A stretch of 64,000 bases of DNA from Oleomonas cavernae (GTDB taxonomy: Bacteria; Pseudomonadota; Alphaproteobacteria; Zavarziniales; Zavarziniaceae). Positions 1 through 64,000 of the stretch are shown here, piece by piece. The translations under genes were made by a program, and so were the position numbers. The notes beneath the pieces are model-generated. The model was not told the DNA's origin and did not search any database. It saw only the letters and a list, made by a program, of their open reading frames with translations. The stretch's first letter is position 1. Each line of letters begins with the position of its first letter. The stretch lies in contig NZ_QYUK01000011.1 in assembly GCF_003590945.1 (NCBI RefSeq), positions 3,504,909-3,568,908 on the forward strand, read 5' to 3'.

Positions 1-1187
1 TGGGCATCGCGCAGGGCGTCGACCCGCTTGATCGCGTCGGCATACTGGCGGTCGAGTTCGGCGATCTGGTCGTCCAGTGCCTCGTTCTCGATTTCCAGTT
101 CCATCAGGTGGGTGGTGATGAAGTCCACCACCGGGTTGCGCACGGTGCGGCCGGTATTGAACAGCGGCTTGCTCTTTTCCACGATCTGGGCGCGGAGGCG
201 GGCGATCTTCTCGTTCACCTGGACCAGCGGCGGATAATCCGGCGCATAGTTGCGCACCAGGGAATCGCGCTCGAGCAACAGCCTGGTCAGGGTGTTGCGG
301 TCTTCGTCATTGGCCATGACGTTGGTTTGTTCGGTGAAATCGAACAGCTTGTCGGGCAGCGCGGCCAACCGGGCCTGGCCGGCGACAACTTCGCGCCGGA
401 CGGTGGCCCGCCGCTCCTTGATGTGGCGGGTACGCTGCAGGATCGTGTCGGCCTGATTCGCCCCCAGGATCACGTCCTGGTCGATGTCGATGACGCCGAA
501 TCGCAGCTTGATGGCGCGGATCTGCCCGTCGATACCCTGCAGGTCGGCGGTGAAGCGCTGCATCTCGCCCCTGAGGAACGGGGTCAGGACCACGTCGAAG
601 ACCTGCTTGCGGCGGGCGCGGTAGGCATCGATGACGGCCGTCGCGGCGGCGGCGGCCAGTTGCGGATCGGGATGGCGGAAGCTGATACGGATGACGTTGG
701 AATCGCCCTGGACCTCGGCGCCCAGGTCGCGCCGGAACAGTTCGATCGCCTTGCGCGGCCGCTCCTCCGCGGGCAGGGGGCCGAGCAGGCCGAGCACGCG
801 GCGGCGCCCCAGTTCGGGATAGAGCAGTTCGGCCCCGATCGCCTGCACCACCTCGTCCAGCACCGCATCGCTTTCGATGATTTCCGCCTCGGATTCGATG
901 AGCTTCAATCCCTCGATCGACAGAACCGCCGGGCCTTCGCCGGTCGCCTTGTCGGTCCCGGCGTGCTCGCGCGAGACCAGCACCAGGACCAGCCCCTTGG
1001 CGGTGTATTCCTTCTTGGTGACCAAGGCCGCGGCACCGCCGATCAGCAGCGGAATCAGGCCGGCGATGACAATGGTGCGCCAACTGTAGAAGACGAAAAT
1101 CAGGACATCGCGCAGCGTATAGCCGCCGGATCGAGGCACCGCCACCGGCCGCGCGCCGAGCCGCATCGAAGCGTGCTGATCCACCAT
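1..1187 (-). CDS. Wzz/GumC-like polysaccharide chain-length/export protein (partial, runs off left edge)
   Basis: The reverse frame is open from ATG at 1187 to the window edge, about 395 codons without a stop, so the C-terminus is missing. After a short basic cytoplasmic tail there is one transmembrane segment (about residues 33-52, TIVIAGLIPLLIGGAAALV). A periplasmic Wzz-type domain follows (EYTAKGLVLVL..., then DSNVIRISFRHPDPQLAAA near residue 150), and then long charged helices rich in E, R and Q that look like coiled coil. This order fits the polysaccharide co-polymerase family (Wzz, GumC, ExoP), inner-membrane proteins that set chain length during surface polysaccharide export. GGAG lies about 12 bases before the start. 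A C-terminal tyrosine-kinase domain cannot be excluded because that end is outside the window. Confidence 0.75.
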   Translation of the reverse strand, partial: MVDQHASMRLGARPVAVPRSGGYTLRDVLIFVFYSWRTIVIAGLIPLLIGGAAALVTKKEYTAKGLVLVLVSREHAGTDKATGEGPAVLSIEGLKLIESEAEIIESDAVLDEVVQAIGAELLYPELGRRRVLGLLGPLPAEERPRKAIELFRRDLGAEVQGDSNVIRISFRHPDPQLAAAAATAVIDAYRARRKQVFDVVLTPFLRGEMQRFTADLQGIDGQIRAIKLRFGVIDIDQDVILGANQADTILQRTRHIKERRATVRREVVAGQARLAALPDKLFDFTEQTNVMANDEDRNTLTRLLLERDSLVRNYAPDYPPLVQVNEKIARLRAQIVEKSKPLFNTGRTVRNPVVDFITTHLMELEIENEALDDQIAELDRQYADAIKRVDALRDA

Positions 1188-1385
1188 CCACTTCGCTCCA
1201 TCGCCTGTTCGGCGATTCGACCAGCCGCAAGGCCGTCATTCCTCGACAGATTGGCCAAACTGTCATGTCAATTCAACAACGTACAGGAGAATGACATTCA
1301 TCGAGTAAGGTATTAACAAGTCACGGCGGCCGCGGTGGCTGCCGCTTTTCGTCCGCTCCGGCCCGATGTCGCAAGATCCCGTATC

Positions 1386-2621
1386 ATGAAGAACGCCGAT
1401 GATGCCGCCGCCCGCCGGGACGCCCTGGTCGCCCGGCATTACGAGGCCCTGCCCTATCCGGCGCGGGCCGCCCGGGACGAGAAGATACGCCTGATCGAGG
1501 GCAGCCCCAGCGCCCTGCCCGAGATCGAACACTGGATCTTCGGCGGGCACCTGCCGGCCCGGCTGCGCGTTCTGTTCGCCGGCGGCGGCACCGGCGACGG
1601 CTGCATCATGCTGGCCCAGCAACTGGCGGACCGGGGCGTCGAGGCGCAGATCACCCACCTCGACCTGTCGGCCCCGGCACAGAAGATCGCCGCCGAGCGG
1701 GCCGCCGTCAGGGGCCTGGACATCCGCTTCGTCGGCGGTTCGATCCTCGACGTCGAAAAGCTGGGCCTCGGCCCGTTCGACTACATCGATTGCTGCGGCG
1801 TGCTGCACCACCTCGAGGACCCGGCCGCAGGGCTGGCCGCCCTGCGCGGCACCCTGGCGCCGGGCGGCGGCATGGGCCTGATGGTCTATGGCCAAATCGG
1901 GCGCAGCGGCGTCTACGACGTCCAGGACGCCCTGCGCCTGCTGAGCCCGGAAGACGAGGCGCCGGCGGCGCGCTTGGGGATTGCCAGGCGGCTGCTGCCC
2001 AACCTGCCGGCGACCAACCGCCTGCGCCGCAACGAAGCCGTGAACGACCACCTGGTGGGCGGCGATGCCGGGATCTTCGACCTGCTGCTGCATTCGCGCG
2101 ACCGCGCCTATGCGATCGAGGATTTCGTCGCCCTGGTCGAAGACGCGGGCCTAGGGCTCGCCAGCCTGATCGATCCCGCCCGCTATGCCCCCGAAACCTA
2201 TCTGAACGATCCCACCCTGGGCCGGGCGGCGGCGGCGCTGAGGCCCCGGGAACGGGCGATGCTGGCCGAACGGCTGGCCGGCAACATCGCCCGCCACATC
2301 GCCTATGTGGTCGGGCCCGACCACCAGACGCCCCCGCCCGATCCTGCGGACCACAGCCTGGTGCCGGTGTGGTCGCGCACGGGCTCTGGCGAGATGATCG
2401 CGGCCCTGGGCAGCGACCGGGTCCTGAAGCTGAGCCTCGACGGCCTGTCCCTGCGCTTTCCCCTGCCCCAGCAGGCGCCGGCGATCCTCAAGGCGATCGA
2501 CGGCAAGGCGGCGCTGCGCGAGATCGCGCGCGTGGTGGGGCCGGCGGCCTTCGACCGGGCCTGGCCGCAGACCTACGCGGTGCTGAATGGGATCAGCCGG
2601 CTGTTCCTGCGCCGTCCTTAG
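1386..2621 (+). CDS. class I SAM-dependent methyltransferase
   Basis: About 411 residues. Residues 1-60 hold the motif ARHYEALPYPARAARDEK seen in a family of bacterial methyltransferases. The Rossmann SAM-binding fold follows, with motif I VLFAGGGTGDG near residue 62 and the acidic end of strand 2 at THLDLS. FDYIDCCGVLHHLEDP (about residue 135) is a typical motif IV/V, and LAPGGGMGLMVYG follows it. The last 100 residues have no domain I recognise and may bind substrate. The substrate is unknown. ATG 1386 is preferred over an in-frame start at 1335 because homology-like sequence begins here. The 3' end overlaps the convergent LABN gene by 29 bases. Confidence 0.7.
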   Translation: MKNADDAAARRDALVARHYEALPYPARAARDEKIRLIEGSPSALPEIEHWIFGGHLPARLRVLFAGGGTGDGCIMLAQQLADRGVEAQITHLDLSAPAQKIAAERAAVRGLDIRFVGGSILDVEKLGLGPFDYIDCCGVLHHLEDPAAGLAALRGTLAPGGGMGLMVYGQIGRSGVYDVQDALRLLSPEDEAPAARLGIARRLLPNLPATNRLRRNEAVNDHLVGGDAGIFDLLLHSRDRAYAIEDFVALVEDAGLGLASLIDPARYAPETYLNDPTLGRAAAALRPRERAMLAERLAGNIARHIAYVVGPDHQTPPPDPADHSLVPVWSRTGSGEMIAALGSDRVLKLSLDGLSLRFPLPQQAPAILKAIDGKAALREIARVVGPAAFDRAWPQTYAVLNGISRLFLRRP

Positions 2622-2880
2622 CCTTCGCCCCATAGATCAGCCACAGGTTGCGGGCATAGATCACCAGGCCGCCGGCCTGACCGGCGATGAAGACCGGGTC
2701 TTCACGGTGGATCGCATAGGCGAGCAGCACGAGACCGCCGCCGACCGAGAAGAACCAGAAGGCCACCGGCAGCAGGCTGCGCCGCGCCCGCTCGCTGGCG
2801 ATCCATTGCACCACGAAGCGCATGGTGAAAAGGGCCTGGCCGGCAAAACCGATGATGATCCAGATGGTTGTGTCGTGCAC
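2593..2880 (-). CDS. lipid A biosynthesis N-terminal-domain (LABN) membrane protein
   Basis: A 95-residue membrane protein read from a GTG start. It has three hydrophobic segments: TIWIIIGFAGQALFTMRFVV, LLPVAFWFFSVGGGLVLLAYA and PVFIAGQAGGLVIYARNLWL. The signatures FAGQALFTMRFVVQWIASE and the end YARNLWLIY are those of the LABN domain (PF07578), found alone or at the N-terminus of LpxB relatives. Such stand-alone proteins are usually near lipid A or glycosyltransferase genes, and their biochemical role is not settled. An upstream in-frame start at 3003 would add 41 residues overlapping pbpC with no domain, so I reject it. AGGAC lies about 11 bases before the GTG. Confidence 0.75.
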   Translation of the reverse strand: MHDTTIWIIIGFAGQALFTMRFVVQWIASERARRSLLPVAFWFFSVGGGLVLLAYAIHREDPVFIAGQAGGLVIYARNLWLIYGAKAKDGAGTAG

Positions 2881-2947
2881 GGTGCGAGTCCTGCGGGGGC
2901 GTCGGTGGGCCGCCTTATAGACGGTTTCGCCCAAGCTGTCGCGGCCG

Positions 2948-5062
2948 TCAGCTTCCGGCGGTCGCCAGCCAGAAGTCGGCGCTGACCGCCCGGCCGGCGG
3001 CATCGATCACCGTGACGCTGGCGCGGCCAAGGCCATCGGGCTGCCATTCGGCCTGGCGGCGGAAGGGGCTGGTGCCGATGGGCACGCCGTTGACCAGCCA
3101 GGTCAGCGGCATGGTCCCGCCCTGGGCCTGGAGCAGCACCGTGGGCAAGGTGCCGTCGCTGCCCCGCGCCACCTCGACCGTGCTGCCGTTCAGCGGCAGG
3201 GTCAGGCGCGGGCCGCTGCGCTCGGCCGGGGCCAGGGCCAGGGGGTCGGCACGCCGGGGCCGCAGGCGCTTGAGCCCCGGCGGCAATTCCGACTGGGTGG
3301 CGATCAGGGTGCCGGCCGGCGGCGGTGCCCGGCGCAACGCCTCGGCGCTAGGCGGCGGCAACATGCCGAAGGCGGCGTAGAGCACGGGGGCGGCGGCATC
3401 GCGGCCCATGCGCCCGGGCGAGAAGCTGCCGTCCGGCCGCCCGACCCAGATCCCGATCGTATAGTCGCGGTCGAAGCCCACCGCCCAGGCATCGCGGAAG
3501 CCATAGGAGGTGCCGGTCTTATAGGCGATCTGGCGGCCGTTGGCGGTCGATTCGCCGGGCAGCAGGTGCGGCGGCGGCGGGGTGTCGCGCAGGATGGCTG
3601 CGACCTGCCAGGCCGCCGACGCGCTGAGCAGCGCCGCCGCCTCGCCCGCCGGGGCATCGGCCCGGTCGCGCAGCGGCAGCGCCCGGCCGCCGTCGGCCAG
3701 CGCGGCATAAAGGGTTACCAGGTCGCGCAGGGTGAGGCCGACGCCGCCCAGGGCGATCGGCAGGCTGGGCTCGGCTGCCTTGTCGGGCAGGCGCAGGGTG
3801 ACCCCGGCCTGGGCCAGGCGCCCGGCAAAGCGCCGCGGCCCGATCAGGTCCAGCACCGCCACCGCCGGAATGTTCAACGAGAGCTGCAACGCCTCGGTGA
3901 TCTTCACCTCGCCCCGGTACATCCGGTCGAAATTCTTGGGCGCATAGCCGCCGAAATGCATCGGCCGGTCGACCACGATGGTCTCGGGATGGCAGACTAG
4001 GTCCTCGAAGCCCAGACCGTAGATGAAGGGCTTCAGGGTCGAGCCGGGCGAGCGGATGGCCGTGGTCATGTCGATCGGCCCGGCCCGCCTGGTCTCGAAA
4101 TAGCCCGACGAGCCGACGCTGGCGACCACCCGCCGGCTGTCGTTGGCGACCACCAGGATGGCGATGTTGGCGCTCGCCTCGAACTGGGTGATGGCCCGGA
4201 CGGCCAGTGCCTCGACCTTGCCCTGGAGGTCGGCGTCGATATTGCTGAGGATGATCGACTGGTCGGGGGCGGCCAGGTGCAGCCGTTCGGCCAGGTGGGG
4301 CGCCAGGAAGGGCGCCGGCAGCCTGGTCACCGGCACCGGCTCCTCCATCGCCTCGGCCGCCTGGACCTGGGTGATCACGCCGGCCTCGACCAGGCGCCCC
4401 AGCACCCGGTCGCGCTCGGCCTGGGCCACGCCTGCGTTGCGGTCGGGCCGGCGGCGTTCGGGCGATTGCGGCAACGAGACCAGCAGGGCGGCTTCCGCCA
4501 CCGTCAGGCGGTCCGGCTCCTTGCCGAAATAGAACAGCGAGGCGGCCCGCACGCCTTCCAGATTGCCGCCGTAGGGCGCCAGGGTCAGGTACAGGCCCAG
4601 GATCTCGTCCTTGGGCAGGTGCCATTCAAGCTGCAGGGCACGGGCCATCTCGATCAGCTTGGCGCCCAGGTTGCGCGGCCGGGGTTCGATCAGGCGCGCC
4701 GTCTGCATGGTCAGGGTCGAGGCGCCCGAGACCACCCGGCCAGCCCCGATCGCCTGGCCCACCGCGCGCACCACGGCAGCCGGGTCGACGCCTGGATGAT
4801 CGGCGAAGCGCCGGTCCTCGTAGGCGATCAGCATGCGCAGGAACAACGGATCGACATCGGCCGGCGCCGCGGTGAAGCGCCAGTGCCCGTCATCGGTCTG
4901 GAATGCCCGCAACGGCTCGCCCTTGGCATCCAGCACCAGGGTCGAGCGGCCGGTCACCCGGTCCAGCGGCAGGGGGAACACGCGGTCGAGCACGAACGCC
5001 GCCGCGACCAGGCAGATCATGCCGATCGTGACGACGAGCCCCAAACGCCTTGCCCAGACCAT
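2948..5062 (-). CDS. pbpC: penicillin-binding protein 1C (bifunctional transglycosylase/transpeptidase)
   Basis: 704 residues. One N-terminal signal anchor (about residues 8-27) is followed by the GT51 glycosyltransferase domain with the catalytic signature YEDRRFADHPGVDP (E82) and GASTLTMQTARL. The transpeptidase domain has the active-site tetrad in SPGSTLKPF (S341, K344), SLN in QLSLNIPAV and the KTG box in AYKTGTSYGF. A C-terminal beta-rich segment of about 85 residues (LTLPLNGSTVEVARG..., PLTWLVNGVPIG) matches the BiPBP_C domain typical of PBP1C. It should polymerise and cross-link peptidoglycan in the periplasm. It lies 84 bases downstream of the alpha-2-macroglobulin gene on the same strand, a conserved bacterial pairing, so the two are probably co-transcribed. 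Confidence 0.95.
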   Translation of the reverse strand: MVWARRLGLVVTIGMICLVAAAFVLDRVFPLPLDRVTGRSTLVLDAKGEPLRAFQTDDGHWRFTAAPADVDPLFLRMLIAYEDRRFADHPGVDPAAVVRAVGQAIGAGRVVSGASTLTMQTARLIEPRPRNLGAKLIEMARALQLEWHLPKDEILGLYLTLAPYGGNLEGVRAASLFYFGKEPDRLTVAEAALLVSLPQSPERRRPDRNAGVAQAERDRVLGRLVEAGVITQVQAAEAMEEPVPVTRLPAPFLAPHLAERLHLAAPDQSIILSNIDADLQGKVEALAVRAITQFEASANIAILVVANDSRRVVASVGSSGYFETRRAGPIDMTTAIRSPGSTLKPFIYGLGFEDLVCHPETIVVDRPMHFGGYAPKNFDRMYRGEVKITEALQLSLNIPAVAVLDLIGPRRFAGRLAQAGVTLRLPDKAAEPSLPIALGGVGLTLRDLVTLYAALADGGRALPLRDRADAPAGEAAALLSASAAWQVAAILRDTPPPPHLLPGESTANGRQIAYKTGTSYGFRDAWAVGFDRDYTIGIWVGRPDGSFSPGRMGRDAAAPVLYAAFGMLPPPSAEALRRAPPPAGTLIATQSELPPGLKRLRPRRADPLALAPAERSGPRLTLPLNGSTVEVARGSDGTLPTVLLQAQGGTMPLTWLVNGVPIGTSPFRRQAEWQPDGLGRASVTVIDAAGRAVSADFWLATAGS

Positions 5063-5078
5063 CGACCCACCTCACCCC

Positions 5079-5146
5079 ACCCTCTCCCCCCTGAAGGGCG
5101 GAGAGGGCTACCAAGATGTCCCTCTCCGCCGCTTGCGGGGAAGAGG
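5079..5146. repeat. REP-like palindromic pair (CCCTCTCC family) between the A2M gene and pbpC
   Basis: Two GC-rich units lie back to back in the gap between the two genes. The left unit centres on CCCTGAAGGG flanked by CTCTCC and GGAGAGGG, and the right on CCCTCTCC...GCTTGCGGGG. The same CCCTCTCC/GGGGAGAGG words recur at 10705-10859 and 43882-43986, so this is a dispersed family. The unit could fold in the transcript between the two cistrons. Confidence 0.6.
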
Positions 5147-8100
5147 TTACTCCACCGGCACCACGGTGACCGTGCCCATGGCCGACCGGGCGCGGTACTC
5201 GGGACGGTACATGTCCTCGATCGCCACCGCCGGGATCCTGTAGGTCCCAGGCGTCACGGCGCGCACGACATAGGCGATGGCAAAGCTCTGGTTGCCGCTG
5301 TCGGTGTCGAAGGCCGCGACATAGCGGTCGTCCAGCGCCTCCTGGTAGAGCGGGTAGCTCATCTGCGGCAGCCAGCCGATCTCCTCGGCCGAGGTGGTGC
5401 CGACCAGGCGCGGGTTCTCGATCTCGAAGCCCGCGGGCAGGAGGTCGATCACCATCAACTGGTTGGCATAGCCCGACGTGGTACGCCCGACGACGACCGC
5501 GATCATCATCGTCCCCTGGGGCACCGCCTTGGGGTTGATGGCCTTGCCGTCCAGGGTGAAGAACTGGCGCGAGACCTCCATGCCATTGCCGTTCGCCGGC
5601 TGGTCCTTGGCCGGCACGCCGGTCACGGTGCCGGTGTACCAGACCGAGCCTTCGCCCGAATTCTCGAGCTTCAGGCTCTGCGCCACCTGGGCCACGCTGG
5701 GCCGGATCGAGTAGGTGGTCGAGCGCGCCGGGATCGACTGGCCGCCCACACTCACCTGCATCTTGTTGTCGGCATCCGCCAGCGAGCGGGCCGCCATCAG
5801 GAGCCAGGCCTCTTCCTGGGTCGAGAGCCAGCGCTTGCCGGCCACCATGTCGGCCACCTTGGCCGCCAGGCCCTCGGCATCGATGCCCGGCACCTTGGTT
5901 TCCGCCGCCAGGGTGACGATCGCCGCCATGTCGCGGACATTGGTGCCGTAGTCGCGCCAGATGTCGCGCTTTTCCTGCGCCGCCAGGGCCCGGTCGAAGG
6001 CTTCCGCCGCCCGGCCGCCGTCACCCATCAGCGACAGCGCCGCACCCACCTGGGCCATGGCCAGCGGCGTCGGCAGGGCCAGCCCCACCGCGTCGTGCAT
6101 GTAACGGCTGGCGCCCAGCTCGCCGACACCCGCCGCCGCCAGGACATAGAGCGCGTAGGAGCGCGAGGCCAGGGCTTCCGGCCCGTCGTCGCGGCGGTTT
6201 TCGGCATGGCGCTTCAGCCAGGCCAGGCCGCGGCGATAGGCGAAGTCCGGCACCTTGATGTCCTGCGCGCGGGCGCGGGTCATGAAGTCCAGGGCATAGG
6301 CGGTGAGCCAGGGCTCGGTCGAGCCGCCATCGTCCCACAGGGCAAAGCTGCCGTCCGAGCGCTGCATTTCCAGGACATGGCCGATCGCCTTGTCGATCCG
6401 CGCCTTGTGGTCGGGCTCGCCCGGCTGTTCCCACAGCTTGGCGACCTCGCTGACATAGAGCAGCGGCATTGCCCGGCTGGTGGTCTGTTCCAGGCAGCCG
6501 TAAGGGTAGCGGTCCAGGCTGCGCAGCAGGCCGGCGACATCGATATTGGGCCTGGGGCTCAGGCTCAGCAGGAACTCCGGCGTGCCGGGGACATAGGGGT
6601 CCAGCGCCTTCTGGCCGACGGTCAAGGCCTCGCCCGGCTTGAGCTGGCGCACCAGCCGATCGATCGTCGGCAGCTGCGGCGCCCGCACGCCCAGGCCCAC
6701 GGTCCGCTCGAAGCGGAAGCCGTCCGGCCCTTCGATGATCAAGGCCAGCTTGCCCAGGCCGGAAGACAGGCCCTTGACCGGGATCACCACGGTCTTGGAC
6801 GCGCCCACGGCCAGATCCACCGGGCCCGGCTTGGTGCCCGCCACCAGGCCGACCACGTCATCGCCGCCGATCGAGACCTTGTAGGGTCCCGGCTTGCCGG
6901 CGACATTGCTCAAGGTGACGGTCAGCCGGCTGGTGTCGCCGACCGCCAGGAAACGCGGCGTCGCCGAGAGGACGACGACCGGATCGCGCACGATCAGGCC
7001 CTTGTCGGCACTGCCGACCTGGCGGCCGTTCCAGGCCACCGCCATCAGGCGCAGGCGGCCGTTGTAATCGGGCACGTCGAAGCTGACCGTGCCTTTGCCC
7101 TGGGCATCGAGCGCCACCACGCCCGAGAACAGCGAGACCAGCTTGATATCCGAGGGCGGCGCCCCGCGGCGGCCCAGCGCATCGCCGTCGCCACCTTCAC
7201 GCAGGCGGCCCGGCTTGCCCAGCTTGGCATTCAGCAATTCGCCGTAGGCATCGCGGATCTCGACGCCCAGCCGGCGCTTGCCGAACAGGTCGGCGACCGG
7301 GTCGGGCGTGGCGAAATCGGTGAGCTGCAGGATGCCCTCGTCGACCGCCGCAATGGTGACATAGGTCGGCGCGCTGCCGGCGATCCCTGAAACCTCGATC
7401 GGCACCGAGACCTTCTGGCGCGGCTCGACCGCCTCGGGCGTGGCGAAGGCGACCTTCAGGCTGCGCGCGGCGGGGTCGACCCCCAGCCAGGCCAGGCCGA
7501 TGGCACGGCCGGGGCCGCGCTGGGCATCGGCATCGCCGGGGCGGAACGCGGTCGCCAGGATATAGGCGCCGGCGCCCCAGGACTCGGTTACCGGCACCTC
7601 GACCGTGATGCCATCGGCCGGCACCGTGATGGCGCGGGTCTCCAGCACCCGGTCGGTCGCCACCGTCAGCAGCAATTCGCCGGCAAAGGGCGCCTGGATG
7701 CGCAGCTTGGCGGTCTCGCCCGGGTTGTAGAGCTCCTTGTCGGGCACCACCGTCATCTTGTCCGGGGTGTCGCCGATCGACGGGGAGACATACCAGCCGG
7801 CATGGAAGCGGGTCGACGTGGCCGCCCCTGTATCCTTGTCGGTCACCTCCAGGCGGAAGCGGCCGTAACCGACGGCAGGCATGGCCAGGCGCGCCGGCCC
7901 GGCCGCCTTCAGGTCCACCGTACCGCTGGCGACCGGCTTGTCGCGCACCACGGTATGGTAGTTCCAGCTGCCGTCCTGGAAGGTCCACTGATAGTCCCAG
8001 TCTTCCTCGATCAGGGCCCAGCGGACACCGCCGGCATCGCGCGGCTTGCCGCCATCGTCGAGGGCGACGATGTCGAAGCCCGCACTGGTGTTCTCCGCCA

Positions 8101-10339
8101 CCTGGTCATAGTCGAAAGTGGACTTGACCCCCAGCCACAAGGGCTTGTTGTGGATCGGCAGCTCGATCTTGGTCGAGACCGGCCGGCCGCTGGTCTCGAA
8201 GACATCGGCGCGGATCATGGCGACCAGCGGCTGGACCGTGTCAGGCAGGTCGTTCGCCTCGATCTCGAAGACGGTCTGGCCCTTCGCGTCCGTGGTCTGG
8301 TCGTCGAGGTTGACGCGCTGCTGCTCGACCCGCTCGTCGACCAGGCCGAAGGCATAGGCGGCATAATCGGGGAACGGCGTGGAGGCCGCGCCGATCACGA
8401 CCTCGACCGCGCTGCGCAGATCCGTCGCCGGGGCCCCGAACAGGTATTTGGCATCGATCGACAATTGCAGCGGACGGCCCGGCTCGAGCGCCGTGGCGCT
8501 GGCGGTTACCTTGGTCTCGATCCGCGCCGGGATCACGTCCTCGACCAGCACCGACAGGCCGCCGATCGCGTCCTTTTCGGGGTCGGTGTGCCAGCTCAGG
8601 CTCCACGAGCCGGTGCGGGCACCGGCACTGATGTCCCAAGTGACCTCGTAGGAGCCGGCGCCCTGCGGCTGCACGGCGCGGCGGTCGATCTCGACCCCGT
8701 CGGGGCGGCGGATCTTGACCGTCAGCGGCATGCCGTCGATGGCGTTGCCGGATTCGTCGCGCAGCAGGGCCATGATGTGGGCGGTCTCGCCCGGCCGGTA
8801 GACGCCGCGTTCGGCATAGGCGAAGAGGTCGAGCGGGCCGGGCTGCGGCCGGCCGGACACGCCGCGGTCCGACAGGTCGAAGGCGGAACGGGTGAGGTCC
8901 AGGAAGGTGAAGTCGCCCTCGCCCGAGAAAGCCATGACCGCGGCGACCGAACGGCCGCCCTCGGCCCGCATCAGGCCGGGGTCGAAGCGCACGATGCCGT
9001 TGGCATCGGACTTGATGCTGGCCAGTTCCTCGTTGTTGCGGGCATAGAGACGAACCGAGATGTCCTGCGCCGGCTTGCCGGTCGACAGCGAGCGGGTGAC
9101 CACGGTGAGGCCGTCGCGGCCGTCCATGGTGGTCAGGCCGACATCGGTCACCACCACCCACTGGGTCGCCAGATAGTCCCACGGATCGACGTCGCCGATC
9201 GCCGGGGCCGCGGTCAGGACATAGACGCCGGGCGTCGCGACCTTGCGCATCTCGTCGAGGTTCAGCGCGGTGACCACGCGCTTGTTGGCCTCGTTCTCGA
9301 TGTCGACCTCGCCCTTCCAGACCAGCTCGCCGGTGGTCTGGGCGATTTCGCCGGCGTCGTATTCGCTGAGCGCCCGCATGAAATTGCCGTAGTTCACGAC
9401 ACTGAGCAGGTTGCGGTCGTTGATGCGGTAGAGGCTGAGCTTGGCCTTGTCGGTGTTGACCGAGATCAGCGGCACGCCGACCGCGCCGACCTTGGGCAGG
9501 ATATAGGCGCTGTCGGTAAAGCCTAAGCTGTCCGGCCGGTTGCCCACCGTGATCGTGGCCGATTCGGTGCGGTCCAGCTTGGTCCCGTCGGCGGCCGGCA
9601 GGCCCTTGGCGACGGTCAGCTCATAGGCCTCGCCGAAGCGGGCGCCGTCGATGCAGATGTTGCGGCCGCGAACGGCGAAGGCGCCGTCGAACTTCGGCGT
9701 CACATCGATGTAATCGTCGTATTTCGCCGTGGGCGACAGGTCGCCGTAGAATTCCAGGCACAGGGACGGCGTATCGGCGTCTTCCTGGGCATAGGCATTG
9801 GTCAGGCGGAAGCGGGTCGCCTCCTCCAGGGCCGCGATGCGCTCGGCGATGTCCGGGCTCGACTTGATCTTGGCGGCTTCGCGGTAGACCTCCAGCGCCT
9901 GGCCGGGGGCATCGTTGCGCTCCAGCGCGGTCCCCAGGATGTCCAGCGCCGCGACCTTGCCCGCCGGTGTGGTGGAAAGCTGATAGGCGCGGTAGGCGGC
10001 GGGAATGGCGCGCCAGTAATTGGTGTTGCGCAGGTGCGCCTCGGCCAGACGGCCCCAGGTGGTGGCGTCGTCCTGGCCCAAGGCGATCGCCCGCTCGTAG
10101 AGGTCGGCGGCCTGCCACCAGCGCTCGCGCCGGGCTTCCAGCTCGGCCGCGTCGAAGGATTTCTTGGCCTCGACCGCGCTGCGCGCGCCGTCGTCGCGGC
10201 GCTTGATGTCCTGGACGTAGGAATTGGCCTGGTCGGCCACCCTGGAGAAGGGATCCGCGTGAACGATGCCGGTACCGGCGATCAGAACAGCGCAAACGAA
10301 TGCCAAACGGCGGATAAACGCCGACGTGACACGGCCCAT
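5147..10339 (-). CDS. bacterial alpha-2-macroglobulin family protein
   Basis: 1,730 residues from ATG 10339. A signal peptide is clear (MGRVTSAFIRRLAF..., ending GIVHA-DP). The next roughly 200 residues contain TPR-like helices (WQAADLYERAIALGQDDATTWG). A long series of beta-sandwich macroglobulin domains follows, including the MG2-like GVYRPGETAHIMALLRDE. The thioester motif GCLEQ is present at about residue 1,280 in YPYGCLEQTTSRAMP, inside the alpha/alpha toroid TED domain. A receptor-like C-terminal domain ends the protein. Bacterial A2Ms are thought to trap proteases in the periplasm and to cooperate with PBP1C in envelope defence or repair. An in-frame ATG at 10393 would put 18 residues ahead of the signal peptide and is less likely. 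Confidence 0.93.
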   Translation of the reverse strand: MGRVTSAFIRRLAFVCAVLIAGTGIVHADPFSRVADQANSYVQDIKRRDDGARSAVEAKKSFDAAELEARRERWWQAADLYERAIALGQDDATTWGRLAEAHLRNTNYWRAIPAAYRAYQLSTTPAGKVAALDILGTALERNDAPGQALEVYREAAKIKSSPDIAERIAALEEATRFRLTNAYAQEDADTPSLCLEFYGDLSPTAKYDDYIDVTPKFDGAFAVRGRNICIDGARFGEAYELTVAKGLPAADGTKLDRTESATITVGNRPDSLGFTDSAYILPKVGAVGVPLISVNTDKAKLSLYRINDRNLLSVVNYGNFMRALSEYDAGEIAQTTGELVWKGEVDIENEANKRVVTALNLDEMRKVATPGVYVLTAAPAIGDVDPWDYLATQWVVVTDVGLTTMDGRDGLTVVTRSLSTGKPAQDISVRLYARNNEELASIKSDANGIVRFDPGLMRAEGGRSVAAVMAFSGEGDFTFLDLTRSAFDLSDRGVSGRPQPGPLDLFAYAERGVYRPGETAHIMALLRDESGNAIDGMPLTVKIRRPDGVEIDRRAVQPQGAGSYEVTWDISAGARTGSWSLSWHTDPEKDAIGGLSVLVEDVIPARIETKVTASATALEPGRPLQLSIDAKYLFGAPATDLRSAVEVVIGAASTPFPDYAAYAFGLVDERVEQQRVNLDDQTTDAKGQTVFEIEANDLPDTVQPLVAMIRADVFETSGRPVSTKIELPIHNKPLWLGVKSTFDYDQVAENTSAGFDIVALDDGGKPRDAGGVRWALIEEDWDYQWTFQDGSWNYHTVVRDKPVASGTVDLKAAGPARLAMPAVGYGRFRLEVTDKDTGAATSTRFHAGWYVSPSIGDTPDKMTVVPDKELYNPGETAKLRIQAPFAGELLLTVATDRVLETRAITVPADGITVEVPVTESWGAGAYILATAFRPGDADAQRGPGRAIGLAWLGVDPAARSLKVAFATPEAVEPRQKVSVPIEVSGIAGSAPTYVTIAAVDEGILQLTDFATPDPVADLFGKRRLGVEIRDAYGELLNAKLGKPGRLREGGDGDALGRRGAPPSDIKLVSLFSGVVALDAQGKGTVSFDVPDYNGRLRLMAVAWNGRQVGSADKGLIVRDPVVVLSATPRFLAVGDTSRLTVTLSNVAGKPGPYKVSIGGDDVVGLVAGTKPGPVDLAVGASKTVVIPVKGLSSGLGKLALIIEGPDGFRFERTVGLGVRAPQLPTIDRLVRQLKPGEALTVGQKALDPYVPGTPEFLLSLSPRPNIDVAGLLRSLDRYPYGCLEQTTSRAMPLLYVSEVAKLWEQPGEPDHKARIDKAIGHVLEMQRSDGSFALWDDGGSTEPWLTAYALDFMTRARAQDIKVPDFAYRRGLAWLKRHAENRRDDGPEALASRSYALYVLAAAGVGELGASRYMHDAVGLALPTPLAMAQVGAALSLMGDGGRAAEAFDRALAAQEKRDIWRDYGTNVRDMAAIVTLAAETKVPGIDAEGLAAKVADMVAGKRWLSTQEEAWLLMAARSLADADNKMQVSVGGQSIPARSTTYSIRPSVAQVAQSLKLENSGEGSVWYTGTVTGVPAKDQPANGNGMEVSRQFFTLDGKAINPKAVPQGTMMIAVVVGRTTSGYANQLMVIDLLPAGFEIENPRLVGTTSAEEIGWLPQMSYPLYQEALDDRYVAAFDTDSGNQSFAIAYVVRAVTPGTYRIPAVAIEDMYRPEYRARSAMGTVTVVPVE

Positions 10340-10501
10340 GAGATAATTCCCCCCTCGTTGCCGGCCGATCCTACACGAAGCAAGGCTCGGCACCTAAGGG
10401 GTCGCAGAAGATTTTGGCAAATTCAAGGAGCCAGATCACACATGCCCGCTTGACGCGCGACCAAGAGAGGCCGATCCCAGGTGATCGGAGGAGGTGATCA
10501 C

Positions 10502-10690
10502 ATGAAAATCACCGTCGACTGGGACCGTTGCAAATCCAACGGCGTCTGCGTCGCCATGGCCCGCGAGGTCTTCCGCCTGAACGGCGAGGAACTCGACATT
10601 CTCCAAACCGAACCGCCCGAGGACCTGCGGGAGAAGGTCATGCGCGCGGTCAAGCGCTGCCCCACCCAGGCCATTTCGGTCGAGGGTTGA
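10502..10690 (+). CDS. small ferredoxin
   Basis: 62 residues, preceded by a strong GGAGGAGGTGATC ribosome-binding site. Cysteines lie in CKSNGVC near the N-terminus and in RCPTQAIS near the C-terminus. This is the three-to-four-cysteine spacing of single-cluster [3Fe-4S]/[4Fe-4S] ferredoxins of the type that feed electrons to cytochrome P450s (ITVDWDRCKSNGVCV...). The chain is acidic, as expected for an electron carrier. No P450 or ferredoxin reductase is in the window, so the partner is unknown. The convergent acyl-CoA ligase is separated by a large inverted repeat and is probably a separate unit. Confidence 0.85.
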   Translation: MKITVDWDRCKSNGVCVAMAREVFRLNGEELDILQTEPPEDLREKVMRAVKRCPTQAISVEG

Positions 10691-10704
10691 GAGCTTGCCC
10701 TTAC

Positions 10705-10859
10705 TCCCTCGCCCCGCTTGCGGGGAGAGGGCTGGGGTGAGGGGTTGCCGGGGCCGCGATAGTCGCTGCCAAAACGCTCGCCGGGCTGGCGACGGTCGGC
10801 AGGACCTTGACCTGCCACACCCCTCACCCTAGCCCTCTCCCCGCAAGCGGGGCGAGGGA
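10705..10859. repeat. 40-bp near-perfect inverted repeat between convergent genes
   Basis: Arms at 10705-10744 and 10820-10859 match as reverse complements with one mismatch in 40 (CCCCTCACCCC/TAGCCCTCTCC...). Each arm also contains its own small palindrome around CCCCGCTTGCGGGG. About 75 bases of spacer lie between the arms. The element fills the gap between the ferredoxin gene and the acyl-CoA ligase, both of which end here, so it could end transcription in both directions. It belongs to the family also seen at 5079-5146 and 43882-43986. Confidence 0.75.
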
Positions 10860-10864
10860 ACGCT

Positions 10865-12405
10865 TTACGCGATGCGCCGGGCTTCGCCCTGCCAGTAGCG
10901 GTCCTTGAGCAGGCGCTTGTAGAGCTTGCCGGTGGGATGGCGGGGCAGTTCGGCCTCGAAGTCGACCGTCTTGGGGCATTTGACGTGGGACAGGTTCTCG
11001 CGGCAGAAGGCGATCAATTCGGCTTCCAGCGCCGGGCCGGCGTCAGCCATGTCGGCCGGCTGGACCACCGCCTTCACCGCCTCGCCCCAATCGGGATCGG
11101 GCACGCCGAAGACCGCCACGTCGGCCACCTTGGGGTGGGTGATCAGCAGGTTCTCGGCCTCCTGCGGGTAGATGTTCACCCCGCCGGAGATGATCATGTT
11201 GGCCTTGCGGTCGGTCAGGAACAGGAAGCCGTCGGCATCGAGATAGCCGATGTCGCCCAAGGTCGACCAGCCCTTGTCGTTGCGGCTGGACGCGGTCTTT
11301 TCCGGGTCGTTGTGGTACTGGAACTCGGTCCCGTCCGAGAAATAGATCGTGCCCGGCTCGAAGGCCGGCAACTCCTTGCCCTCGTCGTCGACGATATGGG
11401 GCACGCCGAACAGGGGACGGCCGACCGTGCCCTTGTGGGCCAGCCATTCGGCGCTGTTGCAGGCGCAGAAGCCGTTGCCCTCGGTCCCGGCATAGTATTC
11501 GTGAATGATCGGGCCCCACCAGGCGATCATCTGTTCCTTCACCGGGATCGGGCACGGCGCCGCCGCATGGATGATGCATTGCAGCGACGAGACGTCGTAT
11601 TTGCCACGCACCGCCGGGTCGAGCTTGAGCAGGCGCGCGAACATGGTCGGCACCACCTGGCTGTGGGTGACCCGGTGCTTTTCGATCAGGGCCAGGTATT
11701 CCTCGGGATCGAAATGCTCCATCACCACCACGCTGCCGCCGAAGCGCATCATGGTCATGGAGAAGCGCAAGGGGGCCGCGTGATAGAGCGGCGCCGGCGA
11801 GAGGTAGATCGTCCCTTCCGAGGGGCCATAGAGCGCGCTGGCCAGCATGAACAAGGTGTTGGGCGAGCCGAACGGCAGGCCGCTGAGCGCCACCTTGATG
11901 CCCTTGGGCCGGCCGGTTGTGCCCGAGGAATAGAGCATGTCGGCGCCTTCGGTCTCGTCGGCGATCGGCGTCGCAGGCTGCCCTCGACCGCCGCCTCGTA
12001 AGCTTCGAAGCCGGCCACCTGCCCGTCCAGCATCAGGCGGGCGATCAGGTTGGGCGAGGCCTGGGCCACCTTGCCCGCCAGATCGGCCATGTATTTCGAG
12101 GTGATCAGGACCTTGGCGCCGCAGTCGTTGACGATATAGGCGGCCTCGCCCAGGGTCAGGCGGGTGGAGATGGCGGTATAATAGAGTCCGGCGCGCTGGG
12201 CCGCCCAGGTGATTTCGAAAAAGCGGGCGTGGTTTTCCAGCAGGATGGCGATCTGGTCGCCCGGTTTGAGCCCCAGGCTGCGGAACAGATGGGCGCAGGC
12301 ATTGGAGCGCGCCTCGAGCTCAGCATAGGTCACCGTCTTGCCGCTGCCGGCCATGCGATAGGCGATCTTGTCGGGATTGGCAGCGGCGTGGACACCGATA
12401 TGCAT
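10865..12405 (-). pseudogene. AMP-forming acyl-CoA ligase, apparent frameshift
   Basis: Two overlapping reading frames together make one ANL-superfamily enzyme of about 513 residues. The N-terminal frame starts MHIGVHAAANPDKIAYR and contains LEARSNACAHLFRSLGLKPGD. The C-terminal frame contains the AMP-binding P-loop MLYSSGTTGRPKGIK, then YYAGTEGNGF, STLGDIGYLDADGFLFLTDR and the catalytic lysine region PRHPTGKLYKRLL. The frames meet at the GGG run at 11981-11983. One added G gives the canonical EGQPATPIADETEGADMLYS. The enzyme would activate an acid as acyl-AMP and transfer it to CoA; the substrate is not evident. I think a one-base consensus error is likelier than real inactivation. Confidence 0.8.
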
Positions 12406-12511
12406 GCTTGTCTCTCCCTTGGTGCGCGGCCCGTTTGCCCAGGTCCGTCGCTTATCGTTATGCTTGGACTATAATCTAACCAATGATGACGCCATCGTCA
12501 CCTTTATCGAC

Positions 12512-12669
12512 ATGACCGAAAAAAAGCCGCCCCCCAAGACCCCGGCCGACCTGAAGGCCGAACGCCTAGCCCAGCCCTGCGCGACAACCTGCGCCGCCGC
12601 AAGGCCCAGACCCGCGGCCGCGAAGCGGTGGAACGGGCGCTGGGCGATGATAAGGACGAGCAGGAATAG
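12512..12669 (+). pseudogene. small conserved-looking charged protein, apparent frameshift
   Basis: ATG 12512 opens MTEKKPPPKTPADLKAERLA. The frame then degenerates, but one extra G near 12574 continues it as QALRDNLRRRKAQTRGREAV and on to TAG at 12667-12669, giving 52 residues. The result is a lysine/arginine-rich, helix-prone small protein, similar in style to short hypothetical proteins ending in LRANLRRRKAQ found in alphaproteobacteria. Function unknown. It is the first gene after the divergent acyl-CoA ligase. It fits the same pattern of single G/C losses seen elsewhere in the window. Confidence 0.5.
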
Positions 12670-12676
12670 GGGCCGG

Positions 12677-13117
12677 TCAGGCCGCCGCCGTGGCTTCCCA
12701 GCCTCGGCAGGCCAGAAGAACATGCTTCGGCACGGGTTTCTTGCCGTTCGAGTAGTAGGCGATCATCCGCCGGGAAAGCCCCAAGGCCTCCGCGGCCTTG
12801 GTCAGCGACAAGCCGTGGCGCAGCCGCCATTCGAGAAACTTGCGCGCATCCTCATGGCCGGTGGCGCTAAGGGTTTCGAGCCAGAGGGCATCCGCACCGA
12901 TCTCCACGCCGCCGGGCCATTCGAGGGCATGCCCCCACTCCCCAACCCTGACCTCGCGAAACGCCGCCGGGTCCCGCAAAGCCGCGAAGGCCTTGTGATG
13001 GAGCATGGCGCCCAGATCGAGGCGAGCCTTGACGCCGCCCACCCACGAAACGTCGACCATCGCCGTACCAACCGGGTGGACGTCGCCAATGGTCCGCATT
13101 TGGTCTAGGGCGCTCAT
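12677..13117 (-). CDS. DUF2442 protein with C-terminal HTH (probable antitoxin)
   Basis: 146 residues. The N-terminal half (VSWVGGVKARLDLGAMLHHKAFAALRDPAAF...WP) matches DUF2442, a small domain common in toxin-antitoxin-like pairs. The C-terminal 45 residues form an XRE-like helix-turn-helix (LSLTKAAEALGLSRRMIAYY). The start codon overlaps the stop of the upstream DUF4160 gene by 4 bases (ATGA), so the two are translationally coupled. By analogy with known DUF4160/DUF2442 pairs this would be the DNA-binding, autorepressing partner. An in-frame start at 13171 would lie deep in the upstream gene and is rejected. Confidence 0.75.
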   Translation of the reverse strand: MSALDQMRTIGDVHPVGTAMVDVSWVGGVKARLDLGAMLHHKAFAALRDPAAFREVRVGEWGHALEWPGGVEIGADALWLETLSATGHEDARKFLEWRLRHGLSLTKAAEALGLSRRMIAYYSNGKKPVPKHVLLACRGWEATAAA

Positions 13118-13341
13118 CCGTTCAATTCCTGCCACTTTGCCAGCAAGGCCTCTCGATTCTGCCTGGCCCAAACCGTCGCTTCGCGCAAAATCTCACCGGA
13201 TACAGTGCCGATGATCAGTTCCAACGTCGCGATGTTCACCGAGGCACGAAAATCCCGCCCCTCGATATGGAAATGCGGGATGCCGTGCTCATTGCCATAG
13301 ACCGCGATCTTCCACGCGCCTTGCCGATGCATCGTGACCAT
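13114..13341 (-). CDS. DUF4160 protein (probable toxin partner)
   Basis: 75 residues with the DUF4160 pattern: KIAVYGNEHGIPHFHIEGRD followed by ELIIGTVSGEILREATVWA and a C-terminal helix LLAKWQELNG. HxPHFH-type histidines are the family hallmark and are present (GIPHFHIE). DUF4160 genes usually sit directly upstream of DUF2442 genes, as here, and the pair is treated as a putative toxin-antitoxin module. The activity is not established. Two starts are possible, 13341 and an internal Met at 13332. Confidence 0.75.
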   Translation of the reverse strand: MVTMHRQGAWKIAVYGNEHGIPHFHIEGRDFRASVNIATLELIIGTVSGEILREATVWARQNREALLAKWQELNG

Positions 13342-13392
13342 GCACCGCGAGCGTAGTGCAACTATTGCACCGTGTCACGCGATCTCAGGCGG

Positions 13393-14241
13393 TCATTCCG
13401 GCTCGAATGGGTCTGCGGCGCACTCAGCCTTGACGGCGTCGCGGAGGATAGCCGACAAGCGGCGCACGATCTCGTCGTTTTGAGGCAGTGCCCTACCGTC
13501 CAACGCTGTGACGGGGCACAGCAAGCGCAGGCTGTTGGTGGCGAAGACCGCATTGGCTTCACCCAATCCGGCTGGTTCCACCGCCCGCTCGGCGGGACGA
13601 AAGCCGGAAACGACCCCCAACAAAAGCTGCCGCATCACGCCGGGCCGGACACCGTCGGAGACCGGCGGCGTCACCAGTTCCTCGCCCTGAATCACAAACA
13701 GGTTGGCCATCGCCGTCGAGGCGACATTGCCGGCCGTATTGAGGATCAGGGCATCGCCGGCGCCGGCCGCCTTCGCCTGCTGGAACGCCAGGACATTGTC
13801 GAGATAGGCGAGCGACTTGATGCGGGACAGCGGCGAGGTTTCGTTGCGGCGGATGGTGCTGGTGACCAGGCGGATCGGCTGGAACGCCATGGAAGGCGAC
13901 CAAGGGGCGAGCGTGGCGAAGACGGTGGGGCGGGGCTCGGCCGGCGGGGCAAGACCGCGCGGGCCGGGGCCGCGGGTGACGGTGATGCGGAGCGCGGCGT
14001 GATCGTCGGTCATGGCGGCGACGAGGTCGGCGATCGCCTGCTCGACGGTGGCGCGCGGCAGGGGGAAGCCCAGGACCTGGGCGGCGTCTTCCAGGCGGGC
14101 CAGGTGGTCGCCCAGGCGGAAGGGCACGCGGCCGAAGACGGCGATGGTCTCGAAAATGCCGTCACCCAAGGTCAGGCCGCGGTCGCCGGCCTCCAAGGTC
14201 AAGGTCGGGCTGTGGCGGACGCTGCCGTCGAACCAGATCAT
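13393..14241 (-). CDS. pabC: aminodeoxychorismate lyase (class IV aminotransferase)
   Basis: 282 residues of a PLP-dependent class IV aminotransferase fold. It opens with GDRGLTLGDGIFETIAVFGR. The likely PLP lysine lies in SRIKSLAYLDNVLAFQQA, and LILNTAGNVASTAMANLFVI follows. The gene overlaps pabA by 4 bases and is the last of the run pabB-pabA-pabC, which makes p-aminobenzoate for folate: PabA/PabB convert chorismate to aminodeoxychorismate and PabC releases pyruvate. D-amino acid or branched-chain aminotransferases share the fold, but the context decides the call. Confidence 0.88.
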   Translation of the reverse strand: MIWFDGSVRHSPTLTLEAGDRGLTLGDGIFETIAVFGRVPFRLGDHLARLEDAAQVLGFPLPRATVEQAIADLVAAMTDDHAALRITVTRGPGPRGLAPPAEPRPTVFATLAPWSPSMAFQPIRLVTSTIRRNETSPLSRIKSLAYLDNVLAFQQAKAAGAGDALILNTAGNVASTAMANLFVIQGEELVTPPVSDGVRPGVMRQLLLGVVSGFRPAERAVEPAGLGEANAVFATNSLRLLCPVTALDGRALPQNDEIVRRLSAILRDAVKAECAADPFEPE

Positions 14242-14924
14242 GCCGCGAGATCCAGGAAATTGCGCAGCAGGCGGTGGCCGCCCTGCGTCAGCACGGATTC
14301 GGGATGGAACTGCACGCCGAAGGTGGGGTGGTCGCGGTGGCGCAGGGCCATGATTTCGCCCTCTACCGACAGGGCGGTAATTTCCAATGGTGCACCTCTC
14401 TCCTCCCGCGTCCTTTCGTCATCCCAGCGAAAGCTGGGATCCATGGCGATGCCAGGTTCTGCCGTGTCCAGCATGCCACCGCCATGGATCCCAGCTTTCG
14501 CTGGGATGACGATTGATGTTGGGAGTTCCACCACCAAGGAGTGGTAGCGCCCGACCGTCAGCGGCGCCGGCAATCCCGCAAACAGGCCGGTGCCGTCGTG
14601 GCTCACGGGCGAGGCGCGGCCGTGCAGGGGCCGCCTGGCGCGGGCGATGCGCCCGCCGAAGACCTGGCCGATGCACTGATGGCCCAGGCAGACGCCGAGG
14701 ATTGGGATCTTGCCGGACAGGGCTTCGACGATGCCCAGGGAAATCCCGGCCTGGTCGGGCGCGCAAGGGCCGGGCGACAGGACGATCGCCCTGGGCGCCA
14801 GGGCCTCGACCGCCGCGACGGTGATCGCGTCGTTGCGCACCACCTCGGCCGCCTCGCCCAGTTCGCGGAAATAGCGGGCGATGTTGAAGACGAAGCTGTC
14901 GTAATTGTCGATGACCAGGATCAT
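14238..14924 (-). CDS. pabA: aminodeoxychorismate/anthranilate synthase glutamine amidotransferase, with in-frame repeat insertion
   Basis: 228 residues, compared with about 190-200 for the family. The class I amidotransferase triad is present: Cys79 in GVCLGHQCIG, with His and Glu in VQFHPES near residues 207-209. It supplies ammonia from glutamine to PabB. About 40 extra residues (roughly 136-178) interrupt the conserved stretch between VGRYHSLVVE and LEITALSVEGEIMALRHR. They are encoded by a palindromic repeat that reads TSIVIPAKAGIHGGG... then DPSFRWDDE. The insertion keeps frame and lies after the active-site Cys loop, so the enzyme may still work. The start overlaps the pabB stop (ATGA). 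A TrpG role is possible, since such subunits are often shared. Confidence 0.9.
   Translation of the reverse strand: MILVIDNYDSFVFNIARYFRELGEAAEVVRNDAITVAAVEALAPRAIVLSPGPCAPDQAGISLGIVEALSGKIPILGVCLGHQCIGQVFGGRIARARRPLHGRASPVSHDGTGLFAGLPAPLTVGRYHSLVVELPTSIVIPAKAGIHGGGMLDTAEPGIAMDPSFRWDDERTREERGAPLEITALSVEGEIMALRHRDHPTFGVQFHPESVLTQGGHRLLRNFLDLAA
14417..14511. repeat. palindromic repeat inserted within pabA
   Basis: Arms of about 30 bases (14417-14446 and 14481-14511) are reverse complements of the form GTCATCCCAGCGAAAGCTGG plus GATCCATGGC, each with its own internal palindrome. The same architecture lies between genes at 31023-31117, and related copies at 49153-49252 and 58467-58554. Here the element is inside a coding sequence and contributes residues such as VIPAKAGIH, a common translation of this repeat class. 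Confidence 0.85.
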
Positions 14925-16284
14925 TCGGCCGCCTCGTCCGCCCGGGCACCCGATGCCGCAAAGATCCGCGCCGCCTTGGTCAAGGTCTCCTCGTGTTCCG
15001 CCACGGGGTCCGACAGGGCGGTGATGCCGCCGCCGACATGGAAACTGGCCTGGCCTTGGGTGAAGGTCACCGTACGGATAGCGATGTTGAAATCGGCGCT
15101 GCCGTCGAACCCCAAGTAACCGATCGAGCCGCAATAGACGCCGCGCGCCACCTGTTCGGTCTGCGCGATGACCTGCATCGCCTGGGGCTTGGGCGCGCCG
15201 GTGACCGAACCGCCGGGGAAGGCGGCGGCGACGGCGTCGAGCGCGTCCCGGCCCGCTTCCAACTGCCCGGTGACGGTCGAGACCAGATGGTGCAGGCCGG
15301 CATAGGTCTCCAGCGCGCACAGGGCCGGCACCTCGACCGTGTGGGGCCGGCAGACGCGCGAGAGGTCGTTGCGCAGCAGGTCGACGATCATGACGTTTTC
15401 CGCCCGGTCCTTCTCCGACGCCAGAAGGGCGGCGGCGCGGGCCGCGTCGATGGCTGGATCTGGATCGCGGGCGATGGTGCCCTTGATCGGCCGCGTTTCG
15501 ACCCTGTCGCCGGTCACTTTCAAAAATCGCTCTGGCGAGGAGGAGGCGACGGCGAGGTCGCCGAACGCGAGGTAGGCGGCGAAATCGCCGGGGTTGGCTG
15601 CGCGCAGCCGCTCGTAATAGGCCCAAGGGTCGAAACCGGCCCCCAGGCTGGCGGTGAAGCGCTGGGCGATATTGGCCTGGAAGAGGTCGCCGGCCAGGAT
15701 CGCCTCGATCACCCCGGCCACCGCCGCCCGGTAGGCCGCCGGGGTGAAATTCGATTGCCAGTCGAGCGCCAGGGGGGTGTCCACCCGGCGCGGTTCGGGG
15801 GTGGCCAGCAGGGCCAGGACCCGGTCGCGGTTGCCCTGGCCGTCCGCCTCCGGCCACAGATCGGCCATCAGGATCGCCTCGCCGCTGCCATGATCGAAGG
15901 CGATAACCCAGTCGTAGATCCCGAAGATGGCGTCGGGCACGCCGCCCGGCATGGCCGGCTGGCGTTCGAACAGGCGGCCGGCCTCATAGGCGAGGAAGCC
16001 CATGGCCCCCCTTTGAAGGCGGGCAGCCCTGCCCCCGCCGCCGCCCGGCCCTGCTTCAACAGGCCGCGCAGCGCCGCGTGCGGCGCACCTGGCAGCGGCT
16101 GGCCGTGCCAGTGCCCCCGGCCCTCGCGGATCTCGAACAGGCCCGCCGGATCGGCGGCGAGATAGGAGAATCGGCCTTGGATTTCATGGGCATAGGCACT
16201 GTCCAGGAACACGGTGCCGCCCAGCCCGGCGAGGCGCCGGGCGGTCGCCACGGGGTCCAGGGGCCCAAGGGGTACGATCGTCAT
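14921..16284 (-). pseudogene. pabB: aminodeoxychorismate synthase component I, apparent frameshift
   Basis: The N-terminal frame begins MTIVPLGPLDPVATARRLAG and runs to LPAFKGG. The other frame carries the rest: FLAYEAGRLFERQPAMPGG, then the chorismate-binding core with SSSPERFLKV, TRPIKGTIARD, SEKDRAENVMIVDLLRNDLS and GSVTGAPKPQAMQVI. The frames join at a six-G run (16006-16011). A seventh G restores FKGGAMGFLAYE and a protein of about 454 residues. PabB uses ammonia from PabA to aminate chorismate. The junction lies N-terminal to all catalytic motifs. Because this pathway is normally needed, a sequencing or assembly error is likelier than true loss. Confidence 0.88.
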
Positions 16285-16434
16285 GATCCGATTTGTCGCA
16301 ACGCCCAAGCGCCGACGCAACAGGCGGTATTCCGCCTACGCGCAACACAGCCCTGCCACAGAGGTTGAGGCCGCCCCCGCGACCGGCTAGATAGGGCGGT
16401 CAAAATCTCGCGTTACCCTGAAAGAAATCCGCCG

Positions 16435-16989
16435 ATGGCCATCCTGTCCGACATCTCGATCCGCGAGCTTGCCCAGACCACGGGCATGATCGAGCCGTTC
16501 GTCGAGGCACAGAAGCGCGAGGGCATGATTTCCTACGGCCTGTCGTCCTATGGCTATGACGCGCGGGTGGCCGACGAATTCAAGATCTTCACCAATGTGA
16601 ATTCGGCCGTGGTGGACCCCAAGGACTTCTCGGCCGACAGCTTCGTCGATCGCAAGACCGATTGCTGCGTGATCCCGCCCAATTCCTTCGCCCTGGCCCG
16701 CACCGTCGAATATTTCCGCATCCCGCGCGACGTGCTGGTGATCTGCCTTGGCAAGAGCACCTATGCCCGCTGCGGCATCATCGTGAACGTGACGCCGCTG
16801 GAGCCCGAATGGGAAGGCCACGTCACCTTGGAATTTTCCAACACGACGCCCCTGCCGGCGAAGATCTATGCCAACGAGGGCGCCTGCCAGTTCCTGTTCC
16901 TGAAGGGCGACCGCCCTTGCGAGGTCTCCTACGGCGACCGGGCAGGCAAATACATGCGCCAGACCGGCGTCACCCTGCCGAGGCTTTGA
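16435..16989 (+). CDS. dcd: dCTP deaminase
   Basis: 184 residues, the usual length for Dcd. Recognisable family stretches include [20 protein letters not shown] near residue 30, [20 protein letters not shown] with the conserved Arg and Glu of the active site, and the C-terminal [11 protein letters not shown]. It deaminates dCTP to dUTP, feeding dTMP synthesis, as a homotrimer in the cytoplasm. It is 4 bases upstream of murA and begins the dcd-murA-his run on this strand. Confidence 0.97.
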
Positions 16990-16993
16990 GATC

Positions 16994-18259
16994 ATGGCCC
17001 TTCAACGCATCGTCATCCGTGGTGCCGGCGAGTTGCGCGGCGAGATCCCGATCTCGGGCGCCAAGAACGCCGCCCTGCCCCTGATCGCGGCCGGCCTGCT
17101 GACCGACCAGACCCTGACCCTGGACAATCTGCCCGAACTGGCCGACATCGGCTCGATGCTGGGCCTGATCGAACAGCATGGCGCCGGCATCGTGCGCGGC
17201 CCGCGCCATGTCGAGATCACCACGGCCAGGATCGACAACACCACCGCACCCTATGACATCGTGCGCAAGATGCGGGCCAGCGTCCTGGTGCTGGGGCCGC
17301 TGGTCGCCCGCATGGGCGAGGCCAAGGTCTCGCTGCCCGGCGGCTGCGCCATCGGCACAAGGCCGGTGGACCTGCACCTCAAGGGCCTGGAGGCCATGGG
17401 CGCGAAGATCGAACTGGTCGACGGCTATGTCCATGCGACCGCGCCCAAGGGCCTGAAGGGTGCCACCATCCGCTTCCCCTTCGTCTCGGTCGGGGCGACG
17501 GAGAACCTGCTGATGGCGGCGAGCCTGGCCGATGGCGAGACCATCCTGGACAATGCAGCGCGCGAGCCCGAGATCATCGACCTGGCCAATTGCCTGCTGG
17601 CCATGGGTGCCGAGATCGAGGGTGTCGGCACCGAACGCATGGTGATCCGCGGCAAGAAGTGGCTGCGCGGCGCCCGCTATTCGATTCTGCCCGACCGTAT
17701 CGAGACCGGTACCTATGCCATGGCGGTGGGTGTGGCCGGCGGCGCGGTCGAACTGGTCGGCGCCCGGCCCGAAACCCTGGAAGGCGTGATCGAGGTGCTG
17801 AACCGCACCGGGGTCGAAGTGACGCCGACGCCGCGCGGCATGTTCGTGAAACGCAACGGCAGCCGTGTGGTCGGCGTCGACGTGATGACCCAGCCCTATC
17901 CGGGCTTCCCGACCGACCTGCAGGCGCAGTTGATGGTGTTGATGGCGACCGCCGAGGGGGCGGCCATGATCACCGAGACCATCTTCGAGAACCGCTTCAT
18001 GCATGTGCCCGAACTGGCGCGCATGGGCGCCAATGTGACTGTCCACGGGGCGTCGGCCCTGGTGCGCGGGGTCAAACGCCTCAAAGGCGCGCCGGTGATG
18101 GCGACGGACCTGCGCGCCTCGATCAGCCTGGTGCTGGCGGGCCTGGCGGCGGAGGGCGAGACGGTGGTAAACCGCATCTATCACCTCGACCGCGGCTATG
18201 AGCGCGTGGCCGAGAAGCTGAGCGCCGTGGGCGCCAAGATCGAACGATTGGCCGACTGA
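16994..18259 (+). CDS. murA: UDP-N-acetylglucosamine 1-carboxyvinyltransferase
   Basis: 421 residues, full length for MurA. The UDP-GlcNAc loop [12 protein letters not shown] is near residue 20. The catalytic loop is [16 protein letters not shown], with Cys near residue 116, the residue attacked by fosfomycin. Later conserved blocks include [12 protein letters not shown] and [16 protein letters not shown]. MurA transfers enolpyruvate from PEP to UDP-GlcNAc, the first committed step of peptidoglycan synthesis. The stop codon overlaps the next start (TGATG). Confidence 0.98.
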
Positions 18260-18705
18260 TGACCACGCCCCCGGCCAAGCTCAACCTCGGCTTTGCGGAC
18301 GCGGAAGACCTGAGCGTGGTTGCCGCGGTCCTGCAGGATGCCGTGGTGAAGGCGGCCGACCTCGCCTATCTGGGGGGCATGAAGCGCTTCGTACTGGTGG
18401 CCAACCGGTTCTGCTGGGAAGGCGGCGAGATGCCGCCCCTGCGCCGGCGGGCGGGCGTGCATTTCGATACGGTGCGGTCGGTCAAGCTGCGCGGAGTCGA
18501 TCGCAACGCGGTGGAACAGGTGCTGGAACTCCTGACCATCGAGACCCAGGAATACGAGAACGGCGTGCTGATCGACCTCATCTTCGCCGGCGAGGCGCAG
18601 ATCCGCCTCGACGCGGAAGTGGTCGACGGCGGTTTGAAGGATTTGACGGAAGCCTGGCCCACGGCGCGCGCGCCGCGCCATGCGCTCGACGGGAAAGAAC
18701 CCTGA
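18259..18705 (+). CDS. DUF2948 family protein
   Basis: 148 residues. The pattern [20 protein letters not shown] near the start, [15 protein letters not shown] in the middle and [20 protein letters not shown] near the end is that of DUF2948, an alphaproteobacterial family of unknown function. The gene overlaps murA upstream and hisG downstream by single bases (TGATG junctions), so it is translated from the same operon. Conserved linkage to murA and hisG/hisD is common in this class. Confidence 0.85.
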
Positions 18706-19375
18706 TGGTAACCAAACCGCCCAATGAAGGGCTCGTCTTCGCCCTGCCCAAGGGCCGCATCTTGAAAGAGCTGCGCCCGCTGCTCGACAGGGTCGGCCTG
18801 ACGCCGGAACCCGATTTCGACAACGAGAAATCGCGCGCCCTGCAATTCCGCACCAACCACCCCCATATCACGCTGATCCGGGTGCGCTCCTTCGATGTCG
18901 CCACGTTTGTCGCCTTCGGCGCCGCGCATCTGGGCGTGGCAGGCAACGACGTGCTGATGGAATTCGATTATCCTGAGATCTATGCGCCCCTGGACTTGGG
19001 GATAGGCCGCTGCCGCCTGTCGGTGGCCGAGCCGGTCGACATGGCCAACAAGGACGACCCCAGCCGCTGGAGCCACGTCCGCGTTGCCACCAAGTATCCG
19101 CATGTCACCCGCCGCCACTTCGCCGCCCGCGGTGTCCAGGCCGAGTGCATCAAGCTGAACGGCGCCATGGAACTGGCGCCCAGCCTTGGGTTATGCCGGC
19201 GCATCGTCGACCTGGTTTCGACCGGCGACACGCTGAAGGCCAACGGCCTGGTCGAGGTCGAGCAGATCGCCGAGGTAACCTCGCGACTGGTGGTCAACCG
19301 CGCCGCCTTCAAGACCAGGGTCGAGGAGATCGGCGGCTGGATCGATGCTTTCCGGGGGCCCTGCGTGCCGCTTGA
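18705..19375 (+). CDS. hisG: ATP phosphoribosyltransferase, short form (reads fused to hisD; probable one-base loss)
   Basis: Residues 1-220 are the short HisG form: [18 protein letters not shown] at the start, [20 protein letters not shown], and the PRPP-binding region [19 protein letters not shown]. It catalyses the first step of histidine synthesis (ATP + PRPP) and, as a short form, normally needs HisZ, which is not in the window. As given, the frame passes WIDAFRGP straight into HisD. Adding one G to the five-G run at 19354-19358 gives the family-like ending AFRGALRAA and TGA at 19373-19375, so I place the end there. The fused reading would be a single 653-residue protein. Confidence 0.85.
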
Positions 19376-20666
19376 CCTGACCACCGCGGACCCGGATTTC
19401 GCTGCCCGCTTCCAGGGCCTGCTCCACGCCAAGCGCGAGATGTCGGAAGACGTCGACGCGGCGGTCGCCAAAATCGTCGCCGACGTGAAGCTGCGCGGCG
19501 ACGCGGCGGTGATCGAGTACACCAACCGCTTCGACCGCGTAACCATCAAGGACGCGGCCGAGCTGCGGGTCTCGACCCAGGAGATCGATGAGGCGGTCGC
19601 CGGCCTCAGCCCGGAACTGCTGGCGGCGATCGACCTGGCGGCGACGCGCATCGAGTCGTTCCATGCCCGCCAGATGCCGATGGACGACCACTATACCGAC
19701 GCGGCCGGCGTGCGCCTTGGCCTGCGCTGGACCAGCGTCTCGGCCGCCGGCCTCTATGTCCCCGGCGGCACCGCGGCCTATCCCTCGTCGGTGCTGATGA
19801 ACGCCCTGCCGGCCAAGGTGGCGGGTGTCGACCGCATCGTCATGGTGGTGCCAACGCCGGACGGCGTGCTGAACGCGGCGGTGATGGCGGCGGCGCACCG
19901 GGCCGGGGTCACCGACATCTACCGCATCGGCGGGGCCCAGGCCGTGGCCGCCCTGGCCCATGGCACCCAGAGCATCACACCGGTCGACAAGATCGTCGGC
20001 CCCGGCAATGCCTATGTCGCGGCGGCCAAGCGCCAGGTCTTCGGCCTGGTGGGCATCGATTCGATCGCCGGGCCCAGCGAGATCCTGGTGGTGGCGGACG
20101 GCACCAACGACCCGGCCTGGATCGCCGCCGACCTGCTGTCCCAGGCCGAGCACGACGAAAGCGCCCAGTCGATCCTGATGACCGACGACAATGCCTTCGC
20201 CGACAAGGTCATTGCCGCCGTCGAGGACCACTTGAAGCGCCTGCCCCGGGCGGTGACCGCGGCCAAAAGCTGGCACGACCACGGCGCCGTGATCCGCCTG
20301 GCCAACCTGGCCGAGGCGGTGCCCCTGGTCGATGCCATCGCGCCCGAGCACCTGGAACTGGCGCTGGACGATCCTGACGGCTTTGCTAACAAGGTGCGCC
20401 ATGCCGGCGCCATCTTCCTGGGCCGCCACACGCCGGAAGCCATCGGCGACTATGTCGCCGGGCCCAACCATGTGCTGCCCACGGCGCGCACCGCGCGCTT
20501 CTCGTCCGGCCTGTCGGTGTTCGACTTCCTCAAGCGCACCACCCTGGTCGGCTGCGACGAGGCCGCGCTGCGGGCGATCGGCCCGGCGGCAGTAACCTTG
20601 GCCCGGGCCGAGGGACTGGATGCCCATGCCCTGTCGGTCGCCATTCGACTGGGCGGCGCCAACTGA
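19365..20666 (+). CDS. hisD: histidinol dehydrogenase
   Basis: 433 residues from a GTG at 19365, the normal HisD size. Motifs include [71 protein letters not shown], the catalytic region [10 protein letters not shown] and the zinc-site stretch [20 protein letters not shown]. It oxidises histidinol to histidine in two NAD-dependent steps. The GTG start would overlap the restored hisG stop by 11 bases, a typical coupling. The next gene overlaps its stop by one base. Confidence 0.92.
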
Positions 20667-21145
20667 TGACCGAAGGCTCGACCCGCAAGCTGGTGGGGGT
20701 GACCCTGGACCAGGGCTCCGTCGCCAGGCGCGGCGCCGATGTCGAGCATGAACGCAAGGTGGCGATCTTCGACCTGCTGGAAGAAAACCACTTCTCGCCC
20801 ATCGGCGATCACGACGGGCCCTATCACCTGCACTTAGGCATCGAGGAAAACCGCCTGGTCTTCGATATCCGCGATTCCTTCGTGGCGCCGCTCGGCAAGA
20901 TCATCCTGGCCCTGTCGCCCTTCCGCACCATCATCCGCGACTATCTGGCGGTCTGCGACAGCTACCAGATGGCGATCAAGTCCGCCTCGCCCCAGAAGAT
21001 CGAGGCGATCGACATGGGTAGGCGGGGCCTGCACAACCAGGGTTCGGAGCTGCTGATCGAACGCCTGAAGGGCAAGATCGAGATCGATTTCGACACCGCC
21101 CGGCGCCTGTTCACCCTGATCAACGTTTTGTTGATGAAGGGCTGA
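20666..21145 (+). CDS. UPF0262 family protein
   Basis: 159 residues. HERKVAIFDLLEENHFSPIG, HLHLGIEENRLVFDIRD and LSPFRTIIRDYLAVCDSYQ are signatures of UPF0262, an alphaproteobacterial family without an assigned activity that usually follows hisD. The start overlaps the hisD stop. The C-terminus IDFDTARRLFTLINVLLM is helical and hydrophobic but not a membrane span. Confidence 0.88.
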   Translation: MTEGSTRKLVGVTLDQGSVARRGADVEHERKVAIFDLLEENHFSPIGDHDGPYHLHLGIEENRLVFDIRDSFVAPLGKIILALSPFRTIIRDYLAVCDSYQMAIKSASPQKIEAIDMGRRGLHNQGSELLIERLKGKIEIDFDTARRLFTLINVLLMKG

Positions 21146-21150
21146 GCGGG

Positions 21151-21615
21151 ATGGCGTTCCCGGGGGGGCTCGACGTCGATCTGCCGGGGGCCGTGCTGTT
21201 CTGCTGCACCCAGAACGCGATCCGCTCGCCCATGGCCATGGGCCTGATGAAGCATTTCTACGGCAAGGTGATCTTCACCGATTCGGTCGGCGTGCGCGCC
21301 GGCGACCTCGACCCCTTCGCCGTCACCGCCATGGACGAACTGGGGATAGACATCGCCAAGTACCGGCCCAAGAGCTTCGACGACCTGGAAGACACCAGCT
21401 TCGACCTGATCATTTCCTTGAGCCCCGAGGCCCAGCACAAGGCGGTGGACCTGACCCGCACCATGGCCTGCGAGGTCGAATACTGGCCGACCTTCGACCC
21501 CAGCATCGCCCAAGGCAGCCGCGACCAGGTGATGGACAGCTATCGCGGCGTGCGCGACCAGCTCTTCAAGCGCATCCGCGCCCGCTTCGGCGTGGTCAAG
21601 GCACCGACCGTTTAG
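21151..21615 (+). CDS. low-molecular-weight protein-tyrosine-phosphatase-like protein
   Basis: 154 residues with the phosphatase loop near the N-terminus, [19 protein letters not shown], which fits C-x5-R-S. A candidate general-acid aspartate is in [13 protein letters not shown] near residue 117. The fold is shared by LMW tyrosine phosphatases and arsenate reductases. Position 5 bases after UPF0262 in the his/infA region is common in alphaproteobacteria. The substrate is unknown and an arsenate role has no contextual support. Confidence 0.82.
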
Positions 21616-21648
21616 ACAGACTGCGCCAAGCATGGCAATATGCCGGGC

Positions 21649-21816
21649 ATGGTCTCTAAGCGGAAAATCGACCCTGAAGATCTCGACCCTGCATTTGTTG
21701 CAGCGATCGAGGAGGGCCGTGCCGACATTGCCGCTGGCCGCACTATTTCACACGAGAAAATTCGGGCGTGGCTGCTGTCCTGGGGCACACCGAACGAACT
21801 GCCGCCGCCAGAATAG
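21649..21816 (+). CDS. 55-residue antitoxin-like protein
   Basis: A short frame, ATG 21649 to TAG 21814-21816, encodes a 55-residue protein. It begins [14 protein letters not shown], continues with the block [20 protein letters not shown] and ends [16 protein letters not shown]. The pattern (AD)xAAGRxxxHExxxAWLxSWGTxxExPPP is that of small antitoxins found beside RelE/ParE-type toxins. No toxin gene lies next to it, so it looks like an orphan. Base composition is slightly lower in GC than its neighbours. Confidence 0.55.
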
Positions 21817-21976
21817 CAGTTCACGGATCTCAGCGCCCGGGAACCTGAACGCCGTCTTGGCGTTGCATTCTCGCCTCTTGCACCCCAAACAGGGCCGACC
21901 TGATGCCTGCGCGCTTGCAAAAGTGGGCGCCCGGTCGCATGTTCCTGGCCAAATTTCGCGCCCTTCAGGAGAATTC

Positions 21977-22195
21977 ATGGCGAAAGAAGAGTTGATCGAG
22001 TTTCCGGGTACGGTAACCGAGCTTCTGCCCAATGCGATGTTTCGCGTGAAGCTGGATAATGACCACGAGGTGCTGGCCCATACCGCCGGCAAGATGCGCA
22101 AGCATCGCATCCGCGTCCTGGCCGGCGACAAGGTGCTGGTCGAGATGACCCCCTACGACCTGACCAAGGGTCGCATCACCTTCCGCTTCAAGTGA
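21977..22195 (+). CDS. infA: translation initiation factor IF-1
   Basis: 72 residues, the exact IF-1 size. It shows the S1/OB-fold sequence beginning [19 protein letters not shown], then [20 protein letters not shown] and [13 protein letters not shown]. It binds the 30S A site during initiation. AGGAG lies 8 bases upstream. The 160 bases before it have no other gene and probably hold its promoter. It is followed by maf, RNase E/G and yacG, a standard alphaproteobacterial order. Confidence 0.98.
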
Positions 22196-22217
22196 GCTGA
22201 CGACCAGGCATCACGCC

Positions 22218-22820
22218 ATGGTCCAACGCCCCCTTTTCGTGCTCGCTTCGGCCAGTCCGCGCCGGCGCGAGCTTCTGGCCCGTCTGGGCCTGGTGCCTGA
22301 CCGCATCGACGCCGCCGATCTCGACGAGACGCCGCTGAAAGCCGAAGAGCCGCTGGCTCTCGCGGCGCGCCTTGCCGTGGCCAAGGCCCAGGCCATCGCC
22401 GCGCAGGCGCGCAATGCCGGCGCCTTCGTCCTGGCCGCCGACACCGTGGTGGCCTGCGGCCGCCGGGTGCTGCCCAAGGCCGAGACGATCGATGAGGCCC
22501 GCGCCTGCCTCGACCTGCTGTCGGGCCGCCGCCACAAGGTGATCACCGGCCTGGCCCTGGTCCGCCCCGACGGGCTCGCGCGGGGGCGCACCGTGGTCAG
22601 CAGCGTCACCTTCAAGCGCCTGACCCGGGCCGAGATCGCCTGGTACCTGGAGAGCGGCGAATGGCACGGCAAGGCCGGCGGCTATGCCATCCAGGGCCGG
22701 GCCGAGGCCCTGGTGCGCTTCCTCTCCGGCTCCCACTCCAACGTGGTGGGCCTGCCCCTGTTCGAGACCTATCAATTGCTGGCCGGCAACGGCCTCGACG
22801 TGACCTTGCCCGCGCCATGA
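22218..22820 (+). CDS. maf: Maf-like nucleoside-triphosphate pyrophosphatase
   Basis: 200 residues. The Maf signature LASASPRRRELLARLGL is at residues 8-24. AADTVVACGRRVLPKAET carries the catalytic acidic region and AWYLESGEWHGKAGGYAIQG the conserved end. Maf proteins hydrolyse non-canonical or modified nucleotides (dTTP/UTP or m7GTP types), and the subtype is not decided here. It overlaps the next gene by 4 bases. Confidence 0.92.
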   Translation: MVQRPLFVLASASPRRRELLARLGLVPDRIDAADLDETPLKAEEPLALAARLAVAKAQAIAAQARNAGAFVLAADTVVACGRRVLPKAETIDEARACLDLLSGRRHKVITGLALVRPDGLARGRTVVSSVTFKRLTRAEIAWYLESGEWHGKAGGYAIQGRAEALVRFLSGSHSNVVGLPLFETYQLLAGNGLDVTLPAP

Positions 22821-23942
22821 CCCGGCGCTTCGTCATCGAAGCCGGGCCGCTCGAGACCCGCACCGCCTTGATCGAGGACGGTCGCGCGATCGAATTCCAC
22901 GTCTTTCCGCAAGGCCGCCCGTCCCTGGTGGGCGAGATCCGCCTGGGCCGCGTCGCCTCGGTCGAGAAGGCCATGGGCGCCCTCTTCGTCGACATCGGCC
23001 TGGACCGCCCCGCCTTCCTGAAGCTCAAGGACGCCGGCCGGCCCAGCCCGGCGGAAGGGGCGGCGATTGTCGTCGAGATCATCCGCGAGGCGACCGGGGC
23101 CAAGGCCGCCCGCGTCACCACCCGCCTGGGCGCTGTGGCGGACCCCACAGGCCAGATCCCCCGGCCCGCCTGCTGGCGGCCCCCCATCCCGCCCTGCGCC
23201 TGGCCAGGGCGGCAGCCGCGACAGGCCCGCTCGACCTGATCGTCGAGGGCGCCGCCGGCGGCCTGCGCGCCGCCCTCAGCGATCTGGGTGCCCGCGGCCA
23301 TCAGGGCACCCGCCCCCTGTTCGACACGGCAGACCTCGAAGGCGCCTTCCTCGCCGCCCTCGAGCGCCACGTGGCCCTGGAGGGCGGCGGCAGCCTGGCC
23401 ATCGACGAGACCGAGGCCCTGACCGCCATCGACATCGACGGGGCGGGCCTCAGCCCCGCGCCGCCAACGAGGCCGGGGCCAGGGCCGCCGCAGCCGAGAT
23501 ACGCCGCCGCAACCTCGCCGGCCAGATCGTCATCGACTTCATCGGCGACGGCGCCGACATCGCCGCCGGCCGCCAGGCCCTGGCGAAAGCCCTCCAGGCC
23601 GACCCGCTGCGGCCGGAACTGGCCCGTGGCGACCTGGGTGGCCTGGTCCTGGTGACGCGGACGCGAATCGGCCCCTCCCTGCGCGGCGCGGTGACCGAAC
23701 CCTGCCCGGCGTCCGACGGCCGGCGCCTGACCGCCAGCCATCTGGCCGCCCGCCTGCTGCGCCGGGCCGAGGGGCTGGCCCGCCACCACCCCGGCCGCGC
23801 CCTGATTGCCCGGGCGCCCCAGGACGTGCTCGATTTCGCCGCCCCGCGCTTCGAGGAGCTGGTGCGCCCGCTGGGTGCGCCCTTGCGCATCGAGGCCTCC
23901 CTGGGGGATGGTCGCGACGTGGAAGTGAGTCTGGCCCCATGA
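22817..23942 (+). pseudogene. ribonuclease E/G family protein, two apparent frameshifts
   Basis: Three successive frames give one protein of about 375 residues. The first holds TRTALIEDGRAIEFHVF and GRVASVEKAMGALFVDIG (the S1-like start). The second holds LDLIVEGAAGGLRAALSD and IDETEALTAIDIDGAG with the metal-binding aspartates. The third holds NLAGQIVIDFIGDGADIAAG and the C-terminus. The shifts lie at the C run 23158-23162 and near 23460; one added base at each restores the frame. It is the short RNase E/G relative that usually lies between maf and yacG. Probable consensus errors rather than decay. Confidence 0.8.
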
Positions 23943-24154
23943 AACCCGATCCCGCGAACGACAACCCCAAGCCCTGCCAGATCTGCGGCAAGCCCTCGGC
24001 CGAGAAATACCGGCCGTTCTGCTCGGCGCGCTGTGCTGACGTGGACCTGCACCGCTGGCTGGGCGGGCGTTACGCGATCCCGGCGGTCGAGACCGACGAG
24101 CCCGACGACGAGACAATCCTGCCCGACGACGGCAATGCCAGCGGTGACGATTGA
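23939..24154 (+). CDS. yacG: YacG-type zinc-finger protein (DNA gyrase inhibitor family)
   Basis: 71 residues with a four-cysteine zinc site: CQICGKP, then FCSARCADVDLHRWLGGRYAIP. This matches YacG, which binds zinc and can inhibit gyrase through GyrB. The C-terminal 25 residues are very acidic and probably disordered. It overlaps the RNase gene by 4 bases and ends the run before tRNA-Phe. Confidence 0.93.
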   Translation: MKPDPANDNPKPCQICGKPSAEKYRPFCSARCADVDLHRWLGGRYAIPAVETDEPDDETILPDDGNASGDD

Positions 24155-24230
24155 CGGCCCCCGCCTAATCCTCTAATAACGGCGTCCTCGCCGACCGGTG
24201 CCCTGCTTTGCACGTCACCGCCGTCCTTGG

Positions 24231-24306
24231 GCCCAGGTAGCTCAGTTGGTAGAGCAGCGGATTGAAAATCCGCGTGTCGCTGGTTCGATTCCGGCCCTGG
24301 GCACCA
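24231..24306 (+). tRNA. tRNA-Phe (GAA)
   Basis: 76 bases fold as a complete cloverleaf. The acceptor GCCCAGG pairs with CCTGGGC, the D arm contains GCTCAGTTGGTAGAGC, the anticodon loop TTGAAAA reads GAA, and the T arm contains GGTTCGATTCC. The CCA end is encoded (24304-24306). GC content falls sharply just after it, suggesting use as an integration site. Confidence 0.97.
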
Positions 24307-24352
24307 TAAAAAACCATTATATTTTAATAGCTTACGTGATTATGAGTGATTC

Positions 24353-24556
24353 TCATGGTCTCAATTTTCCTTTCCAGAACGCTACAGAATGACCGTTGAT
24401 TCTCCTCACTTTTCCAGTGCGCTCCTGTGGCTCCACAGAATATTTCCAGAAAATTTCGGGGCCTAAGAACCCGCTTGGGTCAACAACGGTGTAAGCAAAA
24501 CCATCTCCAAGGCCCCGAGCAATCCATCCGGAAGAGTGCCGAATCACTGATTTCAC
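24353..24556 (-). CDS. possible small hypothetical protein
   Basis: A 67-residue frame from GTG 24556 contains VIRHSSGWIARGLGDGFAYT and ends AFWKGKLRP. The residue mix looks protein-like and codon use is unbiased, as in the rest of the island. It would be transcribed divergently from the gene at 24599. The frame stays open upstream to 24703, but that part is antisense to the neighbour. No family recognised; it may be non-coding. Confidence 0.3.
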   Translation of the reverse strand: MKSVIRHSSGWIARGLGDGFAYTVVDPSGFLGPEIFWKYSVEPQERTGKVRRINGHSVAFWKGKLRP

Positions 24557-24598
24557 GGTATGGTGGTTTTGCGGTCGACGAGCGGTGGAACTAGCCAA

Positions 24599-24883
24599 AT
24601 GAAGCAATATCCGATCTATGTGCCGGGGTGTGGGTATCAGGGGATTGACCGACGCAAGCGGCAGAAGTGCGACGAATACAATCGGGTCGCCCACCTGGTC
24701 CAAAAATACTTGAACGAAGAGGTCTCCAATCAGCCGGACGGTGCCTATTCCTATCTTAGTTACGCTGTTGCTAGAGAAATAGGCGAGAGCTCTGATCTAG
24801 TGCACGAAATAATATCGAAGATAGATGGCGGCACTAATGGTGTCACTATTCTAAAGGGCTCGTATAAAGACTTGTATCGTTAG
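24599..24883 (+). CDS. hypothetical protein in tRNA-Phe island
   Basis: 94 residues starting MKQYPIYVPGCGYQGIDRRK. The rest is soluble and mostly helical (CDEYNRVAHLVQKYLNEEV, AVAREIGESSDLVHEIISKI), ending KGSYKDLYR. I recognise no family. The middle could be a small DNA-binding or antitoxin-like fold, but no motif proves it. Codon use is A/T-rich compared with the chromosome, consistent with transfer. An in-frame start at 24560 adds 13 residues with no clear ribosome-binding site. Confidence 0.55.
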   Translation: MKQYPIYVPGCGYQGIDRRKRQKCDEYNRVAHLVQKYLNEEVSNQPDGAYSYLSYAVAREIGESSDLVHEIISKIDGGTNGVTILKGSYKDLYR

Positions 24884-24906
24884 CGCTAGTACAAACTGGG
24901 GGCAAT

Positions 24907-25188
24907 ATGACGACAAAATATCATCTCGAAATCTACGAGCCGGGATCGAACGGTACCACAGTTGCGGCTCACTTCACGAGTTCCACCCCGTTCGGTCATA
25001 TCGCTCCAGGTGATCTCGTCAACCTGCCTGACGCACCATCACCAACCATGCCAGGCTCACCTTGGCAGGTTACCAAGATCGAGCACGGCCTCTGGAATGC
25101 GGGGCCCGACGTGACGCACAAGGTGATGCTATTTGTCGAAGAGATCCCCAAGCCCCAATTCGGAACCATGGAGATCAAGGGCTTCTAG
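24907..25188 (+). CDS. hypothetical protein in tRNA-Phe island
   Basis: 93 residues, preceded by GGGGGCAAT. The protein is beta-rich: KYHLEIYEPGSNGTTVAAHF, then GHIAPGDLVNLPD, WQVTKIEHGLWNAG and HKVMLFVEEIP. It resembles a small single-domain beta-barrel, but I cannot name a family. It is 23 bases after the previous gene on the same strand and may be its partner. Its stop codon lies within the foot of a perfect 19-bp hairpin next to the IS630 element. Confidence 0.55.
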   Translation: MTTKYHLEIYEPGSNGTTVAAHFTSSTPFGHIAPGDLVNLPDAPSPTMPGSPWQVTKIEHGLWNAGPDVTHKVMLFVEEIPKPQFGTMEIKGF

Positions 25189-25224
25189 TGGATTGACTCC
25201 AACGCTTGGAGTCAATCCACTAGA
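25184..25224. terminator. perfect 19-bp inverted repeat at the IS630 insertion point
   Basis: Arms 25184-25202 and 25206-25224 are exact reverse complements (TCTAGTGGATTGACTCCAA) around a 3-base loop. The stem starts in the stop codon of the upstream gene. Without the IS the right foot would read CTAGTTATTGTT, and the convergent DUF3800 gene would end 2 bases beyond the foot, so this looks like a bidirectional terminator. The IS630 entered the TA at its base. Confidence 0.6.
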
Positions 25225-26271
25225 GCATCTTGCTTGAAACCTGAATCGTCGGGATTCCCTTGGCGGCGGAATTGTGATTCATCCTCTCAGGAGGTGGATC
25301 ATGGGAAAACCTTACTCGACTGATTTGCGGGAACGGATCGAGGCTCACGTGGCTTCGGGCCATTCGCGGCGGGATGCGGCCAGGCACTTCGGTGTCAGCC
25401 CGAGTTGCGCGGTGAAGCTGGTGCAGTGGGTGGCGGCCACTGGCTCCGTGGCCCCAGCCCGCCAGGGCCGCCCGCCTGGCGGCGGCAAGCTGGCACCGCA
25501 CATGAGCTTGCTGATCGGGTGGGTCGAGGCGGAGCCCGACATCACGATGCCTGCCTTGGCGGCGCGGCTGAAGACGGTGGCGGGGGTGACGGTGCATCCC
25601 GCGTCCTTGTCGCGGGCGCTGCTGGCGGCGGGCTTCAGCTTCAAAAAAAAGCCTGCTGGCCTCGGAGTGCGGGCGCGACGAAATCCATGAGGAGCGCCGG
25701 ACCTGGCGGGTCTACCGGCAGCCGCGCCTGCGCGAGCAGCCGCAGCGCCTGGTCTTCATCGACGAGACCGCGACCACGACCAAGATGACCCGGCTGCGCG
25801 GCCGGGCACGGCGCGGGATACGCCTGAAAGCCCGCGCGCCCTTCGGCCACTGGAAGACCCAGACCTTCATCGCCGCGCTGCGCAGCGATGGCCTCACCGC
25901 GCCCTGGCTGATCGACGGGGCGATGAACCGGACCGCTTTCGAAACCTACGTCGAGACCCAACTCGCGCCGACGCTCACCCCCGGCGATGTCGTGATCCTC
26001 GACAACCTGGCCTGCCACAAAAGCGAGAATGCCAAGGCGAGCCTCAAAGCCCGCGGCGCCTGGTTCCTGTTCCTGCCCCGTTACAGCCCGGACCTCAATC
26101 CCATCGAGATGGCCTTTGCCAAACTCAAGGCCCATCTGCGTCGCATCGGCGCCAGGACCATCGATGCACTCTGGCGCGCCGTCGGCGACATCTGTGATCT
26201 CTACGCCCCAGGCGAATGCCTCAACTACCTCAAGGCCGCTGGATATGCTTCGGATTAATCGCTCGATGCTC
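25223..26271 (+). mobile_element. IS630-family insertion sequence, about 1,049 bp
   Basis: The ends are GAGCATCTTGC at the left and its imperfect inverse (GCTCGATGCTC) at the right, bounded by TA dinucleotides at 25221-25222 and 26272-26273, the target duplication expected for the IS630/Tc1-mariner group. The single transposase gene spans two frames joined at an A8 run. The element is GC-rich like the chromosome, not like the island around it, so it probably jumped in from the host genome. Both ends and the gene seem intact. Confidence 0.85.
25301..26258 (+). CDS. IS630-family transposase (two frames, probable -1 frameshift)
   Basis: Frame 1 (25301-25690) starts MGKPYSTDLRERIEAHVASG after GGAGGTG. 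It carries helix-turn-helix domains (SRRDAARHFGVSPSCAVKLV). At the A8 run 25643-25650 a -1 shift leads into SLLASECGRDEIHEERRTW and then the DDE catalytic domain: LVFIDETATTTKM (first D), VVILDNLACHKS (second D) and LPRYSPDLNPIEMAFAKLK (E). Slippery A runs for -1 frameshifting are established in this family. The fused product is about 319 residues and ends shortly before the right inverted repeat. Confidence 0.88.
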
Positions 26272-26274
26272 TAG

Positions 26275-27444
26275 TTATTGTTGGCCAATGTCACCCATAA
26301 GGTTATAATCGCCGCGAACCCAACTGACCTCTGCAATACGATACATTTGCTCAAGGTTTTCATACGGGTCACCCTGGCGCTCCGCCCTTTTCGCAAGATC
26401 GTAGAGGATAAGCGCATTAACAGCCGCGCTCCTGTTGGCGAGATTAACGACATCCAAATCCGGAAGAATTGAGTGCTCATGCACATGGCGGGATATAGCC
26501 TCGCTAATCTCCTCGCACCCAGTTGGAAACCCCTGGGTGATCATCACGGCAGCGGTGCCTGCAACCACGTCCGCCAATTGAACAGCCGGGTGATTTCGCG
26601 AATCAACAAAGTCAATGGGCTTGAAGAGACGCCACCCAAGTGCATCAGGATGACGCTTCATGCGAGCACGGCGGATGCCTGGATCGCGCTCGTCCCCGGT
26701 AAAGTAAGGAGCGATCGATTGGAGTGGCTTACTAACGTCGCACCGCACAGAAAGAGGCTTCCCGGCTGCACCCCAATAGTTTAGGTGGCTCCAAAGCCCT
26801 GACGCCGAAAGGTCCAATGTCCAACGTCCGCCATCGGGAAGCGCCGTATCCAACTGTGCATTGTCGGCGATGATTGTATCGCGATAGCCATAGGCAAAGC
26901 GCAAGACGGTTTCAAAGGGATGCTCTTGGCCCTCTGGAGAGAGAGGTGGGCGCGGACTATCAAAGAGAAAAGGCGCGTCTGCGGGGTCACGTGTACGCAT
27001 GTATTTTTGAAACTGTTCAATAGTACCCCTTGCATTGCTTTCGCCATCACTCATCCAAAGCCAAGCGTACATTGCCACGAAACGATGAAGATTCTTCTCG
27101 TAAAGAAGTCTTGGGTTATGCTGATATACCGGTTCGTAGATATACTCAAAGAACCAGCCGCAAAGCGCCAAAAGTTTGTCGTACAAGCTTACGATATAAC
27201 GCCCCTCACAGGCCTTTAGTAACTCCAGAATCAATTTTCGACCGCGCCTGGACGCCATAAGCCTACTCGCTTTCAATTCAGGCATCTGAACAGGGTAAAG
27301 CGCACGCACCCTTTGAATGGTGTCGAAAGCTTCAGGATCAGGTATCGAGACCGACGCAAACGTGAAGTACCGCTGGTCTTTTTCAAGGAGATCAGGGCCT
27401 GTATGCCCTGCTTCATCGCATGAAATTTGGAGTATCTCGGTCAT
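26275..27444 (-). CDS. DUF3800 domain protein
   Basis: 389 residues from ATG 27444. The family features are ISCDEAGHTGPDLL at the N-terminus, YFTFASVSIPDPEAF, and the C-terminal block IDFVDSRNHPAVQLADVVAG with conserved D and Q-x-A-D. DUF3800 proteins are predicted to have an RNase H-like fold with acidic active-site residues, and they are frequent in mobile and defence regions. No activity is firmly assigned. The stop codon lies 3 bases from the IS630 target TA, so the IS just missed the gene. An upstream start at 27516 adds 24 residues without homology-like character. Confidence 0.78.
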   Translation of the reverse strand: MTEILQISCDEAGHTGPDLLEKDQRYFTFASVSIPDPEAFDTIQRVRALYPVQMPELKASRLMASRRGRKLILELLKACEGRYIVSLYDKLLALCGWFFEYIYEPVYQHNPRLLYEKNLHRFVAMYAWLWMSDGESNARGTIEQFQKYMRTRDPADAPFLFDSPRPPLSPEGQEHPFETVLRFAYGYRDTIIADNAQLDTALPDGGRWTLDLSASGLWSHLNYWGAAGKPLSVRCDVSKPLQSIAPYFTGDERDPGIRRARMKRHPDALGWRLFKPIDFVDSRNHPAVQLADVVAGTAAVMITQGFPTGCEEISEAISRHVHEHSILPDLDVVNLANRSAAVNALILYDLAKRAERQGDPYENLEQMYRIAEVSWVRGDYNLMGDIGQQ

Positions 27445-27604
27445 ATGTAACCGCTCACTCTTTGAGGCGAATAATTGGGCCAAAATAGACCGGGGCCTGG
27501 AGGGGGAGAGCGCCAAAAACCGGATAGTCTGATGGCCGCTCAGATTTTTCCGCCAAACTTCCCCGGGGTTGCTCGCTCCAACGCAACGGCTAGCGACTCA
27601 AAAC

Positions 27605-28651
27605 TTAGTCATCCGCCACGCCAAACTGCTCCCTCAGAAACTCAATTGTCTTTGGGTCCCGTAGCTTGCAGACGATGTTTTGGTTGGCAAACAGACCGTC
27701 CGACCACTTGGCCTCAGCAATTGGGAAGGCCTTAATCCATTCCACGCCAACCGCATACTCGGCCAGCTTTGGGTCGTCCTTGTCGTGGCCAATGTTAGAC
27801 TGCGTGAGTTGCTGATCGAGCAGCGGCCCCGCCCCCGTCACAAAGTCACGCACCATCAGAGCGGGAGCGGTAACCCGCCCATAGCCAACATAGCCTGCCT
27901 GCTTCTGGTAGCCGACAATGCGATCACCCGGCTCAAGGCGACGCAACGGCCCTGAATACTTCTCTCCGGCCCCAGCAGCTATGAACCCGTAGCGTTGCAT
28001 GTCCTCCCAAGAGCGAGCGGCGCTATCGCCAACATTTACGTACCAGAGGCCCGACCAGGGTGCTTGGACACGCGCCTCCGATCGCTCGACGACCTCAGCC
28101 TGGTCGAGCAACCAATCGGTTGTCAGCAAGGTTTGACCGTCTTGCTCAAAAATCGCGAAGAAGGCGGTATTGATCGCAATGTCATGGACCTCTGACAGGT
28201 ACCGAACGATGCGCTGTGAGGAGGCATCGAAGGCGCTTGCGACAATCACCATCGTGTGCGTCCCGTTTAGCGTCTGCGGTATTGCCGCACCGAAGCGTTC
28301 CCGGAAAGCGGCCCCAAGCCGGCCTTTAAGGTAATCCTGAGCAATATCGTGAACCTGCCGTGTGGTAAGGCCCACGACCCAGCTCGCGTAGTCGAGCATC
28401 TGTGCCACAATTTCGCGAGGGGTCCGGTCGCGCTTCAGCTCGACAATCACAAGATTGCCGTCTGCGTCCAGGCCCAGGAGGTCAATTCGACCACCAAAGC
28501 CCGTCACCACCTGCCGCCCGATCACCAAGAGTTCGAGGCCCAAAAGGTCAGGTTGCTTCTCCAACCAACCTTCGATGAGGTTTTCGTTGGCCAAGCGGCC
28601 CCGCGCAACGGGCACTAGGGAATCGCCGAATAGTTGGTAGAGCCGCGTCAT
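27605..28651 (-). CDS. NucS-like (DUF91) PD-(D/E)xK nuclease with PUA/EVE-like C-terminal domain
   Basis: 348 residues from ATG 28651. Residues 1-100 hold a NucS-type nuclease core: ENLIEGWLEKQPDLLG, then GGRIDLLGLDADGNLVIVELKR with the catalytic D and ExK, then AQMLDYASWV. The C-terminal 150 residues (GLWYVNVGDSAARSWEDMQR, YGFIAAGAGEKYSG, LEPGDRIVGYQKQAGYVGYG) resemble a PUA/EVE-like fold that reads modified bases or RNA. The combination suggests a modification-dependent or structure-specific nuclease. It lies alone on this strand beside the DUF3800 gene in the island. A start at 28708 is in frame but gives a low-complexity extension. Confidence 0.75.
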   Translation of the reverse strand: MTRLYQLFGDSLVPVARGRLANENLIEGWLEKQPDLLGLELLVIGRQVVTGFGGRIDLLGLDADGNLVIVELKRDRTPREIVAQMLDYASWVVGLTTRQVHDIAQDYLKGRLGAAFRERFGAAIPQTLNGTHTMVIVASAFDASSQRIVRYLSEVHDIAINTAFFAIFEQDGQTLLTTDWLLDQAEVVERSEARVQAPWSGLWYVNVGDSAARSWEDMQRYGFIAAGAGEKYSGPLRRLEPGDRIVGYQKQAGYVGYGRVTAPALMVRDFVTGAGPLLDQQLTQSNIGHDKDDPKLAEYAVGVEWIKAFPIAEAKWSDGLFANQNIVCKLRDPKTIEFLREQFGVADD

Positions 28652-28881
28652 CTGCTTACTGCTCCCGGCTTCGCCTCGACGTCCCCCGCTGCCCCTCGGC
28701 TCAACCAAGGATAAGAGCGAGTCTACTCACTCAACCATGAGCTTACAGCACGATTTGGGAAATTATGAAGACCACCGCAACGCTGGCCAGCTGCTACTCC
28801 GTAACACGATTGGCATACGATCGGAATCGCGCCCAACAGAAATCCGTTTATTTTCAATGCGATAGCCGGAAAAATTGTCAA

Positions 28882-28891
28882 TCCGGCCCTG
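28882..28891. repeat. candidate attR remnant matching the tRNA-Phe 3' half
   Basis: TCCGGCCCTG here repeats bases 24290-24299 of the tRNA, in the same orientation, at the point where GC content returns to chromosomal level and 17 bases before the HNH gene ends. Only 10 bases match exactly, so chance is possible in GC-rich DNA. Confidence 0.3.
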
Positions 28892-28907
28892 ACCGCCGCC
28901 AAGCCAA

Positions 28908-29204
28908 TCAGATGTGGTCCCGCTCGCTCAACTGGGCGAGAAACGCCGTCTCGTTCATCGAGGCTTTGCGCGTATTGCAGGCGCGGCAGGTCAGCACCAG
29001 GTTCGCGGCCGAATCGGTGCCGCCGCGGCACTTGGGGCGGCGGTGTTCGATGGTCTCGACGCTCATGGGTGCTGCCAGCGCCGCCGCCGAGCCGGCCTTT
29101 GCCATCGGCTGCCGGCAATAGAAGCACAGGCCGTTCTGGCGCTGCCGGGCGAGTTCGCGGAACTGGCGCAGGCGTTTGCGCTTGTCCTTGGCAGCGGCGC
29201 GCAT
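28908..29204 (-). CDS. HNH endonuclease domain protein
   Basis: 98 residues with the zinc cysteines CFYCRQPM and CRACNTRK bracketing the HNH core: SVETIEHRRPKCRGGTDSAANLVLTC, where EHRRP carries the first catalytic histidine and the N and second zinc pair follow. The N-terminus is lysine/arginine-rich. Such stand-alone HNH proteins may act in DNA repair or restriction; the role is unknown. It starts 5 bases after chaC ends, on the same strand, and is GC-rich, so it belongs to the chromosome rather than the island. Confidence 0.85.
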   Translation of the reverse strand: MRAAAKDKRKRLRQFRELARQRQNGLCFYCRQPMAKAGSAAALAAPMSVETIEHRRPKCRGGTDSAANLVLTCRACNTRKASMNETAFLAQLSERDHI

Positions 29205-29209
29205 GGCGC

Positions 29210-29800
29210 TCAGTCGTCGCCCAGATGGGTCACCGGGCGGTCGCCCAGGGGCTGTTCCTCGGGCACCGCCTCGACCGCCTTGTGCAGGCGGTGGATCAGG
29301 CTGTCGGCGATGGCCAGGCGGTCCAGTTCGGCGACGGTGGCGGCGAGATAGTCGCGGTTGCGGCCGGCGATGCCCTCGGCCCCGGCGATCAGGCGCACCT
29401 GCTCGTCGAAGGGCAGCTTGCCGGCATATTGCTCGTGGCGCGGGTCGACCACATAGGTGACCGCGCTCACCGTGCCCTGGCCGGTCACCACCGGCACCAT
29501 CCGCTCCAGGTAGACATGGGTGATCAGTTCGCGCTCGCGCAGATAGGCGAGCGTCGCCGCCCGCTCGCCCGCCGCCACCTGGAAGGCGAGGCCGCGGCAC
29601 GAGCCGCCCCGGTCAAGGCCCAGGACCAGGCCGGGCCGGGCCGGGGTGCCCCGGTAATGCGTGGTGTAGATCGAGAAGGAACGGTGCCAGCCGTGCAGCG
29701 TGCCCGGCCGCACGCCCAGATAGGCAAAGCCCGGCCGCCACATCAGCGAGCCATAACCGAACACCCACAAGTCGCCCCTGCCTGCTGCCTGTCCGCCCAC
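29210..29800 (-). CDS. chaC: glutathione-specific gamma-glutamylcyclotransferase
   Basis: 196 residues. The ChaC signature VFGYGSLMWRPGF lies at residues 13-25, followed by WHRSFSIYTTHYRGTPARPG and a conserved acidic region around YLRERELITHVYLER. The family cleaves glutathione to 5-oxoproline and Cys-Gly in the cytoplasm. The downstream HNH gene is probably co-transcribed. The divergent DUF2125 gene starts 112 bases away. Confidence 0.93.
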   Translation of the reverse strand: MGGQAAGRGDLWVFGYGSLMWRPGFAYLGVRPGTLHGWHRSFSIYTTHYRGTPARPGLVLGLDRGGSCRGLAFQVAAGERAATLAYLRERELITHVYLERMVPVVTGQGTVSAVTYVVDPRHEQYAGKLPFDEQVRLIAGAEGIAGRNRDYLAATVAELDRLAIADSLIHRLHKAVEAVPEEQPLGDRPVTHLGDD

Positions 29801-29912
29801 GCTGCCCTCTGACCGCCTGATTCCACCCCCAAGATGGCCCAGGCGGTAGGGGCTGGTCCAGCGGCCATCCGCCGCCTATAGAGAATGCCCAGACGCCCAG
29901 GGGAGAGCCGCT

Positions 29913-30983
29913 TTGCGCGCACGTTACGTTTACCTGATCCTGTTTGTCCTGGTCGCGATCGGTGCCTGGACCGGCTGGTGGTTCTACCTGGCCGGCGAGG
30001 TGCGCACCCGCACCAACGACTGGATCACGGCCCAGGCCGCCCAGGGCGTCGAGGTCGCCTATACCGATTTCCAGGTCGGCGGCTATCCCTACCGGATCGA
30101 GATCGAGATCGACAACCTGACCGTCTCCGCCCCGCGGCAGCCGGGCCGGCCGGCGGCGGCGGTGCCCCATGTCACCGTGCTGGGCCTGCCCTGGAACCCC
30201 AACCTGGTGATCGCCAGCATCACCGGCCCCAGCGAGTTCCGCTGGACCGATGCCAAGGGGGTCGAGCAGCGCGCCACGGCGACCGCCGCCTCGGCCGGGC
30301 TCTCGGTCGGCCTGGAGCGCGGCCAGCCCCAGCGCCTGGCCCTGTCGCTGGCCGATTTCAGACTGGTCTCGACCACGGCGCCCGAGCCGATCACCGCCAA
30401 GGTGTTCGAGATCCACGCCCGCCGCCAGGCCGGCGGTGCGGCCCCCGCGGCCGACGGCGGCAGCGGCCAGTCGCCCACCGCGCCGCTGGCGGTCGAAGTC
30501 GCCATCGACGGCGAAAACATCCACATGGCGGCCACGCCCGACCAGCCGCTAGGCCCCGATATCGAGCGGCTGGCGCTGACGCTCGGCCTGGCCGGACCGC
30601 TGCCCCGGCTGGTCCCCGGCACGGCCCCGCGCGAACTGGTCGCGGCCTGGGCCCAGGCCGGCGGCACCCTGGAGATCACCCGGGCCGAGACCAAATGGGC
30701 CAGCCTGGACCTTACAATGACCGGCTCGTTCTCGGTCGACAGCCAGATGCGCCCGATCGGCGCCACCTCAGGGAGAATCGGCGGGCTGGAGCCCCTGATC
30801 GACGGCGCCGTCGCCCGCGGCCGGATCAGCGACGGCCAGGCCAGCAGCATCAAGCAGGCCTTGAACGCCATCGGTTTCATCGCCCGCGACGCCCAGGGCC
30901 GCGTGCCCGTGGCGATCAACATCCAGGACGGCAGGATCATGTTCGGCCCGGTCCCGGTGGGCCAGGTCGGGCCGATTTTCTAG
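29913..30983 (+). CDS. DUF2125 family protein
   Basis: 356 residues from a TTG start preceded by GGGAG. An N-terminal signal anchor (YVYLILFVLVAIGAWTGWWF) exports the rest. The body, with DWITAQAAQGVEVAYTDFQ, VGGYPYRIEIEIDNLTV and a C-terminal TSGRIGGLEPLIDGAVARG, matches DUF2125, a family restricted mainly to alphaproteobacteria and presumed periplasmic. No activity known. A REP-type repeat lies just downstream. Confidence 0.85.
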   Translation: MRARYVYLILFVLVAIGAWTGWWFYLAGEVRTRTNDWITAQAAQGVEVAYTDFQVGGYPYRIEIEIDNLTVSAPRQPGRPAAAVPHVTVLGLPWNPNLVIASITGPSEFRWTDAKGVEQRATATAASAGLSVGLERGQPQRLALSLADFRLVSTTAPEPITAKVFEIHARRQAGGAAPAADGGSGQSPTAPLAVEVAIDGENIHMAATPDQPLGPDIERLALTLGLAGPLPRLVPGTAPRELVAAWAQAGGTLEITRAETKWASLDLTMTGSFSVDSQMRPIGATSGRIGGLEPLIDGAVARGRISDGQASSIKQALNAIGFIARDAQGRVPVAINIQDGRIMFGPVPVGQVGPIF

Positions 30984-31022
30984 CAACTTGAAATCACCAC
31001 CAGGCTTCCGGGTAACCCATGC

Positions 31023-31117
31023 CGTCATCCCGGCGAAGGCCGGGATCCACTGTCGGGGAACACTGGGGCGGACCCGTATCGCCACCACCGTGGATCCCGG
31101 CCTTCGCCGGGATGACG
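31023..31117. repeat. paired palindromic repeat, 28-bp perfect arms
   Basis: Arms 31023-31050 and 31090-31117 are exact reverse complements of 28 bases (CGTCATCCCGGCGAAGGCCG continuing GGATCCAC), separated by 39 bases. Each arm contains a smaller palindrome. It lies between the convergent DUF2125 and tyrC genes. It has the same design as the copy inside pabA. Confidence 0.85.
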
Positions 31118-31159
31118 CGTCTTTGTGGTGGAAGGACTTGTGCCCGCCTGGAGCCGACG

Positions 31160-32095
31160 CTACTCGCCCTGCGCGGGCTGGCGGCGGCCGAAGTCGGCGA
31201 CGGCGGTTTCCTGGCCGGCTTCGACGATCGAGCGGCGGATCGCGCGGGTGTGGGTGAAGAGGTCGAACAGGGTCTCGCCCTCGCCCCAGCGGATGGCGCG
31301 CTGCAGGGCGGTCAGGTCCTCGACGAAGCGGCCCAGCATTTCCAGGACCGCTTCCTTGTTGTTGAGGAACACGTCGCGCCACATGGTGGGGTCGCTCGCC
31401 GCGATACGCGTGAAGTCGCGGAAGCCGCCGGCCGAGAACTTGATCACCTCCGACTGGGTCACCGTCTCGAGGTCCGAGGCGGTGCCCACGATGTTGTAGG
31501 CGATCAGGTGCGGGACATGGCTGGTGATCGCCAGCACCAGGTCGTGGTGCTGGGCGGGCATGATCTCGACCTTGGCGCCCATCCGCCGCCACAGTTCGGC
31601 GACCTTGTCGACCGCCGCGGCCTCGGCATCGTCGGGCGGGGTGAGGATGCACCAGCGGTTCTCGAACAATTCGGCAAAGCCGGCCTCCGGCCCCGAATGC
31701 TCGGTGCCCGCCACCGGATGGCCGGGCACGAGATGGACGTTGAGCGGCAGGTGCGGCGCCACATCGCGCAGCACCATGCCCTTGACCGAGCCGACATCGG
31801 TGACGATGGCGCCGGCTTCCAGCACCTCGCCGATTTCGGCCGCAATCGCGCCGAAGGCGCCGATCGGCGTGGCCAGCACGACGAGGTCGGCGCCGCGCGC
31901 CGCTTCCGCCGCCTCGGCGAACATGGCATCGGCCAGCCTCAGGCGCAGGGCGGTGTCGCGCGTCGCCGCCGAGCGTGCCGCGCCGACGATCTCGCCGGCC
32001 AGGCCGGCCCGGCGCATCGCCAGCGCCATGGACGAGCCGATCAGGCCCATGCCGATCAGCGCCACACGGGCAAACAGCGGCGTCTCCTCAGCCAT
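31160..32095 (-). CDS. tyrC: prephenate/arogenate dehydrogenase
   Basis: 311 residues. A Rossmann nucleotide site lies at the start (ALIGMGLIGSSMALAMRRAG). It is followed by LVVLATPIGAFGAIAAEIGE, TDVGSVKGMVLRDV and the catalytic-histidine region VPGHPVAGTEHSGPEAGF. SHVPHLIAYNIVG and the helical C-terminal dimer domain complete the TyrA fold. It makes 4-hydroxyphenylpyruvate or tyrosine from prephenate or arogenate; the substrate preference cannot be read. The start overlaps the hisC end by 8 bases, forming the common alphaproteobacterial chorismate mutase-hisC-tyrC run. Confidence 0.9.
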   Translation of the reverse strand: MAEETPLFARVALIGMGLIGSSMALAMRRAGLAGEIVGAARSAATRDTALRLRLADAMFAEAAEAARGADLVVLATPIGAFGAIAAEIGEVLEAGAIVTDVGSVKGMVLRDVAPHLPLNVHLVPGHPVAGTEHSGPEAGFAELFENRWCILTPPDDAEAAAVDKVAELWRRMGAKVEIMPAQHHDLVLAITSHVPHLIAYNIVGTASDLETVTQSEVIKFSAGGFRDFTRIAASDPTMWRDVFLNNKEAVLEMLGRFVEDLTALQRAIRWGEGETLFDLFTHTRAIRRSIVEAGQETAVADFGRRQPAQGE

Positions 32096-33200
32096 GATCG
32101 CCTCGCAGGAAATCGGCGATCGCCGCCGCCGCCGCTTCGCACTCGTCGCCCCGGCCGACCGAGATGCGCAGGTATTGCGGCAGGCCGTAGGCCTCGACCC
32201 GGCGCAGCAGGATGCCGCGCCCCGTGAGGTAATTGTCGGCATCGGCCGCGGTACGGCCCGGCTCGTCGGGGAAGCGCACCAGCAGGAAGTTGGCAACGCT
32301 CGGCGTCACTTTCAGGCCAAGCTGGGTCAGCCGGCCGGTGAGCCAGGCGCGCCAGGCATCGTTGTGACGCCGCGCTTCCTCGAGAAAGGCCTCGTCGCCC
32401 AGGGCCGCGACGCCGGCCACCTGGGCCGCGGTCGAGACGTTGAAGGGCCCTCGCAGGCGGTTGAGCACGTCGGCGATGCCGGCCGGGCAATAGGCCCAGC
32501 CCAGGCGCAAGGCGGCGAGGCCATAGAGCTTGGAGAAGGTGCGCATCATGACGACGTTCTGCGCCGCCGCGACCAGCTTGAAGCCGGCCTCGTAATCTTC
32601 CGCGCCGACGAATTCGGCATAGGCCGCGTCCAGCACCAGCACGACATGGGCGGGCAGCCCGGCATGCAGGCGCGCCACCTCCGCCTGGGCCAGATAGGTC
32701 CCGGTCGGGTTGTTGGGATTGGCGAGGTAGACGAGTTTCGTCGCCGGCGTCACCGCCGCCAGCAGGGCGTCGACATCGGCCTTCAGCTCGGTCTCGGGCG
32801 CCTTCACCGGCGTCGCCCCCACCGCATGGGCCGAGATGGCGTAGACCAGGAAGCCATGCTCGGAAAACAGCACCTCGTCGCCCGGCCCGGCATAGGCCTT
32901 GGTCAGGAGATAGATGATCTCGTCGGAGCCGGCGCCGCAGACGATCCGGTCGGCGGGCACGTCGAAGCGCCGGGCGATGGCCTGGCGCAGTTCGCCGGCG
33001 CCGCCGTCCGGGTAGCGGTGCAGGGCCTGGGCCGCCGCCGCATAGGCTTCCATCGCCTTGGGGCTGGGGCCGATGCCCGATTCGTTGGACGACAGCTTGA
33101 TCACCCGCTGGCCCGGTTCGCTCTTCGAGCGGCCGCCGACATAGGGCGCGATCTCGAGAATGCCGGGGCGAGGAACGGGGGTATTGGCGATAAGGGGCAT
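32088..33200 (-). CDS. hisC: histidinol-phosphate aminotransferase
   Basis: 370 residues, full length. PLP-enzyme features are IKLSSNESGIGPSPKAMEAY, LVYLANPNNPTGTYL, LVLDAAYAEFV and the Schiff-base lysine in MRTFSKLYGLAALRLGWAY. HisC transaminates imidazole-acetol phosphate, and homologues beside tyrC often also act on aromatic amino acids. The placement between chorismate mutase and tyrC supports a role in tyrosine and phenylalanine synthesis as well as histidine. Confidence 0.92.
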   Translation of the reverse strand: MPLIANTPVPRPGILEIAPYVGGRSKSEPGQRVIKLSSNESGIGPSPKAMEAYAAAAQALHRYPDGGAGELRQAIARRFDVPADRIVCGAGSDEIIYLLTKAYAGPGDEVLFSEHGFLVYAISAHAVGATPVKAPETELKADVDALLAAVTPATKLVYLANPNNPTGTYLAQAEVARLHAGLPAHVVLVLDAAYAEFVGAEDYEAGFKLVAAAQNVVMMRTFSKLYGLAALRLGWAYCPAGIADVLNRLRGPFNVSTAAQVAGVAALGDEAFLEEARRHNDAWRAWLTGRLTQLGLKVTPSVANFLLVRFPDEPGRTAADADNYLTGRGILLRRVEAYGLPQYLRISVGRGDECEAAAAAIADFLRGDHG

Positions 33201-33249
33201 GGCGCCTGTCCTGAAGGCTTTGTCTAGATCTAGGCTCAGTGGCGGGGCA

Positions 33250-34101
33250 TCAGTAGTGGCGGACCTCGATCGGACGGGCATAGCCGCCGGCGACGATGGC
33301 CTGCAAGATTTCCTCGCCGTGATTGGCAAGCAGGGTCTTGAGGCGCGGGTCGTGATCTTCGAGCGCGCCGTCGATCTCGAACAGGTGCAGGACATCGCCG
33401 CCGCGCTGGCGGCTGTCGATGCACTGGCCGATCAGGCCGGCGGCGGCCAGGCGATCAGTGAGGCGGCCGCGGCTGATTTCGGTGCCGTCCCCGGTCACGA
33501 TGATGAGGTAGGCGGCATCGTCGCCGCTGGCGCCGGGCTCGAACGGCGCGACCACCACGCCTTCGACCGGGGCCTGGGCATCGCGCGCGAAGGGCAGGCG
33601 CGCGACGATGCGCGGCCGCGCCGCGTCGGTCGCCGCCAGCAGCGGCCACCACACTTCGTCGTCGCCCGCCGGCAGGGGCAGCACGCCCACCACCTGGCCC
33701 GCGCCCTCGGCGATGGCACGCAGGGCCTGGCCCGGTGTGTCGTAGATGTCGATCCGGCTGGCACCGAAATGGTTGCGGGCCAGGTCGAAATGATCGAGCG
33801 GGCGGTGCAGCGAATGCAGGGCCACGGCAAAGGGGGCCTGGGTATGGGTCAGGGCGGCGATGATCTCGCGCCAGATCCGCCCGACCACGACCGCCGGGAA
33901 GGGCCCGCGGTGGCGGCCGATCAGGCGGCGCAGGATATTGGCCTCGCGCTCGGGGCGCATGGCCCCGCCGCCGGCGCCGCGCTTGAACGCGGCGATCCGC
34001 TGCACCACGTCGGTGCGCAGGATCAGGAGATCCTGGAGGCGGTCGTCGATCTCGTCGATCTCGCGCCGCAGGTCGTCGAGGTCGTTCTTCTGCTCGCTCA
34101 T
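33250..34101 (-). CDS. chorismate mutase (AroQ domain) with uncharacterised C-terminal region
   Basis: 283 residues. Residues 5-90 are an AroQ-type chorismate mutase: LDDLRREIDEIDDRLQDLLI, then RTDVVQRIAAFKRGAGGGAMRPEREANIL with the basic active-site residues. Residues 95-283 (PFAVALHSLHRPLDHFDLAR..., AYLIIVTGDGTEISRGRLTD) form a second alpha/beta region that resembles a degenerate prephenate dehydratase/ACT arrangement, but no dehydratase motif is clear. It converts chorismate to prephenate, feeding HisC and TyrC downstream on the same strand. Confidence 0.85.
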   Translation of the reverse strand: MSEQKNDLDDLRREIDEIDDRLQDLLILRTDVVQRIAAFKRGAGGGAMRPEREANILRRLIGRHRGPFPAVVVGRIWREIIAALTHTQAPFAVALHSLHRPLDHFDLARNHFGASRIDIYDTPGQALRAIAEGAGQVVGVLPLPAGDDEVWWPLLAATDAARPRIVARLPFARDAQAPVEGVVVAPFEPGASGDDAAYLIIVTGDGTEISRGRLTDRLAAAGLIGQCIDSRQRGGDVLHLFEIDGALEDHDPRLKTLLANHGEEILQAIVAGGYARPIEVRHY

Positions 34102-34181
34102 TTTATGGGACTGTCGAAGCCCGGACGGGTTGCCCGAAGCGAACCGTTTTTAGACGGATGAAACCAGGAACGCAAAGAAAA

Positions 34182-34209
34182 CATTGACTTGGGCCATGCC
34201 CGCCCATAA
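34182..34209 (+). promoter_or_regulatory. possible sigma-70 promoter for metX
   Basis: TTGACT at 34182-34187 and CATAAC at about 34204-34209 are spaced 16 bases apart. Transcription would begin shortly before the GGCGGAG ribosome-binding site and ATG 34229, so the leader would be very short. The sequence fit is only moderate. Confidence 0.3.
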
Positions 34210-34228
34210 CCGATGGGGCGGAGAAAAG

Positions 34229-35428
34229 ATGACCGTCGTCAACACGCCCGATCAACTGCCGTCGGCGCCCTCCCCCGCCCTCGACACCGCCCCGGAGGGG
34301 GGTCACAGCAAGCGCGCCTTGCTGGGCCTCGACGCGCCGTTGCAACTGGATTCGGGCGCCCTGCTAGGGCCCCTGACCGTCGCCTACGAGACTTACGGCA
34401 CGCTCAATGCAACAAAATCGAACGCGGTGCTGGTCTGCCATGCGTTGACCGGGGACCAGTATGTCGCCTCGATCAACCCCGTCACCGGCAAGCCGGGCTG
34501 GTGGACCGGCCTGATCGGGCCGGGCCAGGCGGTCGACACCGACCGATTCTTCGTCATCTGCGCCAATGTCCTGGGCGGCTGCATGGGCACGACCGGGCCC
34601 AAGGACCTCAATCCCAATAGCTGCAAGCCCTTCGGCCTGGATTTCCCGGTCATCACCATCGCAGACATGGTGCGGGCCCAGGCCATGCTGATCGACCATC
34701 TGGGGATCGACAGCCTGTTCTGCGTCATCGGCGGCTCGATGGGCGGGATGCAGGTCCTGCAATGGGCCGCCGCCTACCCGCAGCGGGTGTTCGCGGCCGT
34801 GCCCATCGCCACCGCGGCGCGCCATTCGGCCCAGAACATCGCCTTCCACGAGGTCGGCCGCCAGGCGATCATGGCCGATCCGGAATGGCGCGAGGGCCGC
34901 TACCTCGACCAGGGCACGCGGCCGCGCGCAGGCCTGGCCGTGGCGCGCATGGCCGCCCACATCACCTATCTGTCGGAACCGGCCCTGCACCGCAAGTTCG
35001 GCCGCAGGCTTCAGGCGCGCGACCGCCTGGGCTTTTCCTTCGACGCGGATTTCCAGGTCGAATCCTACCTGCGCTACCAGGGCTCGAGCTTCGTCGAGCG
35101 CTTCGATGCCAATTCCTACCTCTACATCACCCGGGCGATGGATTATTTCGACCTGGCGCAGCCCCATGACGGGGTGCTGTCCGCCGCCTTCAAGGGCACG
35201 AAGACCCGCTTCTGCGTCGTCTCCTTCACCTCCGACTGGCTGTTCCCGACGCCTGAGAACCGCAAGATCGTGCATGCCCTGAACGCCGTCGCCGCCAACG
35301 TCTCCTTCGTCGAGATCGAGACCGACAAGGGCCACGACGCCTTCCTGCTGGACGAGCCGGAATTCAACCGCACCCTGACCGGCTTCATCTCCTCGGCCTG
35401 GGCCGCCCGCCAGAAGACCATGCCATGA
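34229..35428 (+). CDS. metX: homoserine O-acetyltransferase
   Basis: 399 residues, alpha/beta-hydrolase fold. The nucleophile elbow is [13 protein letters not shown], with the catalytic Asp in [13 protein letters not shown] and His in [14 protein letters not shown]. Early conserved blocks are [26 protein letters not shown] and [17 protein letters not shown]. It acylates homoserine for methionine synthesis; acetyl versus succinyl specificity cannot be read safely. It overlaps metW by 4 bases (ATGA). The ATG at 34229 has GGAGAAA just upstream, better than the in-frame start at 34184. Confidence 0.95.
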
Positions 35429-36060
35429 GTGAACCCGTTCGGCCCAATGTCGACGCCATCCGCGTCGACCTGCGCGCCATCGCCGAGATGGTCGCGCCCG
35501 GCGCCAAGGTGCTGGACGTCGGCTGCGGCGACGGCGACCTGCTGGCCTGGCTGGGCGAGCACAAGGGCGTCGACGGCCGGGGTGTGGAACTGTCCCAGGC
35601 GGGCGTGAATGCCTGCGTCGCCCGCGGCCTCTCGGCCGTGCAGGGCGACGCCGATACCGACCTCGTCGACTATCCCACCGACGCCTTCGATTTCGTGATC
35701 CTGAGCCAGACCTTGCAGGCCACGCGCAACCCGCGCGCCGTGGTGACCGAGTTGCTGCGCATCGGCCGCCACGCCATCGTCTCGTTCCCCAATTTCGCCT
35801 ATTGGCGGGTGCGGGCGCACTTGTTGCTGCGCGGTACCATGCCCATGACCTCGTGCCTGGCGGAACCCTGGTATGCCACGCCCAACATCCACCTATGCAC
35901 CATCCGCGACTTCGTCGACCTGGCCCGCGAACTCGGCATCACCATCGAGCGCGGCCTGGCGGTCGACCGCAGCGGCCGGGCACGCGGCGTCGGCGGCACC
36001 GGCACGATCGCCAATATCTTCGGCGAGCAGGCGGTTTTCCTGCTGACCACCGGTCGCTGA
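35425..36060 (+). CDS. metW: methionine biosynthesis protein MetW
   Basis: 211 residues of a methyltransferase-like fold with motif [21 protein letters not shown], the family block [24 protein letters not shown], and [20 protein letters not shown]. MetW pairs with MetX in most proteobacteria and is required for full homoserine acyltransferase function, though its exact mechanism is not settled. It overlaps metX by 4 bases. Confidence 0.95.
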
Positions 36061-36156
36061 ACGGTAAGTTTTTTGCAGCGCTGCCACGCCGCGATCAAAA
36101 ATCTTTCACAGCAGGGATGTAGCCTCTACCCATCGTTGTAGCTTGGGGAGAACGTC

Positions 36157-37752
36157 ATGGCACAGCAATCGGTCTTCGATCGGCATCATGGCGGCAGCAG
36201 CCCCGGCGCCTTCGGCTCGCTTATCTTCATCCTCCTGCTGATCGTCGGCATGGGCTATGCCGGCAGCCAACTGGTCGGCGACCTCGAGGTCGAGCAGACC
36301 ACCTCGTGGCTGCCCTTCATCCTGCTGGGCGTCGCCCTGCTGATCGCGCTGGGCTTCGAATTCGTCAACGGCTTCCACGACACCGCCAACGCGGTCGCCA
36401 CCGTGATCTATACCCACTCGCTACCGCCCACCATCGCGGTCGCCTGGTCGGGGCTGTGGAACTTCCTGGGCGTCTTGACCTCCAGCGGCCTGGTCGCCTT
36501 CGGCATCATCTCGCTCCTCCCGGTCGAGCTGATCCTGCAGGTCGGCTCCTCCGCCGGCTTCGCCATGGTCTTCGCCCTGCTGATCGCGGCGATCATCTGG
36601 AACCTGGGCACCTGGTATTTCGGCCTGCCCTCGTCGAGCTCGCACACGCTGATCGGCTCGATCATCGGCGTCGGCCTGATGAACCAGTTGCTGGCCCCCG
36701 CCGGCACCGCGACCAGTGGCGTCGACTGGGGCAAGGCCACGGAAATCGGCTATAGCCTGCTGCTCTCGCCCCTGGTCGGCTTCGCCGCCGCGGCCCTGCT
36801 GCTGCTGGCGGCCAAGGCGCTGATCCGCCAGCCCGCCCTCTACAAGGCGCCGGAGGGCAAGAACCCGCCGCCCTTGTGGATCCGCGGCCTGCTGGTGCTG
36901 ACCTGCACCGGCGTCTCCTTCGCCCACGGCTCCAACGACGGGCAGAAGGGCATGGGCCTGATCATGCTGATCCTGATCGGCACGGTGCCCACGGCCTATG
37001 CCCTGAACCGCGCGGTGCCCGAATCCGAGATCGCGGCCTTCGCCAGCGTCACGGCCCAGGTCTCCACGGTCATGGACCACTACATCCCGCAAGGTGCGGC
37101 CGCCCCGGCCGAGAACGGCCGGGCCCAGGTGCAGGAATTCGTGCGCAGCCACACCCTGGCGGCCGAGACCCCGGCCGGGGTGAAGGCCCTGGCCCAGTCG
37201 GTGTCCAAGGACATCACCACCTACGGCTCGATCGCGGCGATCCCGGCGGCCCAGGTCGGCAACGTCCGCAACGACATGTACCTGCTGTCGGAGTCGCTTC
37301 GCCTGATGCTGAAGGCGGGCACGCCGGCCTTCACCGCCGACGAGATCAAGGTGCTGAAGACCTATAAGGGCGAGCTCGACGACGCGACCAAGTTCATCCC
37401 CGACTGGGTGAAGGTCGCCGTCGCCATCGCGCTGGGCCTGGGTACCATGGTCGGCTGGAAGCGCATCGTGGTCACGGTGGGCGAGAAGATCGGCAAGGAT
37501 CACCTGACCTACGCCCAGGGCGGCTCGGCCGAGCTGGTGGCCATGGCCACCATTGGCGCCGCCGATGTCTACGGCCTGCCGGTCTCGACCACCCATGTGC
37601 TGTCGTCGGGCGTCGCCGGCACCATGGCGGCCAACGGCTCGGGCCTGCAGATGGCCACCGTGCGCAACATGCTGATGGCCTGGCTGCTCACCCTGCCGGT
37701 CTCGATCGTCCTGTCGGGCTCGCTGTTCTGGCTGTTCCGCAACCTGTTCTAA
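36157..37752 (+). CDS. PiT-family inorganic phosphate transporter
   Basis: 531 residues with about ten membrane segments. The two inverted family repeats are visible: FEFVNGFHDTANAVATVIYT near residue 67 and GVSFAHGSNDGQKGMGLIML near residue 255. A soluble loop of about 150 residues follows the second repeat. It imports phosphate with H+ or Na+, and a sulphate-permease-like role is possible for relatives. No Pho box is obvious upstream. It converges with the exporter permease and overlaps its end by 4 bases. Confidence 0.93.
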   Translation: MAQQSVFDRHHGGSSPGAFGSLIFILLLIVGMGYAGSQLVGDLEVEQTTSWLPFILLGVALLIALGFEFVNGFHDTANAVATVIYTHSLPPTIAVAWSGLWNFLGVLTSSGLVAFGIISLLPVELILQVGSSAGFAMVFALLIAAIIWNLGTWYFGLPSSSSHTLIGSIIGVGLMNQLLAPAGTATSGVDWGKATEIGYSLLLSPLVGFAAAALLLLAAKALIRQPALYKAPEGKNPPPLWIRGLLVLTCTGVSFAHGSNDGQKGMGLIMLILIGTVPTAYALNRAVPESEIAAFASVTAQVSTVMDHYIPQGAAAPAENGRAQVQEFVRSHTLAAETPAGVKALAQSVSKDITTYGSIAAIPAAQVGNVRNDMYLLSESLRLMLKAGTPAFTADEIKVLKTYKGELDDATKFIPDWVKVAVAIALGLGTMVGWKRIVVTVGEKIGKDHLTYAQGGSAELVAMATIGAADVYGLPVSTTHVLSSGVAGTMAANGSGLQMATVRNMLMAWLLTLPVSIVLSGSLFWLFRNLF

Positions 37753-38921
37753 GGTGTCCCGGCCACGGGGCGGATCGTCGACCTGATCCGCCCCGTGCGC
37801 CACCGGTGCGCCAGGACCGCCGTCGTCCCGTAAAGCAGCGCCAGGGCCAGCAGGGTAAGCCATTCGTGGCGCACCTGCGCGAGCGTCGCGCCCATCTGAT
37901 TGACCCGCACCAGGGCGGGGATGGCCGAGGAACTGGGGATCAGGCGGCCGATCATCTCGAGGCCCGCCGGAATGGCCTCCGTCGGCCAGGAAATCCCTGA
38001 GATGAAGAGCAAGGGCATCCCCAGCCCGACCAGCAGCAGGACGACGCTCTCCCGGCTCGGCATCAGATAGGCCAGGGTGAGGCCCAGGAAGCTGGTGGCC
38101 AGCAGGAACGGCAGGCCAAGCCCCAGCATGTCGCCGAGCGCGCCCAGCCGCGGCAGATGGTACACATAGGCCAGCAAGACCAGATAGAGCATCATCCACA
38201 CGGTGAAGATCGTCACGTAGCACAGCGCCGGGCCGAAGACGCCGCCGACCGGGCCGGCCGCAGCATCTTCCGGCGGGGCTGGGCCGCGGGTGCCGCCGCG
38301 CAGGGCGCCGATGCCCATCAGGAGTGTTTGCTGCAGCAGCATGACGAAGGCGGCCGGCACGATATAGCTGGCATAGCCGCCCTGCGGGTTGAACAGGGGC
38401 ACCAGCGTGGTCGGCATCGGATCGACCAGGGCCCTGGCCGCCGCCGGGTCGGTCCCGGCCGCCACCAGCCGGCGCGTCTCGACCTGGACACCGAGCGATT
38501 GGGCCGCGCCGCTGACCGCCGCCATCGCCTGCCGGTAGATCAGGAAATAGCCGCCGTCGCCGAAGGCCGCGATCGGCGACTGCCGCCCGGCCAGCAGGTC
38601 GCGCTCGAAATACGGGGGCACCACGACGATGGCGTAGACCCGCCTTGCGAAGAAGGCTTCCCGCGCGGCCGGCAGGTCGTTTGCGGTGGCCGCGACGACG
38701 GCCCCCTCGCCCGCGTCGATGCGCCGGATCAACTCCCGGCTGCTCGCGCTGTTGTCCTGGTCGACGACGATCACCGGCACATTCTTGATCGCCTCGTTCA
38801 GGTAGGGCTGCGGGTAGAAGACGCCATAGAGGACGACCGCCCCCACCATGGCCGCCATGGCAATGGGATTGCCCCGCAGGCGTCGGAATTCGGCCCGGAA
38901 GGCCTGCCACAGGGCTGTCAT
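37749..38921 (-). CDS. ABC-2 type transporter permease (second copy of a pair)
   Basis: 390 residues. One transmembrane segment near the N-terminus (NPIAMAAMVGAVVLYGVFY) is followed by a large periplasmic domain containing VPVIVVDQDNSASSRELIRR and VYAIVVVPPYFERDLLAGRQ. Five C-terminal spans follow, including FISGISWPTEAIP. This is the YhhJ/YbhR-type ABC-2 permease fold. It overlaps the next permease gene by 4 bases (ATGA) and lies in a HlyD-permease-permease operon. Confidence 0.85.
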   Translation of the reverse strand: MTALWQAFRAEFRRLRGNPIAMAAMVGAVVLYGVFYPQPYLNEAIKNVPVIVVDQDNSASSRELIRRIDAGEGAVVAATANDLPAAREAFFARRVYAIVVVPPYFERDLLAGRQSPIAAFGDGGYFLIYRQAMAAVSGAAQSLGVQVETRRLVAAGTDPAAARALVDPMPTTLVPLFNPQGGYASYIVPAAFVMLLQQTLLMGIGALRGGTRGPAPPEDAAAGPVGGVFGPALCYVTIFTVWMMLYLVLLAYVYHLPRLGALGDMLGLGLPFLLATSFLGLTLAYLMPSRESVVLLLVGLGMPLLFISGISWPTEAIPAGLEMIGRLIPSSSAIPALVRVNQMGATLAQVRHEWLTLLALALLYGTTAVLAHRWRTGRIRSTIRPVAGTP

Positions 38922-40123
38922 GTCGCCGCCTCCAGGACCAATTGGCCGGCGCGCAGGCGGTCCCGGCGCAGCTTGGCGACGCGCAGGACCACCAGGAGCG
39001 CCGCGACGGCGACACACAGGGCGAGGTAGGCCAGCGGGCGCAGCGAGGCTTCGACGGGGGCACCCCGCAGGGTCTGGTCGATGCGGATCTGCATGTACCA
39101 GGTCAGTGGCAGGATGGCGCCCCAGGCCTGGGCGAACCAGCCCATGGCCAGCCGGGGAAAGCTGATCCCGACAAAGCCGAAGGCGGGCGCGGTAAACAGG
39201 CCGGCGATGTTGAGCGACTGCACGAGGTCGCGCCCGACCAGGGCAAACAGGGCGCCCACGAGCTGGTAGGCGAGGACGAACAGCAGGTTGGCGGCGAGCA
39301 GCAGCGGCCAATGGCCCCGGAACGGGGCGCCCAGCCAGCCGAACAGGATGCTGTCCGCGATCCCCAGCGTCGCCATGAAGGCGAAGGTGTAGGGCAGCAT
39401 TTTGCCCACGATCGCCGGCCCGATCCCGCCGCCCAGCTTCGAGAGCAGGCGCAGGCCGATCACCCCGCGGCGGTCCAGCCCGATCGAATAGGCCGAGACG
39501 ACGCAGATGAAGATCTGCATCACCGTCGGGATCTGGGCCGCCAGCAGGAAGAAGACGTAGTTGAGCGTCGGGTTGAACAGCGGGCTCTGCTGCACCGGTA
39601 TGGGGATCAGCGAGGCCAGCGCCGCATCGGCGCCCTGCCCGCGGCTGGTTCTTGCCGCCACCCCGACGCCCGTGGCGGCGGTTGCCACGGCACTGCCGAT
39701 GGCGCGCGACACGATGCTGCCGATGGTCATGAACTGGTTGTTGTAGAACACGGCGACGTCGGGCCGGCGGCCGGCCTTGACGTCCCGCTCGAGGTTCGCG
39801 GGCAGCATGACCACGGCATAGGCCGTGCCTTCGAGGATCAGGCGGCGGCCTGCCGCCAGATCCTCGACCGCATAGGCCACCGCAACATCAGGCGTGGCAT
39901 CGACCATGCGGATGACCTGGCGCGAAAGATCGGAACGGTCCTTGTCCACCACCGCGACCGGCAGGTCCGTGGGCAGGCCGCTATTGAAGATCCCGGCCAG
40001 CAGGCCGCACACCAGCAGGGGAAAGACCAGGGCCAGGAAGGTGATGACCGGCCGGTGCCGGATCCAGCGCAGTTCACGCTGGACCACCAGAAGAAGGCCG
40101 GGCTGGGGCCGGGGGCGTGCCAT
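38918..40123 (-). CDS. ABC-2 type transporter permease (first copy of a pair)
   Basis: 401 residues with the same layout as its neighbour: an N-terminal span (VITFLALVFPLLVCGLLAGI), an exported domain with LPVAVVDKDRSDLSRQVIRM and AYAVVMLPANLERDVKAGRR, then five spans with FVGISFPRLAMGWF. The two permeases are clearly homologous and probably form a heterodimer. The stop of the HlyD gene is 5 bases upstream. An in-frame ORF continues upstream to 40396 in the HlyD region, but no homology supports it. Confidence 0.85.
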   Translation of the reverse strand: MARPRPQPGLLLVVQRELRWIRHRPVITFLALVFPLLVCGLLAGIFNSGLPTDLPVAVVDKDRSDLSRQVIRMVDATPDVAVAYAVEDLAAGRRLILEGTAYAVVMLPANLERDVKAGRRPDVAVFYNNQFMTIGSIVSRAIGSAVATAATGVGVAARTSRGQGADAALASLIPIPVQQSPLFNPTLNYVFFLLAAQIPTVMQIFICVVSAYSIGLDRRGVIGLRLLSKLGGGIGPAIVGKMLPYTFAFMATLGIADSILFGWLGAPFRGHWPLLLAANLLFVLAYQLVGALFALVGRDLVQSLNIAGLFTAPAFGFVGISFPRLAMGWFAQAWGAILPLTWYMQIRIDQTLRGAPVEASLRPLAYLALCVAVAALLVVLRVAKLRRDRLRAGQLVLEAAT

Positions 40124-40128
40124 CGCGG

Positions 40129-41106
40129 TCAGTGCCGTTTCCAGGGCACGATGCCGCTCATACCCGGGCGCAGGCCGTCGACCGGGGCAACCGGCTTGGC
40201 GCGGACCTCGAACGTTCGCAGGTCGAAGTCGCCGGTCGCCTTGGTCGCGCGCCAGTTGGCATACTGGCCCTGGGCATTGATCGCGGTCACCCGGACGGTC
40301 ACGGTTCGATTGGACAGGGCCGGCAATTGGACGTCGAAAGTATCGCCGACCTTCAGGCCCGCCAGCAGATCTTCGCGCAGGTTGAAGGTCAGCCACACGT
40401 CGGAAAGGTCGACGATGGACAGCAGCGGCGCGCCGGGGCTGAACAGGACGCCGCGTTCGGCGACGCGGGTGGTGACTTCGCCCGCCACCGGGGCATGGAT
40501 CACCAGTTCGTCGACATCGGTGCGCGTCTGGCCATAGGCGGCATCGGCCTGCTTGACCCGCGCATCGGCCAGCGCCTTCTCCTCCTCGCTGCTGCCCTCC
40601 TCGGCCAGGGTCAGGTTCGCCTGCGCCGCCTCCTTGGCCTTCAGGGCTGCCTGCAGGCTGTTGGCGGCCTCGTCCAGGCGCTGCTGGGGCGCGTTGCCGG
40701 ATTCGGCAAGCTGCTTCTGCCGGCCGTAGCTCTGCTGGGCCAGCACCACGTCGGCCTGCGCCTTCTCCAACTCAGCCTTGCGCGCGTCGATGACCTCCAC
40801 CCGCGTGCTGTAGATGCGGTTGCGGTCCGCCTGGGCGACCAGCAGCGCGGCCTGGGCCGCGGCCAGGCTGGCCTGTAACTGCGGGCTTTCCAGCTCGATC
40901 ACGACATCGCCGGCCTTGGTCATGTCGCCGACGTCGACGTTGAGCGTCTTCACCCGGCCGGCGACCCGCGGGGCGAGGTCGACACGGGTCGCCTCGACCT
41001 CGCCCTGGACGATCAACGGCGGGGGCTGGACAGCGAACCAGAAGACGATGGCGACCCCGACGAACAGGAGCCCGAGAACGACATATCGGCTGATCCGGCG
41101 GTTCAT
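40129..41106 (-). CDS. HlyD-family membrane fusion/adaptor protein
   Basis: 325 residues. A signal anchor (YVVLGLLFVGVAIVFWFAV) precedes the biotinyl-lipoyl-like segment IVQGEVEATRVDLAPRVAGR. A long alpha-helical hairpin of about 110 residues (SLAAAQAALLVAQADRNR... to SSEEEKALADARVKQADAAY) comes next, and then the beta-barrel AGEVTTRVAERGVLFSPGAP. It should bridge the two ABC-2 permeases to an outer-membrane channel. ATG 41106 has AGGTG 8 bases upstream. No ATPase or TolC gene accompanies it in the window. Confidence 0.88.
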   Translation of the reverse strand: MNRRISRYVVLGLLFVGVAIVFWFAVQPPPLIVQGEVEATRVDLAPRVAGRVKTLNVDVGDMTKAGDVVIELESPQLQASLAAAQAALLVAQADRNRIYSTRVEVIDARKAELEKAQADVVLAQQSYGRQKQLAESGNAPQQRLDEAANSLQAALKAKEAAQANLTLAEEGSSEEEKALADARVKQADAAYGQTRTDVDELVIHAPVAGEVTTRVAERGVLFSPGAPLLSIVDLSDVWLTFNLREDLLAGLKVGDTFDVQLPALSNRTVTVRVTAINAQGQYANWRATKATGDFDLRTFEVRAKPVAPVDGLRPGMSGIVPWKRH

Positions 41107-41231
41107 CGTACACACCTATGGGCAAACAGGGCGCAGGGCGCCCCGCGATTACGGCTTGTCCAGGTCGACCGCCGATTAACCAAACCGTCCCGATAGCAGC
41201 CGATTTTCGGCGCCTTGTAAATCGGCCGCCG

Positions 41232-41999
41232 CTAGTCGGCCGTGGCCGCGTGAACGCCGTTACGCGGGGCACCCACGGCGGGGACCAGCACCTTCACCCG
41301 GCCGGTGACGCGCTCGCCCGGCGGGGTCAGGGCGTAGAGGCTCTTGGCCGCCTCGACCACGAGCAGGCCCGAGAAGCCGGGCCACAGGCGGTGGCCCAGC
41401 CGCTCCCAGAAGGGTGCCATCTTGATCAGGAAGCGGTAGCGGGTGGGCGGCAGGTAGAGGGCGGGCACCACGCGCAGGGTCTCGAACATCGCCCCGCGCA
41501 GGGTCAGGTCGATCTGGGTCGCGGAAAACGGCCGGCCGGCGCCGAACGGCGTCGCCTCCCGCCTCGCCCAGATGCCGCGGCGGTTGGGCACCACCGCCAG
41601 GATCCGGCCGTCGGGCGCCAGCACCCGCCAGATCTCGCGCAGCAGCGGCCGCAATTCGGTGGTCATCTCCAGTTCATGGACCAGGATGATGCGGTCGATC
41701 GAACCGTCGGCCAGGGGCAGTTCGGTATCCTCGGACAGGGCCACGGCGGCCGGGCCGCGGCGCGGCCAGCGGGTGACGCCCTGCTGTCCCGGCATCAGGG
41801 CGATGACCCTTGTCCCTTCGTCACGAAACGGCCGCAGATAGGGTGTGGCATAGCCCAGGCCCAGCACGGTCATGCCGCGCAGGTTGGGCCACATCTCGCG
41901 CAGGCGCCGCCGGATCAGGCGGCGCGTGACCGCACCCAGCGCACTGTCGTAGAAATGCCGAAATTCGAGAACGTCCAGCCGCATTTTGTTCCAACTCAT
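41232..41999 (-). CDS. class I SAM-dependent methyltransferase next to gloB
   Basis: 255 residues. MTVLGLGYATPYLRPFRDEG is a degenerate SAM motif I, followed by ALSEDTELPLADGSIDRIILVHELEM and LREIWRVLAPDGRILAVVPNRRG. The first 40 residues (LEFRHFYDSALGAVTRRLIRRRL) are characteristic of the methyltransferase found divergent from gloB across alphaproteobacteria. The substrate is unknown. It lies 47 bases from gloB on the opposite strand. Confidence 0.85.
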   Translation of the reverse strand: MSWNKMRLDVLEFRHFYDSALGAVTRRLIRRRLREMWPNLRGMTVLGLGYATPYLRPFRDEGTRVIALMPGQQGVTRWPRRGPAAVALSEDTELPLADGSIDRIILVHELEMTTELRPLLREIWRVLAPDGRILAVVPNRRGIWARREATPFGAGRPFSATQIDLTLRGAMFETLRVVPALYLPPTRYRFLIKMAPFWERLGHRLWPGFSGLLVVEAAKSLYALTPPGERVTGRVKVLVPAVGAPRNGVHAATAD

Positions 42000-42046
42000 C
42001 CGCCGGCATCGTGGCCGATCCGGCCGGGATTGCCTATACTGAACCC

Positions 42047-42819
42047 ATGAGCCTGATCGACGTTCATCTGGTGCCGTGCTTCACGGACAACTACGTCCCC
42101 CTGGTGCGTGATCGCGACAGCGGCCAGACCGCCATCGTCGATCCCGCCGATCCCGGCCCCGTGGCCGCGGCGCTGGACCGGCTGGGCTGGCGCCCGGCCA
42201 TGATCCTGAACACCCATCATCACCCCGATCATGTCGGCGGCAATCTGGAGCTGAAGGCACGCTACGGCCTGACCATCGTCGGGCCGCGGGGCGAGGCCGA
42301 CAAGATCCCCGGCCTCGACCGGGCGGTCGGCGAAGGCGACAAGGTCGCGCTGGGCCAGCGCGTGGCCCAGGTGTTCGACACGCCGGGGCATACCGCCGGC
42401 CATATCGCCTATTGGTTCGAGGATGCCGAGACGGTGTTCGTCGGCGATACCCTGTTCGCCGCCGGCTGCGGCCGCCTGTTCGAAGGCACGCCGGCACAGA
42501 TGTGGAACTCCCTGTCCAAGCTGGCCCATCTGCCGGGCACGACCCGGGTCTACTGCGCCCACGAATACACCGAGTCGAACATCCGCTTTGCCCTGGCGGT
42601 CGATTTCGAGAACCCGGCCCTGCGGGTGCGCGAGGCCAGCGTCCGCGCCACCCGCCGCCTGGGCGAGCCGACGGTGCCCACCACCATCGCGGTGGAACTG
42701 GCGACCAACCCGTTCCTGCGCGCAGACGTGCCGGAATTCGCCAAGGCCATGGGCCTGCCCGGGCCGATCCGGTCACGGTCTTCGCCGCCGCGCGCAAGGC
42801 CAAGGACAATTTCAGGTGA
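42047..42819 (+). pseudogene. gloB: hydroxyacylglutathione hydrolase (glyoxalase II), apparent frameshift near the C-terminus
   Basis: The metallo-beta-lactamase core is intact: THHHPDHVGG (THxHxDH), DTPGHTAGHIAY, VGDTLFAAGCGRLFEG and the second-metal/substrate stretch AHEYTESNIRFALAV. The frame shifts after MGLPG at the GGG run 42761-42763. One extra G gives ADPVTVFAAARKAKDNFR and TGA at 42817-42819, the typical C-terminus, for 257 residues. It hydrolyses S-lactoylglutathione to lactate and glutathione. Read as given, the frame runs on to 42889 with an unrelated tail. Confidence 0.9.
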
Positions 42820-42827
42820 CCGATCCC

Positions 42828-43436
42828 ATGAAGTTGCGTTTCTCGCCGACCTCGCCCTATGTCCGCAAGGTCCTGATCTTCGCCCATGAAACCGGCCTCG
42901 CCGCCGGAATCGAACTGGTCCCGACCAATGTCTGGGTGCCCGAGACCGACATCGGCACGGTCAACCCGCTGGGCAAGGTGCCGGCCCTGATCACCAAGGA
43001 CGGCACCGTGCTGTTCGACAGCCCGGTCATCCTCGATTACCTCGACCACCACCACGACGGCGCGCGCCGGATCCCGCTGAAGGGCAAGGAACGCTGGTCG
43101 GTGCTGCGTCTCCAGGCCCTGGCCGACGGCATTCTCGACGCGGCCGTCTCGCGCCTGCTGGAAAGCCGGCGGCCCGAGGGCGAACGCTCGCCGGCGTGGG
43201 TCGAGCGCCAGCGCGCGGCGATCATCCGCGGCCTCGATGCCCTGGAAGCCGAGGCAGCGGGCTTTGGCGAGGTGCTCGATGTCGGCCAGATCACCCTGCT
43301 GGCGGCGCTGGGCTACCTCGATTTCCGCTTCTCGCACGAGGATTGGCGCCAGGGCCGGCCCAGGCTGGCCGCCTGGTTCGCCCAGGCCTCGGCCCGCCCC
43401 GCCTACGCCGCCACGGCGCCCTACGACCCGACATGA
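42828..43436 (+). CDS. glutathione S-transferase family protein
   Basis: 202 residues. The thioredoxin-fold N-domain begins LRFSPTSPYVRKVLIFAHET, with NPLGKVPALITKDGTVLFDSP and the cis-Pro and Ser/Asp glutathione contacts. The helical C-domain contains DVGQITLLAALGYLDFRF. It probably conjugates or reduces with glutathione; the substrate is unknown. A GTG at 42816 could also start it, overlapping the gloB stop. It overlaps the cupin gene by 4 bases. Confidence 0.88.
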   Translation: MKLRFSPTSPYVRKVLIFAHETGLAAGIELVPTNVWVPETDIGTVNPLGKVPALITKDGTVLFDSPVILDYLDHHHDGARRIPLKGKERWSVLRLQALADGILDAAVSRLLESRRPEGERSPAWVERQRAAIIRGLDALEAEAAGFGEVLDVGQITLLAALGYLDFRFSHEDWRQGRPRLAAWFAQASARPAYAATAPYDPT

Positions 43437-43897
43437 TCGAGGCCGAGAGCGCCGCCGAGGTGATCCGCCTCCTGGACCTGAAGCCGCATCCCGAAGGCGG
43501 CCATTTCCGCGAAACCTTTCGCGACACCCGGCCCGGGCCGATCGCCGGGCGCGGCGCCTCGACCGCGATCTACTACCTGCTCGAGGCCGGCGAGTTGTCG
43601 GCCTGGCACCGGGTCGACGCGGTCGAGATCTGGCACTGGTATGCCGGCGCCCCCCTGGCCCTGACCATCTCGCCCAACGGCCATGACCTCCAGGGGTTCC
43701 ATCTGGGGCCGGACCTCGCCCAGCACCAGCGGCCCCAGGTCGTGGTGCCCACGCTCGCCTGGCAGACGGCCGAAAGCCTGGGCCGCTGGACCCTGGTCGG
43801 CTGCACCGTGGCCCCCGCCTTCGATTTCGCCGGCTTCGAAATGGCCCCGCCCGGCTGGCGGCCTGTGCCGCGGCCTGAAAAGCCCCCTCTGCCCTGA
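43433..43897 (+). CDS. cupin domain protein (DUF985 family)
   Basis: 154 residues. It starts EVIRLLDLKPHPEGGHFRET and contains STAIYYLLEAGELSAWHRVD, HWYAGAPLALTISPNG and TLVGCTVAPAFDFAGFEMAP, the Cupin_5/DUF985 pattern. It is a single beta-barrel, probably a sugar- or metal-binding enzyme; the function is not established. The start overlaps the GST stop (ATGA). Confidence 0.88.
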   Translation: MIEAESAAEVIRLLDLKPHPEGGHFRETFRDTRPGPIAGRGASTAIYYLLEAGELSAWHRVDAVEIWHWYAGAPLALTISPNGHDLQGFHLGPDLAQHQRPQVVVPTLAWQTAESLGRWTLVGCTVAPAFDFAGFEMAPPGWRPVPRPEKPPLP

Positions 43898-43986
43898 GGG
43901 CGGAGGGGGTTGGGGGAGGTGGGCAGCGCTGAAATAGCGGCCATCCTCCTCACCCCGGCCCTCTCCTCCTCGAAGGAGGAGAGGGA
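43882..43986. repeat. REP-like palindromic pair (CCCTCTCC family)
   Basis: Two GC-rich units, one containing CCCTGAGGG and the other CTCCTCCTCGAAGGAGGAG, flank GGTTGGGGGAGG and CCTCCTCACCCC, which pair as arms. It starts within the last codons of the cupin gene and fills the gap before the PIN gene. Confidence 0.6.
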
Positions 43987-44026
43987 GCATGGCGGCAGCC
44001 AGCGTCATGACATATGCTGGCGCCCG

Positions 44027-44461
44027 ATGCGCGTCGTCCTCGATCCCGAAGTCCTCGTCGCTGCCCTGCAGGCCAAGGCGGGGGCGAGCCGTGTTCTGCT
44101 TGAATGGGCGCTTCTCGGCGAGATCGAGATCGCCCTCTCGGTCTCTCTCGTCCTTGCCTACGAAGATCTGTTGCTGCGCCCGGCGGCGCCCCCGGTGCCG
44201 GGCCTGAGCATGGCCGACGTGCGCGCGGTGCTGGATGCCCTGTGCGCGGTCGCCGTGAAAACCGGGATCGATTTCCGCTGGCGCCCGATCCTGTTCGGCG
44301 CCACCGACGACATCGTGCTGGAGGCCGCCCTGAACGGCGGCGCCGGCGCCATCACCACGTTCCGGCCCGCAGACTTCGAGCATGCCCGCCACCTGGGCGT
44401 GCGGATCGAAGACCCGCCGCAGTTGCTCGACTGGTTGCGATCGATGGAGTGCGATTCATGA
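44027..44461 (+). CDS. PIN-domain toxin (COG1569 type)
   Basis: 144 residues. MRVVLDPEVLVAALQAKAGA supplies the first conserved Asp, LSVSLVLAYEDLLLRP the Glu, and FGATDDIVLEAALNGGAGA the next acidic pair, followed by ITTFRPADF. This is the putative-toxin PIN_3 family, Mg-dependent RNases. The next gene overlaps by 4 bases and encodes a likely antitoxin. Starts further upstream would include a REP unit and are rejected. Confidence 0.8.
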   Translation: MRVVLDPEVLVAALQAKAGASRVLLEWALLGEIEIALSVSLVLAYEDLLLRPAAPPVPGLSMADVRAVLDALCAVAVKTGIDFRWRPILFGATDDIVLEAALNGGAGAITTFRPADFEHARHLGVRIEDPPQLLDWLRSMECDS

Positions 44462-44730
44462 CGCGTTCGGATTTGCGCCTGCAGGCCTCGCTGCGCGAGG
44501 AGGCCGAGCGGTTTGCCCAGGCCGAGGGCACCACGCTCAACCAGTTCGTCAATGTCGCGGTGGCGGAGAAGATCGCCGCCCTGCGCACCGGCCAGTTCTA
44601 TCACGAGCGCGCCGCCCGTGCCGATATCACCAAGGCCTTCAAGATCCTGGACCGGGCCGGCACGGCAGCCCCCTCGCCCAAGGACCTGCTGCCGCCCGAC
44701 TGGGACGAGGAAGCCGGGCGGCGGCGCTGA
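44458..44730 (+). CDS. HicB/RHH-like antitoxin partner of the PIN toxin
   Basis: 90 residues. The first 40 (SDLRLQASLREEAERFAQAE, GTTLNQFVNVAVAEKIAAL) form a ribbon-helix-helix-like pattern of the HicB/CopG type. The acidic tail PKDLLPPDWDEEAGRRR could block the toxin. It overlaps the PIN gene (ATGA). Toxin-first order is the reverse of many modules but is known for this pair. Confidence 0.75.
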   Translation: MTRSDLRLQASLREEAERFAQAEGTTLNQFVNVAVAEKIAALRTGQFYHERAARADITKAFKILDRAGTAAPSPKDLLPPDWDEEAGRRR

Positions 44731-44734
44731 CCGC

Positions 44735-45364
44735 TCAGCGGCCCAGCTTGTAGGGCCCGCCCTTCGCGATCGCCGCCTGGTAGGCGGGACGCCCATGGAT
44801 ACGCGCGGCATAGGCGGCAAGATTGGGGAAGGCCGCGATCGCCCCGCCGCTTTCGGCCGCCTCGACCACGAAGCTCAACTGGATGTCGACCGGGCTGATC
44901 TCGTCGCCCAGGAAATACGGCTTGTCGCCCAGCGACGCTTCCATATAGCTCAGGTGGTTCATGATCTCGCTCATCACCCGCGGCATCAGCGGTGCCGCGC
45001 CGTCGTTCAGGCGGCTGAGGTAAAGCGCCAGCAGGAACGGCAGCATGGCCGAGCCTTCGGCGAAATGCAGCCAATGGTGATAGGGCACCGCCTGCGCCGG
45101 CGCGCCCTTGGGCGGCACCAGGCTGCCCTTGCCGTACTGGGCCACCAGATATTCGACGATGGCGCCTGACTCGGCGACCACCAGGTCGCCGTCGGTGATC
45201 ACCGGCGACTTGCCCAGGGGATGGATGGCTTTCAGTTCGGGCGGGGCCAGATTGGTTACCGCGTCGCGCTTGTAGGACACGATCTCGTAAGGCAGGCCCA
45301 GTTCCTCGAGCAGCCAGAGGATGCGCTGTGACCGTGAATTGTTCAGGTGGTGGACCTTGATCAT
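44735..45364 (-). CDS. glutathione S-transferase
   Basis: 209 residues. The N-domain has VHHLNNSRSQRILWLLEELG (catalytic Ser region), NLAPPELKAIHPLGKSPVIT and LVVAESGAIVEYLVAQYG. The C-domain is helical with KPYFLGDEISPVDIQLSFVV. It is a different subfamily from the GST at 42828. It converges with the antitoxin gene, leaving 4 bases. The DMT transporter gene is 32 bases upstream on the same strand. Confidence 0.9.
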   Translation of the reverse strand: MIKVHHLNNSRSQRILWLLEELGLPYEIVSYKRDAVTNLAPPELKAIHPLGKSPVITDGDLVVAESGAIVEYLVAQYGKGSLVPPKGAPAQAVPYHHWLHFAEGSAMLPFLLALYLSRLNDGAAPLMPRVMSEIMNHLSYMEASLGDKPYFLGDEISPVDIQLSFVVEAAESGGAIAAFPNLAAYAARIHGRPAYQAAIAKGGPYKLGR

Positions 45365-45396
45365 CGGCGCTCTCTCCCGTTGTTGCGCTTCTTTTA

Positions 45397-46269
45397 CTAT
45401 CCCCGCCGGCTGGCCAGGATGGCCCCGCCGGTGATCGCCAGGCAGGCGACGCCCAGGCCCAGCGTCGGTTCGGCCTTGCCGACCAGAACCAGGATCACAG
45501 TCGAGAGCAACGGCGCGCCATAGGCAAGGGCGCCGAGCAGGCGCGGGTCGCCGCGTTTCATGCCGATATCCCACAATAGGAAAGCAGCGCCCACCGGCCC
45601 CAGGCCCAGGCCGGCCAGCGCCGCCCAGCCAAGGGTCCCGCCGGGTGGAACCCAGGTCTCGAAGGCGAGATGGCACACCGTCGCCAGGATGGCGGTGCCG
45701 ATCGAATAGCCGGCGACGATGCCACTGGGCACGCCGGCGAAGCGCCGCGAAGCCAGGGAATAGACCGCCCAGGTCACGGCCGCCGCCAGGGCCGCCAGAT
45801 AGCCCGCCATGGCATCGAGCGAGAATTGCGCCTTGGGGCCCAGCAGGAAGGCGACCCCGCCCAGGCCCAGCAGGGCACCCAGCACATGGTTGGGGCGCAG
45901 CCGCTCGCCCGGCAGCAGGGCGCTGCCCAGCACGATCAGCAGCGGCCACAGATAGCAAACCAGGCTCGCCTCCGCCGGCGGGGCCGAGGTCAGGGCCAGG
46001 AAATAGAGGGCGTGATAGCCAAACAGCCCGCCCAGTCCCAGCAACCACACGGGTGCCGGCTGGAGATAGAGGGCAAGGCCCTCGCCGCGCACGACATTGG
46101 CCAGGGCCAGCAGCACGCCGCCGATGCCGAAGGTGATCGCGGTGATCTGGAACGGCGGCAGGGCGGTAACCTGGGCGGTCAAGACCGCCAGCACCGCCCA
46201 CAGGGCGATCGCCCCCGTCCCCAACAAGGACGCGCGGCCCGAGGGGCCGCGCGCTGTACCGGTGGTCAC
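45397..46269 (-). CDS. DMT (EamA) family transporter, YddG-like
   Basis: 290 residues and about ten membrane spans in two EamA repeats (GAIALWAVLAVLTAQVTALP..., YLAALAAAVTWAVYSLASRR). LTSAPPAEASLVCYLWPLLI is characteristic of the aromatic amino acid exporter YddG group. Export of an amino acid or metabolite is likely. It lies 7 bases after phbB on the same strand, but functional linkage to PHB is doubtful. Confidence 0.85.
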   Translation of the reverse strand: MTTGTARGPSGRASLLGTGAIALWAVLAVLTAQVTALPPFQITAITFGIGGVLLALANVVRGEGLALYLQPAPVWLLGLGGLFGYHALYFLALTSAPPAEASLVCYLWPLLIVLGSALLPGERLRPNHVLGALLGLGGVAFLLGPKAQFSLDAMAGYLAALAAAVTWAVYSLASRRFAGVPSGIVAGYSIGTAILATVCHLAFETWVPPGGTLGWAALAGLGLGPVGAAFLLWDIGMKRGDPRLLGALAYGAPLLSTVILVLVGKAEPTLGLGVACLAITGGAILASRRG

Positions 46270-46276
46270 CGCAGGA

Positions 46277-47002
46277 TCAGGCGGCGATGTACTGGCCGCC
46301 GTTGATGGTCAGGGTCGAGCCGGTGATGAAGCCCGCGTCCTCGGCCGCGAGGAAGACCACCGCGCGGGCGATTTCCTCGGCCTTGCCCAGGCGGCCGACC
46401 GGGATCGTGGCGATGATCTTGTCGAGCACGGGCTGCGGCACCGCCGCCACCATCTCGGTATTGATGTAGCCCGGCGCGATCACGTTGACGGTGATGCCCT
46501 TGGACGCGCCTTCCTGGGCCAGCGCCCTGGTGAAGCCGATCAGGCCGGCCTTGGCGGCCGAATAGTTGGCCTGACCCATCTGGCCCTTCTGGCCGTTGAT
46601 CGACGCGATGTTGACGATGCGGCCGTACGCGCGCTCGCGCATGCCCTCGATCACGCTGCGGCACATGTTGAAGGCCGAGGTCAGGTCGGTGTCGATGACC
46701 GCCCCCCACTGTTCGGCGCTCATCTTGTGCAGGGTGGCGTCGCGGGTGATGCCGGCATTGTTGACGACGACGTCGATCGCGCCCAGTTCGGCCGCGACGG
46801 TGGCGAGGCCTTCCTTGCATTCGGCGAAGCTCGCGACATTCCACTTGTAGACGGGAATGCCGGTCTCCGCCTTGAACTTGGCCGCCGCTTCGTCGTTGCC
46901 GGCGTAATTCGCCGCGACCTTGTAACCGGCGTCCTTCAGCGCGACCGAAATCGCGTGACCGATACCGCGCGTGCCGCCCGTGACGACCGCAACCCGAGCC
47001 AT
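46277..47002 (-). CDS. phbB: acetoacetyl-CoA reductase
   Basis: 241 residues of a short-chain dehydrogenase. The cofactor site is VAVVTGGTRGIGHAIS, NNAGITRDATLHKM is conserved in PhbB, and the catalytic S and YxxxK lie in ASINGQKGQMGQANYSAAK. It reduces acetoacetyl-CoA to (R)-3-hydroxybutyryl-CoA with NADPH for PHB. AGGATAAC precedes the start. It follows phaA on the same strand after 89 bases that include a hairpin. Confidence 0.95.
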   Translation of the reverse strand: MARVAVVTGGTRGIGHAISVALKDAGYKVAANYAGNDEAAAKFKAETGIPVYKWNVASFAECKEGLATVAAELGAIDVVVNNAGITRDATLHKMSAEQWGAVIDTDLTSAFNMCRSVIEGMRERAYGRIVNIASINGQKGQMGQANYSAAKAGLIGFTRALAQEGASKGITVNVIAPGYINTEMVAAVPQPVLDKIIATIPVGRLGKAEEIARAVVFLAAEDAGFITGSTLTINGGQYIAA

Positions 47003-47041
47003 GTTATCCTCCAATGCCGCTATTCGTGTTGGCCAGTAGAA

Positions 47042-47074
47042 AGCGCCGGCCGGATTTGAGCCCCGGCCGGCGCC
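47042..47074 (-). terminator. hairpin between phaA and phbB
   Basis: GCGCCGGCCGG and CCGGCCGGCGC form an 11-bp stem with a 9-base loop. On the minus strand TTTCT follows the stem. It lies between the phaA stop and the phbB ribosome-binding site, so it may reduce read-through or stabilise the upstream mRNA. The palindrome TGACATATGTCA overlaps the phaA stop at 47083-47094. Confidence 0.5.
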
Positions 47075-47091
47075 CGAGTCATTGACATATG

Positions 47092-48270
<1,179 letters not shown>

Positions 48271-48290
48271 TCACTCCCAAATGATTGGCG

Positions 48291-48305
48291 GCACTGCGGC
48301 AGTGC
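48291..48305. promoter_or_regulatory. TGC-rich palindrome upstream of phaA (candidate PhaR operator)
   Basis: GCACTGC-G-GCAGTGC is a perfect 15-bp palindrome 23 bases upstream of the phaA start codon. PhaR proteins are known to bind TGC-rich sites. Further TGC/GCA words lie near 48420-48470 in the same interval. The spacing differs from the published CTGC-N3-4-GCAG pattern, so this is an inference. Confidence 0.4.
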
Positions 48306-48509
48306 GGCATCAAAGTCTTTAAAAGCCTGGGCGGCAGGGCTTCCGCCGCGCGCGCCACATTTGCACGAGGCCGCGATGCGGGTAAATCGGAAATTAGTAG
48401 CGCGGCAATCCGTCCCCTTTTGCTGCGCGAAAGCGCACGCGGCACTTGCGTGACGGCACCGCAACAAGCAACAATCGGGTGGGAACGTCCTCAAGGATCG
48501 GTAGGGCTC

Positions 48510-49136
48510 GTGGCAAAGAAAACGACAGGCGAAGCTCCCGTCACCATCAAGAAGTACGCCAACCGGCGGCTCTACAACACGGCGACGTCGAGCTATGTCA
48601 CCCTGGACCACCTGTGCCAGATGGTGAAGAACGGCGAGGATTTCGTCGTCTATGACGCCAAGACCGGCGAGGACATCACCCGCTCGGTCCTGACCCAGAT
48701 CATCTTCGAGGAGGAGGGCAAGGGCCAGAACCTGCTGCCCATCCGCTTCCTGCGCCAGTTGATCGGCTTCTATGGCGACCAGTTGCAGGGCGTGCTGCCC
48801 AAGTACCTCGAAGTGTCGATGGAATCGTTCTCGCGCAACCAGGATCAGGTGAAGACCGTCATTTCCGAGGCGTTTTCCGGCAAGAATCCCTTACGCACCT
48901 TCGAGGAACTGGCGCGCCAGAATTTCCAGCTCTTCGAACGTGCCATCCGCACCTTCTCGCCCTTCGCCGCGCTGCGCGCCGCCACCGGTGACAAGGAAGC
49001 CGGGCCGGCAGGGCCTGAGCGCATCATCGAGGGGGCGCCGGCCGGCGAGGGCGAAATCTCGTCCCTGCGGGCGCAGATCGACGCCATGCAGCGCCAGCTC
49101 GACCAGCTCGCCAAGAAGACCGAAGGCGAAGCCTGA
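48510..49136 (+). CDS. phaR: polyhydroxyalkanoate synthesis repressor
   Basis: 208 residues from a GTG start. The family's DNA-binding domain is clear: PVTIKKYANRRLYNTATSSY, VTLDHLCQMVKNGEDFVVYD and RSVLTQIIFEEEGKGQ. The PHB-accumulation region follows, and a C-terminal coiled coil (SSLRAQIDAMQRQLDQLAKK) ends the protein. PhaR senses PHB and represses phasin and its own gene. The divergent position next to phaA fits. Confidence 0.95.
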   Translation: MAKKTTGEAPVTIKKYANRRLYNTATSSYVTLDHLCQMVKNGEDFVVYDAKTGEDITRSVLTQIIFEEEGKGQNLLPIRFLRQLIGFYGDQLQGVLPKYLEVSMESFSRNQDQVKTVISEAFSGKNPLRTFEELARQNFQLFERAIRTFSPFAALRAATGDKEAGPAGPERIIEGAPAGEGEISSLRAQIDAMQRQLDQLAKKTEGEA

Positions 49137-49152
49137 GGGACTGTTTTAAACC

Positions 49153-49252
49153 GCGTCATCCCGGCCTCGAGCCGGGATCTTGTGACGCGGAAACACCGGA
49201 AACACGGGTTCCGAGATCCCGGATCTCCGCTTCGCTGCGTCCGGGATGACGA
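49153..49252. repeat. palindromic repeat pair (ATCCCGG family, variant)
   Basis: The left unit GTCATCCCGGCCTCGAGCCG plus GGATC and a longer right unit ending CCGGGATGACG form an imperfect pair between phaR and the GGDEF-EAL gene, which converge here. Related to the copies at 14417 and 31023. Confidence 0.7.
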
Positions 49253-49288
49253 TAATCGGGCGATGTCAAACAGGCGAAGCCTGGGGGT

Positions 49289-50938
49289 TCAGGCCGGCGG
49301 CAGCGGGCCGGGCCGGCCGAACAGATAGCCCTGGAGATATTTGACGCCGAGGCCGCGGCAGGTCTCGGCGTCGGCTGCCGTTTCCACCTGTTCGGCCACC
49401 GTCGGGATATCATAGGCCGCCGCCAGCGCCACCATGCTGGCCACGCTGAGGCTGTTCGACGGATCGCTGGCCAGGTTGCGGATATAGGAGCCGTCGATCT
49501 TGACCAGGTCGACCGAGAGCTGGCGCAGATGCCGCGGGGTCAGGTAGCCGCCGCCGAAATCGTCGAGCAGGATGCGGCAGCCCAGCGCCCGGGCGATCCC
49601 TAAAATGCGCGAGGCTTCTTCCATCTCCTCGATCGCGGCCGATTCGGTCAGTTCGATCGCCAGGCGAACGACGGCCTTGGGCGCCTCCCGGCCGAAGCGC
49701 TCGAGAATGGTGCTCCAGCCCTCGTCCTCCAGGCTGCGGGCCGAGACATTGATCGACAGTTCGACATCGTGCCGGGCCTTGAGGGTTTCGGCCGCCAGTT
49801 CCAGGGTCCGCCGGTCGATCATGTGGACCAGGCCGCTGCGCTCGGCGAAGGGCACGAAATCGCCGGCGGGAATCACGGCACCGTCGCGCTGGCGCAGGCG
49901 GACCAGGGCCTCGTAGAAGGCCACGCTGCGGTCGGCGACCCGGACGATCGGCTGGAACGCCAGTTCGATGCGGTCGTCGCGCAGCGCTTCCATGACGGTG
50001 ACCGCGGTCTGGGCCTGGCGCCTCACCCGTTCCAGATGGGCCGGCGAGGGGCGGAATTCGGCATAGCCCTCATGGCCGCGCCGGCGCGCCCGGCGCAGCG
50101 CTTCCTTGCCATGGGCCAGGGCATCCTCGATCGAGGCGCAGCCACAGGCCAGGACCGTCCCGCCGATCGAGACCGACGCGACCATGGCGATCCCGACCTC
50201 AGCCAGAACGGTGCCGCGCACTGTGTTGATGATGCGCTCGGCCAGTTGCGCCAGGGCCTCGCTGTCGCCGCCGGGGACCAGCACGGCGAAGCGATTGCCG
50301 GCCAGCCGGCCGATCTCGAGGCGGCCGTCGAGGACGCCGTGAATGCGGGCGGCCACGGCGGCCACCATCCGGTCGCCGCCGATGACGCCGTAAGTTTCGT
50401 TGACCACGCCCAGGCTGCCGACCGCGATGGTCAGCAGGCCCAGGGTCGCTCCATCCGGCTCGCCATCGAGATACCGGCCTAGGCGGGACAGGAAGCTGCC
50501 GCGGTTCGAAAAGCCGGTCAGGTCGTCGAACCCCATGATCGACGGGCTGCCGTGGCGGGCGGACAGCAGGCTCATGACACCGATCCGGCAGCGGCGAGCG
50601 CCGCCGCCGTCGACACGGCCGCGATCACGCAGCCGGATTTCCTCGCCGGGGTTGCAGGCCAGGGCGTATTCGAGGTCGAAGCTGCCCCCTTGCGCGTCGG
50701 CGAGCGCGAAGCTGCGCGCCACCGTGACCCGGTCGGCCGGGGCAACCTGGTCCAGGAGGTCGTCGAGCGCCAAGGGCAAGGGCGCGACGCCGTCGCACGC
50801 CGGCGCGCCGCTCCAGGCCAGGGTCCCGGTGGCAAGGTCGAGGCAATAGGCCATGACGCCCGCCGCCTCGAGCGCCTGCGCCAGGGCGATCCCGCCGCCT
50901 GGTGCCCTCGCGCCACCGTCGCTCAATCGGTTCTCCAA
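49289..50938 (-). CDS. PAS-like/GGDEF(degenerate)/EAL protein, probable c-di-GMP phosphodiesterase
   Basis: 549 residues. Residues 15-110 resemble a PAS-type sensor (VMAYCLDLATGTLAW). The GGDEF domain starts DDLTGFSNRGSFLSRL but carries AGNRF in place of GGDEF, so it is unlikely to make c-di-GMP. The EAL domain keeps its key motifs: FYEALVRLRQ, SINVSARSLED, IELTES, LLDDFGGGY, LVKIDGSYI and TVAEQVE. It should therefore hydrolyse c-di-GMP. No membrane span is visible. It is a single-gene unit. Confidence 0.88.
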   Translation of the reverse strand: MENRLSDGGARAPGGGIALAQALEAAGVMAYCLDLATGTLAWSGAPACDGVAPLPLALDDLLDQVAPADRVTVARSFALADAQGGSFDLEYALACNPGEEIRLRDRGRVDGGGARRCRIGVMSLLSARHGSPSIMGFDDLTGFSNRGSFLSRLGRYLDGEPDGATLGLLTIAVGSLGVVNETYGVIGGDRMVAAVAARIHGVLDGRLEIGRLAGNRFAVLVPGGDSEALAQLAERIINTVRGTVLAEVGIAMVASVSIGGTVLACGCASIEDALAHGKEALRRARRRGHEGYAEFRPSPAHLERVRRQAQTAVTVMEALRDDRIELAFQPIVRVADRSVAFYEALVRLRQRDGAVIPAGDFVPFAERSGLVHMIDRRTLELAAETLKARHDVELSINVSARSLEDEGWSTILERFGREAPKAVVRLAIELTESAAIEEMEEASRILGIARALGCRILLDDFGGGYLTPRHLRQLSVDLVKIDGSYIRNLASDPSNSLSVASMVALAAAYDIPTVAEQVETAADAETCRGLGVKYLQGYLFGRPGPLPPA

Positions 50939-51004
50939 TTCCAGGCGCGCCAGGGCGCCATCCGCAGATCCGGGCGACCTTGCCCTATCGACCTTACGGA
51001 AGCG

Positions 51005-51846
51005 TTACCGATTGTCGTTCTCTTCGCCCGCGAGCCAGGTGACGGCGGTCGTTCCCGTGGCGCCGAACCCGGTCAAATCCAGCAGGCGCGGCAGGCCTTG
51101 CGCCAGAGCTGCGTCCAGTTGCCATGGCGGGCGGATGACGATGATCCCGGAGCCGGCGAAGCGGCCGGCATCGTCGGCCGGTTGGGTCAGCAGTTCGGCG
51201 GCCAGGATCCTGGCCACGCCGGACTGGGCCAGGGTGGCGTGCAGGCGGTCCGCCGCCGCCCGCCCCTTGAGCGGATACCAGCCCAGGACGATGGCCGCCG
51301 GGGCGCGCCGCGCCGCCTCGATCAGGTGGTGCGCCAGCAGGTCGAATTCCGCCTTGGCCTCGAACGGCGGGTCGATCAGCACCACGGTGCGGCCGGTCTT
51401 CTGGGGCAGGAAAGCGCGAATCGCAGCCCAGCCGTCGCGGGCATGAACGGCGGCGCGGAGATCGCCGCGCAGCGCGGCTTTCAGGTCGGCCGCCACCTCG
51501 TCCACCAGGTCGCAGGCGATCAGGCGGTCCTGCTCGCGCAGCAGGCCCAGCGCCAGCAGGGGCGACCCGGGGTAGAACGGCGCAGCCGCCGCCATGCCGG
51601 GGGCCACCAGTTCGCGGTAGGAGCGGGCCACGGCCGGCCAGGCGCCGGCCTCGTGGCGCAGCAGGCGGCCGATGCCGTCCCGCCACTCGCCCCCGGCCGG
51701 GTCCAGGCTGTAACCCCCCGCGCGTGGGTGTCGAGCACGGTGATCGGCGCCGGCTTGGCCAGCAGCCGCTCGAGCACCGCGGTCAGCACGACGTGCTTGA
51801 GGACGTCGCCGATATTCCCGGCGTGGAAGCCATGCCGATAGTTCAT
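51005..51846 (-). pseudogene. rlmJ: 23S rRNA (adenine-2030-N6)-methyltransferase, apparent frameshift
   Basis: The N-terminal frame is MNYRHGFHAGNIGDVLKHVV, then ITVLDTHARG. The rest, in another frame, has ARSYRELVAPGMAAAAPFYP, TVVLIDPPFEAKAEFD (the NPPY-like DPPF motif) and GIIVIRPPWQLD. The junction is a six-G run (51714-51719). A seventh G gives HARGGYSLDPAG and a protein of about 280 residues. RlmJ methylates A2030 of 23S rRNA. It overlaps the rsmB stop by 4 bases. Probable consensus error. Confidence 0.88.
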
Positions 51847-53198
51847 GTCAAGGGCGCGGTCCGCTCCAGCACCGCGGCGAAGAAGCCGTCGGTCGAATGG
51901 CGGGCCGGGGTCAGCACCAGATGGCTGCCGTCGACCGGCACCGGGCGGGCCGAGCCGACCTCCCGCCAAGCCTGCGCGATCGGCACCGCGCGGAAATCGG
52001 GGTGGCGCGCCAGGAAGGCGTCGACCTGGTCCTCGTCTTCCTCGATGAGGACCGAACAGGTGGCATAGACCAGCCGGCCGCCCGGCTTGACCAGGGCCGC
52101 CGCACGGTCCAGCAGGCGGGCCTGCAACTGCACCAGATGGGCCAGCTCCTCGGGGCTGGTGCGCCACTTGGCATCGGGGTTGCGGCGGAAGGTACCGGTG
52201 CCGGTGCAGGGCGCATCGACCAGTACCCGGTCGAAGCCGCCCTTCTGGCGCCCCAGCCAGGCATCGCCCTCGGCCCCGATGGCGCGGCGGGTTACATTGT
52301 GGACATCGCCGCGGCGCAGGCGGGGCACCGCCTCGTCCAGCCGGCGGGCATCGCTGTCGGTCGCCATCAGGCGGCCCTTGTTGGCCATGCCGGCGGCGAT
52401 GGCCAGGGTCTTGCCGCCGGCGCCGGCACAAAAATCGAGCACCCGTTCGCCGGGCTTTGCCCCCAGCACCAGGGCGGCAAGCTGCGAGGCCTCGTCCTGG
52501 ACCTCGACCAGGCCCTCGCGCCAGGCGCGGCTGCGGGCGATGGGCGGCCGGCCGTCGACCCGCAGGCCGACCGGCGACAGGGGCGTGGGCCAGGCGATGA
52601 TGCCGTCCTCGGCCAGGGCGGCAATGGCGGCGTCGCGCGTGCCCTTGATGGTGTTCACACGCATGTCCAGGCCCGCTTCGCCGCACAGGGCGGCCGCCTC
52701 GGCCGCCAGGCTGGTGCCGAACCGGCGGGCAAAGGGCTTCATCAGCCAGTCGGGCAGGTTGGCCTGCACCGCGGCCGGCTGGTCGGGATGATCGAGGCTG
52801 CGCTGGATCAGCTTCTCCGCCGCCCGCTTCTCGGGCGCCGGCAGGTCGGGCAGGTGCTTGTTGATGCCCGGCTTGTCCAGGCCGTCGAGCAGGGCCAGGG
52901 CCGCCACCAGGCGGGCCAGCGGCGCCGGCCGCGAGCCCACGTGATCCAGCCACCAGTCGATCTGCCGGCGATGGCGCACCAGGCCCAGAACCAGTTTGGC
53001 GATCCGGGCACGGGCCGGCGGCGGCCATTTGCGCTTGTCGAAGGCCGCCTTCAGCACCTTGTCGGCCGCCCGCCCCGCCTCGATCGCGATCAGCGCGTCG
53101 AGCACCACCGCCGCCATCTCGGCCTCGAGCTTGGGCCGGGGCTGGCGGGGACGAAAGCCGGCGGCGCGCGCGGCAGGGGATTTTCTGTGATCGGCCAT
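51843..53198 (-). CDS. rsmB: 16S rRNA (cytosine-967-C5)-methyltransferase family protein
   Basis: 451 residues. The NusB-like N-terminal domain is followed by SAM motif I VLDFCAGAGGKTLAIAAGMA, motif IV RVLVDAPCTGTGTFRRNPDA with one catalytic cysteine, and motif VI LVYATCSVLIEEDEDQV with the other. This is the RsmB/Fmu RNA m5C methyltransferase. It overlaps rlmJ by 4 bases (ATGA). The 290 bases upstream, up to glnK, form a divergent control region. Confidence 0.92.
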   Translation of the reverse strand: MADHRKSPAARAAGFRPRQPRPKLEAEMAAVVLDALIAIEAGRAADKVLKAAFDKRKWPPPARARIAKLVLGLVRHRRQIDWWLDHVGSRPAPLARLVAALALLDGLDKPGINKHLPDLPAPEKRAAEKLIQRSLDHPDQPAAVQANLPDWLMKPFARRFGTSLAAEAAALCGEAGLDMRVNTIKGTRDAAIAALAEDGIIAWPTPLSPVGLRVDGRPPIARSRAWREGLVEVQDEASQLAALVLGAKPGERVLDFCAGAGGKTLAIAAGMANKGRLMATDSDARRLDEAVPRLRRGDVHNVTRRAIGAEGDAWLGRQKGGFDRVLVDAPCTGTGTFRRNPDAKWRTSPEELAHLVQLQARLLDRAAALVKPGGRLVYATCSVLIEEDEDQVDAFLARHPDFRAVPIAQAWREVGSARPVPVDGSHLVLTPARHSTDGFFAAVLERTAPLT

Positions 53199-53200
53199 GA

Positions 53201-53827
<627 letters not shown>

Positions 53828-53850
53828 GCGCCGACGAGAGGGTCCTTCAT

Positions 53851-55299
53851 ATGAAACTGTCCTGGAAACTCCCCCTCCTGCTGGGTGCAGCGGGCGCCGC
53901 GATAATGGTGCCCGAGATTGCGGCCTTCGCGCAGGATGCCGCTGCTCCGGCGGCCGATGCCGCCGCCCCGGCGGCTGAAGCCGTGGCCGCCGCGGCCCCG
54001 GCCATGACCGTCGACAAGGGCGACAACGCCTGGATGCTGATCTCGGCCGTGATCGTGCTGATGATGTCGGTGCCCGGCCTCGCCCTGTTCTACGGCGGCC
54101 TGGTGCGCGCCAAGAACATGCTGTCGGTGCTGACCCAGTGTTTCGCCATCACCGCGATGGTCGCGATCATCTGGTGCCTGTACGGCTATAGCATGGCCTT
54201 CACCGACGGCGGCTCGATGAACGACTATGTCGGCGGCCTGGGCAAGGCATTCCTCGCCGGGGTCGACGTGACCACCCTGTCGGAGACCTTCTCCAAGGGT
54301 GTCGCCATCCCCGAACTCACCTTCGTGATGTTCCAGATGACCTTCGCCTGCATCACGCCGGCCCTGATCATCGGCGGCTTTGCCGAGCGCATCAAGTTCT
54401 CGGCCCTGCTGCTCTTCATCGCCCTGTGGGTCACTTTCATCTACTTCCCGATCGCCCACATGGTCTGGTTCTGGGGCGGCCCGAGCGCGGCCGAGGCACC
54501 GGCTGGCCTGATCTTCGGCTTCGGCGCCATCGACTTCGCCGGCGGCACCGTCGTGCACATCAATGCCGGCATCGCTGGTCTGGTGGGCTGCCTCGTGCTG
54601 GGCAAGCGTATCGGCTTCGGCAAGGAAGCGATGCCCCCGCACTCGCTGACCCTGACCATGGTCGGTGCGGCGCTGCTGTGGGTGGGCTGGTTCGGCTTCA
54701 ACGCGGGTTCGAACCTCGAAGCCAACGCCTATGCCTCGCTGGCCGCGATCAACACCTTCGTCGCCACCGCCGCGGCGGCCTTCGGCTGGCTGATCGTCGA
54801 ATGGCTGATCAAGGGCAAGCCCAGCCTGCTGGGTACCGTCTCGGGTGCCATCGCCGGTCTGGTCGCGATCACCCCGGCGGCCGGCTTCGCCGGCCCGATG
54901 GGGGCGATCATCCTGGGCCTCATCGTCGCGATCGTGTGCTTCTTCTTCGTCACCACGGTGAAGAACGCGCTCGGCTACGACGACAGCCTGGATGTCTTCG
55001 GCATCCACTGCGTGGGCGGCATCATCGGCGCCATCGCCACCGGCATCCTGGTCAATCCCGCCCTGGGCGGCGCCGGCATCGTCAACTACCTGGATCCGGC
55101 CCTGCCCGCGATCTATGACGGCACCCTGACCCAGGTGATCCGCCAGGCCAAGGGCGTCGGCATCACCCTGCTGTGGTCGGGCATCGGCTCGTTCATCCTC
55201 TACAAGATCGTCGACGTCGTGGTCGGTCTCCGCGTGCCGGCGGATGCCGAGCGCGAGGGCCTGGACGTCGCCGAGCACGGCGAACGCGCCTACAACTGA
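53851..55299 (+). CDS. amtB: ammonium transporter
   Basis: 482 residues. A cleavable signal peptide and an Ala/Pro-rich linker precede eleven membrane spans. Hallmarks: GLALFYGGLVRAKNMLSVLT, the pore histidine regions in FPIAHMVWFWGG and VFGIHCVGGIIGAIATG, and DFAGGTVVHINAGIAGLVG. It conducts ammonium under nitrogen limitation and is blocked by GlnK. Regulation is likely shared with glnK. Confidence 0.97.
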   Translation: MKLSWKLPLLLGAAGAAIMVPEIAAFAQDAAAPAADAAAPAAEAVAAAAPAMTVDKGDNAWMLISAVIVLMMSVPGLALFYGGLVRAKNMLSVLTQCFAITAMVAIIWCLYGYSMAFTDGGSMNDYVGGLGKAFLAGVDVTTLSETFSKGVAIPELTFVMFQMTFACITPALIIGGFAERIKFSALLLFIALWVTFIYFPIAHMVWFWGGPSAAEAPAGLIFGFGAIDFAGGTVVHINAGIAGLVGCLVLGKRIGFGKEAMPPHSLTLTMVGAALLWVGWFGFNAGSNLEANAYASLAAINTFVATAAAAFGWLIVEWLIKGKPSLLGTVSGAIAGLVAITPAAGFAGPMGAIILGLIVAIVCFFFVTTVKNALGYDDSLDVFGIHCVGGIIGAIATGILVNPALGGAGIVNYLDPALPAIYDGTLTQVIRQAKGVGITLLWSGIGSFILYKIVDVVVGLRVPADAEREGLDVAEHGERAYN

Positions 55300-55387
55300 T
55301 CACCCCTGGCCGGGTCCGGGCGACCGGATCCGGCCAGGCAGTGGATGTCCTGGTCTTCCGTCGTATCGGCGGGCACGGGGGAGTGCG

Positions 55388-56410
55388 GTGCATTCCCCTT
55401 TTTTCTTTGGCACTGCACAAGAGGCGCCCGACTCCGTACACTCGCCGCACATCGGGTTCGGGGGCTTCCGGCATGTCGGGTTCATCAAAAAGGCAATCAT
55501 TGCGGCGGCGCTGGGCAATGCCGGCATCGCGGTGACCAAGTTCGCGGCCGCCTTCTGGACCGGCTCGTCGGCCATGCTCTCGGAGGGCATCCATTCGCTG
55601 GTCGACGTCGGCAACCAGTTCCTGCTGCTCTACGGCCTGGGCCGCGCCGCCCGCCCGGCCGATTCGCGCCATCCCTTCGGCTATGGCAAGGAGCTGTATT
55701 TCTGGTCGTTCCTGGTCGCGATCCTGATCTTTGCCTTAGGCGGCGGCTTCTCGCTCTATGAGGGCATCCATGCGGTGAGCGAGCCTGGCGAACTGCACGA
55801 CCCGCTGGTCAACTATATCGTCCTGGGCGTAGCGATCCTGTTCGAGGCCTATTCCTTCTCGGTCGCCCTGGGAGAATTCAACAAGGGCCGCGGCGGCAAA
55901 TCGATGATCCGGGCGATTCGCGATACCAAGGATCCCAGCCTGGTCGCCGTCCTCCTGGAAGACAGCGCCGCCATGGCCGGCCTCGTCGTCGCCCTGGCCG
56001 GTATCGTGCTGGGGCAACTGCTGGACATGCCTGTCTTCGACGGCATCGCGGCCATCGTCATCGGCGTGCTGCTGCTGCTGACCGCCGTCATCCTGGCGGT
56101 GGAGTGCAAGGGCCTGCTGATCGGCGAAGGTGCGGCGCCCGAGGTTGTCGACGCCATCCGCGCCACGGTCGCCCGGGATCCCCGCATCGAGGCGGTGGGC
56201 GAGATCCTGAGCGTCCATTTCGGGCCCCATGACCTGATCGTGCTGGTCTCGCTCGACTTCCGCGGCGGCCTCTCCGGCGACGATATCGAGGCGGCCATCG
56301 GCGCGCTCGAGGCCGCGGTCAAGGCGGTCGCCCCGGAGGTGCGCCATTTCTATGTCGAGGCAGTGGCGCTGGCGCCCGCTTCTGGCTATCAAGGCCAGAT
56401 ACAGGGCTGA
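55388..56410 (+). CDS. cation diffusion facilitator family transporter
   Basis: 340 residues from GTG 55388, the only acceptable start I find, preceded by GGGGGAG. Six spans are likely. Family features are GSSAMLSEGIHSLVDVGNQF with metal-binding residues, RHPFGYGKELYFWSFLVAIL and ALLEDSAAMAGLVVA-like VAVLLEDSAAMAGL. A cytoplasmic C-terminal ferredoxin-like domain (RIEAVGEILSVHFGPHDLIV) follows. It probably exports Zn, Fe or Co. The N-terminal 35 residues are odd and the start is uncertain. Confidence 0.85.
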   Translation: MHSPFFFGTAQEAPDSVHSPHIGFGGFRHVGFIKKAIIAAALGNAGIAVTKFAAAFWTGSSAMLSEGIHSLVDVGNQFLLLYGLGRAARPADSRHPFGYGKELYFWSFLVAILIFALGGGFSLYEGIHAVSEPGELHDPLVNYIVLGVAILFEAYSFSVALGEFNKGRGGKSMIRAIRDTKDPSLVAVLLEDSAAMAGLVVALAGIVLGQLLDMPVFDGIAAIVIGVLLLLTAVILAVECKGLLIGEGAAPEVVDAIRATVARDPRIEAVGEILSVHFGPHDLIVLVSLDFRGGLSGDDIEAAIGALEAAVKAVAPEVRHFYVEAVALAPASGYQGQIQG

Positions 56411-56414
56411 TCGA

Positions 56415-56448
56415 CGGCCCGCGCGCCCCACGCGGGCGGGCCGGTCTG
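56415..56448 (+). terminator. GC-rich hairpin after the CDF transporter gene
   Basis: GCCCGCG...CGCGGGC with flanking CGG/CCG lies a few bases after the stop codon. No T-run follows, so if it ends transcription it is atypical. Confidence 0.35.
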
Positions 56449-56603
56449 GTTCGGCGTCTCCCGTCGCTTTGCGTTTCGTGCCGCTCAACGCCGCGGGCGC
56501 CGGCCCACGTTGTCGCGCCTATTAAAATGACAAATAATCATGAAGCGCTGGACCGGTCCGGTCGATCGGTATAGGAAAGCGCTCAAAGCCCAGGGGAGAC
56601 GCT

Positions 56604-58445
<1,842 letters not shown>

Positions 58446-58466
58446 CCACCCGACACATTACCTAAC

Positions 58467-58554
58467 CGTCATGGCCGGGCTTGTCCCGGCCATCCACGTG
58501 GACACCGGCCTCACCGAGTTCACGTGGATGCCCGGCACAAGGCCGGGCATGACG
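58467..58554. repeat. palindromic repeat pair (CGTCATGGCCGGG family)
   Basis: Arms 58467-58500 and 58521-58554 are inverted imperfect copies (CGTCATGGCCGGGCTTGTCC.../...AAGGCCGGGCATGACG) meeting at CACGTG words. It lies between the convergent acyl-CoA synthetase and the hypothetical gene. Same general design as the other paired repeats but a different core. Confidence 0.75.
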
Positions 58555-58578
58555 AAATCGGGAGGTGGGCAATCAGCC

Positions 58579-59154
58579 TCAATGCACCCGGGCGCTGATC
58601 GCGCCCTGGGCGAACACGGCTTCCAAGGCCGAGAGGCGGCCGTCGTCGGCATCGGCCAGGCGCAGGCCCTGCAGGGCGAAGGCAGCGCCGACATGGGCCA
58701 GGGCCGCGGCGGCGGCCCGTGCGGCCGAGGGCGGCAGCAGGGCACCCAGCACCGCCCCGGCGAGACCCGGTTCGCCGGCCTGGCAGGCGGCGAGCGCCCG
58801 CAGGATCACCGCCTCGTCATGACCCAGGGCGACGACCAGGGGGCTGCGCAGCTCGACCGGGCGCAGGGCACCGGCCGCGACGATCCGCAGGAACGCTTCG
58901 AGCGGCGCCAGGGCACGCGGCACCTCGGCCACCGCGAAGGCTTCCTCGATCAGGTGCCTGGTATCGCTGTCGCCCTTCAACAGGGCCAGGCCCTGGCGCA
59001 GCGACCACAGGGCAAGCTGCCCGGCAAAACGCAGGTCTTGCACCGTCGGCTCCACCGGCAGGCGAGGAACCGGTGCCGCCCCTGGCCGTTTTCGCCGGGC
59101 CGTCTCGGCCGGTATCAGCGTGGTCGCCAGCCCGACGCCGTCATCGTCCTGCAT
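58579..59154 (-). CDS. hypothetical protein, divergent from oxyR
   Basis: 191 residues. The first 35 are Pro/Arg-rich. The rest is Ala/Leu-rich helices (DLRFAGQLALWSLRQGLALL, HLIEEAFAVAEVPRALAPLE, HVGAAFALQGLRLADADDGR). I cannot assign a family. ATG 59154 has GGAAGGAA at good spacing; an earlier ATG at 59178 is possible. A Fur-like box lies about 50-70 bases upstream, suggesting iron or oxidative-stress control alongside oxyR. No catalytic motif is seen. Confidence 0.7.
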   Translation of the reverse strand: MQDDDGVGLATTLIPAETARRKRPGAAPVPRLPVEPTVQDLRFAGQLALWSLRQGLALLKGDSDTRHLIEEAFAVAEVPRALAPLEAFLRIVAAGALRPVELRSPLVVALGHDEAVILRALAACQAGEPGLAGAVLGALLPPSAARAAAAALAHVGAAFALQGLRLADADDGRLSALEAVFAQGAISARVH

Positions 59155-59203
59155 GCCGCATTCCTTCCCAAATTGCATGGTGCAATCTAGCGGTTTCGCG
59201 AAC

Positions 59204-59226
59204 GCAATTGCAAGTCATTCGCAAAT
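59204..59226 (-). promoter_or_regulatory. Fur-like operator candidate upstream of the hypothetical gene
   Basis: The 23 bases GCAATTGC, then AAGTCATTCGCAAAT, read on the minus strand as ATTTGCGAATGACTTGCAAT. This has the GCAAATGA/TTGCAAT words of alphaproteobacterial Fur boxes. A weaker TGCAAACGAATGAT lies near 59353. Irr or another regulator is possible. Confidence 0.4.
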
Positions 59227-59380
59227 AGGCTTAGATGGGCACCATGACAGTGCAAGCGCGATCGGCGGCAGACGCTTTGGGCACCGGCAAGCGGCCGGAA
59301 TCGCCCGCTGCGGCGATCTTTCCGCCTTGTTTGGAAGAATTCCAATCACATATGCAAACGAATGATAGGAAGGGATGATC

Positions 59381-60313
59381 ATGTCGATCTCGCTGCGCCA
59401 ATTGCGCTATCTCGTGGCGGTGGCCGACCACCAGAGTTTCCGCAAGGCGGCCACGACGCTGAATGTCAGCCAGCCGGCCATGACCGCCCAGATCCAGCTT
59501 CTGGAGCAATCGCTGGACGGCCTGGTGCTGACCCGGTCGCGCCGCGGCGTCGCCCCGACCGCGCTGGGCGAGGCGGTCATCGCCAAGGCCCGCGGCATCC
59601 TCAACGAGGTTGAAAGCCTGCGCGCCCTGGGCGTGGCGGCGGCGGCCCGGCCCCTGCGGCTGGGCGTGATCCCCACCGTGGCCCCCTACCTGGGGCCCGA
59701 CGCGGTGGAATTCGGCGGCGCCTATGCCGCCGAGGGGGTGGAACTGGTCGAAGGCCGCACCGCCGACCTGATTGCCGGCCTGCGCACCGGCACGCTGGAT
59801 GCCGCCCTGCTGGCCCTACCCGACCAGGGCACCCTGGGCCGCGACCTGGAAACCGCCACCGCCTTTGCCGAATCCTTCTTCGTGCTGCTGCCCGACAACG
59901 ATGCCCTGGCCGGCAGCCCGCAGGTGTCGCTGCACGATCTGTCCGAGCGCACCCTGCTGCTGCTCGAGGAAGGCCATTGCCTGGCCGACCAGGCCTTGAG
60001 CCTGTGCGGTGAGACCCAGAAGCGCGGGCCGGTTCGTGCCGCCTCGCTTTCGACCCTGTCGCGCCTGGTCGCCCGGGGCAAGGGCATCACCCTGCTGCCG
60101 GCCATGGCCGTGTCGGTCGAAAGCCATGTCGGCGACGGCACCGTGGTCCGCCCCCTGCCCGACCCGGCGCCCGGCCGCACCATCGGCATCGCGTGGCGCA
60201 AGGGTGCCACGGGCGAGCGTTGCTGGCGCCGCCTGGCCCAGGCCCTGGGCCGCCTGAAGCCGGCACAGGACGAGGCCCAGATCCCCGCCCTTCTCCCGAT
60301 GGCCGCCGAGTAA
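59381..60313 (+). CDS. oxyR: hydrogen-peroxide-sensing LysR regulator OxyR
   Basis: 310 residues from ATG 59381 (AGGAAGGG 6 bases upstream). The LysR HTH is SLRQLRYLVAVADHQSFRKAA. The effector domain has EEGHCLADQALSLCGE with Cys200 and Cys209, the same spacing as the redox pair Cys199/Cys208 of E. coli OxyR. It should activate peroxide defence genes; none is adjacent. The gene is divergent from the hypothetical protein. Confidence 0.88.
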   Translation: MSISLRQLRYLVAVADHQSFRKAATTLNVSQPAMTAQIQLLEQSLDGLVLTRSRRGVAPTALGEAVIAKARGILNEVESLRALGVAAAARPLRLGVIPTVAPYLGPDAVEFGGAYAAEGVELVEGRTADLIAGLRTGTLDAALLALPDQGTLGRDLETATAFAESFFVLLPDNDALAGSPQVSLHDLSERTLLLLEEGHCLADQALSLCGETQKRGPVRAASLSTLSRLVARGKGITLLPAMAVSVESHVGDGTVVRPLPDPAPGRTIGIAWRKGATGERCWRRLAQALGRLKPAQDEAQIPALLPMAAE

Positions 60314-60400
60314 GCCTTATCGGTTTCATATTGCCACCATGCGGGCGACAGTGCTATCTTGCAACCGTTGCCCGCATGGCGCGGCAAGAGGGGATGCCGC

Positions 60401-60853
60401 ATGTATCACTTCATCCTCAGGCGCAAGCTGCGCACCGTCTTCAGCCGCCTGAACGCCGGCGATTACCCCTTCATCACCCGGCAGTTTCACCCGCAGGCCG
60501 AACACTGGTTTGCCGGCGATCACGCCATGTCGGGCCGGCGGGTGACCCACGCCCGCATCGAGGAATGGTATCGGCGGCTGGCCGCCGTCTTTCCCGGCAT
60601 CAAGTTCGACATCAAGAAGCTGTTCGTCAGCGGCCCGCCCTGGCGCAGCCACGCCGCCGTCGAATGGACCGACACGATCTTCGACCGCGAAGGCAGGCCC
60701 CTGCCCAACCAGGGCGCCTTCGTCATCACCATCCGCTGGGGCAGGGTGACGGCCTTCCACGTCTATTGCGACACCGTGCGGATCGAGAAGAGTCTGGGCA
60801 TCCTCGCCGCGCAGGGCGTCGCCGCCGCGGCGGCGACACCGATTACCGGCTAG
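60401..60853 (+). CDS. SnoaL-like/ketosteroid-isomerase-fold protein
   Basis: 150 residues with an NTF2-like fold. LRTVFSRLNAGDYPFITRQF, HWFAGDHAMSGRRVTHARIE and RSHAAVEWTDTIFDREGRPL are typical of SnoaL-like proteins. Isomerase or cyclase activity cannot be predicted. It ends overlapping the convergent HxlR gene by 4 bases. Confidence 0.78.
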   Translation: MYHFILRRKLRTVFSRLNAGDYPFITRQFHPQAEHWFAGDHAMSGRRVTHARIEEWYRRLAAVFPGIKFDIKKLFVSGPPWRSHAAVEWTDTIFDREGRPLPNQGAFVITIRWGRVTAFHVYCDTVRIEKSLGILAAQGVAAAAATPITG

Positions 60854-61341
60854 TCGCCCGCGACTTTCGCCTGAACTGCGGCCATATAGCCCCGGGTGCG
60901 CGGGGTGGCGCCGGGGCCGGGCACGAAGCGCACATCGGCCGGGGGCACAGTCTTCCCCCCGGCATCGCGCAAGGTGACGGGCGCGATCTCGTTGCCGGCC
61001 GGATCGACGGCGCGCATCGGCGGCCGCCCCTGCGCGGTCCAGCGATCGCCCCATTGCATCAGGGCCAGCATGGCCGGCAGCAGGTCGCGGCTCTTCTGCG
61101 TCGGCCAGTAGGTCGGCCGGGCCGCGGTGCCGGCGCGCTCGAGCATCCCCTGGTCGACCAGGGCTTCGAGGCGGCGCGCCAGGATGTTCTTGGCGATGCC
61201 CAGGCTGGCCTGGAATTCGCCGAAACGATCCGCTCCCAGGAAGGCATCACGCAGGATCAGCAGGGTCCACCAGTCGCCGACGATGTCCAGGCTCCTAGCC
61301 AGGGAACAGTTGAAACCGCTCAAGTCCGTCTTTGCGACCAT
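60850..61341 (-). CDS. HxlR-family transcriptional regulator
   Basis: 163 residues. An N-terminal Cys at residue 12 (SGFNCSLARSLDIVGDWWTL) and the winged-helix segment LLILRDAFLGADRFGEFQAS then ILARRLEALVDQGMLERAG mark the HxlR family. Many such regulators sense oxidants or aldehydes through this cysteine. It is divergent from the MAPEG gene, its likely target. Confidence 0.88.
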   Translation of the reverse strand: MVAKTDLSGFNCSLARSLDIVGDWWTLLILRDAFLGADRFGEFQASLGIAKNILARRLEALVDQGMLERAGTAARPTYWPTQKSRDLLPAMLALMQWGDRWTAQGRPPMRAVDPAGNEIAPVTLRDAGGKTVPPADVRFVPGPGATPRTRGYMAAVQAKVAGD

Positions 61342-61423
61342 GTAACCTCCCCGCCCGCGGCGACTCTCGACGGCTCGGTCGTATTATGCCACCGTTGCGC
61401 AAGAACAAGAACAGAGAGCCGAC

Positions 61424-61834
61424 ATGCTTGCCCCCATCGTGACATTGATCGCCTGGACCCTGCTCGTCTGGATCTGGATGTATGCCAGGCGCATCCCGGC
61501 CATGAGCAAGGCCGGGCTCAACCCGCAGGACGCGCGCCATCCCGGCTCGCTGAATGTCCTGCCCGCCGAGGTTCGCCAGGTGGCGGAAAACTACAACCAC
61601 CTGATGGAACAGCCGACGATCTTCTACGCCCTGGCCTTCGCGGTTCAGCTTAGCGGCCAGGCGGACGGGCTCAGCGTCCTGCTCGGCTGGGCCTATGTCG
61701 GCCTGCGGGTGCTGCACAGCCTGGTACAGGGCACGATCAACATCGTGATGATCCGCTTTGCGCTGTTCTCGCTCTCGACCATCGTGCTGATGGTCTTGCT
61801 GGTGCACACCGGCCCCGGCTTCTTCATCGACTGA
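61424..61834 (+). CDS. MAPEG family membrane protein
   Basis: 136 residues with about four spans (LAPIVTLIAWTLLVWIWMYA, FALFSLSTIVLMVLLVH). The MAPEG-type motif PAEVRQVAENYNHLMEQPTI is present, followed by GWAYVGLRVLHSLVQGTIN. The family includes microsomal glutathione transferases. Its function may be glutathione-dependent detoxification. It is divergent from the HxlR regulator. Confidence 0.85.
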   Translation: MLAPIVTLIAWTLLVWIWMYARRIPAMSKAGLNPQDARHPGSLNVLPAEVRQVAENYNHLMEQPTIFYALAFAVQLSGQADGLSVLLGWAYVGLRVLHSLVQGTINIVMIRFALFSLSTIVLMVLLVHTGPGFFID

Positions 61835-61837
61835 ACC

Positions 61838-62828
61838 TCAGCCACGCGGCGGCACGGTCAGTTTCAGCCGGGCCGTCGCCTGGGCCTCCTTTTCCATGAA
61901 GCGGAACAGGGCCTTGATCTTGGGCCGGTCCTTGGCCTCGGGCCGGGCCACCAGCCAATGGTAGAAGCCTGACGGCACCTCGACCGGAACGGCGCCACCA
62001 GGCGCCCCAGGGCGATATCGTCGGCGATCAGCGGCACGTCGCCGATGGCGACGCCCAGGCCCTGCTCGGCCACCCGCAGGGCCATGTCCAGGATGGTGAT
62101 CACCTGCGCCCGCTCGCCCTTCAGCGTGTCGAGGCCCACCACCTCCAGCCACAGCCGCCAATAGCGGCGATCTTCGCTGGTGTCGATCAGGGTATGGCGG
62201 GCCAGGTCGCCCGGGACCTTCAGGGCGGGTTGCCGTCGATCAGCCGGGGCGCCGCCACCGGGATCAGGCGTTCGCCGGCCAGGCGCAGGGCATAGAAGCC
62301 GGGCGGCGGCGTCGCCCCATAGTGGACCGCGGCGTCGAAACCGGGCAGGTCGCCGATCTCGTCGGTGGTGATGGTCAGGCGGGCGTCGATGCGCGGGTTT
62401 TCCGCCTGGAAGCGCGACAGCCGCGGCATCACCCAGCGCATGCCGAAACTGGGCGGTGCGCCCAGCGCAAGCCTGCCCGGATCGTCATGCAGGGCCGCCG
62501 CCGCCTCGGCCATGCGATGGAAGGATTGCGTCAGTACCGGCAGGAATTTCGCCCCCTCGACCGTCAGCACCGCGCCGGTCGCCGTGCGGTGGAACAGGTC
62601 GATCCCCAACTGCCCCTCCAAGAGCTTGATCTGGCGGGATATTGCGCCCTGGGTCACGCCCAGTTCGCCCGCCGCTTTCGAGAAGCTCTGCAGGCGCCCG
62701 GCCACCTCGAAGGCGCGCAACGCATTCAGCGAGGGCAAGTTGCCGCGACCGATCAACGCACCGACCTCATGAGAAAAGCTGATGAGTTCATGACTAGAAC
62801 TCCCTGGCGGCGGCGCCACCCGGGGCAC
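61838..62828 (-). pseudogene. LysR-family regulator, two apparent frameshifts
   Basis: The first frame has the LysR HTH: SLNALRAFEVAGRLQSFSKA, GELGVTQGAISRQIKLLEGQ. It stops after AAPRLIDGNPP. A second frame gives GERAQVITILDMALRVAEQG, and a third gives VPVEVPSGFYHWLVARPEAK up to the end. One extra C at 62223-62225 and one base near 61990 rebuild a GcvA/AmpR-type protein of about 300 residues. The N-terminal 25 residues before SLNALRAFE are weak; a TTG at 62753 or 62738 may be the true start. A neighbour of the DUF1127 gene. Confidence 0.75.
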
Positions 62829-62860
62829 ATCTTATGCCCACGAGATCAAGGATCAACCCC

Positions 62861-63079
62861 ATGTCGACCATCGCTTACAAGACCAACACCACCTCCAGCT
62901 TCTTCTCGCGCCTCGCCGCCAACATGATCGCTGATCATGCTGCATGGCGGCAGCGCCGCGCCACCCGGCGCGAGCTGAGCCGCCTGGGCGCCACCTCGAA
63001 GCACTTGCTGCGCGATATCGGCATCGAGGTCGTCGAGGCGGAACGCGCCCCGGCCAAGGGCCTGTTCACCCCCTGGTAA
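62861..63079 (+). CDS. DUF1127 small protein
   Basis: 72 residues. The C-terminal motif ELSRLGATSKHLLRDIGIEV is the DUF1127 (YjiS-like) signature. Such short arginine-rich proteins are common in alphaproteobacteria; some bind RNA or affect phosphate and C/N metabolism. ATG 62861 has AAGGATC upstream; an in-frame start at 62834 is possible. Divergent from the LysR gene. Confidence 0.85.
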   Translation: MSTIAYKTNTTSSFFSRLAANMIADHAAWRQRRATRRELSRLGATSKHLLRDIGIEVVEAERAPAKGLFTPW

Positions 63080-63103
63080 TCCAGGATTGGCGGCCGCGCT
63101 GGT

Positions 63104-63496
63104 TCAGACCAGCGCGGCCTTGACCACGCGGGACAGCCGGGCCAGTTCGATCGGCTTTTCGACCAGGGCGAAGGCGCCCGAATTGGTGGTCAGCGCCGGG
63201 TTCACCCAATGCGGGTTGCCGGTCATCAGGATGATGCGGATGGTGGGATCGCGCCGGTGCATGGCCTGGGCGATCTCGATGCCGTTCCAGCCCGGCAAGT
63301 CGACGTCGAGCACCGCCAGATCCGGCCGCTCCTTGCGCAGGGCCGCCGACAGGCTGGGCCCATCGCCCGCCTGCATGACGCGGTAGCCCATCGACTCGAA
63401 ATACTCCGACAGTTCTTCGCGCAGGGCGTGGTGATCGTCCAGCACCAGGATGACCTTCTGGGCGGTCTGTCCGCCATGGGAACCGGGCGCCACCAT
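63104..63496 (-). CDS. single-domain response regulator
   Basis: 130 residues. A receiver domain only: VILVLDDHHALREELSEYFE with the acidic pocket, LAVLDVDLPGWNGIEIAQAM with the phospho-acceptor Asp, RIILMTGNPHW with the conserved Thr, and ALVEKPIELARLSRVV with the Lys. The sensor kinase is not in the window. It may act as a phosphorelay or phosphate sink, or diffuse to a target. It may start at ATG 63496, after GAGGG; an earlier start at 63532 is possible. Confidence 0.85.
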   Translation of the reverse strand: MVAPGSHGGQTAQKVILVLDDHHALREELSEYFESMGYRVMQAGDGPSLSAALRKERPDLAVLDVDLPGWNGIEIAQAMHRRDPTIRIILMTGNPHWVNPALTTNSGAFALVEKPIELARLSRVVKAALV

Positions 63497-63696
63497 CACA
63501 ACCCTCACGATCTGCTCGGGGCCGGGGCGCAACGGCGGCGCCGACCTTGGTTAAAGGCAACCACGCAACGCCCGCCTCAGGCAATCGCGACTAGTCCCAA
63601 CCATTTGAAAACAAACCGTTTTTGGGAGTATTCAGGGGTCTGCGCCAGCGCCAGACGACCGCACTTCAGCTTAAACCCGAAGGCCTTAACAAGAGC

Positions 63697-64000
63697 TTAA
63701 AACCAGCCGCGCCATTTGATGAACAGATAAGGCACCACCCCGGTTGCAACCATCAGCAGCAGCGCCACCGGATAGCCCCAGGGCCAGCCCAGTTCCGGCA
63801 TGTCGTTGAAATTCATGCCGTAGACCGTGCCGATCAGGGTCGGCGGCAGGAAGATCGTGGCCACGATCGACATGACCTTGTTGATCGCGCTCTGGCGCAT
63901 GGTGATGGTGCCCAGCGTCGCGTCGAGCAGGATCTGCACCCGCTGGAAGGTGTGGTCGGCAGTGCGCTCCAGCCCCGCCAGGTCGCGGTCGATCAGGTCG
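63697..64000 (-). CDS. corA: CorA-family magnesium/metal transporter (partial, runs off right edge)
   Basis: The visible C-terminal 100 residues include MRQSAINKVMSIVATIFLPP, the signature GMNFNDMPE (GMN motif) between the two membrane spans, and YPVALLLMVATGVVPYLF, ending KWRGWF. The frame is open to the window edge, upstream with DLIDRDLAGLERTADHTFQR. It is a pentameric Mg2+/Co2+ channel. The 5' part lies outside the window. Confidence 0.9.
   Translation of the reverse strand, partial: DLIDRDLAGLERTADHTFQRVQILLDATLGTITMRQSAINKVMSIVATIFLPPTLIGTVYGMNFNDMPELGWPWGYPVALLLMVATGVVPYLFIKWRGWF

Follow-up and report, generated by a model that had tools for sequence, protein, structure and literature searches.

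A putative type IV restriction enzyme joining a NucS-type nuclease to an EVE-like domain in a low-GC island of Oleomonas cavernae

Results

The fusion gene lies in a low-GC island

The window analysed here is a 64,000-nucleotide stretch of Oleomonas cavernae contig NZ_QYUK01000011.1, and it encodes a protein in which a NucS-like nuclease domain is followed by a domain resembling EVE-type readers of modified bases (Table 1). The first-pass annotation had given the boundaries of this gene exactly but named no strand. It is on the minus strand, where the reading frame runs from an ATG at 28651 to a stop codon ending at 27605 without internal stops across its 348 codons; the plus strand of the same interval is interrupted by stops. 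Because full-length relatives are found in many phyla, the gene is, by sequence comparison, evidently not a chance ORF.

Table 1 Features of the O. cavernae locus and of HEPN-like genes found upstream of relatives.
Feature	Position	Strand	Description
tRNA-Phe	24231..24306	plus	left edge of low-GC island
Two-frame transposase	25274..26258	plus	DDE_3 in second frame; inside island
DUF3800 protein gene	26275..27444	minus	PF12686, E 2.3e-9; next downstream of fusion gene
Nuclease/EVE-like fusion gene	27605..28651	minus	348 aa, ATG start, intact
Fusion protein residues 193-348	27608..28075	minus	PUA-superfamily EVE/YTH-like domain (by model)
Fusion protein residues 1-192	28076..28651	minus	NucS_C/EndoMS-type PD-(D/E)xK nuclease and C-terminal extension
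Small HNH protein gene	28908..29195	minus	upstream of fusion gene; host-like GC3 of 0.87
HEPN-like upstream genes of relatives	L039:9-740, L046:7258-8001, L049:7225-8001, L051:7258-8001, L055:7258-8001, L062:7234-7977	plus	directly upstream of nuclease gene

The earlier placement of the gene in an island was borne out by base composition. GC content falls from about 0.70 outside to mostly 0.50-0.60 between about 24.3 and 28.9 kb, with the transposase at 0.65-0.69; five chromosomal genes on the flanks have a GC3 of 0.85-0.93, and the fusion gene one of 0.68. The island is bounded on the left by tRNA-Phe and holds the transposase, two small ORFs, the DUF3800 gene and the fusion gene; the small HNH gene is probably outside it. 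No clean empty site was found, since the maf/tRNA-Phe and ChaC/DUF2125 flanks lie apart in the relatives examined. A repeat of 16 bases resembling tRNA, with copies at 24244 and 28632, was rejected as an attachment site: one copy forms the 5' part of the tRNA, and the other falls within coding sequence.

The DUF3800 gene is on the same strand as the fusion gene, with a gap of 160 bp measured from its likely ATG. Its GC3 is 0.53, and in Pfam a prokaryotic ubiquitin-like model matches it weakly and below the cut-off (E 2.4e-4). A role as obligate partner was not supported: DUF3800 is absent from the 25 listed of the 113 Pfam families found among 148 neighbours of relatives, and we regard the gene as an island neighbour.

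The N-terminal half is a NucS-type nuclease

Residues 26-89 match the Pfam family NucS_C (E 4.3e-5) at 23.9 bits, just below the 24-bit cut-off, and searches of PDB sequences returned NucS (2vld; residues 54-89, E 0.005) and EndoMS (5gke; residues 46-89, E 0.013). In these alignments the GRIDLL...VELK stretch (residues 54-73), including D57, E71 and K73, falls on the corresponding stretch of NucS and EndoMS. An AlphaFold2 model of the full-length protein, built from 76 sequences (mean pLDDT 92, pTM 0.68), superposes with VIA-align on NucS 2vld over 108 residues (Z 12.2, rmsd 2.3) and on EndoMS 5gke over 112 residues (Z 12.2, rmsd 4.2). D57, E71, K73, Q84 and Y88 are invariant in all 76 aligned sequences, namely the window protein, 70 of 80 genome loci and 5 of 18 viral loci, with near-copies, truncated genes and N-half-only matches left out. 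The PD-(D/E)xK core proposed in the first-pass annotation is thus supported by the family match, by the fold and by the catalytic residues.

The membership of this domain in the NucS_C family also raises the reading that the protein is a NucS/EndoMS-like enzyme of mismatch or lesion repair. The nuclease fold and active-site residues are indeed those of NucS/EndoMS, in which an N-terminal mismatch-binding and dimerisation domain precedes the nuclease (PMC8228993). The fusion protein instead begins with the nuclease, with no domain at the position of the mismatch-binding one, and carries its extra, PUA-like domain at the C-terminus; its scores against the two curated NucS equivalog models are 36 bits (cut-off 216) and 14.8 bits (cut-off 252). 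Because of these low scores and the missing N-terminal domain, it is distinct from NucS itself. The patchy, plasmid-borne and often defence-linked distribution described below also argues against repair, which we regard as highly improbable.

The C-terminal half is predicted to adopt a PUA-superfamily fold

Assignment of the C-terminal half rests on fold, since sequence searches are nearly silent for it. Its profile gave no match among PDB sequences at E up to 1; extending the search to E 10 brought in seven peptidase chains, which were set aside as short stretches (E 1.3-1.7). Pfam EVE (PF01878) did not match the C-domain of the window protein at E up to 1 and weakly matched 2 of 21 C-domain sequences (best E 0.003). 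A below-cut-off match to PF22307, a viral envelope glycoprotein (E 0.003), and a similar viral-envelope-type PDB match (E 0.83) were rejected as short chance matches. In hhalign comparisons the C-domain is colinear with a canonical EVE profile at a weak level (probability 50%, pairwise E 1.7e-4), and with two archaeal EVEs the probability is 6%.

The structure of the C-domain modelled alone (68 sequences; pLDDT 95, pTM 0.89) is more informative. Foldseek placed EVE proteins first, namely MJECL36 (2.3e-5), PH1033, Q88CH6 and PSPTO5229, followed by DrmAB of DISARM and THYN1. In VIA-align, where rows less than 1 Z apart count as tied, the closest structure is the EVE protein PH1033 (Z 10.4, rmsd 3.0, 118 aligned residues), followed by the EVE domain of VcaM4I (Z 9.6, rmsd 3.8, 122 aligned), MJECL36 (Z 9.5) and YTH domains from 8.7 down; canonical bacterial EVEs stand among the YTH rows and no higher (2eve 8.6, 1zce 8.2). 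The full-length model gives the order PH1033 (10.6), VcaM4I (9.8), MJECL36 (9.8) and YTHDC1 (9.3), so that the rule of the tool does not separate VcaM4I (9.6-9.8) from the best YTH rows (8.7-9.3). EVE domains are described as a PUA core with a sixth strand that follows the core and lies beside strand 1 (PMC7897488), and the C-domain model has six strands, the last of them well after the other five. Four aromatic residues, W199, W215, W305 and F321, are invariant in all 76 aligned sequences; in VcaM4I the flipped base is held by P24, W82 and Y130 (PMC7897488).

The first-pass annotation had likened this half to readers of modified bases and had proposed a structure prediction and search against PUA/EVE as the check. 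That search returned PUA-superfamily structures with an EVE protein first, and no mismatch to PUA/EVE was encountered. By model, the C-terminal half is nearest to an EVE protein, with a YTH domain also possible. We hold the fold and two-domain architecture to be close to certain, and are less sure of the functional class, EVE-like or YTH-like, and hence of the class of base that would be read.

Two further structural similarities were noted. The C-domain model matches DrmAB (PDB 7s9v and 7s9w, chain A; E 7e-4 and 8e-4), and the full-length model matches Gp54 of Bacillus phage G (BFVD G3MBC4) along its length at an rmsd of 18.5; the latter is among three matches in the viral structure library at E up to 0.001. 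Judging from these models, the reader or the fusion may be distantly related to DrmAB or to Gp54.

The C-terminal domain is also found behind other nucleases

In locus L017, from the same phylum as the window, a LEM-3-like GIY-YIG nuclease is followed by the C-domain of the fusion family. PADLOC divides this protein into two parts: residues 16-108 match PD-T4-3 (E 3e-13), which we take to be the earlier name of CMoRE, and residues 125-273 match the PDC-S11 C-half (E 4e-34). CMoRE is a homologue of the nuclease in this protein (9u75, E 7e-8; 9u7u, E 1e-6). It has been proven to act as a type IV enzyme consisting of one protein, cuts 5hmC and 5ghmC DNA and has a C-terminal modification sensor of its own (PMC12923530). 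A further copy of the GIY-YIG/C-domain fusion, on a Lichenihabitans plasmid, adjoins an IS3 element and is probably truncated.

A second exchange of the nuclease is seen on a Companilactobacillus plasmid (P0003), where GmrSD_N and GmrSD_C precede the same C-domain: PADLOC reports HEC-06 (E 4e-32) and the PDC-S11 C-half at residues 635-779 (E 2.5e-24). GmrSD is described as dependent on glucosylated 5hmC (PMC7641849), and HEC-06 reportedly proved antiviral when assayed (PMC12988326). Sequence comparison thus indicates one C-terminal reader common to three nuclease types, those of NucS, CMoRE and GmrSD.

The NucS-type pairing is by far the commonest: among 130 ORFs of the retrieved loci with the C-domain (E up to 1e-4; some genes are counted twice), 123 also have the nuclease domain, and the other seven are two L017 gene records, the plasmid-borne pair described above and three fragments. 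L017 was part of the C-domain profile but had originally been found with the window protein alone. The nuclease also occurs with another partner: L127 joins a NucS-type nuclease to a different C-half, DUF4268, and also matches PDC-S11 models. L127, L018 and L128-L131 match the nuclease half only.

Relatives are patchily distributed and in part plasmid-borne

The gene is absent from all five other genomes of the genus, two of which are only 74-75% complete, and elsewhere in the family a genome from a different genus has a 100-codon remnant. At least 527 stretches of genome contigs matched the protein, and the best 80 were kept as the locus set. Matches were found in 102 of 72,556 plasmid records, 41 of them over at least 80% of the query and 31 of them in Escherichia; a relative on a Klebsiella plasmid had no DNA match in 5,426 E. 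coli genomes. Among 50,697 phage records none matched the whole protein, and none matched the L017 C-domain. A viral scan with the single protein gave six pattern-matching stretches, none of which was confirmed, and a scan with the alignment gave 18 loci.

Within the window's phylum the C-domain profile matched 10 of 398 genomes, two of them discounted; it also matched 3 of 398 from the phylum of a Planococcus genome (a count that includes the centre genome) and 9 of 296 from that of a Streptomyces genome (including the centre genome and one short fragment). The two weak matches in L143 and L144 (E 4e-4 and 6e-4) were dropped, as they cover only 61 profile columns in proteins that are presumably DUF72-like. 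In the tree, sequences from Pseudomonadota, Bacillota, Actinomycetota, Verrucomicrobiota and other phyla are intermixed, several rows being contigs of metagenome-assembled genomes, and such mixing of phyla is expected of mobile genes. The fusion family is patchy and mobile.

Some relatives adjoin defence genes

Direct neighbours of the best 80 of the at least 527 loci were collected by a longest-ORF rule, with at most one upstream and one downstream gene per locus; ORFs below 90 aa, above 900 aa or without a stop were left out, and L041 contributed none. Type I HsdS makes up 13 of the resulting 148 neighbours, at 13 of the 80 loci. This rate is far above random chance: the 24 genomes used as a baseline, with 25 of the 80 loci including 8 HsdS-linked ones, contain 52 matches to HsdS domains over about 125 Mb, from which about 0.06 neighbours would be expected at one gene per kilobase. 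On the tree, with 10 of the 13 HsdS-linked loci included, the link requires at least 6 gains or losses, against a mean of 9.6 after shuffling; it is therefore clustered, yet gained or lost repeatedly.

Other defence genes appear beside part of the relatives. Among eight plasmid loci, four adjoin BREX, type I RM-type or NACHT genes, one adjoins a PDC-S26 candidate and three have no clear defence neighbour; in one of these three, on a Providencia plasmid, an annotated DNA cytosine methyltransferase is 2.7 kb from the relative. In Pseudomonas aeruginosa PA7 (L103:9082-11223) the relative lies between HsdS and a following ZorA (PADLOC ZorA1, E 1e-303). In the window, by comparison with the HsdS-linked relatives, nothing was recognised among the few island ORFs scanned. 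The gene for the structural neighbour MJECL36, on a Methanocaldococcus plasmid (L207:10392-10826), is a few kb from type I RM genes, which echoes the HsdS link.

In 6 of the 80 relatives a gene of one family (244-259 aa) lies directly upstream (Table 1); in five of these cases it overlaps the nuclease gene, stop codon with start codon. Each of the six proteins contains RNxxxH, presumably the motif of HEPN proteins, and HEPN_RiboL-PSP gave a weak, below-cut-off match in 3 of 4 scanned. The HEPN-like and nuclease genes possibly form a two-gene module.

This neighbour bears on the reading that the fusion protein recognises modified RNA, acting as an RNA cutter or a regulated toxin in abortive infection rather than in DNA restriction. 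Type IV-like CoCoNuTs are reportedly predicted to target RNA, and YTH and some EVE proteins bind RNA (PMC7641849). The nuclease half, however, is nearest to NucS/EndoMS, a dsDNA endonuclease, and DNA is the substrate of both swap partners, CMoRE and GmrSD; HEPN-like genes, moreover, were seen at just those 6 of 80 loci, and none was recognised among the scanned island ORFs. We consider RNA as the substrate to be very unlikely.

Discussion

Comparison with known systems

The fusion family is already known, as PADLOC PDC-S11 and as part of a class described in 2020. PDC-S11 model PDLC04916 aligns positions 12-356 of its 358 with residues 10-345 of the window protein (E 1.3e-128), a full-length match that places the protein in this family, and PDLC04915 matches at E 1.1e-66. 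The PADLOC label is that of a phage defence candidate only; our literature searches found no experimentally tested function of PDC-S11, and its co-occurrence in Streptococcus suis has been reported (PMC12813430). PDC-S11 also holds models matched by proteins with a DUF4268 C-half (L127), unlike the window protein with its EVE-like one; the label thus lumps proteins with different C-halves. Bell et al. (2020) grouped EVE-PD(D/E)XK fusions, which have the same overall architecture, into a class of predicted type IV enzymes, and their main text mentions neither NucS nor DUF91 (PMC7641849). Our literature searches found no paper describing a NucS-EVE subfamily and none pairing DUF91 with EVE. What is added here is a reader common to three types of nuclease, together with the strong link to HsdS and the HEPN-like neighbour in a subset.

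Characterised enzymes resemble the fusion protein in part. VcaM4I (EVE-HNH, 6yex) also joins an EVE-fold reader to a nuclease, with the reader N-terminal and an HNH nuclease in place of the C-terminal reader and NucS-type PD-(D/E)xK nuclease of the fusion. GmrSD, which requires NTP, and HEC-06 differ from it in their nuclease, although P0003 pairs GmrSD domains with the reader of the fusion family. CMoRE (9u75) shares the order of N-terminal nuclease and C-terminal modification sensor, but its nuclease is GIY-YIG and its sensor is reported to lack a known homologue (PMC12923530).

Proposed function and target

We propose that the fusion is a single-gene type IV restriction enzyme which recognises a modified base, probably a cytosine, before cutting, and we think this likely; it supports the modification-dependent restriction enzyme suggested in the first-pass annotation. 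Support for the restriction function is indirect, coming from the exchange of the reader with type IV nuclease families and from the defence genes beside part of the relatives. The C-terminal EVE-like domain would scan duplex DNA and flip out a modified base, which would dock between conserved aromatic residues of the reader, and the N-terminal NucS-type domain would then cut close by. A double-strand break would most likely need a dimer or two bound modified sites, as described for similar two-domain enzymes (PMC7897488).

The target would most likely be modified cytosine in phage or other incoming DNA, an assignment that we hold to be somewhat better than even. Two observations favour modified cytosine: an EVE protein gives the best match by fold, and both swap partners act on cytosine modifications; VcaM4I acts on 5mC and 5hmC DNA (PMC7897488). 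Within this class 5hmC or a hypermodified cytosine would be favoured, and 5mC is less sure because the methyltransferase on the Providencia plasmid speaks against a generic 5mC target.

The tie between YTH structures and VcaM4I (9.3 against 9.8 for the full model, 8.7 against 9.6 for the C-domain) allows a different reading, with a reader that is functionally YTH-like and an enzyme that cuts m6A-containing DNA; a YTH-McrB fusion that binds m6A DNA offers a precedent (PMC7641849). The host, however, encodes a CcrM-like adenine methyltransferase (NF050803 at 605 bits, below the 830 cut-off, with a RAMA domain, PF18755), and a generic m6A cutter would put the chromosome of its own cell at risk. 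The HsdS genes directly beside 13 of the 80 relatives argue in the same direction, as most type I systems make m6A, and the top-ranked match by fold is an EVE protein. Generic m6A is accordingly disfavoured, and we regard an m6A cutter as quite unlikely.

Beyond the preferred reading of a modified-cytosine-dependent enzyme, we wondered whether the neighbours reflect a layered defence. In this speculative and rather doubtful extension, the C-domain would be an exchangeable cassette sensing modifications that evade type I systems, with the fusion a backstop to the type I operon where HsdS is linked and the HEPN-like protein an RNA-cutting second stage in a subset. If this were true, NucS-, CMoRE- and GmrSD-type nucleases would plug into one reader cassette, and the HsdS-linked members would punish phages that dodge HsdRMS through base modification.

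For the family, PDC-S11, a defence candidate known by its label, gains a concrete and testable mechanism and a target class, and the common reader ties it to enzymes acting on 5hmC and 5ghmC DNA. A C-terminal reader shared by three unrelated nucleases would also supply new enzymes for the mapping of modified bases. For O. cavernae, the probable benefit of the fusion protein would be protection from viruses whose DNA is altered.
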